From positions 1 through 42,946 of IMG/VR virus record IMGVR_UViG_3300026116_000061: a stretch of DNA of 42,946 nucleotides; one strand, written 5' to 3'. The stretch's first letter is position 1; each line of letters starts with the position of its first letter. This DNA comes from a virus. Made by a program: the position numbers and the translations under genes. The notes beneath the pieces were generated by a model that was given only the letters and a program-made list of their open reading frames with translations, made no database searches and was not told where the DNA came from. This document shows, piece by piece, positions 1 to 42,946 of this stretch.

Positions 1-3000
1 CCGGGGTTCGCGAGCTTCCACTCTTGGTACGCTGCTGCGAATGCGGAGAGACGTACCGTACGCTCGCCCTCATTGAAGAACATCGTCCCCTTGTCGAGGA
101 ATGCCCCCACTGTGGATCGAAAGAGCTTTGGATCGAAGACATCATCTCGAAGTGCAGCTTCACCGGCAACCTCGTATAGCCCGGTCTTCCGGAAGGCGGA
201 GTACATTTCTAGGAATTCATCCTTCGTCCAGCCAAGGGCTGTGGCTTTCTCCGCGAAACTATCGATGATCGATTGCTCTCCGGTATGGGCCAGTCGCCGC
301 ATCAGGAATGCCGCCCCAGCCCCCTTGAACCCATTAACAGGGCCAGCCAATGCCATGACGTTAGCCAGCGATTGCATCTGGACGAACATCTGCACAGGGT
401 TAAACAACCCGAGTTTACTGTGGAAAGCTACAGCACGAGCATATTGAGCCGGGTCTTTGATACCGGGCAGCAGATGATCCCCGAACCACTGAGCCTTCTC
501 TTGCCCGAACTTCCCGTAGATACTGTCCATGAGTTTGTTTTCCATGAACTCGATCTGTCCGCCGAGTTCCGATCTTGCACCTACGAAATTCACGATGCTT
601 CTCTGGGCAGCTTTAGCAGCAGCCAGTCGGGCTTTGTCGACGGTAGCCTCATTCCACTGAGGGTTATAGAGGAAGTACATCGGGTTGTTGGAAAGCTGTT
701 TGAAGTCGGGCTTCATAACGTCACCGAACTCCTGAAGCCAGTTCTGGACAGCCGAGATTTTATAGTCGTTCATCCAGAGATTTCGGATGCCCTGACCAAG
801 CGCACGGTTCATCGCCTGATACGGGTCGAGCTGGCGCGATGGGGCAATACCGAAGAACCCGTTCTTCTCGATGACTGTATCGAGTACGAGGTTTCGATCA
901 GCGGTGAAGCTCGTGTCGATGCTGCCTGCGAGGTTATACTCACTCTTGGTCGCATCTACCATATCCCGATAGTTATGGCTCTTGAGCGAGGTCACCGTAT
1001 CGAAGGTACTAGTTCCTGACCGTGCATGGACGATAGGTGTATCCAACGAGAGATGTTCTTTATTGAACATGCCTTTGAATACGTCAAGATGATACGGGAG
1101 GTTGCTCGCAAGAAAACTATCCAGCCGAGGATCGTTGTTCTTGAGCATCACCCGGGCGATATCCATACGTTCGGCGTACTTCTTCGCCTCTGCTTCTGTC
1201 GCGAAGTTCATAACAGCATTGTCGCCGTAGTAAGTCATACGGCCCCGCTGGCCCACACGGACCTGCGGCTGTTTGACGTACCAATCATCGAGATAGATAC
1301 TGTGGCCACCCGGACGATATTCAAGCTGCTGGAACGACAAAGGCTGACGATTAAGCGTGTCTGTGACAACGAAGTGGATTTGTTCGTCGATCTTACCCGA
1401 TGAGAATTCCACCTTCGAGAAGGGGCGCTTAGTCGGATCGAAGACTTGCACGACCTTGAACCCATCGTTGTTGATGAGGTCGTCTACTGTCTTCCTGACA
1501 GACGTATCTAGAAGATTATCCGTGCCGTGCTTGTATAGAAATCTTGTCTCCCCTCGGCTGTCGACAATGAGGATACCGGCGTTCTGGCCACCCCAAGGGA
1601 ACTTCTCGATATCTTTCCCTTCGAAATACGGCAAGTGCTGGGCCTTACCAGAACCATCGGGATACCTGAAAGAGAATTGCTCGATACCGATACGGCCCTT
1701 GTCTCGGTAGAGGGCGAGATTTCTAATGGCGTAGTCATAGTCAGAGACCCGAGTGTAATTGAAGTAATGTTCTACTTCCTTATCGGTCGGCACCTTTCCG
1801 AATTTGTCGTAGTACGCTTTCTGGAAGTCAGCATCAGTCTGATACCACGTACCACGGATGGTGGGATTATTCGGGTCGATGGTATCCCGGTTTATCCGGA
1901 GAAGTTCTTCGACGTTCTTCCGCTGCTGCTTCGTCAGTGCCCGGCTGGTGCTGTCGATCTGTTCTCGGAGAAGCTTATTCATGATCTGCGGCGCATGAGT
2001 AGCGACGTGCCGGTTATTCCGGTTCAGATCATTCAGAAGGTCTTCCGAAGTACGGACACGGTTCAGCATCATATTCCACATGGATACAGGCGTGCTGTTG
2101 GTCGGAGTGACCATTGCCTGCCGGACCGCATCACTTTCTTCATCCACGAACCGCTGCAACTGGATGTAGTAGGAACTGCCCTGCTGACCAATCGTCGCTT
2201 CTTTATCGGTGAGTTTATATATCTCAGCTCGGTACAACTCAGCGGCCTTCCGGCTTTCGAAAGGACGTGCGTTGAGATCGCCCAACCGCATCACAACCGT
2301 ATCGAGGTTAGCCCTATTCGGGTTCAACTCCGGCGGGATGTGGAGGAAATCGATGATCCCATCATTGACACGGCCACCATAGATACGCTTCAAAGCGCCC
2401 TTGGCTTCCTGAATGCCGATATGAAGTGCCTCAGGAGTAAGCCGTGTAACCCAGAGCTGGCCGAGCGTCTTGAAGAGTTCATTGGTATCTTTGCCGAAAC
2501 GCTCGATCATACGGTTGGCCCAAGTAGCCGATAACGCTGATCCCTTCCCGAAGAAGTTATTCGGGTTCATAGCGGAAGGCACATCCTTGATGACGTTATC
2601 AACAGTCGGATTAGTGGCCTTGGCTACAGCATTAATCGTAGCTGCTTTGTCGTGGTCTCCGATCTGGGACATAACATCCCCGACCTTCAACTCAGGATCA
2701 GCCACGGCTTTACTGGCGTCTTTGACGACCTTCTGAAAGTCTCTTTCTACTCCAGTAGGAAGGAACTCGACACGGCCATCTTTAGACACGGAAACAGCAG
2801 TCGTCCCCGGTCCCTCCGGCACGTCATGCGAGAAGACCTTGTTCTTCTTCGGGCCGAGATAAAATACGGGACGGCCGTCTTTGTTGAAGTCAGCACGGTA
2901 CTCCGGAGCCTTACCGAACTTCTGGGTAGGAACCATTTGCCGAGCAACTTCATTCGGGATATGATAAATCTCACCCTTTTGGGTCGCACCGAATTGGACC

Positions 3001-4646
3001 GTGCCATCGGGATGGACAGTCACAGGAACCATACCTTCACCTGCCTTGCCGGGGGTAGCGGTGACATTGTTCTTTACATCGGTGTAGAAGATCGGTTCAG
3101 CTTCAGAACGTTTCACTTCCGTGATCGGGTTACCGAAATGAACCTGCCCATAGACCGGAGATCGACCGGGCTGCTTGCCCCAAACTTCCACGGGAGCCGC
3201 GCCGACGCGTGGGAGAGTTTCCGTTTCTAGTCGAGTAGAACCGAACGGAATAGTCCACTTGCCTTCGTCGTTCTTGTATGAGATACCGATATCGCCATTC
3301 TGGAATTCAACGATACGTTTCTCAGAGCCCGAGGGCACACGAACGTCATCGAGCTTCTTCGCATCGACGAAGTAAGTCGTGGCTGAACGGGGCTGTGGGC
3401 CGACGGAAGTACCTTCTGCATCGCCTTCGTGAGGAACACGATTTCGAACCGTTTGGTTACCGTGAGGGGAGAATTCATACGTGCTCCCCTTGCTGGTCGT
3501 GAAGCCAGTAATCGGGCCTTCATTGCCTAGGGTTACTGTCTCTAAATTCTTAGCGGCACTCTCGGACAGATAGTACGTCTTAGGCGGTTGGACCTGTATA
3601 ACACCTACGTCCTTCTTCATTTCCTGTAATGCGGCGGTAGCTGTGTCTTCTACGGTCGCAGCCTTACGCGCCCTCTGTGCTGCTGCACGGGCGAGAGAAA
3701 TCTGGTCAGCGACGGAACCGGCTTTGCCGACAACCTTAAGCAGACCTTTACCTGCGGATGCCGCTAGACCACCCACATCAGTTACCCCGACGATGTTATT
3801 CATCACACTGTCTTGGGTCGTATAGCTGATGACCGCTTGAAGAAGCGTCTGGGCATCTAGCGTGGACATCTTGTCGGCTTTGGCGACAGCCTCGTCGAGC
3901 ATCTTCGTTCCGAGGGCGTACGGTTGGCGCAGGAGGTTGTCTACACCTTCGCCTAGGTTGTTACCGGGGAACACGGACTGCCATCGGTCCTTATCAGCGA
4001 GAAGGCCGTGAAGATTATACGCCGACAGCAATGGGACGAATTGCCCAGCGACTTGCAAACCCTTGGAAACGACACCAGTGTTTTCCCATTCGGTGTTGAG
4101 GTTTTCAAGTTTGGTTTTAGCGTACTCACGGAGAGCCGTAGCTGTCTGAGCAAGGTCTGTGTAATCGAGAACCTTATTCGGGTCTTCCGATTGCATCTTC
4201 CGGACAGGACTTTCAGGGTTATCTTCGTTGACCTTCAGCGCATCGGTATGGAATTTCTCTGCAAACTTCCTTTCGAAGACATCTTTCGGGTTCGACTGGA
4301 AGTCCGCTTTTTGCATATCGTACAGGACTTGCAACGATTGAGGGTCTACAGCGCCTCCGTTCTGTTTCGCGATCTGGTCGATAAGCCTGTTACGCTGCTG
4401 GACGAAATCCACGCTTTCATCAATAGCTCGGCCCTGACGAAGACTTTCTTCATTGCCTGCGGAGATGCCCCCGAAAATCGTTGGAGCCCCCGGAGAGTTC
4501 GGCCAAGAATAGTCAGCTTTAATAGCCCGCTGAGCGGCTACTTGCGGTGGGGGTACAGGAGGCCCGGTGACTGGATCAAGAGAAACCTTATGATCCTTGT
4601 CCGTATCATCGAGCGATACATCGCCAAGAGGAATAGCCTCAGCCAT
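1..4646 (-). CDS. Giant internal virion (ejection) protein, C-terminus cut by window edge
   Basis: The minus-strand frame stays open for 1548 codons from the ATG at 4646 to the left edge, so the C-terminus is missing. The start overlaps the stop of the upstream gp14-like gene as TAATG. The product begins MAEAIPLGDVSLDD. It has a Pro-rich stretch near residues 25-36, a long soluble middle rich in Asp, Lys and Asn, and a small Ala/Gly-rich hydrophobic patch near residues 200-270. I found no lysozyme or transglycosylase motif in the visible part. Size, position at the end of the tail module and the gp14-like neighbour fit the very large proteins that podoviruses carry in the capsid and eject into the host, as T7 gp15 and gp16 do. 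The role is inferred from context and not from a recognised domain. Confidence 0.72.
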   Translation of the reverse strand, partial: MAEAIPLGDVSLDDTDKDHKVSLDPVTGPPVPPPQVAAQRAIKADYSWPNSPGAPTIFGGISAGNEESLRQGRAIDESVDFVQQRNRLIDQIAKQNGGAVDPQSLQVLYDMQKADFQSNPKDVFERKFAEKFHTDALKVNEDNPESPVRKMQSEDPNKVLDYTDLAQTATALREYAKTKLENLNTEWENTGVVSKGLQVAGQFVPLLSAYNLHGLLADKDRWQSVFPGNNLGEGVDNLLRQPYALGTKMLDEAVAKADKMSTLDAQTLLQAVISYTTQDSVMNNIVGVTDVGGLAASAGKGLLKVVGKAGSVADQISLARAAAQRARKAATVEDTATAALQEMKKDVGVIQVQPPKTYYLSESAAKNLETVTLGNEGPITGFTTSKGSTYEFSPHGNQTVRNRVPHEGDAEGTSVGPQPRSATTYFVDAKKLDDVRVPSGSEKRIVEFQNGDIGISYKNDEGKWTIPFGSTRLETETLPRVGAAPVEVWGKQPGRSPVYGQVHFGNPITEVKRSEAEPIFYTDVKNNVTATPGKAGEGMVPVTVHPDGTVQFGATQKGEIYHIPNEVARQMVPTQKFGKAPEYRADFNKDGRPVFYLGPKKNKVFSHDVPEGPGTTAVSVSKDGRVEFLPTGVERDFQKVVKDASKAVADPELKVGDVMSQIGDHDKAATINAVAKATNPTVDNVIKDVPSAMNPNNFFGKGSALSATWANRMIERFGKDTNELFKTLGQLWVTRLTPEALHIGIQEAKGALKRIYGGRVNDGIIDFLHIPPELNPNRANLDTVVMRLGDLNARPFESRKAAELYRAEIYKLTDKEATIGQQGSSYYIQLQRFVDEESDAVRQAMVTPTNSTPVSMWNMMLNRVRTSEDLLNDLNRNNRHVATHAPQIMNKLLREQIDSTSRALTKQQRKNVEELLRINRDTIDPNNPTIRGTWYQTDADFQKAYYDKFGKVPTDKEVEHYFNYTRVSDYDYAIRNLALYRDKGRIGIEQFSFRYPDGSGKAQHLPYFEGKDIEKFPWGGQNAGILIVDSRGETRFLYKHGTDNLLDTSVRKTVDDLINNDGFKVVQVFDPTKRPFSKVEFSSGKIDEQIHFVVTDTLNRQPLSFQQLEYRPGGHSIYLDDWYVKQPQVRVGQRGRMTYYGDNAVMNFATEAEAKKYAERMDIARVMLKNNDPRLDSFLASNLPYHLDVFKGMFNKEHLSLDTPIVHARSGTSTFDTVTSLKSHNYRDMVDATKSEYNLAGSIDTSFTADRNLVLDTVIEKNGFFGIAPSRQLDPYQAMNRALGQGIRNLWMNDYKISAVQNWLQEFGDVMKPDFKQLSNNPMYFLYNPQWNEATVDKARLAAAKAAQRSIVNFVGARSELGGQIEFMENKLMDSIYGKFGQEKAQWFGDHLLPGIKDPAQYARAVAFHSKLGLFNPVQMFVQMQSLANVMALAGPVNGFKGAGAAFLMRRLAHTGEQSIIDSFAEKATALGWTKDEFLEMYSAFRKTGLYEVAGEAALRDDVFDPKLFRSTVGAFLDKGTMFFNEGERTVRLSAFAAAYQEWKLANP

Positions 4647-5209
4647 TATGCACGAGCCCAGCCGGTGTAACCACCCTGTGGGGCAAGATACGATCCGACC
4701 TGATTACCGGCCCAGATGCCTACCTTGCCGAAGGTCCCGGCATTGTTAACCATAGCCCCACCCAGAGAACCCAATCCCTGACCGAGAGCCACCATCGATC
4801 CAGCCGCAGCCGCCCGCTGGTACGCGCCAAGCTGATCCTGATGGGCCGAGAAGATCGCATTACCGATCTGCTGGTTCTGGTCGACACCGAGCCAGTTCGC
4901 ACCGGTCCGGCCTGCGATACTTCCGTAGGCACCGGCCAGAGAACTACCACCAGCACCCGCAGCGCCTTGTGCGGTAGTCACAGCTAGAGCTTGGCTTCGT
5001 GCGGCGATACTCTGCCGAATGATTTCTCGCTTCCGACGAGCCGCGTCTAAGTTCATTTGGAGTTGCCGCTGACGCTCAGCTTCCTGTTGTGCAGCAATAG
5101 CTGATTGGTTCGCCTGCGACTGTGATTTAGCTGCTGAATAGCTAATAGCTGCACCACCAGCGGCTACAGCCAATCCAGCGACAGCGATTAACGTGGAGAT
5201 TGCGGGCAT
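4646..5209 (-). CDS. Internal virion protein, T7 gp14-like
   Basis: This 187-aa protein starts with a hydrophobic Ala/Gly-rich N-terminus (residues 5-26). A Gln/Ala/Arg-rich helical stretch follows (about 30-75, including the motif RRKREIIRQSIAARSQALA), then an Ala/Gly-rich second half with another hydrophobic stretch near residues 130-155. This composition and order are typical of the gp14 family, which in T7 leaves the virion and forms part of a channel in the outer membrane. It lies directly upstream of the giant virion protein and overlaps it by one base, matching the T7 gene 14-15-16 order. Assignment is by composition and context. Confidence 0.7.
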   Translation of the reverse strand: MPAISTLIAVAGLAVAAGGAAISYSAAKSQSQANQSAIAAQQEAERQRQLQMNLDAARRKREIIRQSIAARSQALAVTTAQGAAGAGGSSLAGAYGSIAGRTGANWLGVDQNQQIGNAIFSAHQDQLGAYQRAAAAGSMVALGQGLGSLGGAMVNNAGTFGKVGIWAGNQVGSYLAPQGGYTGWARA

Positions 5210-5210
5210 A

Positions 5211-5663
5211 TTAGGCTCCTACTACTTTCAAATAAGCTTTCTCTTGTAGCTTATACCCAGTCCGATCATAGTATCGTTCGATACTGGGGTTACTTTGGAG
5301 CAGCGAAGACATAGCGATGAATTTCGCTCCCATCTTCCGACCCCAGAATTCAAAGGCTTCTTTCAAGGCAAGGCTCTTTCGACTGCCCCGATGCTCCGGC
5401 TCGACGTACCACATCAACTCTGTGGCAATGAGCGACTGAGACATCAGCATCTTCGTGATGATACCGCCGATCAACCCGACTGGTTTGCCGTCCTTGACGT
5501 ACAGAACAACAATACCTTTCGTCGGATCACGGAGAAGGTCTTTGGCAAATTGTTCGATCTCTCCAGTAATCGTCTCTGAGGCGTACGGGCTTTCATGAGC
5601 AAAAGCCTCGGCAAGCCGGACAACATCAGGGAGATCATCTAACGTAGCTAGTTTCAAGTTCAT
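5211..5663 (-). CDS. GNAT-family acetyltransferase-like protein of the tail module
   Basis: The 150-aa product fits the GNAT fold: an N-terminal strand (MNLKLATLDDLPDVVRLAEAF), a central sheet (IVVLYVKDGKPVGLIGGII), and the strand-loop-helix ELMWYVEPEHRGSRKSLALKE. The last segment corresponds to the acetyl-CoA pyrophosphate loop (usual form Q/RxxGxG/A), here degenerate as HRGSRKSL. A C-terminal YYDRTGYK segment is also typical of the family. The start overlaps the stop of the nozzle gene as ATGA. GNAT-like proteins at this place, between tail tube and internal virion genes, recur in podoviruses. It may be a virion component and not an active enzyme. Acetylation of a specific substrate cannot be deduced. 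Confidence 0.75.
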   Translation of the reverse strand: MNLKLATLDDLPDVVRLAEAFAHESPYASETITGEIEQFAKDLLRDPTKGIVVLYVKDGKPVGLIGGIITKMLMSQSLIATELMWYVEPEHRGSRKSLALKEAFEFWGRKMGAKFIAMSSLLQSNPSIERYYDRTGYKLQEKAYLKVVGA

Positions 5664-7765
5664 GGTAGTGCATTCCCCATATCCATAGTGGCCCAGCCGA
5701 TGACAGTGAAAGGCTCGCCGGGGTAACTCTGGATGTAGTATTGCAGAGAGACACCTTGTCCTCTGATTTTTAATCTTCGGTAATTGTTCGTATATCGGTC
5801 ATCATCGAAGGAACAGAGTTGGTTTGTAGTATATCGCCCGGTACTGGTCTCGTTGGAATAGTCCCAAATACCTCGGATATAGAACTTGCCCACACCTTCG
5901 TGGTATATTCTCATATACAAGGGCTGGAATTTCGTTAACGCTGATCCTCGCAGCTTGAACCCGGTGATGAAATAACTAGTGTAATTCACACCAGTCCCTA
6001 GGATACTAGTCCAGTCTACATAGGCCGTATCATTAGCTTCCGCCCATGTCACCCGGTCGGAACCGTTGTTGTACGAAATAAGGAACTTCGTCTTCGGGGT
6101 GATGGCGGCATTACTGAGCAGATAAGCGACGACATTGTTGGCTGCATCGTCTACGACCTGCGTGGCAGCATCATTCACCACCAACGTCTCACTGACGATA
6201 CCCCCGACGCCATCGACCACTACCACGTCATGGACGGTAGCGCCTGCGGAGATCGACCACGGATAGAAAGCCCCGGTCAATACGTTAAAGATGAGGACAG
6301 CGTTGAAGGCGTGCTGTTCGTCAGTTGTACCCGGATTAGTCGTCGAGAAAAGCCATGTAACCGTCTGATCGAGAGGGTTGAAGGTGCCCTTAGCCGCAGT
6401 CTTAGCTGCGTTCGGAATTTGGTTGAAGAACGTCTGGATGGTACTGATAGAGATGCTCTGGGCCTGTAGAGGATTTCCTTGTACAGTAAAGATACCGTCT
6501 GTGTTCCACCACATCGGAAAGCCGTTGACGTTCACGAAACTCGTCCCAGAGACAGTACGGATGTTGCTCAAAGGCGAGACAGTGAAGTCCGTCGCGGTGA
6601 ACCCGATGCCAGTTGAACCAGTGATCAGCCAAATGCCACGGTACGCAAAGACCAGAAGCCCAGCAGCGACAGGAAAGAGTTTATAGATCGTCCCTGCTTC
6701 GGGGAGAGAAATCACTCCACCATCAGAGGGGAGCAGATCGAAAAGGTCTTCGGAAGTCGGGTCGCTCGCTTGATAGCAAAAACCAACTTGCTCGTTCCGT
6801 TCGATGATTTGGGTGAAGAGGATTTTGCTCTCGTAACCTACGGCATTTACACCAGCGTAGAAAACCCGTCCAGCATGGAATGCCCCAGTGGTAGCCCGAG
6901 CCGTGCCGGAAGTAGTAGCGGAGACAGAGACGCCACTAGCCGTAGTACGGTCTTGGTTGTAGTAGTTCAGAATGAAGTGGCCCTTAGCCGCAGGAGTATT
7001 GCCTCGACCAGAGTTCGCAATAGTCGCCGTATCGAAGGCATCGGAGGAATTCTTGAAGTTCCACCAGACATCGCAGTTCGAGGGCATGTCCGTCCGCGCA
7101 CCATCCCAAGCAGTCAGCTCAGGGGTAGTGAGGTCAGCCTTGCACCAACCCTGATTAAAGAGGTTGTACTTATGGGTTGCTGACAACCCCGCGACAGTCG
7201 ACGTGGGTCGGTTGTCAACAGCTAGGCCATCGGATACACCTTCGAAGTCCCGTACCATCAGGTTATACTGAGTGGCCGTGAATACACCAGTGCCCGAATT
7301 ATACGTGATGTAGATATGTTCGAGATACGGATGGAAAACAAAAAGCTTTCCTTGACCGTCGGCGAACTGACAGTTGTATTGCGCAGGCGCGGGAGCCGAA
7401 GAAACCGAGTACGTCGCAAGGTTAATAGTATTGCCGGATAGCCCCGCAGACAGCGCGTTGACATTACTAGCGTCGTAGAAGTATAACGTGCTGCCGAGCT
7501 GAACGACCACGAAAGACACCGTACCGTCACCGGTGACGTTCTTCCAAAGGTACTTGTTCTTGACCTTCGACGAGACAGACACAGTATTCAGCGAGGCATT
7601 TAATTCCCGGTCAAATCCGGGGCGACGGAGAACGCGGCCGAAGAAATCGAATTCACAATCCCATGTTTCGATACAGGAATTCTCCGGGTAGTTCAACCCG
7701 GTAGCCTCTGTGATGAGGCCCTTTAGGAAGTTATTCTCAATCGAAGCAGCCGCGTTCCTAGGCAT
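5660..7765 (-). CDS. Tail tubular protein B-like (tail nozzle) protein
   Basis: This is a 701-aa beta-rich protein with the N-terminal pattern NNFLKGLITEATGLNYPE, followed by a segment ending RVLRRPGFD. Podovirus nozzle proteins use this kind of opening to describe a ring-forming N-terminal strand. The rest is rich in Thr, Gly, Asn and aromatic residues without membrane segments. It follows the gp11-like adaptor candidate in the transcript, as gene 12 follows gene 11 in T7, and is followed by the GNAT gene with an ATGA overlap. Length is close to the usual 700-800 aa. The function is inferred from these similarities and order. Confidence 0.72.
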   Translation of the reverse strand: MPRNAAASIENNFLKGLITEATGLNYPENSCIETWDCEFDFFGRVLRRPGFDRELNASLNTVSVSSKVKNKYLWKNVTGDGTVSFVVVQLGSTLYFYDASNVNALSAGLSGNTINLATYSVSSAPAPAQYNCQFADGQGKLFVFHPYLEHIYITYNSGTGVFTATQYNLMVRDFEGVSDGLAVDNRPTSTVAGLSATHKYNLFNQGWCKADLTTPELTAWDGARTDMPSNCDVWWNFKNSSDAFDTATIANSGRGNTPAAKGHFILNYYNQDRTTASGVSVSATTSGTARATTGAFHAGRVFYAGVNAVGYESKILFTQIIERNEQVGFCYQASDPTSEDLFDLLPSDGGVISLPEAGTIYKLFPVAAGLLVFAYRGIWLITGSTGIGFTATDFTVSPLSNIRTVSGTSFVNVNGFPMWWNTDGIFTVQGNPLQAQSISISTIQTFFNQIPNAAKTAAKGTFNPLDQTVTWLFSTTNPGTTDEQHAFNAVLIFNVLTGAFYPWSISAGATVHDVVVVDGVGGIVSETLVVNDAATQVVDDAANNVVAYLLSNAAITPKTKFLISYNNGSDRVTWAEANDTAYVDWTSILGTGVNYTSYFITGFKLRGSALTKFQPLYMRIYHEGVGKFYIRGIWDYSNETSTGRYTTNQLCSFDDDRYTNNYRRLKIRGQGVSLQYYIQSYPGEPFTVIGWATMDMGNALP

Positions 7766-8022
7766 TAATGACCCTTCTTGTTCTTAACCTCGGCAATAGC
7801 GATTTGGCGCTCTCGGCCATAACGATCTACGGCCTTCAATACCTGACCCCATTCGTTGAAGTCTTGGTCGAGCCACTTCGGAAGTTCACCCTTTTCCAGA
7901 TGAAGCCGCCAGAAGCCATATGGGTCCGTCTGCTTCGCGATGAGTTTGTTCCCGTTCTCAAGATCAAAGACACGGGTCTTCGATAAGTCTTTGTCACCTA
8001 GTTGGTCTTGCAAGGTATACAT
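7765..8022 (-). CDS. Small protein between tail-tube A-like and B-like genes
   Basis: The 85-aa protein (MYTLQDQLGDKDLSKTRV) is charged and soluble, with no signal peptide or membrane segment. It overlaps both neighbours by single bases, so it is very likely translated with the tail genes. I do not recognise a domain. The aromatic motif DPYGFWRLHLEKGELPKWL is the most distinctive part and could be used for family searches. A role in tail assembly is only suggested by position. Confidence 0.75.
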   Translation of the reverse strand: MYTLQDQLGDKDLSKTRVFDLENGNKLIAKQTDPYGFWRLHLEKGELPKWLDQDFNEWGQVLKAVDRYGRERQIAIAEVKNKKGH

Positions 8023-8822
8023 TATTTATATCTTCCTGTAGGTTTTAGCTGGCCGTAGTTCACACGCCCCTGAATGAAAACTTTATCGTAATCACCCATA
8101 AGCGATGCTTTCGTCTTGCTGGCCTGCTGGTCGATCTTAAGGTCCCGAGCGGTCTTCTCGGCCTTAGCGTGGGCAGTCTGTTTAATCTCGGCATACGCCA
8201 AAGACTTCGCTTCATTCAGCAAACGCTGAAACTGTTTGTCGTCGAGCGGGAGAACGAATGTATTGCTCTCGGTCCAAGGCATAGCAAGCTGCCCGTAAAC
8301 CATTGTCTTACTCGACTGGAGGGTACTATCTACTGTATTGTCATACGCATCGAAAAGGATCGTGCCATCGTTCGCAGTAGTATAGAACCTCGGGGCTACG
8401 TCATTTCGACAGTACAACGTCCAATTAGCAGCGCCGTTATTATACGAATAGGACGTAACAGCCGTATCAGTGGCATCCAGATTAGTGACCATGATCACGA
8501 AGTCCGCGAACGGCATGGCTTGGATTTCTTGGAAGCTCGGGTATGGGCTGTCCGTAGTCTGGTAATCGTACTTAACCCAGAAGACAGCCTGCGCATCATC
8601 AGGCAGAGACATGGTAACGGGCTTCGTCGCATCACCTGAGGCTACTAGCTGGAAAAGATCGTTATCTCTGGGCAATTCCCCATTGGCGACGAGATTGAAA
8701 TACGTCGTCTTGATAACTTCAACAACCTGTCGACTCTCGGTCGTATCGGCGATGCTATTGATTTCATCACCGTCCATGCTAGAGAGAATATTCTGGGTCA
8801 GATCAAGAAGGGTGTATTTCAT
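8022..8822 (-). CDS. Tail tubular protein A-like adaptor
   Basis: The 266-aa protein has an N-terminal helical part (LLDLTQNILSSMDGDEINS), a beta-rich middle and a C-terminal helical segment (FQRLLNEAKSLAYAEIKQTA) followed by a Lys-rich tail ending PTGRYK. The helix-sheet-helix order and position between portal-side genes and the nozzle gene resemble the gp11/gp4 adaptor family that forms a ring under the portal. The NEAK...AxAxIKQ pattern is common in tail adaptors of this kind. It overlaps the preceding membrane-protein gene by four bases (ATGA type). Confidence 0.62.
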   Translation of the reverse strand: MKYTLLDLTQNILSSMDGDEINSIADTTESRQVVEVIKTTYFNLVANGELPRDNDLFQLVASGDATKPVTMSLPDDAQAVFWVKYDYQTTDSPYPSFQEIQAMPFADFVIMVTNLDATDTAVTSYSYNNGAANWTLYCRNDVAPRFYTTANDGTILFDAYDNTVDSTLQSSKTMVYGQLAMPWTESNTFVLPLDDKQFQRLLNEAKSLAYAEIKQTAHAKAEKTARDLKIDQQASKTKASLMGDYDKVFIQGRVNYGQLKPTGRYK

Positions 8823-9223
8823 TTGGTGCTCCGCTTCCAGTCATCGATCTTACTAGCAAGGAACAACAAGCCTACTACAGCCATCAGGACATTTTCACCG
8901 ATGGTGCCGAGTGGCATGGGGTTCTTAATAGCATCCCAATAGGGGTGGAGAATAGCGAACCATAAACTTGCGTTGAACCAGACGGCGAGAGGAAACATAA
9001 AGGCATATTGGAAGAACCGGATACCCCGATACTTCATAGCCTCTAGGAGAGCGTCTCTCCGGACCTTCAAGGCTTCTACATGGGCAGCTAACGCCTGTGT
9101 GTCGACTACGCCATTGACCTTGAACTTCTCAAGGGAAACGTCTTCCTTCTTATTGAGATAGGTAAAGAGGGGGCCTACGACCCCCTCCGTAACTCCCTTG
9201 AAAATACTAGCGAACCATTCCAT
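8819..9223 (-). CDS. Holin-like membrane protein
   Basis: The 134-aa protein has an amphipathic N-terminus, a charged middle (residues 24-68) and two hydrophobic segments (about 70-92 and 108-124), with a basic C-terminus DDWKRSTK. The segment FPLAVWFNASLWFA resembles phage holins with three membrane segments. It sits next to a second small membrane protein, which is a common arrangement for holin pairs. Which of the two is the pore former cannot be decided from sequence. Confidence 0.6.
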   Translation of the reverse strand: MEWFASIFKGVTEGVVGPLFTYLNKKEDVSLEKFKVNGVVDTQALAAHVEALKVRRDALLEAMKYRGIRFFQYAFMFPLAVWFNASLWFAILHPYWDAIKNPMPLGTIGENVLMAVVGLLFLASKIDDWKRSTK

Positions 9224-9224
9224 G

Positions 9225-9500
9225 TTATTGCTCGGCGGGGGCCTCGGGAGCAGGTGCGGGCTCCGGCGCTTGAACTACGACGTTAGTCGGAGTGTACTTG
9301 CGGACCAGAAGGGTCACAGCCGCGAAGCCGAAAAGCACCCAAGGTTTGTAGGCGTCTGGAATGAAGTGGAAGAGATCGGGGAGGTTCGCACCATTAGCGA
9401 CAGCGAGTTCCCATGCAGAGGTGATAAAGAGAGTAATCTGAAGTGCGAAGGTTTTCCACTCTCGCTTGAGTTTTTCCCAGATAAGCTTGAATTTTTCCAT
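9225..9500 (-). CDS. Small membrane protein, second holin candidate
   Basis: The 91-aa protein has two hydrophobic segments (about residues 17-36 and 53-67). It ends in a Pro/Ala/Glu-rich tail (VVQAPEPAPAPEAPAEQ) that probably extends into cytoplasm or periplasm. The charged N-terminus MEKFKLIWEKLKREWK forms an amphipathic helix. It lies between the tail fibre gene and the other holin-like gene, with overlap of one base upstream and a one-base gap downstream. Size and topology fit a class II holin, but a phage structural or superinfection role is also possible. Confidence 0.6.
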   Translation of the reverse strand: MEKFKLIWEKLKREWKTFALQITLFITSAWELAVANGANLPDLFHFIPDAYKPWVLFGFAAVTLLVRKYTPTNVVVQAPEPAPAPEAPAEQ

Positions 9501-11395
9501 TACGAGGTTACTCCTTTGATGACGTTGAAGTTGATAACCGGCTGTTCGGTGGTTGTGCCACCAGTTGTAGCGAAGGAAATCTTGAAACTGCCTGCTGCGA
9601 CGTTTGTTACGAGAAGGATGTATAAATCCGTACCGGACTTCTGGCTAAGATGGATGGTGTCGGTAGCTGCGACAGTGCTGTTGGTTACAGTGAATGTCTG
9701 GTAGGACGCCGAACCAGCAGCCGAGACGAGTGTAATCGCCCCAGAGGTTTTATTGAGGGTGACACCAGTCGTTCGGCTAGTCGCCTGAGTTACCGTACCG
9801 CCAGCACCCGTGCCATAACCGATACCGGCTGTACCGATGGAGAGAATGCTGCCTGTTGCTTTGAGGTTACCAGCACCGGGGTCCGAAGCATACGTACCGA
9901 GGTTCAGACCGCCAGTAGAAGTCAACCGCATACGCTCAGCGATTGAACCAGCGTTACTCGTCAGCCAGAGCCAACGACCGGAGACAGAACCGGCTGCTAC
10001 GGCATCGACTTCTGCGCGGAAATCAGCGGCTTCACGAATAACACTACCAGTGTCACAACCCCCGACTTGTATCCAGAACATGAAGTCATTGACGCTGACT
10101 GGCCCACCAGCTCTGTTCTTATTGAACTGCCACAGTGGACAGTTCGCATCGTTCGCGGTGTTAAGGATGCTCCAGTTAGGCGCAAAGGCGGATGACGAAG
10201 AAGACGACAGGCCCGAGGATGTGAAAGATAGGAACGAGCTGCCACCACCACGAGGCTTGAACGAGTGGGTCGTGTTGTAATAGTAGTTCGTAGGATCGGT
10301 AGCGTTGCCGAGATCAATCGCGATACCACCAGCAGGCTCATAAAAACTGTGGTAGTTCGTATTAACAGCCGCAAGTTTATTAGCCCCGAGATAAAAACCA
10401 CTAGCCGCCGCCGCTGATATCGTCGAGGACCCGACAACCGCTCCCCCGATCCATGCTGCACCACCGATGCCAGCACCACCAACAACTTGGAATGCACCGG
10501 TCACGGTGGACGTAGCGGCATCTGACGATAGAACTGTGACGCTGCTCGTGCCCGCCGTAACATTCCGCCAGATTTTCAGAATGTCGCCATCAGTGCCAGC
10601 TACCCGGCTGCCGAGTGTCGACGCGGAACTGCCGTCATTGTTCATCCAGAAGAATTTCCAATAGGCACCGTAATTGTCGTCTTTATTTACGTCAAAGAAC
10701 ACCGTGCCAGATGGAACAGTAGTTGATGGGCCAGCAGTCGTGATTACTTTTAAAACAGTGTTTGAAGGAGGGGAATTTGTAGTCGGCCCCGTGCCTATGA
10801 AGAGGGTGTTCGATGCAACGAGACTTGCCGCAGTTAGGTTCTTAGCAACACCGATCCCACCAAGAGTAGTTATAGCCCCCGTCGACGTGGACGTAGAGTC
10901 CGTCGTAGCGGAGAAAGTCGCGCCACCTTGGAACTCGAAGATATTGTTCTGGGATTTGAGCTGCATATGGCCGTCAGAAACCTGACGGTTAATCTCAGTC
11001 CCGTTAGAAAAATCTATCTTATTCCCTGCTCCGATCCCCAATGTCGCATTGATTTGAACAGCGGCGCTATAGGTGTTCGTGCCCGACCAGACGTTGTTCC
11101 CGTCTAGAAAAGGAACTGTATGGCCTGAAGTACCAGTCGTAGCCGTGACGAACAACCCGGCAGCAGTTAAGTCTTGCAGTCGAACGGGATCAAGCGGGTA
11201 CGACGGTTGAGGAAGATTAAGAATACGGAAGCCGTTCATATCGAACGACGCAAGCATCGTATTCGGGGAAGTTCCGTCCCGCGATAGTGTATTCTCTAAA
11301 GCTGCCTCTACAGACGAATTATTGTTATTTAACGTCGAGAGAGCGGATTGCTCATCGGTCAGCGAGGCAAGATCACTGAGAGTTAACTTAGCCAT
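9500..11395 (-). CDS. Tail fibre protein
   Basis: The 631-aa protein opens with MAKLTLSDLASLTDEQSAL and continues with NTLSRDGTSPNTM and MNGFRILNLPQP, the standard virion-attachment opening of many podovirus tail fibres. The rest is low-complexity, Thr/Ser/Gly/Ala-rich sequence with repeated short strands, as expected for a trimeric beta-helical shaft. The C-terminal part contains VTLNKTSGAITLVSAAGS and a short beta-strand end domain without an obvious catalytic site. The start overlaps the upstream fibre gene as TGATG. Confidence 0.8.
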   Translation of the reverse strand: MAKLTLSDLASLTDEQSALSTLNNNNSSVEAALENTLSRDGTSPNTMLASFDMNGFRILNLPQPSYPLDPVRLQDLTAAGLFVTATTGTSGHTVPFLDGNNVWSGTNTYSAAVQINATLGIGAGNKIDFSNGTEINRQVSDGHMQLKSQNNIFEFQGGATFSATTDSTSTSTGAITTLGGIGVAKNLTAASLVASNTLFIGTGPTTNSPPSNTVLKVITTAGPSTTVPSGTVFFDVNKDDNYGAYWKFFWMNNDGSSASTLGSRVAGTDGDILKIWRNVTAGTSSVTVLSSDAATSTVTGAFQVVGGAGIGGAAWIGGAVVGSSTISAAAASGFYLGANKLAAVNTNYHSFYEPAGGIAIDLGNATDPTNYYYNTTHSFKPRGGGSSFLSFTSSGLSSSSSSAFAPNWSILNTANDANCPLWQFNKNRAGGPVSVNDFMFWIQVGGCDTGSVIREAADFRAEVDAVAAGSVSGRWLWLTSNAGSIAERMRLTSTGGLNLGTYASDPGAGNLKATGSILSIGTAGIGYGTGAGGTVTQATSRTTGVTLNKTSGAITLVSAAGSASYQTFTVTNSTVAATDTIHLSQKSGTDLYILLVTNVAAGSFKISFATTGGTTTEQPVINFNVIKGVTS

Positions 11396-12009
11396 CAGGC
11401 GACCTTCCAGACAAGAGCTTCACTGTAAACTTCCGTGCCGTGATTGAAAGATTGCCCGCCAGAGACGTTCCCAGTAGCGTATCGTTGGAGATACAAGGTG
11501 CTTGTGCCCGACAGGGTAAACCGACCTCTGAGGCTAAGGGTTGAAACCATACCGATGCTATTAAAAATAATGATTGATCGCCCTTCGATAATAGATGCCG
11601 AAGTGGTATTATTATAGAGGCGGATTTTCACTTGACTAGTTGAGCCTGCCGCATAGTACGATGGTACGACAGCATCGATAAAATAAGTTCCTGCCGGAAG
11701 GATAATTCCGTTAGAACTCAGTGAGGCGGATGTGATTTCATTGGTTACAGATGTATTCAGTGTAACCGTCGACCAAGTGTTTAAACTGCCAATCGAATTC
11801 GGTGAGACACCGGCACTCTGCTCCTCTCGGGTATGGAAAAGCTGGGCTCCGAAAGGGTTACCCGTAGTCTGGAGACTTGTATGGGTCAACTTACCGAAAG
11901 GCGCATCACCCGAGCCATTAGCAATCGGGACTTGGCCTGTGGTAGCTGAGTCAGCCCCCTTGATAACATGGAGGTCCGTGCCCGTGAGATTTTTATGTGC
12001 TACAGTCAT
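11395..12009 (-). CDS. Short tail or head fibre with C1q/TNF-like C-terminal domain
   Basis: The 204-aa protein starts TVAHKNLTGTDLHVIKGA, typical of small phage fibre proteins. Its C-terminal 120 residues alternate hydrophobic strands with Ser/Thr-rich turns (IILPAGTYFIDAVVPSYYAAG, VKIRLYNNTTS, LRGRFTLSGTSTLYLQ). That order resembles the jelly-roll C1q/TNF-like domains that trimerise at fibre tips. No catalytic residues are seen. The gene follows the decoration-type gene after 45 bases and overlaps the large fibre gene. Confidence 0.62.
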   Translation of the reverse strand: MTVAHKNLTGTDLHVIKGADSATTGQVPIANGSGDAPFGKLTHTSLQTTGNPFGAQLFHTREEQSAGVSPNSIGSLNTWSTVTLNTSVTNEITSASLSSNGIILPAGTYFIDAVVPSYYAAGSTSQVKIRLYNNTTSASIIEGRSIIIFNSIGMVSTLSLRGRFTLSGTSTLYLQRYATGNVSGGQSFNHGTEVYSEALVWKVA

Positions 12010-12054
12010 TATACCTCCAAGGGAGAAGGGAGCCCCGAAGGGCTCCCCTCAAGA

Positions 12055-12564
12055 TTAGACACCGAACCACTTCACGCGGACACGAAGCACACCAGCGGTA
12101 AATACCGCCGTGCCTGCCTTAGCCACCGCGAAACCGGGGTTCGCAGTAGTCGTGCCGATGAGTGCTCCGGCCGCCGTCGACCCATTGATAAGGTTCAGAC
12201 GCTTACCAGCGGTGTCGATGGTGGCCTTCGCAGCGGCCGCAACCAAACCATCGAAGTCGATTTCGGTGGTTCGATCATAACGTACGAGACCGATGTCAAG
12301 GGTCGCCGAGCCACCAGAGGTAGCACCGGTAACCACTTCGACTTCGACCTCCTCGATCCGAGCATTCTTAGGGAACGTCGCCGTATCCCAGAGAATGGTC
12401 TGACCGGAAGTAGTCAGATCGGTAAGGTCAAGGGTAAATTCAGCGATGCGGACACCGCCGAATGCCTTTACCTCACCAGAGGGGTTCTTGGTAGTGTCCT
12501 GAGAAGCCGCTTCATCGCGACCAAACTTGACACCAAGACCGTCAGAGTTCTGCCAAATAGTCAT
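12055..12564 (-). CDS. Capsid-associated structural protein (decoration candidate)
   Basis: The 169-aa, Ala/Thr/Gly-rich, strand-forming protein starts MTIWQNSDGLGVKFG. It has no membrane segment. It lies 12 bases behind the coat gene with a Shine-Dalgarno sequence, so it should be made in large amounts with the coat protein. Small proteins with this opening are found behind the coat gene in other podoviruses and are taken as head decoration or head-fibre base proteins. The function is inferred from place and composition. Confidence 0.6.
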   Translation of the reverse strand: MTIWQNSDGLGVKFGRDEAASQDTTKNPSGEVKAFGGVRIAEFTLDLTDLTTSGQTILWDTATFPKNARIEEVEVEVVTGATSGGSATLDIGLVRYDRTTEIDFDGLVAAAAKATIDTAGKRLNLINGSTAAGALIGTTTANPGFAVAKAGTAVFTAGVLRVRVKWFGV

Positions 12565-12576
12565 ATGACCCTCCTA

Positions 12577-13527
12577 TTACGAGACCTGATCGGTGGCGGA
12601 CAAGACAACCACAAGGTTCTCCGGACGGAAGAGTTTATAACCGTAACGACAAGTCGTCACGTACTCTTCACGCTGAAGGTCCTTGTTGTAGTCGCTGTCA
12701 ACCTTCGGAGGCTGCCGGATCGATCCCACGAAGGGGAGAACGTCCTGCGTCGCCGAGAAGAACAGGTTGGCAACGCCGGTAGCACCGACGGAGACCGAGT
12801 TAATGGTTTCCGAGCCAACCAGTTTGAGGTTCTGGCTCTCGTAAACGTCAAAGCCGTAGACGTTACGAATGAACCGCATACCGGTGGAGATACCGGAAGC
12901 GATAATGCCTTCCCAACGCGGGTTGTTCGAGACGTTCGTGATGTTCGTGCTGGTCTCCAGCGCAAACGCCACCGACGGGTGAACAATCGCGATACGGTTG
13001 GTATTCGGGACGTTCGCCATAGTCAGTGCGTAGTTCGCACGCGCGAAGTCCTTCGGCTGAACGACAGCGTTCGTACCCGAGGCCACGAAGCGGTGATCGC
13101 CACCGTTGATCGTGTTCAAGTTCGAGGCAGTCTGAGCAGTCGGACCAACGTCCAGCACCTTGACTTCCATTTCCTTCGCAATAGCACGATGCTGCTTGGG
13201 AACGAACGAAGCCATCAGACGACCCATGACATAGCTGTCCTGTTTCATCTTCTCGGTGATGTACGTCGCGGTGGACTTGTACTGGTCAATGGTGAACGTG
13301 AAGTTACCGGTATCCATCGCGGTGTAACGCACAGCGGCGTTTTCCACGTAGTCCTGTACTTCAGCCTGACCGATAGACGGGATATTCAGAGTATCGCCAT
13401 CCGGGAAGTCCGTGATAATGTCGACGAACTTAGTCGCAAAGAGTTCGTCCAAAAGGACCTCTTTGAGACGGGTCGACCACAGGTTCGAGCGGATGAGATG
13501 CTCGTTAGTTGCGGTTGAAAAAGACAT
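12577..13527 (-). CDS. Major capsid protein
   Basis: The 316-aa protein has an HK97-type coat pattern: an N-terminal arm (residues 1-45), an extended strand region with DTLNIPSIGQ, a spine-helix candidate (PKQHRAIAKEMEVKVLD) and a C-terminal A-domain ending with RYGYKLFRPENLVVVL. It sits between the scaffold candidate and the decoration candidate, has a strong Shine-Dalgarno sequence (AAGGAGACAT before ATG), and its codons are strongly biased to C-ending forms as in a highly expressed gene. The length matches small podovirus coat proteins. Confidence 0.85.
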   Translation of the reverse strand: MSFSTATNEHLIRSNLWSTRLKEVLLDELFATKFVDIITDFPDGDTLNIPSIGQAEVQDYVENAAVRYTAMDTGNFTFTIDQYKSTATYITEKMKQDSYVMGRLMASFVPKQHRAIAKEMEVKVLDVGPTAQTASNLNTINGGDHRFVASGTNAVVQPKDFARANYALTMANVPNTNRIAIVHPSVAFALETSTNITNVSNNPRWEGIIASGISTGMRFIRNVYGFDVYESQNLKLVGSETINSVSVGATGVANLFFSATQDVLPFVGSIRQPPKVDSDYNKDLQREEYVTTCRYGYKLFRPENLVVVLSATDQVS

Positions 13528-13539
13528 CTAATGTCTCCT

Positions 13540-14253
13540 TTATGAAGAGTAGAACCGCTCCGGACCTTGCCGTTTCAGTTCTTGGAATTCCTCCATTTGC
13601 ACTGCTGGAGTAAAGTATCGGGTGGGATCACTCTTCCGCATCTCGGAGTAATACTTATTACCGCGACTGTTTGTCTGAGGCGTGAAGGCCGCAGGGTTAA
13701 CCCGACTTGCCGGAGGGGCAACGCTTTCGGGGGTACGGTCGCTAGGCAATACCAAGGCAAGAAACGCCTGTGGAGTATTAGCCGCCATTTGGTTCAACTG
13801 ATCCATGCCGATGTTTAATTCAGCAGCACGCTGTTTAACGTATTTCGTGTAGTCTTCACCGATCTTCTCGGTTAGCGTGTCTTTCACTGTGATGAGGTTC
13901 CTAGAACGGATGTTCTGGGCTTCACGTTCAGCGATTGAACGCTGTACCATTTCCTCGATCTTTGCGGGATCGACTGATGGCTGAGGCGGTGTTACTTCAC
14001 GAGCGGGAGGTTCCGTCCGTTCGGTCAACTGTGCCTGTTCCAGAGCCTTAATACGGTCATCAAAGGCTCTGGCATTTTCTCTTTCTCGAAAGGTCTCTTC
14101 GAGTTGTCGTTTCTCATCGATTAATCTCTGGATGAAGGTATCCTTTTCAACGAGGGCTTTAGCCACGGCGTCTTGATCGGAATACTTTTTACCATCACCC
14201 ATGAGATCATCGAGTTTCATGGTAGCAGGAGTTTCGAAGATGTTATCGGTCAT
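13540..14253 (-). CDS. Capsid assembly scaffold protein
   Basis: I place the start at the ATG at 14253 because AAAAGGAA lies upstream and the product MTDNIFETPATMKLDD is acidic and typical. This gives 237 aa; an upstream in-frame start would add 30 basic residues of poor character. The protein is charged and helical, with a likely coiled coil near residues 35-75 (FIQRLIDEKRQLEETFRERE), a Pro-rich hinge near 85-95, and a basic C-terminus with RKSDPTRYFTP suited to coat binding. It lies directly upstream of the coat gene, the usual place of scaffolds. Confidence 0.78.
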   Translation of the reverse strand: MTDNIFETPATMKLDDLMGDGKKYSDQDAVAKALVEKDTFIQRLIDEKRQLEETFRERENARAFDDRIKALEQAQLTERTEPPAREVTPPQPSVDPAKIEEMVQRSIAEREAQNIRSRNLITVKDTLTEKIGEDYTKYVKQRAAELNIGMDQLNQMAANTPQAFLALVLPSDRTPESVAPPASRVNPAAFTPQTNSRGNKYYSEMRKSDPTRYFTPAVQMEEFQELKRQGPERFYSS

Positions 14254-14264
14254 AACATTCCTTT

Positions 14265-14522
14265 TTAAAAGAAGCTGATTAGGTCTTTCAGCTTTTGAAT
14301 GATTTCTCTGTTGCCGTTTCTGTGGGCTTGAAGTTCGGCCCAATTGGCTACAGAATATTGATCTGGTTTAGTTTCCTGACGGAGGATAGTTTCTTCCCAC
14401 TCCGTAATAATGTCCTGCAATCGAGCAAAGACGAGAGTGTTATTACGAAGGGTCTTTTCGAAACTCTCTCGCCTATCAGGCTCAGAAAGGTGTTTCAGCC
14501 AGTCTGTCTGGAGAGGTTTCAT
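14265..14522 (-). CDS. Small head-module protein of unknown role
   Basis: The 85-aa, helical and charged protein (MKPLQTDWLKHLSEPDRRESF) lies between portal and scaffold genes. Its ATG overlaps the portal stop as ATGA, so translation is probably coupled. No domain is recognised and there is no signal or membrane segment. The motif QDIITEWEETILRQE is a probable amphipathic helix. A head-assembly role is suggested by position only. Confidence 0.72.
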   Translation of the reverse strand: MKPLQTDWLKHLSEPDRRESFEKTLRNNTLVFARLQDIITEWEETILRQETKPDQYSVANWAELQAHRNGNREIIQKLKDLISFF

Positions 14523-16348
14523 TTAGGCGGTTCTTGAGGCTGAGGGACTTGCGGTACGGGAGCAACACTCGGATCATGGTCATCCGGTGTCAGACCTGTG
14601 GGTGTCATTGCTTCCATGCCGACCTGCTGTTGATACGCCTGAGCAAGTCTCTGTGCGTCGGCCTGTTCAGCTAGTCGAACAAAGGGCTGAACGATATTGT
14701 AATCCTTGATCTGGAACTCATCTGCTAGAAACTTAGCCATCTGGATGCCAGAGAAGTGGACTGCCACCGTCGGGTCTTGGCCCATCGGTGAGTTGAAGAA
14801 GGTATTCAGATTTTGTAGGAGTTCGGCCTTTTCAGCGAAGTTCCTAGCGGCTACGGGCTTGAGCCTGCCTGCCCCTGTGATATCCGCTGCTGAGAGATCG
14901 AGAAAGGACTGGAAGTTAAAATCATCATCAAACACCGGGATTGATTGCGTACCGGAGATATTCCGGCGGCCCATTTCCAGAAGGGCGTTGAGGACATTCT
15001 CAGTGAACTGTTCTTCGTACATCTGGATGCGAGCGCCGTAGATACGGCTGGCAGCATTGTCTAATTTCTGAACTTCGTATGCCGTTTTCTCGCCCGGAGA
15101 CCTGATCCCCATTTGCTCACCGGGAGCCCCAGCGATTACTTCCATAGTCTGGAACAAGAAGGCAAGCTCGGTATTCAACTGAAGAATGTTCAGGTTCGGC
15201 ATGAGGACTTCTACGTCCCCATCGTCACCGCAGTAAATTCTCGCCATCGGCCCCCAAGTAAAATCTTGGACAGTACCTTTGATCTTCAGGGGCGGGGCCA
15301 TAGAAATGGTTAGATAGTCGGCCTTTTGGTTCTCTACATAATCGACGCGGAACTGCATCCCGACAAGGTTGTCCAGTGGACCCATCGCCCAGAGGTTGTC
15401 TTGGCGAGGCCGCCACCCACAATGGAAAATGGGAGCGTAGCCGAAATAACTCGGATTTGGTTTCTTGCCGATGACCTTATGACGGTCAACGACGGTAATG
15501 ACATAGTTCTCAAGGAATTCATCTTTGTCCCAATCGTATACGTCACCGTAGAAAGTCAGAATTTCCACCATATCCGAGACGAGATAACTACGGAAGGACG
15601 TGAAACCATCCATCGCGTACTGCTCATCGAAGCCTGCCATGTCACCTGTGTAGGTCTGGGCCGTCCTTCGGATATCTCTTAGATAGGCGAAGAGTTCTTC
15701 GTATTCCTTTTTGTTCTCTGGAGTGCTCTGGTTGATAAGAAGTTTCTTGAGTTCTCCAAACGAGATAATGCTGCGTACAACCTTAGGCGTCTCACGAAAC
15801 GACGGAGCGGTCGGATTGAAGACGATATCAAGCGGAGAAATCCTCCGGAGGCAGGGACCGACATAGCCGACTTGTTCCTTTCCGTCCTTGAGTTTAATCC
15901 GCTGGTCTACCCAGTCTACCGTACCGAAGCAATTCCCGTAATCAACGAAGTCGTCGATACACTTCTTCATCTCGGCTTTGAACTGGCCATAGTTGACCCA
16001 ATACCGAGTGATCGTTTTAATCGCTTCGCGTTTATCCTGTTGGTTACTGTCGTCGTTGTCAGCTTCCCAATCGAACCACATCCTTCGAGGAAAACTATTT
16101 AGATAGTAGTTCGCTGTGAGATTATCTCTGATCTGACAAATCTTTGGAATGGTAGTGGTATTCTTCCACATCTGAGTGGCGTTGTTAGTCTTCTGCGTAC
16201 TCGTAGCGAAGACGTACTTCCGCAATTCGATCTTCTCGTTCAGCCAATCCTGACGGAGAGTATTATTCGTAGTCCAGAACTTAGCAACGTGATTGCCAAG
16301 TTGATCAGGAGACATGAAGTCGGTCAGGTTAAGAACTTTACCTGCCAT
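14519..16348 (-). CDS. Portal (head-to-tail connector) protein
   Basis: The 609-aa protein lies between large terminase and scaffold, overlapping both genes. It has the mixed helical and strand composition of portals, with features such as DNLTANYYLNSFPRRMWFDW, CIDDFVDYGNCFGTVDW and ISPLDIVFNPTA in the first third. The segment PGEQMGIRSPGEKTAYEVQK, near residue 420, is the typical portal pattern. A helical crown-like C-terminus ends in a Pro/Gln-rich tail (PVPQVPQPQEPPK). It should form the dodecameric DNA gate and packaging-motor dock. The start overlaps the terminase stop. Confidence 0.85.
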   Translation of the reverse strand: MAGKVLNLTDFMSPDQLGNHVAKFWTTNNTLRQDWLNEKIELRKYVFATSTQKTNNATQMWKNTTTIPKICQIRDNLTANYYLNSFPRRMWFDWEADNDDSNQQDKREAIKTITRYWVNYGQFKAEMKKCIDDFVDYGNCFGTVDWVDQRIKLKDGKEQVGYVGPCLRRISPLDIVFNPTAPSFRETPKVVRSIISFGELKKLLINQSTPENKKEYEELFAYLRDIRRTAQTYTGDMAGFDEQYAMDGFTSFRSYLVSDMVEILTFYGDVYDWDKDEFLENYVITVVDRHKVIGKKPNPSYFGYAPIFHCGWRPRQDNLWAMGPLDNLVGMQFRVDYVENQKADYLTISMAPPLKIKGTVQDFTWGPMARIYCGDDGDVEVLMPNLNILQLNTELAFLFQTMEVIAGAPGEQMGIRSPGEKTAYEVQKLDNAASRIYGARIQMYEEQFTENVLNALLEMGRRNISGTQSIPVFDDDFNFQSFLDLSAADITGAGRLKPVAARNFAEKAELLQNLNTFFNSPMGQDPTVAVHFSGIQMAKFLADEFQIKDYNIVQPFVRLAEQADAQRLAQAYQQQVGMEAMTPTGLTPDDHDPSVAPVPQVPQPQEPPK

Positions 16349-17907
16349 TAGAATACGCCTCCAAATCTAGGATTACTTTTGTAAGGAATTTGCGGAAGAC
16401 TTGTAGCGGCTGTTTGAGCCGGGGCCATCGCGATCTCAATAGCTGAGGCGAGAGCGTCTTTGCAGTCGTCGTGCGGAGGATTGTTCAAGATGAGTTCTTC
16501 TTCGAGTGTTTGACAATTTCCGCCAAGGTAATGCCAGATTTGCCGATTGTCGTAGCGCGGACCAAGGATGGCTTCAAGACGTTCCTCCTTTGACCCCTGC
16601 TTACCCGTAGGTCGATGGTCGATGATAGACAAAGCAAGACCATGAATACGAATATAATTTTGTTTAAGATCATCGACGATTACCTGTTGGGCTGCTGTGA
16701 TTTCAGCGTGGACCTTCCGGAAGTCCCATTTCTGATGGAGGGTGAGAAGGTGGCTGAAGTAAGTCGCGATTTTATTCGTATCACCTACTTTGAACCGGTC
16801 GATCTCAAGAACGTAGTAATTCCTATTGGCATCGATACCTACGACAGCGATTGCTGTGTAGTCAGCCCGCTCCTTACTGGAGTAGGCGAAGTCGATAGCC
16901 GCTACGACGTTCAGCTTGTTTTGTTTATAATACCAGTACCCAGCGTTTCGGCTAAGATGTGCTCTGTCGTAATACTGGAAGCACTCTTTCGAAATTCCGC
17001 CTCCGTCTGGATCATTCGGATCGTTGTAGTATTGGGCTCTATATTGAACTTTATCGAGATAGGCTGCTCGTTTTCTCGCGAGTATTTCTCGATTAAAGCC
17101 AAAAGGTTTGCCATCCTTCCGGAACTGTACGGGCCAGAGAAACTCACCCGTACCGTCGCCTCTACTTTCGACCTGTCTCTCGAAGACTTCATACAACGAC
17201 TCGATTGCGGTAATCTCAGCGTTATCGTCGAACTGTTCTACGCCGATGTTAATGAGATCGTGGTAGAGGTCCTTAGGATGATACCGAGTGCCTACTGCCC
17301 ATTCTTCCACACCAGCGTCGCCAATAGAAGCTAGAAGGGAGTATTGCTCTGCGACCTTCTGCCTACTTTCCTGCGTGTAGGCGTTCTCCTTAACCACTAC
17401 GTCGTCGAGGATGATAACGTCAGCATGGAGGCCGGTGATCGAAGTAGTCAACCCTGCGGTGAAAACAGTAGGATCGCGGACGTTCTCAGCTTTTCGGATT
17501 GGATGATCCACCGCTATTTCTGCTTCTGTCCACTTCGTACGTTTCCCCTCGTCAGGGTGGACCAACTCCGGCCAGTAAAATCTTACAATATCGGATGTAA
17601 GAATATCTTTGATAGCGCCGAGTTGCTTGTAGGCAAGGTTTGCAGTCGATGAAATATAGAGGATGCGGACTGCTGGATCACGTACAATTCTCCATGCGGC
17701 TCGAATAGCCACCATTGCAGACTTGCCATGATCTCGGGGGAGTAGCACGAGCTGATGAGATTTAGCATCTTCTCTAGTCCACCATTTGAAGAGTTCTACG
17801 TGGACTGCACCATAGACTCTATTGGGAAGAACTAACCTAGCGAAAGTCTCAAGATCGGCTTCGGCTAGTTCTCTAATCTCCGCCTTCTTGTCCTTTCGCG
17901 ATGACAT
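16348..17907 (-). CDS. Terminase large subunit (packaging ATPase and nuclease)
   Basis: The 519-aa protein shows both TerL domains. In the ATPase half, LLPRDHGKSAMVAI (about residues 55-68) is the adapted Walker A loop, and DVIILDDVVVKENAYT (about 163-178) supplies the Walker B acids. In the RNase H-like nuclease half, VVAAIDFAYSSKERAD holds the first metal-binding Asp, and NPPHDDCKDALASAIEIA near residue 475 holds the last acids. It powers DNA entry into the prohead and cuts the concatemer. The start overlaps the stop of the upstream small gene as TAATG. Confidence 0.92.
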   Translation of the reverse strand: MSSRKDKKAEIRELAEADLETFARLVLPNRVYGAVHVELFKWWTREDAKSHQLVLLPRDHGKSAMVAIRAAWRIVRDPAVRILYISSTANLAYKQLGAIKDILTSDIVRFYWPELVHPDEGKRTKWTEAEIAVDHPIRKAENVRDPTVFTAGLTTSITGLHADVIILDDVVVKENAYTQESRQKVAEQYSLLASIGDAGVEEWAVGTRYHPKDLYHDLINIGVEQFDDNAEITAIESLYEVFERQVESRGDGTGEFLWPVQFRKDGKPFGFNREILARKRAAYLDKVQYRAQYYNDPNDPDGGGISKECFQYYDRAHLSRNAGYWYYKQNKLNVVAAIDFAYSSKERADYTAIAVVGIDANRNYYVLEIDRFKVGDTNKIATYFSHLLTLHQKWDFRKVHAEITAAQQVIVDDLKQNYIRIHGLALSIIDHRPTGKQGSKEERLEAILGPRYDNRQIWHYLGGNCQTLEEELILNNPPHDDCKDALASAIEIAMAPAQTAATSLPQIPYKSNPRFGGVF

Positions 17908-18119
17908 TAGAATACCCCGATGCCACCTCGTCGCGCTGGACGTTCAGCTTTATCGGGTGGAGAGCCGGCCATGTAAGAACCGGGATCGCGCCACGTAGTC
18001 TGGAGGGCCTGTTGAGCATCACCACCGTTCTGCGACCGAGAATGAACATCCATCGTAGAATTCGGGATCACCTTGTCTAGGGCTCCAGTCAGAACATTAT
18101 TGAATGCATCGATACTCAT
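17907..18119 (-). CDS. Small protein upstream of large terminase
   Basis: The 70-aa protein starts MSIDAFNNVLTGALDKVIP and ends in a basic, Gly/Arg/Pro-rich tail (AERPARRGGIGVF). It has no membrane segment and is probably partly disordered. It overlaps both neighbours by one to four bases. The basic tail could bind DNA or the motor, but no family is recognised. It is too small and lacks an obvious helix-turn-helix, so I do not call it small terminase. Confidence 0.65.
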   Translation of the reverse strand: MSIDAFNNVLTGALDKVIPNSTMDVHSRSQNGGDAQQALQTTWRDPGSYMAGSPPDKAERPARRGGIGVF

Positions 18120-18280
18120 GGGAATTTAAATCCTCTTGTTTGAATGTAGGCCCAAAGAAGACCGAAGAGGGCGGTGGTGAAGATAATGCGTATCGTCCAA
18201 CGACCGACTTCGGCGTAGCGCTCATTCATCCATTCTTTGATCGCTTCTTTGATGAGGTCCTTTTGCTCTTTGTCAGTCAT
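18116..18280 (-). CDS. Single-span small membrane protein
   Basis: The start is set at 18280, giving 54 aa (MTDKEQKDLIKEAIKEWMNE), because the longer reading frame would overlap the glycosidase gene with unlikely basic sequence. The charged helical N-terminus is followed by one hydrophobic segment (about residues 26-47, IRIIFTTALFGLLWAYIQ) and a short basic end RGFKFP. Topology resembles small phage lysis or envelope proteins. It could be a third lysis protein beside the two holin-like proteins, but no family is recognised. Confidence 0.6.
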   Translation of the reverse strand: MTDKEQKDLIKEAIKEWMNERYAEVGRWTIRIIFTTALFGLLWAYIQTRGFKFP

Positions 18281-18281
18281 A

Positions 18282-19349
18282 TCAATACTGATCGTAAAAA
18301 GCTTTGAATGCCGCAGCCGACAACGGTTTGTTGTCCAGTGGATAGAGCGGCGCAACACCTACGATGTTGGTTGACCGCGACAGAGAATAGTTCTGGGTCG
18401 TCGGGGTAGAATTGCTTTCGAAGTACCCGTGAAAGACGACGTTGTTGGCGACGATCCAGTTCAACATATTTGTAATATACGTGGCATCGTCAGCGCAGTT
18501 ATGGTTGGCATTTCCCGGTTGATAAATACAGCCCCACTCAGGGATACAGATACCCTTGTTGTGAGCCGTACCGAACGAAGCTAACCATGCTAGACCGTAA
18601 GGAGCTGTCGTTCCGTCATCGGTACTCGCGAGACTTCCGACCACATCCCGCGTCCAGCGGATCGAAGCGTTAACTCCATCTGCGCCAGCGGTAGCGGCGT
18701 GCTGTGAACTGTCGTACGCGTCGATACCGATGTAGTCGACGTACGCATCACCGGGGTAGCTCAATACTGGATCGTAGGCGCCGACGCCGGGATTGATACA
18801 CCAACAGACTTTGCAACCCGGGATAACCGCCTTTAGCAGACCGTACACCCGCTGGAAAGCCGCTTTGTAGTTAGTCGATGACGTTGCATCAGTGACCTGC
18901 CAAGCCCACGAAATCTGGAATTCCCAGCCGAGTCGAAAGACGGGTGCAGTATAACCTAACGCTAGAACAGCGTTCGCCATCGCGGTAAATGAGGCGTCCC
19001 AAGTTCCGGCGGCGACATCCGATAAGGCTTGTCCTGCGGTATTGGTTGCCAGTGGCACAGACACGACCACATTGGATCGTCCCATTCTGGCATGGCTGGC
19101 GATAGCACCACCAGACCCACTTCCCAACAAGCCAACCGAATTCGCCAAGTTTGCAAAAGAAGCTTGGTCTAGAAAACCATGACCCCACGGCACTTTCTTA
19201 TTTATCATCCGGTCCATGCTGAGCGTATCTTCAGCATTGACGCTACCATAGCCATGATAAATCGCTAGCGGGGCTAGGCTAGCGGGCCATGTATGAAGGT
19301 TGACATCCCTCGGAGAACGAGAGGGACCGGATCGTACCCCTAAAACCAT
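18282..19349 (-). CDS. GH26-like glycoside hydrolase, tail-associated depolymerase candidate
   Basis: I place the start at 19349 because GGAGAG precedes it and the ATG overlaps the upstream stop as TAATG; this gives 355 aa. The protein fits a TIM-barrel glycosidase of clan A. VFRLGWEFQISWAWQ resembles the GH26 acid/base motif (RxxHExxGxWFxW), with Glu near residue 143. DYIGIDAYD is the typical strand before the nucleophile region. ICIPEWGCIY gives the nucleophile Glu near 271. Lying among tail appendage genes, it probably cleaves a surface polysaccharide during adsorption. The His before the acid Glu of true GH26 is Trp here, so family membership is approximate. Confidence 0.7.
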   Translation of the reverse strand: MVLGVRSGPSRSPRDVNLHTWPASLAPLAIYHGYGSVNAEDTLSMDRMINKKVPWGHGFLDQASFANLANSVGLLGSGSGGAIASHARMGRSNVVVSVPLATNTAGQALSDVAAGTWDASFTAMANAVLALGYTAPVFRLGWEFQISWAWQVTDATSSTNYKAAFQRVYGLLKAVIPGCKVCWCINPGVGAYDPVLSYPGDAYVDYIGIDAYDSSQHAATAGADGVNASIRWTRDVVGSLASTDDGTTAPYGLAWLASFGTAHNKGICIPEWGCIYQPGNANHNCADDATYITNMLNWIVANNVVFHGYFESNSTPTTQNYSLSRSTNIVGVAPLYPLDNKPLSAAAFKAFYDQY

Positions 19350-20272
19350 TACGCCGCTCTCCAACCAATCGCTGGAATTGCAGGATCAGCAGTCGTGCCG
19401 GTGACAATAGTGCAGGCCGGAGCAGTCGAAGGAAAACCACTTACATAAGTATTCGCAGCCGACCAGCCTTTGCCAGTAGCGGTGGATGAACCGACAGCTT
19501 CGGCTACTGTAGCACCACCAAAAAGTCCGGACATCGGCTGGTTCATCGAAAGCGTTTGGGCAACCGTAGCGCCACCACCACCGAACATCACAGCGGCCCA
19601 TACCGCGCCCTGATCGATTAGAACCGTACTGTCGAGGGCTGAAGTGTCAACACCGCCACCGCCCGTACCTTGGGTGATTTCAGCCGCAGACTGCGCCAGC
19701 AAAGCGCCGCCGTCAGGCTTGTACCAGTTGGCCGAGCTTAACCCATACAGCGCCAGTTTACATTTGATAGTACCAGTCGCCGCATTTACGCGGTTGAACA
19801 GCAGTGCGTCGATCTTGGCCTGATCGCGAAGCGTGATGAGGCAGAAGTATAGCTTATCCTGCACCGGGGTGTTGAACGTGGCATATGTCGAGGGGAACGG
19901 AACTGGCGGGTAGTCGCGCCCGACTTCGTAGTATGGGGCTTTGTAGCCGTCTATGCCGAGCCGCATCCAGTTCGCGCCATCACTTCGGAAGGACATGGAT
20001 TGACCCTTCGCCGTGAGGACACCGATAATAACCGCCGAGGCATTCTTGATGATCACTCGGAGCGTGCTGGTATCCGTCTTGACGATAGTCTGTACTGCGT
20101 CGACACCGGCTGTTGCCGCTGATATCAGCGTGACGGTCTTTTCAGCACCACTTGCGTCGACACCTAAGATAGTCTGTAGGTCAGCAAGGACGGTCGTGTA
20201 AGCGTTAGCTGTAAAGGTCGGAGCTACAAACGGCGCTCCGCGCATATCGGTATAGTTGATCTCGCGAGCCAT
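19349..20272 (-). CDS. Tail appendage/fibre-like protein
   Basis: The 307-aa protein is rich in Ala, Thr, Gly and Ser. The N-terminal half has a strand pattern common in tail fibre bases (GAEKTVTLISAATAG, LRVIIKNASAVIIG, SMSFRSDGANWMRLG). The second half carries Gly-rich runs (TQGTGGGGVD, MFGGGGATVA). No catalytic motif is visible. It lies between a repeat-containing fibre piece and the glycosidase, suggesting these three form one receptor-binding or depolymerising appendage. It starts directly after the upstream stop and overlaps the glycosidase by one base. Confidence 0.65.
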   Translation of the reverse strand: MAREINYTDMRGAPFVAPTFTANAYTTVLADLQTILGVDASGAEKTVTLISAATAGVDAVQTIVKTDTSTLRVIIKNASAVIIGVLTAKGQSMSFRSDGANWMRLGIDGYKAPYYEVGRDYPPVPFPSTYATFNTPVQDKLYFCLITLRDQAKIDALLFNRVNAATGTIKCKLALYGLSSANWYKPDGGALLAQSAAEITQGTGGGGVDTSALDSTVLIDQGAVWAAVMFGGGGATVAQTLSMNQPMSGLFGGATVAEAVGSSTATGKGWSAANTYVSGFPSTAPACTIVTGTTADPAIPAIGWRAA

Positions 20273-20620
20273 TTATGGTGCCCTTCCGTAAAGTTGTTGT
20301 CCGTCGTTACCCAAGAGATATTGCCCATCCGATCCGTAGAGCCATACGAAAGCTGAAGGTAGAGTTCCTCGGACGTTGAGAATGTATCCACCAGCACCGT
20401 CTGACATGACGTACATACTGCCATTGGGGGCGTAGTACCCGGAGGAGATATTAGTCGTTACAACTGCGTTGAAAGCACCACAAGCGTGGTACAGTCCAGT
20501 CCGTTGGGTGCCATCGTTGATGACGATGTTCCAACTACCATTAGCTGCGAAAAGCCCTGTTCTGGTTGCCCCTGTGACGGATGTTAGATTGATATTCCCG
20601 TCAGCGTTATAAAGACCCAC
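20273..20620 (-). CDS. Short repeat protein, tail fibre-type
   Basis: The 115-aa protein starts with GTG, which overlaps the upstream TAG. It contains four consecutive units of about 20 residues with the pattern G-L/Y-Y/F-x-A-x-G-x: GLYNADGNINLT, GLFAANGSWNIV, GLYHACGAFNAV and GYYAPNGSMYVM. Two further degenerate units near the end read YGSDGQYLLGNDGQQLYG. Such Gly/Asn turns between short strands fit a small beta-solenoid or repeat fibre. It is probably part of the receptor-binding appendage. The GTG start is chosen because it sits exactly at the upstream stop and the repeat begins at once. Confidence 0.65.
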   Translation of the reverse strand: MGLYNADGNINLTSVTGATRTGLFAANGSWNIVINDGTQRTGLYHACGAFNAVVTTNISSGYYAPNGSMYVMSDGAGGYILNVRGTLPSAFVWLYGSDGQYLLGNDGQQLYGRAP

Positions 20621-21123
20621 TAGTTGACCCCCGTGATCCGCTGGTAATCTTCATCTAGGTTATTGGCGATAGTGGCTAGTCTGTGGGCTTCCGCTTTAAT
20701 GTCCTCTTTTGAGGGCTGGCCTGCGCGTCGCTTCGGCCCGCTTTCTTTCCACCCCTGACCGACCAAGAACTTATTTACTTGGAAGTAGTCTTTGCCGGAG
20801 GCATTATTGGAAAGCTCTCGAAGGTTCCTTAAGGCTTGGGCGCGAAAGCGGACTTCAAGTTCCCGACGCCATGCTTCGAGGTAAGGTTTGAACCAAGAGC
20901 ACTTCGAGAGCCGCTCCCAGTGGTCCCAACCCCCGAGGTTCGCGACAGCGAAGTCATACTCGGTAGGGTCGTTGGCTTCCATGTAAAGCCGGTACAGGGA
21001 GGGGTAGCCTAGGTGGTCTTCGTTCTTCAGGGTGTAGACGACAGAGGACTTATCCGCAGAGGTCGTCTCAAAGAACAGCCCGGCTAGGAGATACGCCCCG
21101 GAGGCATTCTTAAACTTTGACAT
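20620..21123 (-). CDS. DNA-packaging protein, terminase small-subunit candidate
   Basis: The 167-aa protein has a conserved-looking core with LYRLYMEANDPTEYDFA, GGWDHWERLSKCSWFKPYL, a helix WRRELEVRFRAQALRNLREL, and FQVNKFLVGQGW, then a basic, helical C-terminus. I associate this arrangement with small packaging proteins of podoviruses. It is expressed upstream of the large terminase, but four to five genes separate them, which is unusual. No lysin or structural motif is seen. The family assignment is from memory of similar proteins and is only moderately sure. Confidence 0.5.
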   Translation of the reverse strand: MSKFKNASGAYLLAGLFFETTSADKSSVVYTLKNEDHLGYPSLYRLYMEANDPTEYDFAVANLGGWDHWERLSKCSWFKPYLEAWRRELEVRFRAQALRNLRELSNNASGKDYFQVNKFLVGQGWKESGPKRRAGQPSKEDIKAEAHRLATIANNLDEDYQRITGVN

Positions 21124-21787
21124 CTGTGTTTTTGGCTCGGGCTAGTGCCGCCTCAGCGAAGGCGATCTGGGTATCTAGGGCCTTCTGAGCCCGGTTCTTC
21201 ATGATGAAATAGATGATTGCGGCTATGGCGGCAGCAGCCACGGCTACCCCGATAACAGCCCCGGCGGATAGACCGGCGCTTGTAGCCGCTATAACGGCCC
21301 CAGAGGGCGCTGGGAGATGATTAGAGGGGGTAGGTAGCTTGACTGCGGAAGGGCCATAGACGAGGCTCTGAGCGGCTTTCCACTCGTCGTCTGCCATCGG
21401 GTAGGGTTTACCTGCCTCGTGCCATGCCTGCGCTTTGACGAAGGCGATCCCCGTGGGGGACGACAAGAAGGTATCGGTGATGGGAGTATCGTCGGTAAGG
21501 CCGGGGGTCCTCTTGGTGAGGAAGTCCAAATAGGATCGGACGTAGTTCCCACCTGACCAAGTGGCGATGGCCTGCCGGAGAGGCTTGTTATGGTACTTCG
21601 GGCTGGTGTGCCAGAGGTCGAACTGGGCGGCAGCACCCCGGACCTTGCTCGGGAAGACAGCGATGTTGTTCCCTTGGCCTAGGCCGTCGTTCAGGCCTAC
21701 CGTCTTGGTGGCCCCCCACTTCTTGGCTAGGGCTGATCCGCCCCACATTGCTCCGGGGTTGTTATACCGGATGGATGCTGGTTCCAT
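21110..21787 (-). CDS. Peptidoglycan hydrolase-like protein with C-terminal membrane anchor
   Basis: The 225-aa protein is the first gene of the late transcript. Its N-terminus IRYNNPGAMWGG resembles the RxNNPGNL opening of virion-associated lysozyme or transglycosylase domains such as PRD1 P5-type proteins. The enzymatic part would cover residues 1-140. A Pro-rich linker (PTPSNHLPAPSG) follows, then a long hydrophobic segment (about residues 164-195, GAVIGVAVAAAAIAAIIYFI), and a basic tail. The anchor suggests it is held in a membrane or inserted during entry or lysis. The start is the first ATG. Function is inferred from the opening motif and topology. Confidence 0.6.
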   Translation of the reverse strand: MEPASIRYNNPGAMWGGSALAKKWGATKTVGLNDGLGQGNNIAVFPSKVRGAAAQFDLWHTSPKYHNKPLRQAIATWSGGNYVRSYLDFLTKRTPGLTDDTPITDTFLSSPTGIAFVKAQAWHEAGKPYPMADDEWKAAQSLVYGPSAVKLPTPSNHLPAPSGAVIAATSAGLSAGAVIGVAVAAAAIAAIIYFIMKNRAQKALDTQIAFAEAALARAKNTDVKV

Positions 21788-21820
21788 GATTTCCTACCAG
21801 TTACGCCGGGACCCTGAGGG

Positions 21821-21852
21821 TACGACCAAAGAATGGATTACGACCAAAGAAT
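21821..21852. repeat. Tandem direct repeat of 14 bases
   Basis: TACGACCAAAGAAT occurs at 21821-21834 and again at 21839-21852, an 18-base period, just upstream of the first late gene. It may be a binding site for a regulator or a local duplication. Confidence 0.8.
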
Positions 21853-21923
21853 TATATAAGTAAACCTAAGAATGCTTATAAGTAGTGGGCGAGAAAAGAG
21901 AATTTCTTCTTGAGGCCCCCTAA

Positions 21924-21962
21924 GTGATCAGATTATTGTTATCTGGGTAATTTACTCAGGTA
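21924..21962 (-). repeat. Shared GATC and AATTACCC motifs downstream of late promoter
   Basis: On the minus strand the leader contains ATCTGATCAC (21933-21924) and TACCTGAGTAAATTACCCA (21962-21944). Closely similar blocks lie downstream of the replication promoter at 34730-34739 and 34758-34776, in the opposite order. Both are candidates for a common regulator's binding sites. Confidence 0.6.
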
Positions 21963-21974
21963 AGCCTCATATAA

Positions 21975-21989
21975 CATTGATGTTCAATG
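21975..21989. promoter_or_regulatory. Inverted repeat near late transcript start
   Basis: CATTGA, a 3-base loop and TCAATG form a perfect 6-bp inverted repeat about 10-25 bases downstream of the predicted late start. It could be an operator or a small RNA hairpin at the 5' end of the late mRNA. Confidence 0.45.
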
Positions 21990-22004
21990 CTGTCCCTCAA
22001 GTAT

Positions 22005-22033
22005 ATTATACCATATTTCAGAGGGGATGTCAA
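22005..22033 (-). promoter_or_regulatory. Consensus sigma70 promoter for the late operon
   Basis: On the minus strand TTGACA (22033-22028) and TATAAT (22010-22005) are separated by exactly 17 bases, a perfect match to the bacterial housekeeping promoter. Transcription would start near 21998 and run through the whole virion module. The -10 region is flanked by CCCTC and GAGGG. GGTATAATATACTTGAGG is shared exactly with a second promoter in the polymerase gene. Confidence 0.88.
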
Positions 22034-22098
22034 GAGAAATCGTACATAGGGGCTAGATTTTTGTGAATTCTTGTGAGAAAATTTCAAGGGGCCTTCCA

Positions 22099-22124
22099 CC
22101 CCCTTTGCCCCCACCCCGGCCCCC
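22099..22124 (-). other. G-quadruplex-forming motif on the minus strand
   Basis: The plus strand has four C runs of 5, 5, 4 and 5 bases at 22099-22103, 22108-22112, 22114-22117 and 22120-22124, with loops of 4, 1 and 2 bases. The minus strand is therefore a strong G-quadruplex candidate. It lies about 65-95 bases upstream of the late promoter -35 box. Confidence 0.7.
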
Positions 22125-22188
22125 TGCATGGGGGTGCACCCGGTGGCCCTCCTTTTGGTCGTCTCAACGATTGATCACGGTGAATGAT

Positions 22189-22216
22189 CGCGCCCGATGG
22201 CCCAATGGTGGGCGCG
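22189..22216. repeat. GC-rich inverted repeat
   Basis: CGCGCCC (22189-22195) and GGGCGCG (22210-22216) form a 7-bp stem with a 14-base loop. No T run follows on either strand, so it is not a simple terminator. The stretch 22034-22355 holds this repeat and the G-quadruplex motif but no convincing gene. Confidence 0.55.
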
Positions 22217-22355
22217 CAAGGGAAACGAAATGACAGGGGACTCGTAGAGATAAGTTTTTTGTGTGTGACGCTCTTGGTACTCTCGACGGATAGTGTTGTG
22301 GATTGCATGTCACTGATAATACTAAACTTCTGATAATCCGAAATGCAATTGAAGA

Positions 22356-22390
22356 CAAAAAAATAACCCCTAGGAATTACCCTAGGGGTT
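22356..22390 (-). terminator. Rho-independent terminator of the isolated minus-strand gene
   Basis: AACCCCTAGG and CCTAGGGGTT (22365-22374 and 22381-22390) form a perfect 10-bp stem with a 6-base loop. On the minus strand it is followed by TTATTTTTTT. It lies just behind the gene ending at 22416 and insulates the late promoter from it. The same CCCCTAGG stem is used in two other terminators of the window. Confidence 0.88.
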
Positions 22391-22415
22391 CAAGGTGGAG
22401 TTTGGGGCGAAAGCT

Positions 22416-22790
22416 TTAGTACCTGTGCCCAGACAATCGGTCGGCATCTAACCAGTTAGACCATCGTTCGCCTAAGTCAGACTGACTATCTTGCAGCAAC
22501 GCGGGCATCGGGTAGTGAGGCGGACAATGTTCTTTTGCCCGAATATAATCATTCATGTGACATATGTTTGCACATTCATCACACTGTTTAGCGCAAGCGT
22601 CACGTCCCCAATGCTCATCTTTCATAGTCTTATCAGCCATGCAACGGCGGATATGAGCATGAACCAAAGCACATTCATGGGAAGGTCGTGACATACGCGA
22701 TGGTCCACTGAAATTGCCTGATGCTAGGTGCGGTTCCATTATGTAACCGGCACGCAAAGCTCTTTCGATTGACCAAATAGGATTTTCCAT
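22416..22790 (-). CDS. Isolated Cys/His-rich small protein
   Basis: The 124-aa protein stands alone in the control region, with a strong Shine-Dalgarno sequence (CAGGAGAGAGCT before ATG) and its own terminator. It is rich in Cys and His: SHECALVHAHIRRC, then ACAKQCDECANICHMND and EHCPPHYP. This suggests one or two metal sites, but the spacing does not match a classical zinc finger that I recognise. No signal or membrane segment is present. An early regulator or host-interaction protein is possible from its location, but I cannot name a family. Confidence 0.7.
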   Translation of the reverse strand: MENPIWSIERALRAGYIMEPHLASGNFSGPSRMSRPSHECALVHAHIRRCMADKTMKDEHWGRDACAKQCDECANICHMNDYIRAKEHCPPHYPMPALLQDSQSDLGERWSNWLDADRLSGHRY

Positions 22791-23161
22791 AGCTCTCTCC
22801 TGCGGTTGATACCAGTGCAGTCTAGCACGTTTCAGACAAACGCGAAACTATTTCTACTCATGTAGAATAAATCTGCAAACACACGTAGGACTGCACCGCC
22901 ACGGTACTATGATTCGCCCAGTCAAGTCAATCCCTCTAGCGGTATCTAAATACCTTCCTACCTGCGACATCTTGTCGCACCCTTTGCCACAATTTCGCCA
23001 CATTTGGGGCGTCTAATCGGTAGGATTGCGGGGCAAGTGTCCCTGCATGACCCCTAGGCGAAAGTCTGGGGCGGCGGAGCCGTGCCTGAAACAGGGTTCC
23101 GTTCTATTCGGGTAGAAATGGGCCATCCGGCACCATAACCCGTCGAAAAGGAGCTATCCCA
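22791..23161. other. Intergenic control region without genes, several inverted repeats
   Basis: These 371 bases lie between two divergent genes. They hold TTCTAC-TCAT-GTAGAA (22852-22867), GGTAT-CTAA-ATACC (22941-22954), TGCGACA-TCT-TGTCGCA (22963-22979), a pair of similar blocks TTTGCCACAA and TTTCGCCACA, and a GC-rich stretch near 23010-23090. I see no reading frame of coding character and no clear TTGACA/TATAAT promoter. The 3' end supplies AAAAGGAGC, the ribosome site of the next gene. Divergent transcription and clustered repeats make it a candidate for an origin or an early control region. Confidence 0.5.
22963..22979. promoter_or_regulatory. Perfect 7-bp inverted repeat, operator or hairpin
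   Basis: TGCGACA and TGTCGCA are separated by three bases. A second palindrome, GGTAT-CTAA-ATACC, lies nine bases upstream. Both lie upstream of the first rightward gene and could bind a regulator or fold in RNA. Confidence 0.5.
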
Positions 23162-24046
23162 ATGCGTTCTCTTTCATCTTCTCTCATGTCGTCCGTTGCT
23201 TTCGCCAAGTCGAACGATGACGGCGCGGCTGAAACCAAGGCCGAAAAGGTCATCGACAAGGCGGTTTATATCAAACCGGAGAAGTCTCTTGAGGCAATCG
23301 TTCTCAACGTAGAGAACGCCGCTAACGCCACGCTTCGCATGGTCGGCGCGATGGTGGTTCACATGATCGTTCGAACCTATTCCCCTATCATCGCCGACCG
23401 GCGTTCATTCGACGATACCCGCGAAGAGGTTCTATCAGCCCTCAAGCAGTACGCGGAAACCAAGCGCGGCCAGCCATTTAAACAGGCATGGGTTTATCGT
23501 TGGCTGAATTTGGCCAAGACTTCTGCCCGCTCAATGGTGTCCGACTACGATAAGAAAGGCGTTCAGGACGGCTCGCCTTTGCAGGTTATCCTGCGATCCA
23601 AGACTGTCGATAAGGCCATTGACACTTGGCATGATCTGACCATGCAGAAGCACAAGGCGGTTAACTCGTTTGCCGCTCTTGAGGGCGCCCTCTACAAGAA
23701 ACCCGCCAAGGCGAAAGCCCAAGCGGGCAAGGCCAAAGGCGGAAACAACGTCACCGCTTCAACGGATAATCCCAAGCGGATTGCCCGCGCGTTGATTGAA
23801 GAAAAGGGCGTGGAAATTCTCAATGCCATGCCCGGCAAACCAGAAGCCAAGGCGGTGAGACTGGCCGACAAAATCGGAACCAGCAACATTGACCACAAGG
23901 CTTTCGTCATGCGCTCGCTCACTTTCCTTGACGCTGAGGCGTTGATTGAAGTGCAACAGATGTGTCTCGATCTCATCAAGTCGAAAAACGAGGAACCGGC
24001 AGAAACGCCTGCCCGTACTCGTCGGGCTGCAACTCCGGCGGCCTAA
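23162..24046 (+). CDS. Unknown 294-aa early-type protein with Lys/Ala-rich linker
   Basis: The protein has a strong ribosome site (AAAAGGAGCTATCCC before ATG) and its own terminator, so it is probably abundant. Residues 1-175 form a mixed helical domain with VYRWLNLAKTSARSM. A Lys/Ala/Gly-rich linker (KKPAKAKAQAGKAKGG, about 178-194) is like histone H1 or bacterial nucleoid-protein tails. A second helical domain (about 203-275) and a basic end (ARTRRAATPAA) follow. Codons are richer in G and C than in the neighbouring small genes. No family is recognised. Binding of nucleic acid early in infection is a plausible inference only. Confidence 0.75.
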   Translation: MRSLSSSLMSSVAFAKSNDDGAAETKAEKVIDKAVYIKPEKSLEAIVLNVENAANATLRMVGAMVVHMIVRTYSPIIADRRSFDDTREEVLSALKQYAETKRGQPFKQAWVYRWLNLAKTSARSMVSDYDKKGVQDGSPLQVILRSKTVDKAIDTWHDLTMQKHKAVNSFAALEGALYKKPAKAKAQAGKAKGGNNVTASTDNPKRIARALIEEKGVEILNAMPGKPEAKAVRLADKIGTSNIDHKAFVMRSLTFLDAEALIEVQQMCLDLIKSKNEEPAETPARTRRAATPAA

Positions 24047-24070
24047 TCTCCCAACCATAGGGTAACAACT

Positions 24071-24102
24071 AACCCCTAGGGTTTTCCCTAGGGGTTTTTC
24101 TT
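24071..24102 (+). terminator. Rho-independent terminator with CCCCTAGGG stem
   Basis: AACCCCTAGGG (24071-24081) and CCCTAGGGGTT (24086-24096) make an 11-bp stem with a 4-T loop, followed by TTTCTTT. It ends transcription of the 294-aa protein gene. Confidence 0.9.
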
Positions 24103-24197
24103 TGTCTGCTTTCCATGCCCGCAATGGGCAGCATCACCTGCGACTAAGAGCTTGGCGGTTCATGTCGCAACGGTCTCACCGGTCAACAGAGGTTCCC

Positions 24198-24275
24198 ATG
24201 CCTATCCTTTTGTTTATCTACCTCGTGGTAATGTGCTCGTTTGCGTTCAGAGTTCCCCTGTCACATACGGCATAA
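24198..24275 (+). CDS. 25-residue hydrophobic peptide
   Basis: The frame starts behind AGAGG and encodes MPILLFIYLVVMCSFAFRVP followed by LSHTA. Residues 2-17 form one membrane span. The stop lies five bases before the next ATG, so it could be coupled to the next gene. It lies in a different frame from a longer TTG-started frame (24152-24571), which I consider less likely. Function is unknown; a membrane-disturbing or sensor peptide is possible. Confidence 0.4.
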   Translation: MPILLFIYLVVMCSFAFRVPLSHTA

Positions 24276-24280
24276 CGCCA

Positions 24281-24571
24281 ATGGGGGAGCGTCGCATTCT
24301 GTTGTCGCGTGCCCTTCAAGAACAGCGTGCTTTTCAAGATAATCTCGCCGCGCTACAAGACGCCGGGTTACGGCGCATGGCTACGCAAAGCGAGACGCTG
24401 ACTGTCGGGTATCATTTGCCTCCATTGCCACCGGAGCGTAGGGAATACGTCCCTTGCCGGGAAGGCAAACTAACCTCGCCTGTTAAGCGTCGATCTGTCT
24501 CAAGTCGGCGTGGGTTTCCTCGTTGGTCCCGCCCCGGTTATAACAGCGGGCGACGTGTGACTTATTACTGA
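24281..24571 (+). CDS. Unknown 96-aa basic protein
   Basis: The ATG at 24281 gives MGERRILLSRALQEQRAFQD. The N-terminal part is a probable helix (residues 3-32), then a Pro-rich stretch (YHLPPLPPERREYVPC), then a strongly basic Arg/Ser-rich tail (VKRRSVSSRRGFPRWS). The same frame is open from a TTG at 24152, but that start has no ribosome site. The basic tail suggests nucleic-acid or ribosome contact. No family is recognised. Confidence 0.5.
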   Translation: MGERRILLSRALQEQRAFQDNLAALQDAGLRRMATQSETLTVGYHLPPLPPERREYVPCREGKLTSPVKRRSVSSRRGFPRWSRPGYNSGRRVTYY

Positions 24572-24690
24572 CTTTTTCTAAACGAGTAGGGAGTTGCCAT
24601 GAAGCCATAGTCTGGAATATCTCCGTGGAGGGAGATAAGACGTTGTGGGTGAGATCGCTAAACCCTCGTCCCTCCAAAAGGATCAAAATC

Positions 24691-24900
24691 ATGCGTTACG
24701 CAAACGACAACTGTCAAATCATTCAGTTCCCTAGGGAACGTATCATAACTACGGATAACTACCGCATGGGACATAACGCTTTCTATCGTAGTGTCCCTTA
24801 TACGTTGAACCCTTTCAATCCAGACAATGCGCCGAAAGCGTATTCCGACTGGCAAACCGGTTGGATGGCGGCACAATGGGAGGGAAGCGATGTTTTATAA
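24691..24900 (+). CDS. Ribosome modulation factor-like small protein, copy 1
   Basis: I choose the ATG at 24691 with AAAAGGA upstream; the product has 69 aa. The C-terminal half has the pattern of RMF-like proteins, GHNAFYR, NPFNP and W-x2-GWMAAQWE, with Gly and Ala in the first helix, the NP turn and the GW-x-A helix. E. coli RMF dimerises ribosomes in stationary phase. Phage relatives are small proteins of unproven role. It overlaps the next gene by 11 bases. A similar protein is encoded at 25030-25314. Confidence 0.6.
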   Translation: MRYANDNCQIIQFPRERIITTDNYRMGHNAFYRSVPYTLNPFNPDNAPKAYSDWQTGWMAAQWEGSDVL

Positions 24901-25033
24901 CGTGTACAGTGAGGGGCTGATGCTTGAGCAGTGGGTCAGCCTCAACGAAGCTCTCACGGAACTACAGCGCTTCCGTCAGCTCTACTCGGGCCGTTCCTTC
25001 GTACTTGTTATCACGCGGGAGGTATTCGTATGA
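24890..25033 (+). CDS. 47-aa small protein
   Basis: The ATG at 24890 has GGGAGGGAAGC just upstream, a strong ribosome site. The product MFYNVYSEGLMLEQWVSLNE continues with a helix (ALTELQRFRQLY) and a hydrophobic strand SFVLVITREVFV. It overlaps both RMF-like genes by a few bases, so the three are probably co-translated. No family is recognised. Confidence 0.6.
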   Translation: MFYNVYSEGLMLEQWVSLNEALTELQRFRQLYSGRSFVLVITREVFV

Positions 25034-25314
25034 CTACGGAAGTCCTAGTTGCGGCCGCTGAGGCCGTTCATGCGGAATACCAAAAACCATCATTGGCCTT
25101 CCGATTGGGCCATGATGCTTGTGTTCTCGGAATACTGCGCGGGAGAAATCCCTTCCGCGTAGATTGTGTCTACGAATGGACAGAATGGAGGAGCGGATGG
25201 GACGCAGCTTTCTCAGGCAAATCGACCGAGCCGATGTTATCTGCTGCTTCGTCTACGCAGGTGTCTGCCTCGCCGGATCGGTCGGATGTTTATATTGGGG
25301 CGTTTCGTGAGTAA
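25030..25314 (+). CDS. Ribosome modulation factor-like small protein, copy 2
   Basis: The 94-aa product has an N-terminal helix, then GHDACVLGILRGRNPFR and YEWTEWRSGWDAAFSGKS, with the same Gly/Ala, NPF and W-x2-GWDAA layout as the gene at 24691. The last 25 residues are Ser/Ala-rich and may be free. The pair probably arose by duplication or belongs to a larger set of phage RMF-like proteins. A role in acting on host ribosomes or translation is inferred from the family resemblance and unproven. Confidence 0.58.
   Translation: MTTEVLVAAAEAVHAEYQKPSLAFRLGHDACVLGILRGRNPFRVDCVYEWTEWRSGWDAAFSGKSTEPMLSAASSTQVSASPDRSDVYIGAFRE
25197..25310 (+). CDS. Possible nested 37-aa membrane peptide
   Basis: In a second frame inside the RMF-like gene, ATG at 25197 follows GGAGCGG and encodes MGRSFLRQIDRADVICCF and then VYAGVCLAGSVGCLYWGVS, one clear membrane span with four Cys. 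The stop lies four bases before that of the host gene. It could be a true overlapping gene or chance. The ribosome site and clean membrane span argue for it; absence of independent evidence keeps confidence low. Confidence 0.35.
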   Translation: MGRSFLRQIDRADVICCFVYAGVCLAGSVGCLYWGVS

Positions 25315-25380
25315 TTAAACGTCCCTGTCACGTACGGCCTCAACGAGGCCACAACCGGGCATTGCCCAAAGGAGACTACC

Positions 25381-25551
25381 ATGAAGAAGATGTCGTTCGT
25401 TGCTGCGATGAAGGATTATTTCGGCTTGAAGGTGAACCAAACCAGCCTGCAATTCATGCAGGAGATCAAGGCCCTTCAAGGCCCGGATCGGGAATTCTTC
25501 AAGACCCATCTCTCGGATGTGGGTTACGAGGTCATTCCGGCGGCAGCTTAA
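25381..25551 (+). CDS. 56-aa small protein with own terminator
   Basis: The ATG at 25381 follows AAAGGAGACTACC, a strong ribosome site. The product starts MKKMSFVAAMKDYFGLKVNQ and has a helical middle (SLQFMQEIKALQGPDREFFK) and a hydrophobic end. A hairpin terminator follows 20 bases after the stop. The sequence resembles small phage proteins in general composition only. The same CCCTGTCAC-TACGGC block lies upstream (25323-25338) and earlier at 24256-24271. Confidence 0.7.
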   Translation: MKKMSFVAAMKDYFGLKVNQTSLQFMQEIKALQGPDREFFKTHLSDVGYEVIPAAA

Positions 25552-25571
25552 TTCAATCCAGTTAAATTCGG

Positions 25572-25600
25572 CCCCTAGGGAAACCTAGGGGTCTTTTTTT
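25572..25600 (+). terminator. Rho-independent terminator with CCCCTAGG stem
   Basis: CCCCTAGG (25572-25579) and CCTAGGGG (25584-25591) are joined by GAAA, a stable tetraloop type, followed by TCTTTTTTT. It ends the transcript of the small early genes. Confidence 0.9.
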
Positions 25601-25617
25601 GTGCCTAGAGAACTGAA

Positions 25618-26133
25618 ATGAAAACGATTTGGAACCATATAAAGGAGCCGCCTGTGGCCAAAGTACCGGCAAGAAAACCCAACCCCCATGAAGACCGTTA
25701 CCCCGTCGCTGATTGGATTTATTCAGGCAGTACCAGCGGGCCTTTGTGTATCAAAGACTTGACTTGCTGTGGTGTCAAAGAAATCCACGGTGTTCAGCAA
25801 CAACATCACTATGTCAACCGGGCGCAAGTCGAAAGGGACGGTTTCGGCAGCCCTGTTCAATACGTCTCTGAGACACCGGAGACAATTCTCCGTGGTCTTC
25901 AAAAACTCATTCCAGAGGTTACTCATGGTCGCCATCGGCCGTTTTGGATTTACACGGTCACCAACGGGACGACCCTCGGCGAGGAACTCAAGGAACTGAT
26001 CGAGCGTAATGGTTTCGGTGAAGTCATCGTGACCAAACGGAAGAGGAATGAAAATTCCGGTAACGATGTTCGTGTCTATCTTTGGACAATGGACAAGAAA
26101 TTCCTGACCTTCGATCTGGGTAAACTCAAATGA
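25618..26133 (+). CDS. Unknown 171-aa protein
   Basis: The first gene after the second rightward terminator. The 171-aa protein has a short helix, an acidic/basic N-terminus with PHEDRYPVADWIYSG, a Cys pair (DLTCCGVKEI), and a C-terminal part with alternating strands and helices (IYTVTNGTTLGEELKELIER, then VIVTKRKRNENSG). No known motif is recognised. Its stop overlaps the next start as ATGA. Confidence 0.7.
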   Translation: MKTIWNHIKEPPVAKVPARKPNPHEDRYPVADWIYSGSTSGPLCIKDLTCCGVKEIHGVQQQHHYVNRAQVERDGFGSPVQYVSETPETILRGLQKLIPEVTHGRHRPFWIYTVTNGTTLGEELKELIERNGFGEVIVTKRKRNENSGNDVRVYLWTMDKKFLTFDLGKLK

Positions 26134-26192
26134 ACGCCGGGTGGGTTTTCGCAGTCATCTTTATTTTCCTCGCAATCGGGAGCCAGCTATGA
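26130..26192 (+). CDS. 20-residue membrane peptide
   Basis: ATG overlaps the upstream stop and its own stop overlaps the next ATG, both as ATGA. The product MNAGWVFAVIFIFLAIGSQL is one hydrophobic helix. The exact overlaps on both sides support translation by coupling. Function unknown; comparable to other minute peptides of this region. Confidence 0.5.
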   Translation: MNAGWVFAVIFIFLAIGSQL

Positions 26193-26332
26193 AGAAGCCG
26201 AAGCTGTCTGACACTATGAAAGCCGTATGCCAGTGGCATCGTGACAAAGCGGTATGGCATTGGGCCGCTGGCCGGTGGGATGAATACATCCGTCACATCA
26301 AAATCGCGGATAGTATCACAAAGCGGGGATAA
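26189..26332 (+). CDS. 47-aa aromatic, helical small protein
   Basis: The product MKKPKLSDTMKAVCQWHRDK has a Trp/His-rich middle (AVWHWAAGRWDEYIRHIKIA) and basic end. It starts at an ATGA overlap. No family is recognised. The W-x2-AGRWDEY arrangement is reminiscent of RMF-like helices but too short to assign. Confidence 0.6.
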   Translation: MKKPKLSDTMKAVCQWHRDKAVWHWAAGRWDEYIRHIKIADSITKRG

Positions 26333-26333
26333 T

Positions 26334-26519
26334 ATGGCCCACGGACCCGCAGAAGAACTAACCGGCAAACGCCGGTATCGAACGATTTTACTGTGGTCGA
26401 ATTACAGCCGCTTAGTCCTGCAAGTCGAAGTCTCTTATTGGGATTACGACAAGCGGCGATGGGCGGTGAAGTGGCGTGATGCAACACCGGCTGATCTGCC
26501 GGAAGGAAGTGTAATATGA
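26334..26519 (+). CDS. 61-aa unknown protein
   Basis: ATG at 26334 follows GCGGGGATAAT. The product MAHGPAEELTGKRRYRTILL is strand-rich in its middle (LVLQVEVSYWDYDKRRWAVK) and ends DLPEGSVI. It overlaps the next gene by four bases. No domain is recognised. Confidence 0.62.
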   Translation: MAHGPAEELTGKRRYRTILLWSNYSRLVLQVEVSYWDYDKRRWAVKWRDATPADLPEGSVI

Positions 26520-26704
26520 ATTGGTTGATCTCGATCTTTAAGCCAGGTCATGTTAACGTGTTGAAAATCGGGGCACGGGTACGGCTTCCAGATGGCCGTG
26601 AAGGCGTCGTGACAGGGGGCGCTGTTCACATCGATCTCGATGTCAAGCCCGGAGAGTTCCGTCTCAATTGGACGACCGGGCTCACAAAAGTGAAGGTTCT
26701 CTAA
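26516..26704 (+). CDS. 62-aa small beta-barrel-like protein
   Basis: The product has a hydrophobic N-terminus (MNWLISIFKPG), then RVRLPDGREGVVTGGAVHID, a Gly turn pattern seen in SH3-like barrels. This is a structural guess. It is coupled to the previous gene by ATGA. Confidence 0.6.
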   Translation: MNWLISIFKPGHVNVLKIGARVRLPDGREGVVTGGAVHIDLDVKPGEFRLNWTTGLTKVKVL

Positions 26705-26706
26705 CC

Positions 26707-27123
26707 ATGAAGGTTTTTGTCTATGGTACACTCAAGAAAGGGTTTCACAACCATCGTTGTCTTGAAGGGGCGGTTTATTCAGGGCAGGGAGTTCTCGCCA
26801 CGCCGTTCCGGATGTTCGATACGGGTGGCTTCCCGGTTATCTTACCGGCCACAGAAAATAAGCCGGGTTACTTTCCTACCGGGGAAATATACGAGCTTCC
26901 GGCAGGGCGCGAGGGGGAATTGATCCTCGCTCGGCTTGATCGTCTCGAAGGTGAAGGGATGATGTACCATCGTCGGCAGTTCCAGACTATGGATGGCGAG
27001 GTCGTCTCCGTGTATATCGGAGATGCTCAGTGCTGGCGTCGATTGGACAATCAAGCCCATCTTGGCCCGCAGATCAAAGTCGATGAACTCGGCGAGACTG
27101 TATCATATGTGAGGGCAGCATGA
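26707..27123 (+). CDS. Gamma-glutamylcyclotransferase-like protein
   Basis: The 138-aa protein has the family signature FVYGTLKKG (residues 4-12) as substrate loop, GFPVILP (41-47) and the catalytic Glu in DRLEGEGMMYHRR (Glu81 is the likely base). Length is typical of AIG2/GGCT enzymes, which release 5-oxoproline from gamma-glutamyl amines and peptides. It lies at the head of an operon that contains two glutamine amidotransferases and three ligases. It may therefore remove or cyclise gamma-glutamyl groups in that pathway. The start has no alternative. It overlaps the next gene as ATGA. Confidence 0.88.
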   Translation: MKVFVYGTLKKGFHNHRCLEGAVYSGQGVLATPFRMFDTGGFPVILPATENKPGYFPTGEIYELPAGREGELILARLDRLEGEGMMYHRRQFQTMDGEVVSVYIGDAQCWRRLDNQAHLGPQIKVDELGETVSYVRAA

Positions 27124-27308
27124 GATGCTATGTCACACATAAGCCTTGCACATGCGATCTCGATGACGTGTGTGCGAATGGTTGTTACCATGACGCTGAG
27201 AAGATAGACCTGTCTGATCCAGAGCTTCCTGATCCGTTTCGTGCAGGCGAAATTTCCTCAGATCACCACTTATTCTACTTGAATGGAATTGATCGGGGAA
27301 CACCATGA
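27120..27308 (+). CDS. 62-aa Cys-rich small protein
   Basis: The product begins MRCYVTHKPCTCDLDDVCAN followed by GCYHDAE. Five Cys residues in 22 positions with His suggest metal binding. The C-terminal half is acidic. Neighbouring genes overlap by ATGA on both sides. No family is recognised. Confidence 0.65.
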   Translation: MRCYVTHKPCTCDLDDVCANGCYHDAEKIDLSDPELPDPFRAGEISSDHHLFYLNGIDRGTP

Positions 27309-27478
27309 ACCCATACATTTTGCGTCGCAGAATGATTTGCTTTCATAAATGGGTAAGATGCTGGCACAGGATAGTTGACGCGCCGATTGCCGGACCGGAC
27401 CCCTACTGCGAGGCGTTTTATTATTGCTTAAAATGCCGCACCACCGCGCTCTCTCAAAAGGATCGAAAATCGCGATGA
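27305..27478 (+). CDS. 57-aa Cys/Arg-rich small protein
   Basis: The ATG at 27305 overlaps the previous stop. The product MNPYILRRRMICFHKWVRCW continues with HRIVDAP and PYCEAFYYCLKCRTTALS. The CLKC knuckle with upstream Cys could hold one zinc. Basic N-terminus. Its stop overlaps the next start as ATGA. Confidence 0.55.
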   Translation: MNPYILRRRMICFHKWVRCWHRIVDAPIAGPDPYCEAFYYCLKCRTTALSQKDRKSR

Positions 27479-27711
27479 CGATACATGATGAAATCCAGTC
27501 GCTTAAACGCCAGATGAACGCTCTGGAGAAGCGTACTGCACCCCGAATGGAGTACGCCCTCGTTGTCTACTACGGACAGCCAATGGAAGCCCAAGACCTG
27601 ATGAACCGCAAAGCTGATGAGGGTTGGACGGTGGTCAGTGTCTCGGCGCAAAACGGCCCTGTTACTTCAAATGGGCACTACACCATCACACTGGCGAGGC
27701 CACGATCATGA
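27475..27711 (+). CDS. 78-aa protein with short coiled coil and DUF4177-like end
   Basis: The ATG at 27475 has AAAAGGA upstream. The N-terminal helix DEIQSLKRQMNALEKR is a probable short coiled coil. The C-terminal part ALVVYYGQPMEAQDLMNRKA, then DEGWTVVSVSAQNG and YTITLARP, has the strand-helix-strand pattern of DUF4177-type proteins. The resemblance is general. Function unknown. Confidence 0.62.
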   Translation: MTIHDEIQSLKRQMNALEKRTAPRMEYALVVYYGQPMEAQDLMNRKADEGWTVVSVSAQNGPVTSNGHYTITLARPRS

Positions 27712-27983
27712 CCATTGCAACCCGGCTGGCGCTGGAAATGATGCTTGAAGCATTCGACGCGCCGTCATGTGAAACAGCCACAACTAACCGAGCGATAACA
27801 GCGGCTCGTAAAGCTCTCCGCGCCATACCGCAAGGGCCGGTGGCGTGGCAGCGCCGTCGAACAGATCGACACGGTAAATGGCAGGATTGGGTTGAATGTT
27901 CAGCCGATCCTCAAGATCAGCAGCGGTATCGTAACGCAGGTTACGAAATTCGTCCGCTCTACGCGGCAGCGGAGGCGATATGA
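27708..27983 (+). CDS. 91-aa unknown protein
   Basis: ATGA-coupled to both neighbours. The N-terminal half is helical (ATRLALEMMLEAFDAPSCET, then RAITAARKALRAI). The C-terminal part QWRRRTDRHGKWQDWVECSA-like segment (residues 47-70) and YEIRPLYAA end look like small phage proteins that carry a W-x3-C strand. No named domain. Confidence 0.6.
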   Translation: MTIATRLALEMMLEAFDAPSCETATTNRAITAARKALRAIPQGPVAWQRRRTDRHGKWQDWVECSADPQDQQRYRNAGYEIRPLYAAAEAI

Positions 27984-28789
27984 TCGCAGCAAAATTCACC
28001 GATGAAATCGGCGAGGAAATAGCCGCGTTGATGCGGGAGCAAGTCAAAGCTACGCATTGTGCGGGTAGTGTCCTCTTCGATCAACCGGAACATCCGAAAG
28101 GATGGAGTTTCAAGGGGGAGGTTTGTTACAGGCCGGTTTCCGAACATCTTGCGTACCAAAAGAAACACCCGGATCATTTCGGGATTTTCTACGGAGGGTA
28201 TGTTCCTATCGGTGAGGGGACTGGGGTAAACTGGCCGTGTGATTGGGAAAGGCCTGAGGCAAAAGAATGGCTAGAGGCAATCCTTGATCCGGAAGGTATT
28301 TTCAAAGGTGTTCTTCCGTATCTCTGGAAAACTGCACCCGACGATATCCTTCGTGATCATGGCTTTGTCTACAAGAATGTCCTAGATAAAAATTGCAATG
28401 CTGGTCTTCTCTGGACGTTCATGCAGGCATCAAGGTTGATGTTCGAGAACCGAGGCCGAATGAAGTCCTTCATCGCTGCTCGAAAGGAACTACCATTACG
28501 GACGGCTACCGTCGTTGCGCTTACTATTCAGGAATTTAGTGAAGGGCTCTGGGGTAACGTAATGGTAGTCCACGGAGAACCTTTCGGCACGCAAGGTTTT
28601 AGAAAGGCTGGCTATGCTCTCGCTGGAAAGCTTACACCGGTTTCTAGGCACTCACCGGGGCGATCCGCCGATTGTTTCGGAGGCGCGACGCCCATCGACT
28701 ACCGACTTGAAACTCAACGAAAATCTCTCCGAGAGTGGGTCACTCTTTTTGAAAAGGCAGCACAGGATGGTAAACACGTCGAAGTTTAA
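27980..28789 (+). CDS. Unknown 269-aa protein of the amide-ligase cluster
   Basis: The protein starts MIAAKFTDEIGEEIAALMRE. It is a soluble, globular-looking sequence with strands and helices throughout, including GFVYKNVLDKNCNAGLLW and LRTATVVALTIQEFSEGLWG. No catalytic signature is recognised. It overlaps the class I amidotransferase gene by 23 bases and the preceding gene by four, so it belongs to the same operon. It may be an enzyme or partner of the pathway. The name is left open on purpose. Confidence 0.78.
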   Translation: MIAAKFTDEIGEEIAALMREQVKATHCAGSVLFDQPEHPKGWSFKGEVCYRPVSEHLAYQKKHPDHFGIFYGGYVPIGEGTGVNWPCDWERPEAKEWLEAILDPEGIFKGVLPYLWKTAPDDILRDHGFVYKNVLDKNCNAGLLWTFMQASRLMFENRGRMKSFIAARKELPLRTATVVALTIQEFSEGLWGNVMVVHGEPFGTQGFRKAGYALAGKLTPVSRHSPGRSADCFGGATPIDYRLETQRKSLREWVTLFEKAAQDGKHVEV

Positions 28790-29447
28790 GGTCTTCGTCA
28801 TCGGGCGTAATCACGGGGTAGAGCGGCTGTTCTATGCTCGTGGGTACGACCCCGCTGATAGCATCAAGAAAGCGGATGTGGTTGTATGGACCGGCGGAAG
28901 TGATGTATCCCCGGAACTGTACAACGAGCCGAAGCATCCGTTGACGTGCGTCTACCCCGCACGAGACAAGTGGGAAAAGGCTGCCTTCGAGGTTGCTAAC
29001 GATGGCAAGAAACTCCTCGTTGGTATTTGTAGAGGGGCGCAGTTCCTTAACGTCATGAACGGGGGCTCACTCTGGCAAGACGTGAATAATCATGCCATTC
29101 GTGGCGAGCATCCGATGACCTACATCAAAGGCTTAGCCGCAGATGGGATGACGCGTGAACGGATCGTCATGGTGAACTCGACGCACCATCAGCAAATGAT
29201 CCCTCGGCTCCAAGCTCCGGCGTTCATCTGGGGCAAGGCAGGCGAGAGCACAAGGAAGATCGCGGGCAATCGACTGAATGGAGGTAAAGGGGATTACTTC
29301 AAACTGATCCCATCGCCCGGCCATTCGACTGATGCGGAAATCGTCTACTACCCGAAGACGAGAAGTCTTTGTTTTCAACCTCATCCTGAATACAACAGCA
29401 GGTCTACTCAGGATGTTTTCTGGGACTGCATGGAAAGGGCAGCTTAA
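28767..29447 (+). CDS. Class I glutamine amidotransferase / gamma-glutamyl hydrolase-like (peptidase C26 type)
   Basis: I choose the ATG at 28767, giving 226 aa; the open frame extends further upstream without a ribosome site. VWTGGSDVSPELY (40-52) is the oxyanion-side strand of this fold. GICRGAQFLNVMNGG (86-100) carries the nucleophile Cys88 in a nucleophile elbow. FQPHPEY holds His206 and Glu208 of the triad. This is the full catalytic set of class I amidotransferases and C26 gamma-glutamyl hydrolases. It is not fused to a synthetase. It lies next to the class II enzyme, with stop and ATG adjacent. It probably hydrolyses gamma-glutamyl bonds or supplies ammonia. Confidence 0.88.
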   Translation: MVNTSKFKVFVIGRNHGVERLFYARGYDPADSIKKADVVVWTGGSDVSPELYNEPKHPLTCVYPARDKWEKAAFEVANDGKKLLVGICRGAQFLNVMNGGSLWQDVNNHAIRGEHPMTYIKGLAADGMTRERIVMVNSTHHQQMIPRLQAPAFIWGKAGESTRKIAGNRLNGGKGDYFKLIPSPGHSTDAEIVYYPKTRSLCFQPHPEYNSRSTQDVFWDCMERAA

Positions 29448-30836
29448 ATGTGTGGTTTGTCAGGTGTTCTCTCGAACCGACTGAATGGTTCCGAAGAGGG
29501 CTTGTTTCGTGATCTTCTGAATATCTCCTCCCTTCGGGGGTTTCAAGGCAGCGGGGTGATGGTGCATTCGAAGCCAGCCATCCTCTACCCGCCGAAGAGA
29601 CCCGGTGTAGTCAGGGTGATCCGTAGTCGTTTTGTCTCCGGCGCATTGGCTTATTCAGATGAGCTGGATGAAGCGCTCAAGGGGGATAACACGGCGATCA
29701 TCGGCCATGCTCGTTGGCCCACGAAGGGTGGTACGGAAGACAAGTCGATCCATCCACATCGGCACGGCCATATCATCGGGGTCCACAACGGGACGCTGTA
29801 TAAGGTCGCCGGGCAGGACTTGAAAGACGGTGAGAACGACAGCAGTCAATTCTTCAAGGCGGTGTCAGAGGTCGGTATCACGGAGGCAATCAAAGATACT
29901 CGTGGTGCGTATGCCTTCGTCTGGATCGACGAGAGAGAACAGACTTTGAACTTCCTCCGCAACTATCAGCGGACACTGTACTTCAAGAACGTCGGGTACA
30001 ATAAACACATCCAGACTTTGTACTGGGCGTCAGAACAATCCATGCTCGATTTCATCTTCGAGCGGTCGTATCGTGGGACGAATACATGGGACACATATAT
30101 GCCCGTGGATACTCTCATCAAATACCCGCTTCAACCCGGCCATCGGATCGTTCCAGTCGAAGTAGTGAAGGACTTCAAACCAATCCCTTTTGTGTACAAG
30201 CCGACCCCGACGGCGGATACGGATACGGTGTCTGGTGCTAGGGCTTGGCGAGGAAGAGAATACACAGGACGGTTCTCTGATCCTGATTTGATTTTCAACC
30301 CTGTCACAAATCGCATGGAACCCGCGTGTTCTGTCCCGCTGTTGCCACCACCTGCTCTGTCAAAGAAAGAGGAACGTCGAGCGAAGGCGATAGAGAGGGG
30401 CCTCCAAAAAGCCCGTGAACGTCAGAACATACAGGAGGCCGCCGCGAAAGCGAGCGGTACATTTCGCGAAGAACCTCGCGGTGAGTCTGTTGACGAGACG
30501 ACGGAAACGGAGATTGAGGCAAATACCCCTCCTCCGACGAGGTACAACCACAATCACCGAGGAATAGATGATCTCCCGTGGACACACAACCACGGAGGCC
30601 ACAGGCTGAATGATACCGTTCAAGACTTGTTCCCAGATCGTCAACGGTGGGCTCGTGGGTACTACGGGAAATCGTGCTCGTGGTGCGGAGAAGTGGCAAA
30701 GGCCGGTGATAGAGTAGTACCCGTCGGAAGCGATCTCGGCGGTAGTGATGATTTCGTATGCTTGGACTGCTCGAAGTACGATGGCTGCAAAGAGTGGCTC
30801 GACGGCAAAACCCCTGTAACTGTGACAATGGATTGA
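29448..30836 (+). CDS. Class II (Ntn) glutamine amidotransferase with C-terminal zinc-finger-like domain
   Basis: The 462-aa protein starts MCGLSGVLS, so Cys2 becomes the N-terminal nucleophile after removal of Met, as in asparagine synthetase and PurF. GHARWPTKGG and GVHNGTL are the typical substrate-binding segments. DSSQFF follows. The glutaminase part covers about residues 1-250. No synthetase domain follows. Instead there is a charged linker (about 290-385) and a Cys-rich end (CSWCGE near 410 and CLDCSKYDGC near 440), probably a zinc ribbon. It should release ammonia from glutamine for, or carry amide nitrogen to, the ligases encoded behind it. It follows the C26-like gene directly. Confidence 0.9.
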   Translation: MCGLSGVLSNRLNGSEEGLFRDLLNISSLRGFQGSGVMVHSKPAILYPPKRPGVVRVIRSRFVSGALAYSDELDEALKGDNTAIIGHARWPTKGGTEDKSIHPHRHGHIIGVHNGTLYKVAGQDLKDGENDSSQFFKAVSEVGITEAIKDTRGAYAFVWIDEREQTLNFLRNYQRTLYFKNVGYNKHIQTLYWASEQSMLDFIFERSYRGTNTWDTYMPVDTLIKYPLQPGHRIVPVEVVKDFKPIPFVYKPTPTADTDTVSGARAWRGREYTGRFSDPDLIFNPVTNRMEPACSVPLLPPPALSKKEERRAKAIERGLQKARERQNIQEAAAKASGTFREEPRGESVDETTETEIEANTPPPTRYNHNHRGIDDLPWTHNHGGHRLNDTVQDLFPDRQRWARGYYGKSCSWCGEVAKAGDRVVPVGSDLGGSDDFVCLDCSKYDGCKEWLDGKTPVTVTMD

Positions 30837-30840
30837 GAAC

Positions 30841-31650
30841 ATGATCCGCATTGGTGCTGACCCTGAATTCTTCGTTCGCCAGAATAACCAGTTTATCTCT
30901 GGCCATGTCTTCAAATGTGGGACGAAAGAAGCCCCACTGAAAACAGCGCATGGTTTTGTCCAAGTGGACGGGCTTGCGCTGGAGGCAAATGTCCGGCCGA
31001 GTTCTACAAAAGAAGAATTTATCCAGAATGTTCAAGGGGTTATCGAAGACCTGAACCAAATCGTTGCCAAGAAACAGTGCATCATCGTCGCCAAACCGAC
31101 GGCCCCGTTCAGCAAAAAATACCTCGCCAAGCTCCCGAGGTATGTCTCCAACCTAGGTTGTAACCCCGATTACAACGCTTATACCGGAGGCATGAACGAC
31201 ACTCCTGATCGTGAACTCCCATTCAGAACCGGTGCCGGTCATATCCATATCGGTTGGACGGAAGGCCAAGATACCAGCGATATGGAGCATATCGAGAAGT
31301 GCATTCTTCTCGTGAAAACACTGGACTATTTCGTCGGGTTACGGACACTGAAATACGACACGGACGCACAGCGTCGGGAATTGTACGGCTGTGCTGGCGC
31401 GTTCCGGCCGAAGTCGTACGGCGTGGAGTACCGTGTTCCGTCGTCAGCGTGGTGTACTTCCCCTGAGCTTATGGGAATGATCTTCGATGCAACGATGGCT
31501 GCGGTGGACTACGCTCAGGACGGTGATATCAACAAGAAGTTTGATAACTTCGCACAAGTCGCCATCGACAAGAACATGACCGAATGGGATGAAATCAATC
31601 CCGAGGTCGCGGCTGAGATCAAGTACGAGGGTGCCAATGCGTCCGCATAG
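30841..31650 (+). CDS. phiEco32-type amidoligase (COOH-NH2 ligase, GS-like fold)
   Basis: The 269-aa protein has the family pattern: IGADPEFF (4-11), QVDGLALEANV (41-51, Glu48 likely metal ligand), GAGHIHIGW (about 124-132) and YGVEYRVPSSAW. These match the glutamine-synthetase-like amidoligases first seen in phage phiEco32 and relatives. They are predicted to join a carboxyl group to an amine with ATP. Substrates are unknown. It lies four bases behind the class II amidotransferase and overlaps the next gene by 14 bases. Confidence 0.88.
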   Translation: MIRIGADPEFFVRQNNQFISGHVFKCGTKEAPLKTAHGFVQVDGLALEANVRPSSTKEEFIQNVQGVIEDLNQIVAKKQCIIVAKPTAPFSKKYLAKLPRYVSNLGCNPDYNAYTGGMNDTPDRELPFRTGAGHIHIGWTEGQDTSDMEHIEKCILLVKTLDYFVGLRTLKYDTDAQRRELYGCAGAFRPKSYGVEYRVPSSAWCTSPELMGMIFDATMAAVDYAQDGDINKKFDNFAQVAIDKNMTEWDEINPEVAAEIKYEGANASA

Positions 31651-32638
31651 AAATCCGGCTGGCGATCTTATCCGGATCGCAAGGAACCAACTCTATCTCG
31701 ATGCAGTAATGGGGAACGTTCTCCAAGAAAATTGGCCCACTGATGTTGGCTTCGACGCTCGCGCCGATCTCAGTGAGTTGGAAAATTGGCCCCCCGATCA
31801 ACCTAACGATTGGGCTCTCGGATTGGATCGATTTCCACCAATGTGGTCTGGTGGGCTCCAACTTCCTATGACGAGAGCTTTTCGATTAGCGGGGGATGAG
31901 GGGGCTCCGCCTAGAGCTGCCCGAGACCAGCAAGAAATGATTATGGCTTTCAATAAGTGGAAAGCCCTAGACTTGAAGAAACTGAAACAGGGTGACCCGA
32001 TTATCCGGGATGTTTCCCTACCTCCGTTTCGTGTGGCCTACGATACCCATGAGCAGATCAACACTAAGCTGAACAATACCGTTATCATGATAAAAGACAA
32101 TCCGTTTTATGTACGGATGGTTTATGATCTTGGTGACGGTCAATTCGGTCTGTGTGTCTCTGACAGAGAGGGGACTAATTACGGCATTTCTTACGCTGAC
32201 GTAGCTGATTGCCGCCCGATTGCTCCGGGGTATGTCACTAGGAACAGTGCAGTCTTCTGGCTGTATCGGGGACCGGAGAGGCAGAACCAACAAGGCATGA
32301 ACCATCGGAATACATTCATCCGTGGTGTTAATCAACAGCAACATTCCGGGGCGCGGTATGACTTCCTTCTCGACGCCTTATCAAGCCGGAAGGATATTCC
32401 ATATGAACCGGCACTAGGAAAGATGATCGAGAATGAAGCTGTGGGTACGCTCCGATTGAGTAACAACATAGCGTTGTTCCAGTCTGGAAAGAAAGGGGCA
32501 CCGATAGGTGTGGAATACTGCGGCAGAAACTTCGGGCTTTTGATTGACACTACGGTAAAAGTTCTCGATGAGCATGATCTTCGCCCGTCGTGGATACACA
32601 AAGATTTAGCGGCGGTTAACCTTCGTGTGAGGGGATGA
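31637..32638 (+). CDS. Unknown 333-aa protein between two amidoligase genes
   Basis: I set the start at ATG 31637; an in-frame upstream ATG would add 16 residues overlapping the ligase. The product MRPHRNPAGDLIRIARNQLY has a hydrophilic N-terminal third with VGFDARADLSELENWPPDQP and a beta-rich second part (RVAYDTHEQINTKLNNTVIM, then VKVLDEHDLRPSWIHKDL). No catalytic signature, signal peptide or membrane span is seen. It could be the protein substrate, a carrier or a partner of the ligases. It overlaps the next gene by four bases (ATGA). Confidence 0.75.
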   Translation: MRPHRNPAGDLIRIARNQLYLDAVMGNVLQENWPTDVGFDARADLSELENWPPDQPNDWALGLDRFPPMWSGGLQLPMTRAFRLAGDEGAPPRAARDQQEMIMAFNKWKALDLKKLKQGDPIIRDVSLPPFRVAYDTHEQINTKLNNTVIMIKDNPFYVRMVYDLGDGQFGLCVSDREGTNYGISYADVADCRPIAPGYVTRNSAVFWLYRGPERQNQQGMNHRNTFIRGVNQQQHSGARYDFLLDALSSRKDIPYEPALGKMIENEAVGTLRLSNNIALFQSGKKGAPIGVEYCGRNFGLLIDTTVKVLDEHDLRPSWIHKDLAAVNLRVRG

Positions 32639-33879
32639 TGTTTTCAGAAGCGATTAACAAAACGGTCAAAGAGACCTTTAATCAACGTTCGGTTAAAGGT
32701 GACTTCGGCGTTGAGATCGAAACGGAAGGAAGAAATCTTCCACCCGGCAAGATCACTAGTGATTTCTCCGGTCACGAGGATGGCAGCTTGCGGCAAGGTA
32801 TGGAGTACGTTTCCATTCCGTTGCAGAAGAAGAATGTCTTCTCGGCCGTCAACAGTCTGAGGGAGCGATTGGAGAAAGCTGGTGCAGTGCTCAAGCCGAC
32901 TTACCGGTCGAGTACACATATCCACCACAACTTCATTGATAACAAATGGAGTGACGTTCTTGGTGCAGTAATCGGGTGGACAATAATCGAACCGGTTATT
33001 CTAGATAGTCTGCCGCATAGGAATGGCAGTCTTTTCTGTATGCCGTCTTTCGATACAGGCGATGCTGTTCTAGCGATAGACCACTTGTGTTCGTCACTTG
33101 CTCGCGGGTCGGTGACGTATGAATGGAACTACCGTGGGAAATATTCATCACAAAATCTCCTCCGGTTATCTGATCTTGGCACCATTGAATACCGTGTCTT
33201 TCCGACGAGTGTCGATGGTGAAGAGATCGACAAGTGGTGTGGATGGATCGCCAACATCAAAGATTATGCGGAGAAGGCCGAGGACAAGACGTATCTGTCC
33301 TTGGTTGAATACGCTGAACAGAACCCGTTCGATTTCTGCGGGAGTGTGTGCAATGGCAAACCTCCGGTTGAAGATAGGAAAATTCCGGGGTTGATCGACT
33401 TCGGGGCGAGACATGCGTATGAACTTGCTCGGGTTATCGCCGATCACATGAAGCGTCCAGCGCCGAAAGAGGAAGAAAAACCAAAGAAAAAACTACACCA
33501 GTTTAACGTTCTTGATGATGTTGTCCAGATGCGCGCCGATCCCGTACAATTTGCCCGCTGGATCGTTCAGCCAGTTCACCCCGCTCAAGCCAATGATCTA
33601 GCCGGTGCTCAGCTCGGTGCCAACCCGCTATTGCGAGAAGACGTACCAGCACCGGTGCCTGTTGTAGAACGAGAAGAAATTCCGGTGCCACGCGGAAACC
33701 CCCAGATTGCTCGGGTCCGTGAGCGTATCGCTTATTACCAACGTCGTGTTGCTGAGGCGGAAGAACACGTCCAAGCGCAACGACCGGGGTGGAGGAGGCG
33801 GTTGATAAGCCGCAAGAAGTTTCTGGAGAATTTTCAGCGAGAACATGCAAGACTTCTTTTAGAGGAGAGGAACCGTTGA
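32635..33879 (+). CDS. Second amidoligase (Amidoligase_2-like), with basic C-terminal extension
   Basis: The 414-aa protein has a GS-like amidoligase part: FGVEIETEG (24-32, Glu27 and Glu29 as metal ligands), HEDGSLRQGMEYVS (about 46-60), STHIHHNF (92-99) and GTIEYRVFP (about 182-190). The C-terminal third (from about 280) is Lys/Pro-rich and then helical and basic, ending with LLLEERNR. It is not closely similar to the amidoligase at 30841, so the two probably use different substrates. Its stop is overlapped by the TTG start of the ATP-grasp gene. Confidence 0.86.
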   Translation: MMFSEAINKTVKETFNQRSVKGDFGVEIETEGRNLPPGKITSDFSGHEDGSLRQGMEYVSIPLQKKNVFSAVNSLRERLEKAGAVLKPTYRSSTHIHHNFIDNKWSDVLGAVIGWTIIEPVILDSLPHRNGSLFCMPSFDTGDAVLAIDHLCSSLARGSVTYEWNYRGKYSSQNLLRLSDLGTIEYRVFPTSVDGEEIDKWCGWIANIKDYAEKAEDKTYLSLVEYAEQNPFDFCGSVCNGKPPVEDRKIPGLIDFGARHAYELARVIADHMKRPAPKEEEKPKKKLHQFNVLDDVVQMRADPVQFARWIVQPVHPAQANDLAGAQLGANPLLREDVPAPVPVVEREEIPVPRGNPQIARVRERIAYYQRRVAEAEEHVQAQRPGWRRRLISRKKFLENFQREHARLLLEERNR

Positions 33880-34664
33880 TTTTCATTAACCCATATAAGA
33901 AGGGCAGTTCGGGGGCGAGAAGCCTTCGTTCTGCCCTAGTGGCTAAGGGGCATCGGACTTTAATCGGTCAGAAAGCGCCCCTGTCACAACGCGCGCTGGT
34001 CATCAACTGGGGCAACTCAGAGTTCACATTCGATCCCCTACCTTACAAAAACATCGTCAACCTACCACCGTTGGTTGGAGTAATGACCAATAAGCTTCGG
34101 TTCTTCCGGCATGTCGGCCACTCTAGGATGGTCCCAGAATGGTCTACGGAGGCTCCTGAGGCGTGTAAATGGGGCGGCAGGGTGGTGGTACGGCACAAAC
34201 TGGAAGGCTCTGGAGGGGCTGGAATAGAGATCGTGGAAGACGGTAACCCGCTACCGAAAGCACCGCTATACGTGAAATACGAGAATAAGACCCATGAATT
34301 CCGTATCCATATGGCTAGGGGGCTGCATCCCGGTGATCCATTTAATCCTATCCTCGTGCAGCGTAAGATATTCCAGAAGCGTCCGGACATGGAAAAGCCG
34401 AAGGATTGGGCTGTCAGAAACCACGACAATGGTTTCATCTTTGTTCGGGAAAGCGATTATCCGACGCCGGAGGCAGTTCTATCTCTTGCGACGAACTTCA
34501 TGAATGAGCACTTCTCCCGGCTTCATTTCGCCGCACTGGATATCGTGTGGCACGACAAGCGCAAGCAGGGATTTGTTCTCGAAGGCAATACAGCACCGGG
34601 CCTCGAAGGGAACACTATCGAGGTTTATAGTAATTATTTCAGTGGGTTAGCATCTACTGCATAA
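33876..34664 (+). CDS. ATP-grasp ligase
   Basis: I place the start at TTG 33876, which follows GAGGAGAGG at good distance and overlaps the previous stop as TTGA; 262 aa. The ATP-grasp core is seen as VVVRHKLEGSGGAGIEIVE (nucleotide-binding loop), APLYVKYENKTHEFRIHM (adenine-side strand and Lys) and GFVLEGNTAPGLEGNTIEVY (metal-binding Glu and Asn near the end). RimK-type ligases have this arrangement. It would couple a carboxylate to an amine, as do the amidoligases. It is the last gene before the replication promoter. Confidence 0.86.
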   Translation: MIFINPYKKGSSGARSLRSALVAKGHRTLIGQKAPLSQRALVINWGNSEFTFDPLPYKNIVNLPPLVGVMTNKLRFFRHVGHSRMVPEWSTEAPEACKWGGRVVVRHKLEGSGGAGIEIVEDGNPLPKAPLYVKYENKTHEFRIHMARGLHPGDPFNPILVQRKIFQKRPDMEKPKDWAVRNHDNGFIFVRESDYPTPEAVLSLATNFMNEHFSRLHFAALDIVWHDKRKQGFVLEGNTAPGLEGNTIEVYSNYFSGLASTA

Positions 34665-34669
34665 TTCTC

Positions 34670-34698
34670 TTGACAAACTTCTGAGGGAGTGTTATAAT
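34670..34698 (+). promoter_or_regulatory. Consensus sigma70 promoter of the replication module
   Basis: TTGACA (34670-34675) and TATAAT (34693-34698) are separated by 17 bases, a perfect consensus promoter. Transcription should start near 34705 and read into the zinc ribbon, primase-helicase and polymerase genes. The -10 box lies inside a palindrome. Confidence 0.9.
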
Positions 34699-34720
34699 AA
34701 ACTATAGGATACTCCCTCAG
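34681..34720. promoter_or_regulatory. 10-bp palindrome spanning the replication promoter, operator candidate
   Basis: CTGAGGGAGT (34681-34690) and ACTCCCTCAG (34711-34720) are perfect inverted copies, 20 bases apart, enclosing the -10 box and the transcript start. Because the upstream arm is not transcribed, an operator for a dimeric protein is more likely than an RNA hairpin. Confidence 0.75.
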
Positions 34721-34729
34721 AAACCAATG

Positions 34730-34776
34730 ATCTGATCACCTGCCGGTTTGATTATAGTACCTCAAGTAATTACCCA
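34730..34776 (+). repeat. GATC and AATTACCC motifs shared with the late leader
   Basis: ATCTGATCAC (34730-34739) and TACCTCAAGTAATTACCCA (34758-34776) resemble the blocks in the late leader at 21924-21933 and 21944-21962. Untranslated leader of about 130 bases before the first gene (34835). Confidence 0.6.
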
Positions 34777-34834
34777 AGTACCTTAGTAGAGGGCCTACGG
34801 GCCTAATGCCATAACAAGAAGAAAGAACAAAGGC

Positions 34835-35017
34835 ATGTTACGTTGTGCTATCTGTGATTATACACCAGAAGAGGGCTCAGATTACGCCGATCTAGCGCCC
34901 GGTCGTTTCAAGGTCAAACCTCATGGCCATGATGGCGAATACCTCTGTGATGAATGCGCCGCCCACATCGACGATGCACTAGCTGAGTTCATCGACGAAG
35001 ATGAAACCGAGGAGTAA
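34835..35017 (+). CDS. 60-aa zinc ribbon protein
   Basis: MLRCAICDYTPEEGSD supplies CxxC, and GEYLCDECAAHIDD the second CxxC, a typical zinc ribbon, with a strongly acidic C-terminus (IDEDETEE). It is the first gene after the palindromic promoter and overlaps the primase-helicase by 17 bases. It could regulate that promoter or assist the primase. Ribosome site AAAGG precedes the ATG by a few bases. Confidence 0.78.
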   Translation: MLRCAICDYTPEEGSDYADLAPGRFKVKPHGHDGEYLCDECAAHIDDALAEFIDEDETEE

Positions 35018-36575
35018 TTCGTCTAAAATAGTCCAGAGTAAACTTCCCTGCCCATGTGGCCGGTCGTCCGATGCGTATGCCATCTATGATGATGGGCACG
35101 GGCATTGCTTCGGTCAATGCGGCGGGAAGTCCTTTCAACCACAAGAAGGAGTTGAACTCCCAGTGGATACTAGTAATCATACTTATCAATATATTACCGC
35201 ACGTGGCATTTCAGCCGCTACACGAGAGAAATTGAACATTGTAACGGAATGCTCCGCTGAAGGGGAGCCGTTGTTCGATATCGTGACCTTCCCCAATAGC
35301 ACTAAGCAAATCCGAGGGCTTAAAGACAAGTCCTTCAAGACCGCTGGCATGAACGCGTCTGAACCTACATTGATGTTCATGGACAAGTTCCCTGCCGGGT
35401 CGGCTAAGACTATCACAATCACGGAGGGCGCTTATGATGCGGCGTCGATCCATCAAGTTCTTGGGAATAACTTTCCTGCTGTATCGGTACGAAGCAGTTC
35501 GACAGCGCGAAAGGACTGTCAGTCGAACCATGCATATCTTGACAGCTTCGACAGAATTTATCTGGCTCTCGATGCGGACGAGCCCGGAAAGAAAGCTGCT
35601 CGACAGATTGCTGAGCTTTTCGATTTCAACAAGGTATTCCACGTGGATTTATCTCTCCACAAGGATGCCAACGGATTTCTGCAAGCCGGATTGGTCGATC
35701 AGCTTAGGCAGGTTTGGCACAATTCGAAGAAATATCTACCCGAAGGAATTGTGAGTTCACATGCAGACTTCGCGCAAATTCTTGAAGATGACCAAAAAAG
35801 ACCATCAATTCCTTATCCATTTGCACGTTTGCAAGAGGTTACGAAAGGTATCCGCGATGGAGAAGTCATCCTTATCACTGCTCAAGAAGGCGTTGGCAAG
35901 ACTGAATTCATTAGAGCCATCGAATATCACATCCTTACAACGACAGATGCTGCTATCGGAGCTATTCACCTTGAGGAAACTAAAGCACGTCAGCTCCAAG
36001 GCCTTGCAGGATACGATCTCAAAGCACCAGCCCACTTTGAAGGAGTCGCAAGTAACGAGGAAATCGCGGAGGCGCTGAAGCGTGTTACAAAAGGCTCGAA
36101 TGATCGGCTCCATATTTATAAGCACTTTGGCAGCGATGATCCTGACGATCTACTCAGTATGGTTCGTTTCCTCGTTACTGCTTGCGGCTGTAAATATATC
36201 TTCTTCGATCATATCACTATGGTCGTAACCGGGAAGGCAGGCGATGAAGATGAGCGCCGTGTTCTTGATTACCTTTCTACGCGGCTTGCTACTATGGCCC
36301 ATGATCTTAATTTTACTCTGTTCCTTGTTAGTCATGTCAATGATGACGGCCGTACTAGGGGCAGCCGTAACATTGGTAAGGTGGCTAACACGCGTATTGA
36401 TCTGTCGCGTAACACGTTAGAGGAAGATGAAAATGAGCGGAATAAAATGTACCTCTCCGTTCCTAAGAACCGTTACGGAGCAAGCACAGGCCCCGGAGGC
36501 GTCCTTTGGTTCGATGACGAAACCTTCACCCTCAGAGAATACCGAGAGCCTGTCGTCCGAGTTCCCGCCGCCTAA
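35001..36575 (+). CDS. T7 gp4-type primase-helicase
   Basis: The 524-aa protein has three parts in T7 order. The zinc-binding domain CPCGRSSDAYAIYDDGHGHC plus FGQC (C17, C19, C36, C40) reads the template. The TOPRIM primase part has ITEGAYDAASIHQVLG and IYLALDADEPGKKAARQIAE. The helicase part has ITAQEGVGKTEFIRA (Walker A), YIFFDHITMVV (Walker B), HVNDDGRTRGSRNIGKVANT, and the C-terminal VPKNRYGASTGPGGVLWFDD. It should unwind DNA as a hexameric ring and make primers for the polymerase encoded downstream. The start overlaps the zinc ribbon gene. Confidence 0.94.
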   Translation: MKPRSNSSKIVQSKLPCPCGRSSDAYAIYDDGHGHCFGQCGGKSFQPQEGVELPVDTSNHTYQYITARGISAATREKLNIVTECSAEGEPLFDIVTFPNSTKQIRGLKDKSFKTAGMNASEPTLMFMDKFPAGSAKTITITEGAYDAASIHQVLGNNFPAVSVRSSSTARKDCQSNHAYLDSFDRIYLALDADEPGKKAARQIAELFDFNKVFHVDLSLHKDANGFLQAGLVDQLRQVWHNSKKYLPEGIVSSHADFAQILEDDQKRPSIPYPFARLQEVTKGIRDGEVILITAQEGVGKTEFIRAIEYHILTTTDAAIGAIHLEETKARQLQGLAGYDLKAPAHFEGVASNEEIAEALKRVTKGSNDRLHIYKHFGSDDPDDLLSMVRFLVTACGCKYIFFDHITMVVTGKAGDEDERRVLDYLSTRLATMAHDLNFTLFLVSHVNDDGRTRGSRNIGKVANTRIDLSRNTLEEDENERNKMYLSVPKNRYGASTGPGGVLWFDDETFTLREYREPVVRVPAA

Positions 36576-36633
36576 TTGGGGGCGAAAAGAATGGGAGGCT
36601 TGGCTTGATTATCTCGAAGGTGGTTTTCTCTGA
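36514..36633 (+). CDS. Possible 39-aa protein overlapping helicase end
   Basis: A frame from ATG 36514 (an earlier ATG lies at 36427) runs past the helicase stop and ends at 36633, overlapping the next ATG as ATGA. Product MTKPSPSENTESLSSEFPPP, then NWGRKEWEAWLDYLEGGFL. The acidic, aromatic end outside the helicase gene looks coding, but the ribosome site is weak. Confidence 0.42.
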   Translation: MTKPSPSENTESLSSEFPPPNWGRKEWEAWLDYLEGGFL

Positions 36634-36806
36634 TGGCAGACTATTCAGTACAGGAAACACTCGAAAGGGTTCTTGCTCTTGAACGAATGAAGAAACTCTC
36701 AGATCAGGTCAGGGAGGCTAAGGCTAAAATGGATATGGGTTTGATGCTTGCGTTGATGCGTGAGCGTAAAGAAATCAAAGATAAGTATTTCAAGGTGGTC
36801 CAATGA
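36633..36806 (+). CDS. 57-aa helical small protein
   Basis: ATG at 36633 overlaps the previous stop and the stop at 36804-36806 overlaps the next ATG as ATGA. The product is almost entirely helix (MADYSVQETLERVLALERMK, then KLSDQVREAKAKMDMG), probably a small coiled coil. It lies between helicase and polymerase, suggesting a replication accessory, but no family is recognised. Confidence 0.68.
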   Translation: MADYSVQETLERVLALERMKKLSDQVREAKAKMDMGLMLALMRERKEIKDKYFKVVQ

Positions 36807-37033
36807 TGTATGATCCTCCGTCTGGTTGGAAGTACGGCTTTCCAAAGGTCTATACCCCGCTACCCGGTGAAACATTAGAAGAAACCCTTCTTCGAGATGG
36901 TTATCCTCAATACGAGATCGATGCCGGGATGGCCAAGCATTGCCGGTTTCTGGGTTCAAAAGAAGAGATAATGAAAGCAGGGGTAGAGGTTATTGAAATC
37001 AGTAGTCCTGAACATAGAGGCGAACGGACTTAA
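36803..37033 (+). CDS. 76-aa conserved-looking small protein before the polymerase
   Basis: The product YGFPKVYTPLPGETLEETLL, then RDGYPQYEIDAGMAKHCRF, has a compact, motif-like appearance of small phage proteins that lie by the polymerase. It overlaps the polymerase gene by 41 bases and the preceding gene by four. No enzymatic motif is visible. Confidence 0.68.
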   Translation: MMYDPPSGWKYGFPKVYTPLPGETLEETLLRDGYPQYEIDAGMAKHCRFLGSKEEIMKAGVEVIEISSPEHRGERT

Positions 37034-38906
37034 ACCAGATAAGATTTGGTGTGTCACAGGTATCGACGTAGACACCGGAGAGGAAACGGTATTCCGAAAT
37101 GTCCATGATAATGAAGATACTAAAGTGGCTTGCCGAAGGTACATTAGTAGTTTCGGGCGTGTCATTGGCCATAATTGCATTAGGTACGATCTTCCTTCAA
37201 TTCATCGGATTGTTGGAGGCTTGGAAATGGGGTTGGAGCCCACTGCTCCTGCCGTGGTGGATACCCTCGTTGTCAGCCGCTTACTTGATTATCCTCGCAG
37301 TGGTGGGCACAGTCTCGCAGCGTGGTCAACCGTAGTAGGCGTCGAGAAGTCGATCCAGCCGCCTTGGGATGCGTTCTCAGAGGCTTTGGTCGACCACTCG
37401 CTCCAGAACTGCCGGATTACTCTGGCGCTATACAAGACGTTCCTGCCTTATCTGAATAGCGACCGTTGGCGTCGCCCAATAGAGACTGAACACCATGTTC
37501 AGATGTATCTCCAACAGATGCAGGAGAACGGTTTCTATTTAGATATTGACAAAGTAGCAGAACTGCGGTATAATATACTTGAGGAGTTAGATAAACTTGA
37601 CCGAGAAATCCTTAGAGAATTCCCTCCTAAAGTTGAACTTATCCGTGAGGTACATCCGAGAATTACGAAATTTGGAACGCTCAACAAATCTGATTTTAGA
37701 TGGTTTCGGGGGGAAGACCTTCGAGATTTCAACGGCGGACCATTCTCTCTTATTAGCTTTGAACCGTTCAATCCGGGCAGTCCAACGCAGATTGTTGAAA
37801 GGCTAAACGAATACGGTTGGAAGCCTACTGAAAAGACTAAGGGGCATCAGCTCGCCCTACGCGAGAAAAACAAAGAAAAGCTCGCCAAGCTGGAAAAGAC
37901 GGGGTTCACGGTCTCTGAGACTAACCTCGCAACTCTTCCTGATACTGCACCACCTGCGGCTAAGAAGCTCGCTCTACGGATCATGCTTGCTAGTCGCGCT
38001 CGGACACTCAAAGAGTGGATCGAGAACTTCAACCCGGAGACCCATCGGGTCCACGGTAATGTCAACGGTATCGGCGCTTGGACCGGCCGTTGTTCGCACG
38101 ACCATCCGAACACAGGGAACATCCCAGTTCCTCAACCAGTAAACGACAAATCAACGGAGATGCGTCGCCGTGCTAACTCGATTGATAAACTACTCCGCCA
38201 GTATTGGCGCGCTGCTCCTAATCGCTTTCTCGTGGGCGTGGATGCTGAGGGAATTCAGCTCAGGGTTCTCGCTCATTACATCAATGACGCCCGGTTTACA
38301 CACGCCGTAGTCTCGGGCAAAAAAGAAGATGGAACAGACCCCCATACCCTTAATAAGCTCGCCCTCGGAAGCCCTTGCAAGTCTAGAGAGGACGCAAAGA
38401 CATTTATCTATGCTTGGCTCCTCGGTGCAGGAATTGCTAAAGTCGCTCAAATTCTTGACTGCTCGCACTCAGAAGCTAAGCGAGCTGATAGCGACTTCAT
38501 CGAGTTCTATCCCGGCCTCGCATCTATCAAGCGAGACATTATACCTCGTGACGCTTCTAGAGGATACTTCGAAGGTTTTGATGGTAGATACGTGGCTATC
38601 GTTGGGGAGGATCAAGGAAGCAGAGAACATTTCACGTTAGCTGGTTATCTCCAAAACGGAGAGACAGTCATAATGAAAAGGGCGATGGAGATTTGGTATC
38701 CACGTCTCGTCGCCGAGAAGGTTCCGTTCTGGCTAGTGAACTTCGTTCATGACGAATGGCAGACGGAAGTACCTGATCGAGATATCGCAGAATATGTCGC
38801 GCAGGTTCAGAAAGACGCCATCCGTCAGGCTGGTGAGGACTTAGGACTGAGATGCCCAATGTCCGGCAGTTCGGATATTGGTTTAACATGGCATGATACA
38901 CATTAA
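36993..38906 (+). CDS. Family A DNA polymerase, T7 gp5-type, with altered exonuclease site
   Basis: The 637-aa protein aligns by eye with T7 DNA polymerase over its length. Polymerase motifs: LVGVDAEGIQLRVLAHY (motif A, D417), AKTFIYAWLLGAG (motif B, K469, Y473) and FVHDEWQ (motif C, H586-D587-E588). Exonuclease: VVLNIEANGL has Asn7 where T7 has Asp5 (Glu9 kept), GHNCIRYDLPS keeps Asp66, and HSLQNCRITLALYK has His135 and Asn139 where T7 has Tyr170 and Asp174. Proofreading is therefore likely lost. Motif A has Gln422 for the usual steric-gate Glu. The frame contains a consensus promoter at 37546-37574. The polymerase is otherwise complete. Confidence 0.94.
   Translation: MKSVVLNIEANGLKPDKIWCVTGIDVDTGEETVFRNVHDNEDTKVACRRYISSFGRVIGHNCIRYDLPSIHRIVGGLEMGLEPTAPAVVDTLVVSRLLDYPRSGGHSLAAWSTVVGVEKSIQPPWDAFSEALVDHSLQNCRITLALYKTFLPYLNSDRWRRPIETEHHVQMYLQQMQENGFYLDIDKVAELRYNILEELDKLDREILREFPPKVELIREVHPRITKFGTLNKSDFRWFRGEDLRDFNGGPFSLISFEPFNPGSPTQIVERLNEYGWKPTEKTKGHQLALREKNKEKLAKLEKTGFTVSETNLATLPDTAPPAAKKLALRIMLASRARTLKEWIENFNPETHRVHGNVNGIGAWTGRCSHDHPNTGNIPVPQPVNDKSTEMRRRANSIDKLLRQYWRAAPNRFLVGVDAEGIQLRVLAHYINDARFTHAVVSGKKEDGTDPHTLNKLALGSPCKSREDAKTFIYAWLLGAGIAKVAQILDCSHSEAKRADSDFIEFYPGLASIKRDIIPRDASRGYFEGFDGRYVAIVGEDQGSREHFTLAGYLQNGETVIMKRAMEIWYPRLVAEKVPFWLVNFVHDEWQTEVPDRDIAEYVAQVQKDAIRQAGEDLGLRCPMSGSSDIGLTWHDTH
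37546..37574 (+). promoter_or_regulatory. Consensus sigma70 promoter inside the DNA polymerase gene
   Basis: TTGACA (37546-37551), 17 bases, TATAAT (37569-37574): a perfect match. GGTATAATATACTTGAGG (37567-37584) is identical to the late promoter core on the minus strand at 22012-21995. It could start transcription near 37581 toward the ssDNA-binding and nuclease genes, inside the polymerase frame. Confidence 0.72.
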
Positions 38907-39144
38907 GGATGATCCATTGAATTATTACAAAGTAGCTGTCCAATACTTGCAAAAGAGTGACGTGCTCGTCGCAGCCGAGTCCCCCGAGAATGCTGCTGAA
39001 TTGGTGTCTAGTCAGGTCGTCGAAGGTACGGAACAGTTCTCCGTTCTAGGCGTCTCTGAACTGAATGATGAGGAAAAGGTCTGGTTAACCCGACAGATGA
39101 TGGGGCTTCCAGAGGAAATTGAAGAGAAAGAGGTACTCAACTAA
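38893..39144 (+). CDS. 83-aa acidic small protein
   Basis: Overlaps the polymerase end by 14 bases and the next gene by one (TAATG). The product MIHIKDDPLNYYKVAVQYLQ, with VLVAAESPENAAELVSSQVV, ends strongly acidic (EEIEEKEVLN). No domain is recognised. It may be a small partner of the replication proteins. Confidence 0.65.
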   Translation: MIHIKDDPLNYYKVAVQYLQKSDVLVAAESPENAAELVSSQVVEGTEQFSVLGVSELNDEEKVWLTRQMMGLPEEIEEKEVLN

Positions 39145-39593
39145 TGGCTACTCAGAAAGTAATTCTTCGAGGCAAGGTTCGTTATTGCAGACCGTGGCCC
39201 GGCCAGCTCGATACGGTTTTCGCTACGAAGGATGATGGTACGCCTGATCCTCGTGGCGGCAATTGGAGTGTTGATCTCGCCCCTGATGAAGACAGTCAGG
39301 CTACTCTCAAAGCCTTGAATACCAAGGCCAAGATCAAGGATGGTTACATCAAGATCAGGCGTTATGAGCGTCATCCGAAGATCGGTGAGCTTGGTCCACC
39401 TGCTGTCACTGGTGTCGATGAAGGTGCCGCTATCGGCAACGACAGCGAAGCTGAAATCGCCGTAGAAATCTACGATTACGGTGATCGTTTCGGTAAGCGT
39501 GGTATGCGTTGGGTCGCTATCAATGTGACCAAATTTGTACCGTACATCAAGGCTGAGGATCAGCCGCGTCCTGCGGTAGCTGTCCCGGTCTAA
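39144..39593 (+). CDS. Single-stranded DNA-binding protein candidate
   Basis: The 149-aa, strand-rich protein has an OB-fold-like pattern: VILRGKVRYCRPWPGQLDTV, NWSVDLAPDEDSQATLKAL, KIRRYERHPKIGELGPPAVT and AEIAVEIYDYGDRFGKRGMR. Phage ssDNA-binding proteins of this size lie in the replication operon between polymerase and nuclease, as gene 2.5 does in T7. An acidic C-terminal tail, common in the family, is lacking; it ends PRPAVAVPV. Assignment is by layout and composition. Confidence 0.65.
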   Translation: MATQKVILRGKVRYCRPWPGQLDTVFATKDDGTPDPRGGNWSVDLAPDEDSQATLKALNTKAKIKDGYIKIRRYERHPKIGELGPPAVTGVDEGAAIGNDSEAEIAVEIYDYGDRFGKRGMRWVAINVTKFVPYIKAEDQPRPAVAVPV

Positions 39594-39680
39594 AGAGTTT
39601 CGCTTGTCAGCCATGTCGTAGGCCCAAACCGTTGCCTTGGAAAGCGGATGCAAACGCCGCCGAGCGAGCCATGAGGTATA

Positions 39681-40490
39681 ATGAAGAAGATCGATACTTT
39701 AATCGACGATATTTACGCCCTTTTCGATAATGAAATTGACATCAAGGAAGAGGATGCCGCCGAGTTCGGAGAGACCCTCGGGAAAATGCTCGTGCGACGC
39801 CTGTCTAGCCGCCGAGAGAAACCTACTGTTCGACTTAGTAACGCTGGCACTCCTTGTAAGCGTAAGCTGTGGTATTCTGTTCGCGTCCCTCACCTTGCAG
39901 AAAAACTACCAGCTCATGCGAGAATTAAGTTCTTACTCGGAGATATTACCGAAGAACTCGTCCTCTTTCTCGCAAGACTTGCCGGGCATACAGTAGAACG
40001 AGAACAGGAGGAAGTTCATGTCGCCGGTGTGCGCGGACATATTGACGCCGTGGTTGACGGTGAGCTGGTGGACGTTAAGTCAGCTAGTCCTTTTAGCTTC
40101 GATAAGTTTAAGCAGGGCCTCACACCAGAGAACGACGGCTTCGGGTATCTTACTCAACTCGGTAGTTATCGCCATGCCCTTGGCCATCGCCGTGCTCACT
40201 TCTTACCAGTTAATAAAGTTCTTGGTACAATTCATCTAGATACTCATGACGATGACGGACGAGATTACGAGCAGATCGTATCAGAAGCTAAGCAAGTTGT
40301 ACAACTTCCGGAGCCACCTGAAAGAGGGTACGAGGATGTACCGGATGGTCAGTCAGGAAATAGAAAACTCGGAATACAGTGTTCGTACTGCGACTTCAAA
40401 GAAGTCTGTTGGCCCGGTCTCCGCACCATCCCTTACGCCAACGGCCCCCGCTACCTCACTCGGGTTGAACGAGAACCAAAGCTACGATGA
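39681..40490 (+). CDS. RecB/Cas4-like PD-(D/E)XK nuclease with iron-sulfur cysteines
   Basis: The 269-aa protein has GTPCKRKLWYS (C59), a Glu-bearing helix, GHIDAVVDGELVDVKSAS with D122 and the DVK core D131-V-K133, and a Cys cluster CSYCDFKEVC (C234, C237, C243). C59 and these three fit a 4Fe-4S cluster as in Cas4 and AddB-type nucleases. It is probably the phage exonuclease for recombination or host DNA degradation. The start at 39681 has GAGG upstream. Its stop overlaps the endonuclease VII gene as ATGA. Confidence 0.85.
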   Translation: MKKIDTLIDDIYALFDNEIDIKEEDAAEFGETLGKMLVRRLSSRREKPTVRLSNAGTPCKRKLWYSVRVPHLAEKLPAHARIKFLLGDITEELVLFLARLAGHTVEREQEEVHVAGVRGHIDAVVDGELVDVKSASPFSFDKFKQGLTPENDGFGYLTQLGSYRHALGHRRAHFLPVNKVLGTIHLDTHDDDGRDYEQIVSEAKQVVQLPEPPERGYEDVPDGQSGNRKLGIQCSYCDFKEVCWPGLRTIPYANGPRYLTRVEREPKLR

Positions 40491-40849
40491 CAGCCCGGAA
40501 CAGCTATCTTTTACGGACTTATGGAATAACGGAGAAGCAATATGAGGAACTACTATTACGACAAGAACGATGTTGCGGAGTTTGTAAGAGACCGGCTAAC
40601 GGGTTCCGTACCCGGCTCTGTGTTGACCATGACCATCACTCCGGGGCAATCCGCGGGCTTCTATGTACACATTGTAACAGACGAGTCATCGGAAGACATA
40701 GAACTCCAGACGGCGAAGTTCTTTTCAGAAACGCAAGTCAATACCTAGCGGGGCCTTACACAGGATGGGTCGTACCACCCAAGAAGAAACGCTCCAAGCG
40801 ATCCTCGAAATCTACGAGGAAACGACGAAATACCCGTCGTACCCAATAA
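40487..40849 (+). CDS. Recombination endonuclease VII-like (HNH/ββα-metal)
   Basis: The 120-aa protein has CCGVCKRPANGF (C30, C33), CVDHDHHSGAIRGLLC (D47, H48, H50, H51) and CTHCNRRV (C60, C63, Asn64), the full zinc and metal set of endonuclease VII. These enzymes resolve Holliday junctions and branched DNA before packaging. The C-terminus is a Lys/Arg-rich tail (PKKKRSKRSSKSTRKRR), longer than needed for the fold and probably DNA-binding. It overlaps the nuclease gene by four bases. Confidence 0.9.
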   Translation: MTARNSYLLRTYGITEKQYEELLLRQERCCGVCKRPANGFRTRLCVDHDHHSGAIRGLLCTHCNRRVIGRHRTPDGEVLFRNASQYLAGPYTGWVVPPKKKRSKRSSKSTRKRRNTRRTQ

Positions 40850-40917
40850 TCCAAAAGCTGCGGAGGGATATAGAAAGGTGTTTCGTTAATGTCTACTCAT
40901 TTAATCGTTCCGGATAG
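40765..40917 (+). CDS. Doubtful 50-aa frame between endonuclease and phosphoesterase
   Basis: A frame from ATG 40765 encodes MGRTTQEETLQAILEIYEET and a basic end. It overlaps both neighbours strongly. The helical start looks plausible; the ribosome site CACAGG is weak. Listed as possible only. Confidence 0.25.
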   Translation: MGRTTQEETLQAILEIYEETTKYPSYPIIQKLRRDIERCFVNVYSFNRSG

Positions 40918-41680
40918 TCATGCGCACCCCGATTTCAACAATGATCGTGCTGATTGGTTGGGTCAGCTTATTGCCGATGTACGCCCTGATGTTCTTGTTC
41001 ACATTGGCGACAGTTGCGATCTCCCGAGCCTTTCCAGCTACGACAAAGGAAAACGTTCCTTCCAAGGGAGGAATTACAAAGCTGACATCAACGCCCATCT
41101 AGATTTTCAGGAGAGAATGTTTGCCCCGATTAAACGCCTTAAGAAAAAGATGCCTAGAAGCGTGTTCTGCATTGGCAATCATGAGCATCGGATTACTCGG
41201 GCTATCGATTTATCGCCCGAACTCGACGGGGCTATCAGTCTACGCGATCTTGACCTTAGCCGGTATTACGATGACATTGTTGATTATTCTGGCAGCACTC
41301 CGGGAACGATCCAAATCGATGGAGTGACTTATGCCCACTATTTTGTCGGAGGGATCGCTGGCCGTCCTCTTGGCGGTATTCACGCAGGCTATGCTATCGC
41401 AACCAAGAAGTTCTCATCCGCGACTTGTGGACACAGCCACTTGTTCGATACTAGCTGGCACGTCGATCTTGCTGGTAACCCAGTTATTGGTACTGTAGTC
41501 GGCTGCTACCAAGATTACGATAACGATTGGGCCGGAGAAGTAGCCCAGTTGTGGAATAGAGGTGTTGTCATTAAACGTCACGTAGAAAACGGAGGGTATG
41601 ATCTACAATACATCCGCATCAATAGTCTGAGGAAAGAATATGGTAACGGAAGCGGAAATGCAAGCGAAGCAGCTACTTAA
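40889..41680 (+). CDS. Calcineurin-like metallophosphoesterase
   Basis: The 263-aa protein has the family motifs PDSHAHPD (D9, H11), VHIGDSCD, FCIGNHEHR and, near the end, CGHSHLF: the D-x-H, G-D-x2-D-like, GNH(E/D) and GHSH metal ligands. It is close in size to phage phosphoesterases or nucleases. A possible job is trimming DNA ends or clearing nucleotides, but the substrate is unknown. Ribosome site AGAAAGG. Its end overlaps the next small gene by 41 bases. Confidence 0.85.
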   Translation: MSTHLIVPDSHAHPDFNNDRADWLGQLIADVRPDVLVHIGDSCDLPSLSSYDKGKRSFQGRNYKADINAHLDFQERMFAPIKRLKKKMPRSVFCIGNHEHRITRAIDLSPELDGAISLRDLDLSRYYDDIVDYSGSTPGTIQIDGVTYAHYFVGGIAGRPLGGIHAGYAIATKKFSSATCGHSHLFDTSWHVDLAGNPVIGTVVGCYQDYDNDWAGEVAQLWNRGVVIKRHVENGGYDLQYIRINSLRKEYGNGSGNASEAAT

Positions 41681-41819
41681 AGATTATTCTTTAGAAGAAA
41701 TACTGGAAGCCGCAGAAGTTACTCCAGAGGAAGCACTAGAGTATCTCATTAACTATGGTGTTATTGATCCGGCTGAATTGGTCTTGCCGGGAGGAGTCGA
41801 TGGTTCACCCGAAGAATAG
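41640..41819 (+). CDS. 59-aa acidic helical protein
   Basis: ATG at 41640 encodes MVTEAEMQAKQLLKDYSLEE, then ILEAAEVTPEEALEYLINYG, ending GVDGSPEE. The Leu/Glu pattern resembles a small helical hairpin, similar in part to minimal DNA-binding helix pairs, but no family is named. It overlaps the phosphoesterase and the next gene. Confidence 0.62.
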   Translation: MVTEAEMQAKQLLKDYSLEEILEAAEVTPEEALEYLINYGVIDPAELVLPGGVDGSPEE

Positions 41820-41997
41820 AGCGGATCGTAGGAGAGATCGAATTGCTAAAGACCTCCATAGCCGAAAGTATCATCCCAGAGTTATCGCAAGGAAAACCGA
41901 TGAAGATACAGATTGGGAAGAAGACCTTCAGGACTATTACGACAGAACACGTTCTCGAAGCACTGACGGCGTATCTTCGGAGCATGTCGACGATTGA
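41800..41997 (+). CDS. 65-aa basic small protein
   Basis: I choose ATG 41800 with GGGAGGAGTCG upstream; the earlier ATG lies far inside the previous gene. The product MVHPKNRADRRRDRIAKDLH is Arg/Lys-rich at the front and acidic behind (DEDTDWEEDLQDYYD). No domain recognised. Confidence 0.62.
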   Translation: MVHPKNRADRRRDRIAKDLHSRKYHPRVIARKTDEDTDWEEDLQDYYDRTRSRSTDGVSSEHVDD

Positions 41998-42073
41998 CGA
42001 CAACGAACATGTTACCCACATCACGAAAGTCCCTGAGGGATTTGATATTAAAATAGAGAAGGAAAGTGCATGA
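41900..42073 (+). CDS. 57-aa small protein
   Basis: ATG 41900 with AAGGAAAA upstream gives MKIQIGKKTFRTITTEHVLE and VTHITKVPEGFDIKIEKESA. It is strand-helix-strand in pattern. Its start lies in the previous gene; it overlaps the next gene by four bases (ATGA). Confidence 0.6.
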   Translation: MKIQIGKKTFRTITTEHVLEALTAYLRSMSTIDDNEHVTHITKVPEGFDIKIEKESA

Positions 42074-42459
42074 TGAAGCTTATTACTATTCTTGCTGCTG
42101 GAATGTTTCTGCTAGGTGCTTTTAACTATGCTCGGGCTGATGAACTGAACTGTGAGTACGGCTCACACGACAAATTCGTCTCCGTCGCGGCTGAACAAGG
42201 TATCGCCCATAAAGAATTGTCTCCGGCGGACGTTGCCCGGATCATCGAGAAGAAAGGCCCACCGCCGAACGGTGATAAAGAGAAGCCTTTTACTGCTGAA
42301 ATCGTAGAGACTGAAGATCAAGCTAAGTTGTTCTTCTTCCAAGATGGTTGCCTTGTCAACACTATCGGACCGCTGCCAAAATACTTTATCCTCCGGTTGT
42401 TCGATGACGGACAGGTAGAAAGCGATACGATGCTATTCAGGGTCTCTGCACATGGCTAA
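42070..42459 (+). CDS. Secreted/periplasmic 129-aa protein
   Basis: The N-terminus MMKLITILAAGMFLLGAFNY, then ARADEL, is a clear signal peptide with AxA-type cleavage after ARA (about residue 23). The mature part has two Cys (CEYG and DGCLV), suggesting one disulfide, and a hydrophobic strand YFILRLF. No enzyme motif. A phage protein exported to the periplasm may protect the envelope or act at superinfection. Confidence 0.75.
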   Translation: MMKLITILAAGMFLLGAFNYARADELNCEYGSHDKFVSVAAEQGIAHKELSPADVARIIEKKGPPPNGDKEKPFTAEIVETEDQAKLFFFQDGCLVNTIGPLPKYFILRLFDDGQVESDTMLFRVSAHG

Positions 42460-42715
42460 GAAGAAGTCACATCATACGAACCCTGCTGCCGAGGCTCGGT
42501 GGGAGGCCCAACCTTCTCAAGTGAAACGTCGGTCTCAGCGCAATCAAGCCCGGCGAGAGTTCGAGAAGGAAGGCAAGGTCCACAAAGGTGATGGTAAGGA
42601 AGTCGACCACAAGAAATTCACGAAGGACTTGAATGCCCCTTTGGATAACTCCAAGAATAATCTCCACGTCCTTAGTCGTACCGCTAATCGGAAGAAGCAA
42701 CCGAAGAGGAAATAA
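42452..42715 (+). CDS. Small basic HNH-like protein
   Basis: The 87-aa protein starts MAKKKSHHTNPAAEARWEAQ and ends with EVDHKKFTKDLNAPLDNSKN, then NLHVLSRTANRKKQPKRK. The DH...LDNS..NL.VLSR..N pattern is the HNH nuclease-like core, but the first His-bearing zinc half is reduced. Similar small proteins occur in many phages. It may be an inactive or minimal nuclease. ATG overlaps the previous gene by eight bases. Confidence 0.68.
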   Translation: MAKKKSHHTNPAAEARWEAQPSQVKRRSQRNQARREFEKEGKVHKGDGKEVDHKKFTKDLNAPLDNSKNNLHVLSRTANRKKQPKRK

Positions 42716-42946
42716 TGGAAAAGCTCGACCTGAGTGAAGCCGAGCGATTAACAAGACTGCCTATCGAGGAGGTTGTCTGGGAGGATCACTTCTCTACCGA
42801 TAGTTGGTTAGCTCATGATGCGGAAGAAGTCCTCGATACTATTCTGGTGACTTCCGTGGGTTATCGACTCAAGGAAACCAGAGCGAAGATCGTCCTTATC
42901 CAACACCGGACGACCAACGCTCAGATCGGCGGGACGATTACCATTC
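42715..42946 (+). CDS. Unknown protein, C-terminus cut by window edge
   Basis: The ATG at 42715 overlaps the previous TAA (TAATG). The 77 visible residues, MEKLDLSEAERLTRLPIEEV followed by VWEDHFSTDSWLAHDAEE, run to the edge without a stop. It appears acidic and soluble. No domain is recognised in this part. Confidence 0.62.
   Translation, partial: MEKLDLSEAERLTRLPIEEVVWEDHFSTDSWLAHDAEEVLDTILVTSVGYRLKETRAKIVLIQHRTTNAQIGGTITI

Follow-up and report, generated by a model that had tools for sequence, protein, structure and literature searches.

The polymerase gene and its surroundings

The window, by which we mean the whole stretch of viral DNA analysed here (42,946 nucleotides), carries on its plus strand at positions 36993–38906 the gene for a T7-type family A DNA polymerase, a relative of T7 gp5. 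The open reading frame starts with TTG and encodes 637 amino acids, and the numbering of residues in the window polymerase presumes this start at 36993. In profile searches it matched phrog_17 (DNA polymerase; E 7.5e-91, with residues 1–636 covered) and Pfam DNA_pol_A (E 8.3e-34). An AlphaFold model of the protein was obtained with a mean pLDDT of 94.4 and a pTM of 0.90. T7 gp5, represented throughout by record NC_001604, to which the copy in our alignments is identical, was the best match of this model in fold searches and is its closest solved structure, and the two can be aligned along their full lengths (VIA-align Z 37, rmsd 2.8 over 526 residues, with model residues 3–637 placed on T7 residues 1–704). 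The first-pass annotation had called a T7-type DNA polymerase at this place from the letters alone; the profile matches and the gp5-like fold agree with that call, and the reading frame and all residues it cited are correct.

The polymerase gene begins about 400 bases past the end of a primase-helicase gene (35001–36575, plus strand; phrog_239, E 1e-118), the product of which contains Toprim and DnaB_C domains. The polymerase motifs lie on the plus strand at 38241–38258 (motif A, with the catalytic D417), 38385–38423 (motif B, with R465, K469 and Y473) and 38748–38756 (motif C, with H586-D587-E588). Both catalytic Asp residues (D417 and D587) and the three motif B residues are therefore present, and judging from these kept motifs the polymerisation function of the enzyme is intact. 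Motif A also contains Q422 at the position of T7 E480 (Klenow E710) and motif B L477 at that of T7 Y530 (Klenow Y766).

Residues of the exonuclease active site

The 3′–5′ exonuclease domain comprises approximately residues 1–160 (36993–37472, plus strand) and, according to the AlphaFold model and the alignment with T7 gp5, is predicted to be folded with an incomplete active site. In T7, D5 binds both metals; E7 and D174 are further ligands of metal A, and D65 contacts metal B via water (PMC8867116). Aligned on this arrangement, motif I of the window polymerase has N7 (AAC, 37011–37013, plus strand as are all codons given here) in place of D5, the ligand of both metals (PMC8867116), and keeps E9 (GAG, 37017–37019), which corresponds to E7. 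Motif II keeps D66 (GAT, 37188–37190), which pairs with T7 D65 and is invariant in all sequences covering that position. In motif III, H135 (CAC, 37395–37397) replaces Y170 and N139 (AAC, 37407–37409) replaces D174, a ligand of metal A. Alignment and codons thus bear out the earlier reading, in which N7, H135 and N139 were substitutions and the motif II Asp was retained.

Set against an active DEDDy 3′–5′ exonuclease, the domain has the motif I Glu and the motif II Asp and lacks the motif I Asp as well as the Tyr and Asp of motif III. Two of the four metal-binding acids are gone, namely the acid shared by the two metals and a second ligand of metal A. The first-pass annotation had named, as the outcome that would speak against it, an alignment placing other Asp residues in the catalytic positions. 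A column-by-column comparison of the exonuclease domain showed none, and it revealed no compensating acid gained by both the window polymerase and its nearest relative, L001, where relatives are mostly non-acidic.

Because the equivalents of D5 (both metals) and D174 (metal A) are missing, we consider the 3′–5′ exonuclease of the window polymerase to be inactive or nearly so, with a probability of roughly 85%. Asparagine can at times hold a metal weakly, which leaves room for residual exonuclease activity. In T7, the double change D5A/E7A lowers exonuclease activity 10^6-fold, with polymerisation kinetics comparable to those of the wild type (PMC8867116).

Loss of the metal ligands among related polymerases

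Relatives were drawn from viral contigs with the polymerases of the window, L001 and L037 as queries, and 131 sequences including T7 and the window were aligned. At the columns of T7 D5, E7, D65, Y170 and D174, 113 of the 131 sequences read D/E/D/Y/D and 14 read D/E/D/R/D, and loss of metal ligands is seen in four: the window (N..H..N), L001 (N..Y..N), and the pair L031 and L037 (N..Y..K). In all four, the Asp residues of motifs I and III are both missing. The remaining 127 polymerases, T7 included, have the two residues, and loss of a single Asp was found in none of the 131. About 67 further sequences contained no new loss-carrier and six more Arg variants, and a scan with the window/L001 alignment yielded no additional loss-carrier. 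A search of the viral contigs with the window exonuclease domain alone retrieved no relative and one with the L031 domain only L031's own contig, while a search of a genome collection returned one distant relative, the polymerase of which is encoded in two ORFs. Among open-licence papers we found no published description of exonuclease loss in this clade.

L001 and the window polymerase are 66% identical in the best segment and 68% identical across the alignment, and a tree built without the exonuclease domain places L001 as the sister of the window (SH-aLRT 99). Their exonuclease domains share both Asn residues at 46% identity.

The motif III Tyr behaves differently from the two Asp residues. 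In 14 polymerases (for example L002, L004, L019 and L025) it is replaced by Arg with both Asp kept, corresponding to nine changes on the polymerase tree, and in the full alignment motif III of L045 likewise has Arg together with Asp. Since Arg variants recur with both Asp kept, the motif III Tyr is a poor marker of loss. The change of Tyr170 to His was therefore set aside as a mark of exonuclease loss, and as far as the alignment indicates it matters little for that loss.

Single or repeated loss

For the polymerase region, a topology that unites the four loss-carriers in one clade is rejected (AU p = 1e-5), and on sequence grounds L031 and L037 form a distant pair whose polymerase lineage is clearly separate from that of the window and L001. 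When the exonuclease domain was analysed alone with the trait columns removed, a single clade was not rejected (p = 0.57). Nor was it rejected with a careful exonuclease-domain tree of 55 rows (p = 0.13); this tree itself separates the two pairs. Because the exonuclease domain does not reject a single clade, a dead domain may still have been transferred between the lineages, and the Gln122 and Asn7 shared by the carriers could reflect either convergence or such a transferred domain. Swapping of exonuclease domains between phages seems to occur in this group, as suggested by L034 and L027. By its polymerase, L034 is kin to L031 and L037, yet its exonuclease domain is 80% identical to that of L027; the polymerase domains of L034 and L027 are 68% identical and group elsewhere.

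State and evolution of the exonuclease domain

It had been proposed at first pass that the sequence flanking the changed residues is well kept and that the domain as a whole has not decayed. This stands for the predicted fold, as the exonuclease domain of the AlphaFold model is mostly as confident as the remainder of the protein, and for E9, H60, N61, D66, D90 and H106, which are conserved in all four loss-carriers. It does not stand for positions 112, 122 and 124 or for the rate of change. Residues 122–124 of the window polymerase read Q-P-P (37356–37364, plus strand, as computed from the ORF start), where Q122 replaces the F or Y found in most intact relatives (T7 Y139) and P124 an Asp (T7 D141). 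Gln at position 122 occurs in all four loss-carriers and in no other sequence; position 124, mostly Asp, is Pro or Ser in the loss-carriers, and position 112 (T7 G129), mostly Gly, is Ser or Ala. Furthermore, on a fixed polymerase tree the loss branches had a ratio of exonuclease to polymerase branch lengths of 3.5, compared with 1.41 for the other branches (permutation p = 0.002), which means that relative to the polymerase the exonuclease domain evolves about 2.5 times faster on loss branches than in other lineages.

Selection could be assessed from dN/dS for L031 and L037, the only loss pair that is close enough, as the window/L001 pair is saturated at synonymous sites. The exonuclease domains of L031 and L037 gave a value of about 0.20 (0.256/1.27) and their polymerase about 0.09, compared with about 0.06 to 0.30 for the exonuclease domains of intact pairs. 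Because the value for the loss pair lies within the range of intact pairs, the active site appears to be gone while the domain is still selected; by this measure, the L031/L037 exonuclease domain is still under purifying selection.

Probable replication without polymerase proofreading and other explanations

A highly active proofreading site is a well-known trait of T7-type replicases. For the window polymerase, sequence comparison and T7 biochemistry together best support what the first-pass annotation had suggested as one of two outcomes, a replicative polymerase without proofreading. The gene would encode the replicative T7-type polymerase of the phage, an enzyme that polymerises but cannot excise its own errors, with the exonuclease domain probably retained as a scaffold or DNA-holding part, and the phage would replicate without polymerase proofreading. 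Possible reasons for the loss include the avoidance of wasteful excision such as the removal of correct nucleotides by T7 polymerase (PMC7073461), a gain of strand displacement, or a relaxed need for proofreading.

The second of these reasons can be developed further. The loss could have been selected because a polymerase that does not idle at the exonuclease site displaces strands, with lower fidelity as a side effect; this would be a reason for the loss of proofreading rather than an alternative to it, and we regard it as a rather doubtful one. Exonuclease-deficient Pol gamma is reported to enter double-stranded DNA (PMC4557304), and Pol delta is reported to gain strand displacement from loss of the exonuclease alone (PMC4417170). 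Moreover, T7 polymerase removes about 7% of correct nucleotides, which has been attributed to replication hurdles (PMC7073461), and virome PolAs without detectable exonuclease, reported in passing, show strand displacement (PMC9069017). However, the phage has its own primase-helicase, so displacement by the polymerase alone is less needed.

Proofreading could also be supplied in trans by a different nuclease, either a DnaQ-like protein of the phage or a host enzyme, so that the phage overall still proofreads. We consider this improbable. The sensitivity of the profile phrog_403 (DNA polymerase exonuclease subunit) suffices to detect the exonuclease domain inside these polymerases, and in the window, L001 (50 kb) and L031 (51 kb) the polymerase's own domain was its only match, with no separate DnaQ-like exonuclease. 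A separate copy was found in one of 41 records, the L004 genome (phrog_403 E 2.9e-90), within about 4 kb of the polymerase gene. This DnaQ-like exonuclease, located at L309 1498–2238 on the minus strand, has all DEDDy motifs (DIE, HN...D and YNIQD). Its detection indicates that the phrog_403 search works and that the group does contain genes of this kind; since L004 belongs to the same polymerase clade, the gene can enter it. The L004 polymerase, however, keeps both Asp residues and has the change of the motif III Tyr to Arg, so that the sole record with a separate copy is one without loss of these ligands. The profiles RNase_T (PF00929) and PF01612 had no match in six records; PF01612 misses the T7-type exonuclease domain itself, and hence only phrog_403 is informative. 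The window also encodes a Cas4-type PD-(D/E)XK exonuclease (39681–40490, plus strand; phrog_1990, E 7.8e-38). Roseophage SIO1, in which the proofreading residues are intact, has an annotated Cas4-type nuclease too, and this gene is therefore no special replacement. Reliance of the polymerase on a different nuclease, the other outcome considered at first pass, thus lacks support within a record that, at 42.9 kb compared with mostly 48–52 kb in relatives, is possibly incomplete and may have such a gene outside it.

To a similar degree we consider it unlikely that the domain retains a reduced exonuclease activity, in which the Asn ligands, E9 and D66 would together permit weak proofreading, possibly by means of a different metal. 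The six residues conserved in all loss-carriers and the intact predicted fold would be compatible with such activity, as would the nature of the change in the window and L001, where both Asp became Asn, the mildest change. In L031 and L037, however, which have the motif I Asn as in the window, motif III has Lys, no metal binder in such a site, and the exonuclease-specific positions 122 and 124 are altered as well. Finally, although the window comes from one metagenomic contig, errors of sequencing, assembly or reading frame were rejected together with a pseudogene origin of the polymerase, as the ORF is open for 637 codons with intact polymerase motifs in a normal replication block, and the same two Asn residues in L001, a different contig with only 46% exonuclease-domain identity, make a base-call error very unlikely and refute these readings for practical purposes.

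Comparison with known polymerases

The window polymerase resembles T7 gp5 in its whole-length fold match, its motifs A, B and C, and the primase-helicase in the same genome block, and differs from it in the missing equivalents of D5 and D174, in length (637 versus 704 amino acids) and in Gln-Leu for E480-Y530. The nearest cultured relatives are the Cobavirinae and their kin (roseophages SIO1, CRP-4, CRP-5 and CRP-13 and Lentibacter phage ICBM2), which are about 36–41% identical. These have a similar replication block and, in those fully read (SIO1, CRP-4 and CRP-13), the Gln-Leu pair, but they retain all exonuclease residues D, E, D, Y and D.

Loss of exonuclease motif I ligands with polymerisation kept is also seen in the engineered T7 D5A/E7A enzyme (PMC8867116). 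In contrast to this laboratory mutant, the change in the window is natural, affects the equivalents of D5 and D174 and is common to relatives. A natural counterpart is divPolA1 from Flavobacterium phages and uncultured phages, likewise a phage family A polymerase in which the palm catalytic residues are kept and exonuclease Asp residues are replaced (PMC11348598). In divPolA1, however, all three exonuclease Asp are replaced, whereas the window polymerase keeps D66, and the thumb is truncated (PMC11348598), against which the end-to-end alignment of our predicted model with T7 gp5 argues in the window. Moreover, divPolA1 is encoded by genomes of 155–190 kb alongside a second, 'regular' DNA polymerase (PMC11348598); no second DNA polymerase was found among the scanned ORFs of the window, a possibly incomplete record. 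A full-length T7-type enzyme that is apparently the sole replicase and has lost exonuclease ligands thus looks like a case that matches no described one exactly.

A natural and inherited loss in an apparent sole replicase, present in two polymerase lineages, makes phage life without polymerase proofreading testable, and likewise the mutation rate of such phages and the reason for which the exonuclease domain is retained. In addition, such enzymes could serve as natural exo-minus polymerases.

A Gln-Leu pair at a fidelity position

In 100 of the 131 aligned polymerases, including those of the cultured phages SIO1, CRP-4 and CRP-13, the pair corresponding to Klenow E710-Y766 is Gln-Leu (Gln-Phe in five). 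In the window it is formed by Q422 (38256–38258) and L477 (38421–38423), and L082, L083, L084 and other relatives are changed here as well, while the outgroup retains Glu-Tyr at these positions. In the closed complex, E710 and Y766 are linked by a hydrogen bond. The two residues have been called universally conserved in the family, and changes of either to Ala are mutators (PMC4882331). Because of this described conservation, the Gln-Leu pair is of interest for fidelity, and its clade-wide occurrence offers a second point for fidelity studies. Judged from the alignment, the joint change to Gln-Leu fits a loss of the E710-Y766 contact. The pair occurs both with and without exonuclease loss.

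Taken together with N7 and N139, the pair would allow for a lineage of dsDNA phages whose one polymerase has neither fidelity layer, being without proofreading and without the E710-Y766 pair by which nucleotide selection is controlled in the polymerase site. Such phages would be natural mutators or strand-displacing ones, in which exonuclease loss arose twice, or once and was then spread by exonuclease-domain swapping. We put this forward as a tentative proposal, with the odds against it.

Further observations

The polymerases of L054, L077, L079 and L150 contain in-frame inserts of 81–121 residues, which follow the site equivalent to residue 321 or 351 of the window polymerase. In L050, L071, L072, L075, L081, L152, L235 and L317, two ORFs together encode the polymerase, and the point of the split varies. 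Upstream of the primase-helicase gene, the region 26668–34664 of the window contains a run of genes for a gamma-glutamyl cyclotransferase-like protein, two glutamine amidotransferase-like proteins, a phiEco32-like COOH-NH2 ligase, an amidoligase and an S6 glutaminyl transferase-like protein. This run of glutamyl and amide-bond enzymes possibly represents a pathway that modifies a peptide, a protein or the cell wall.
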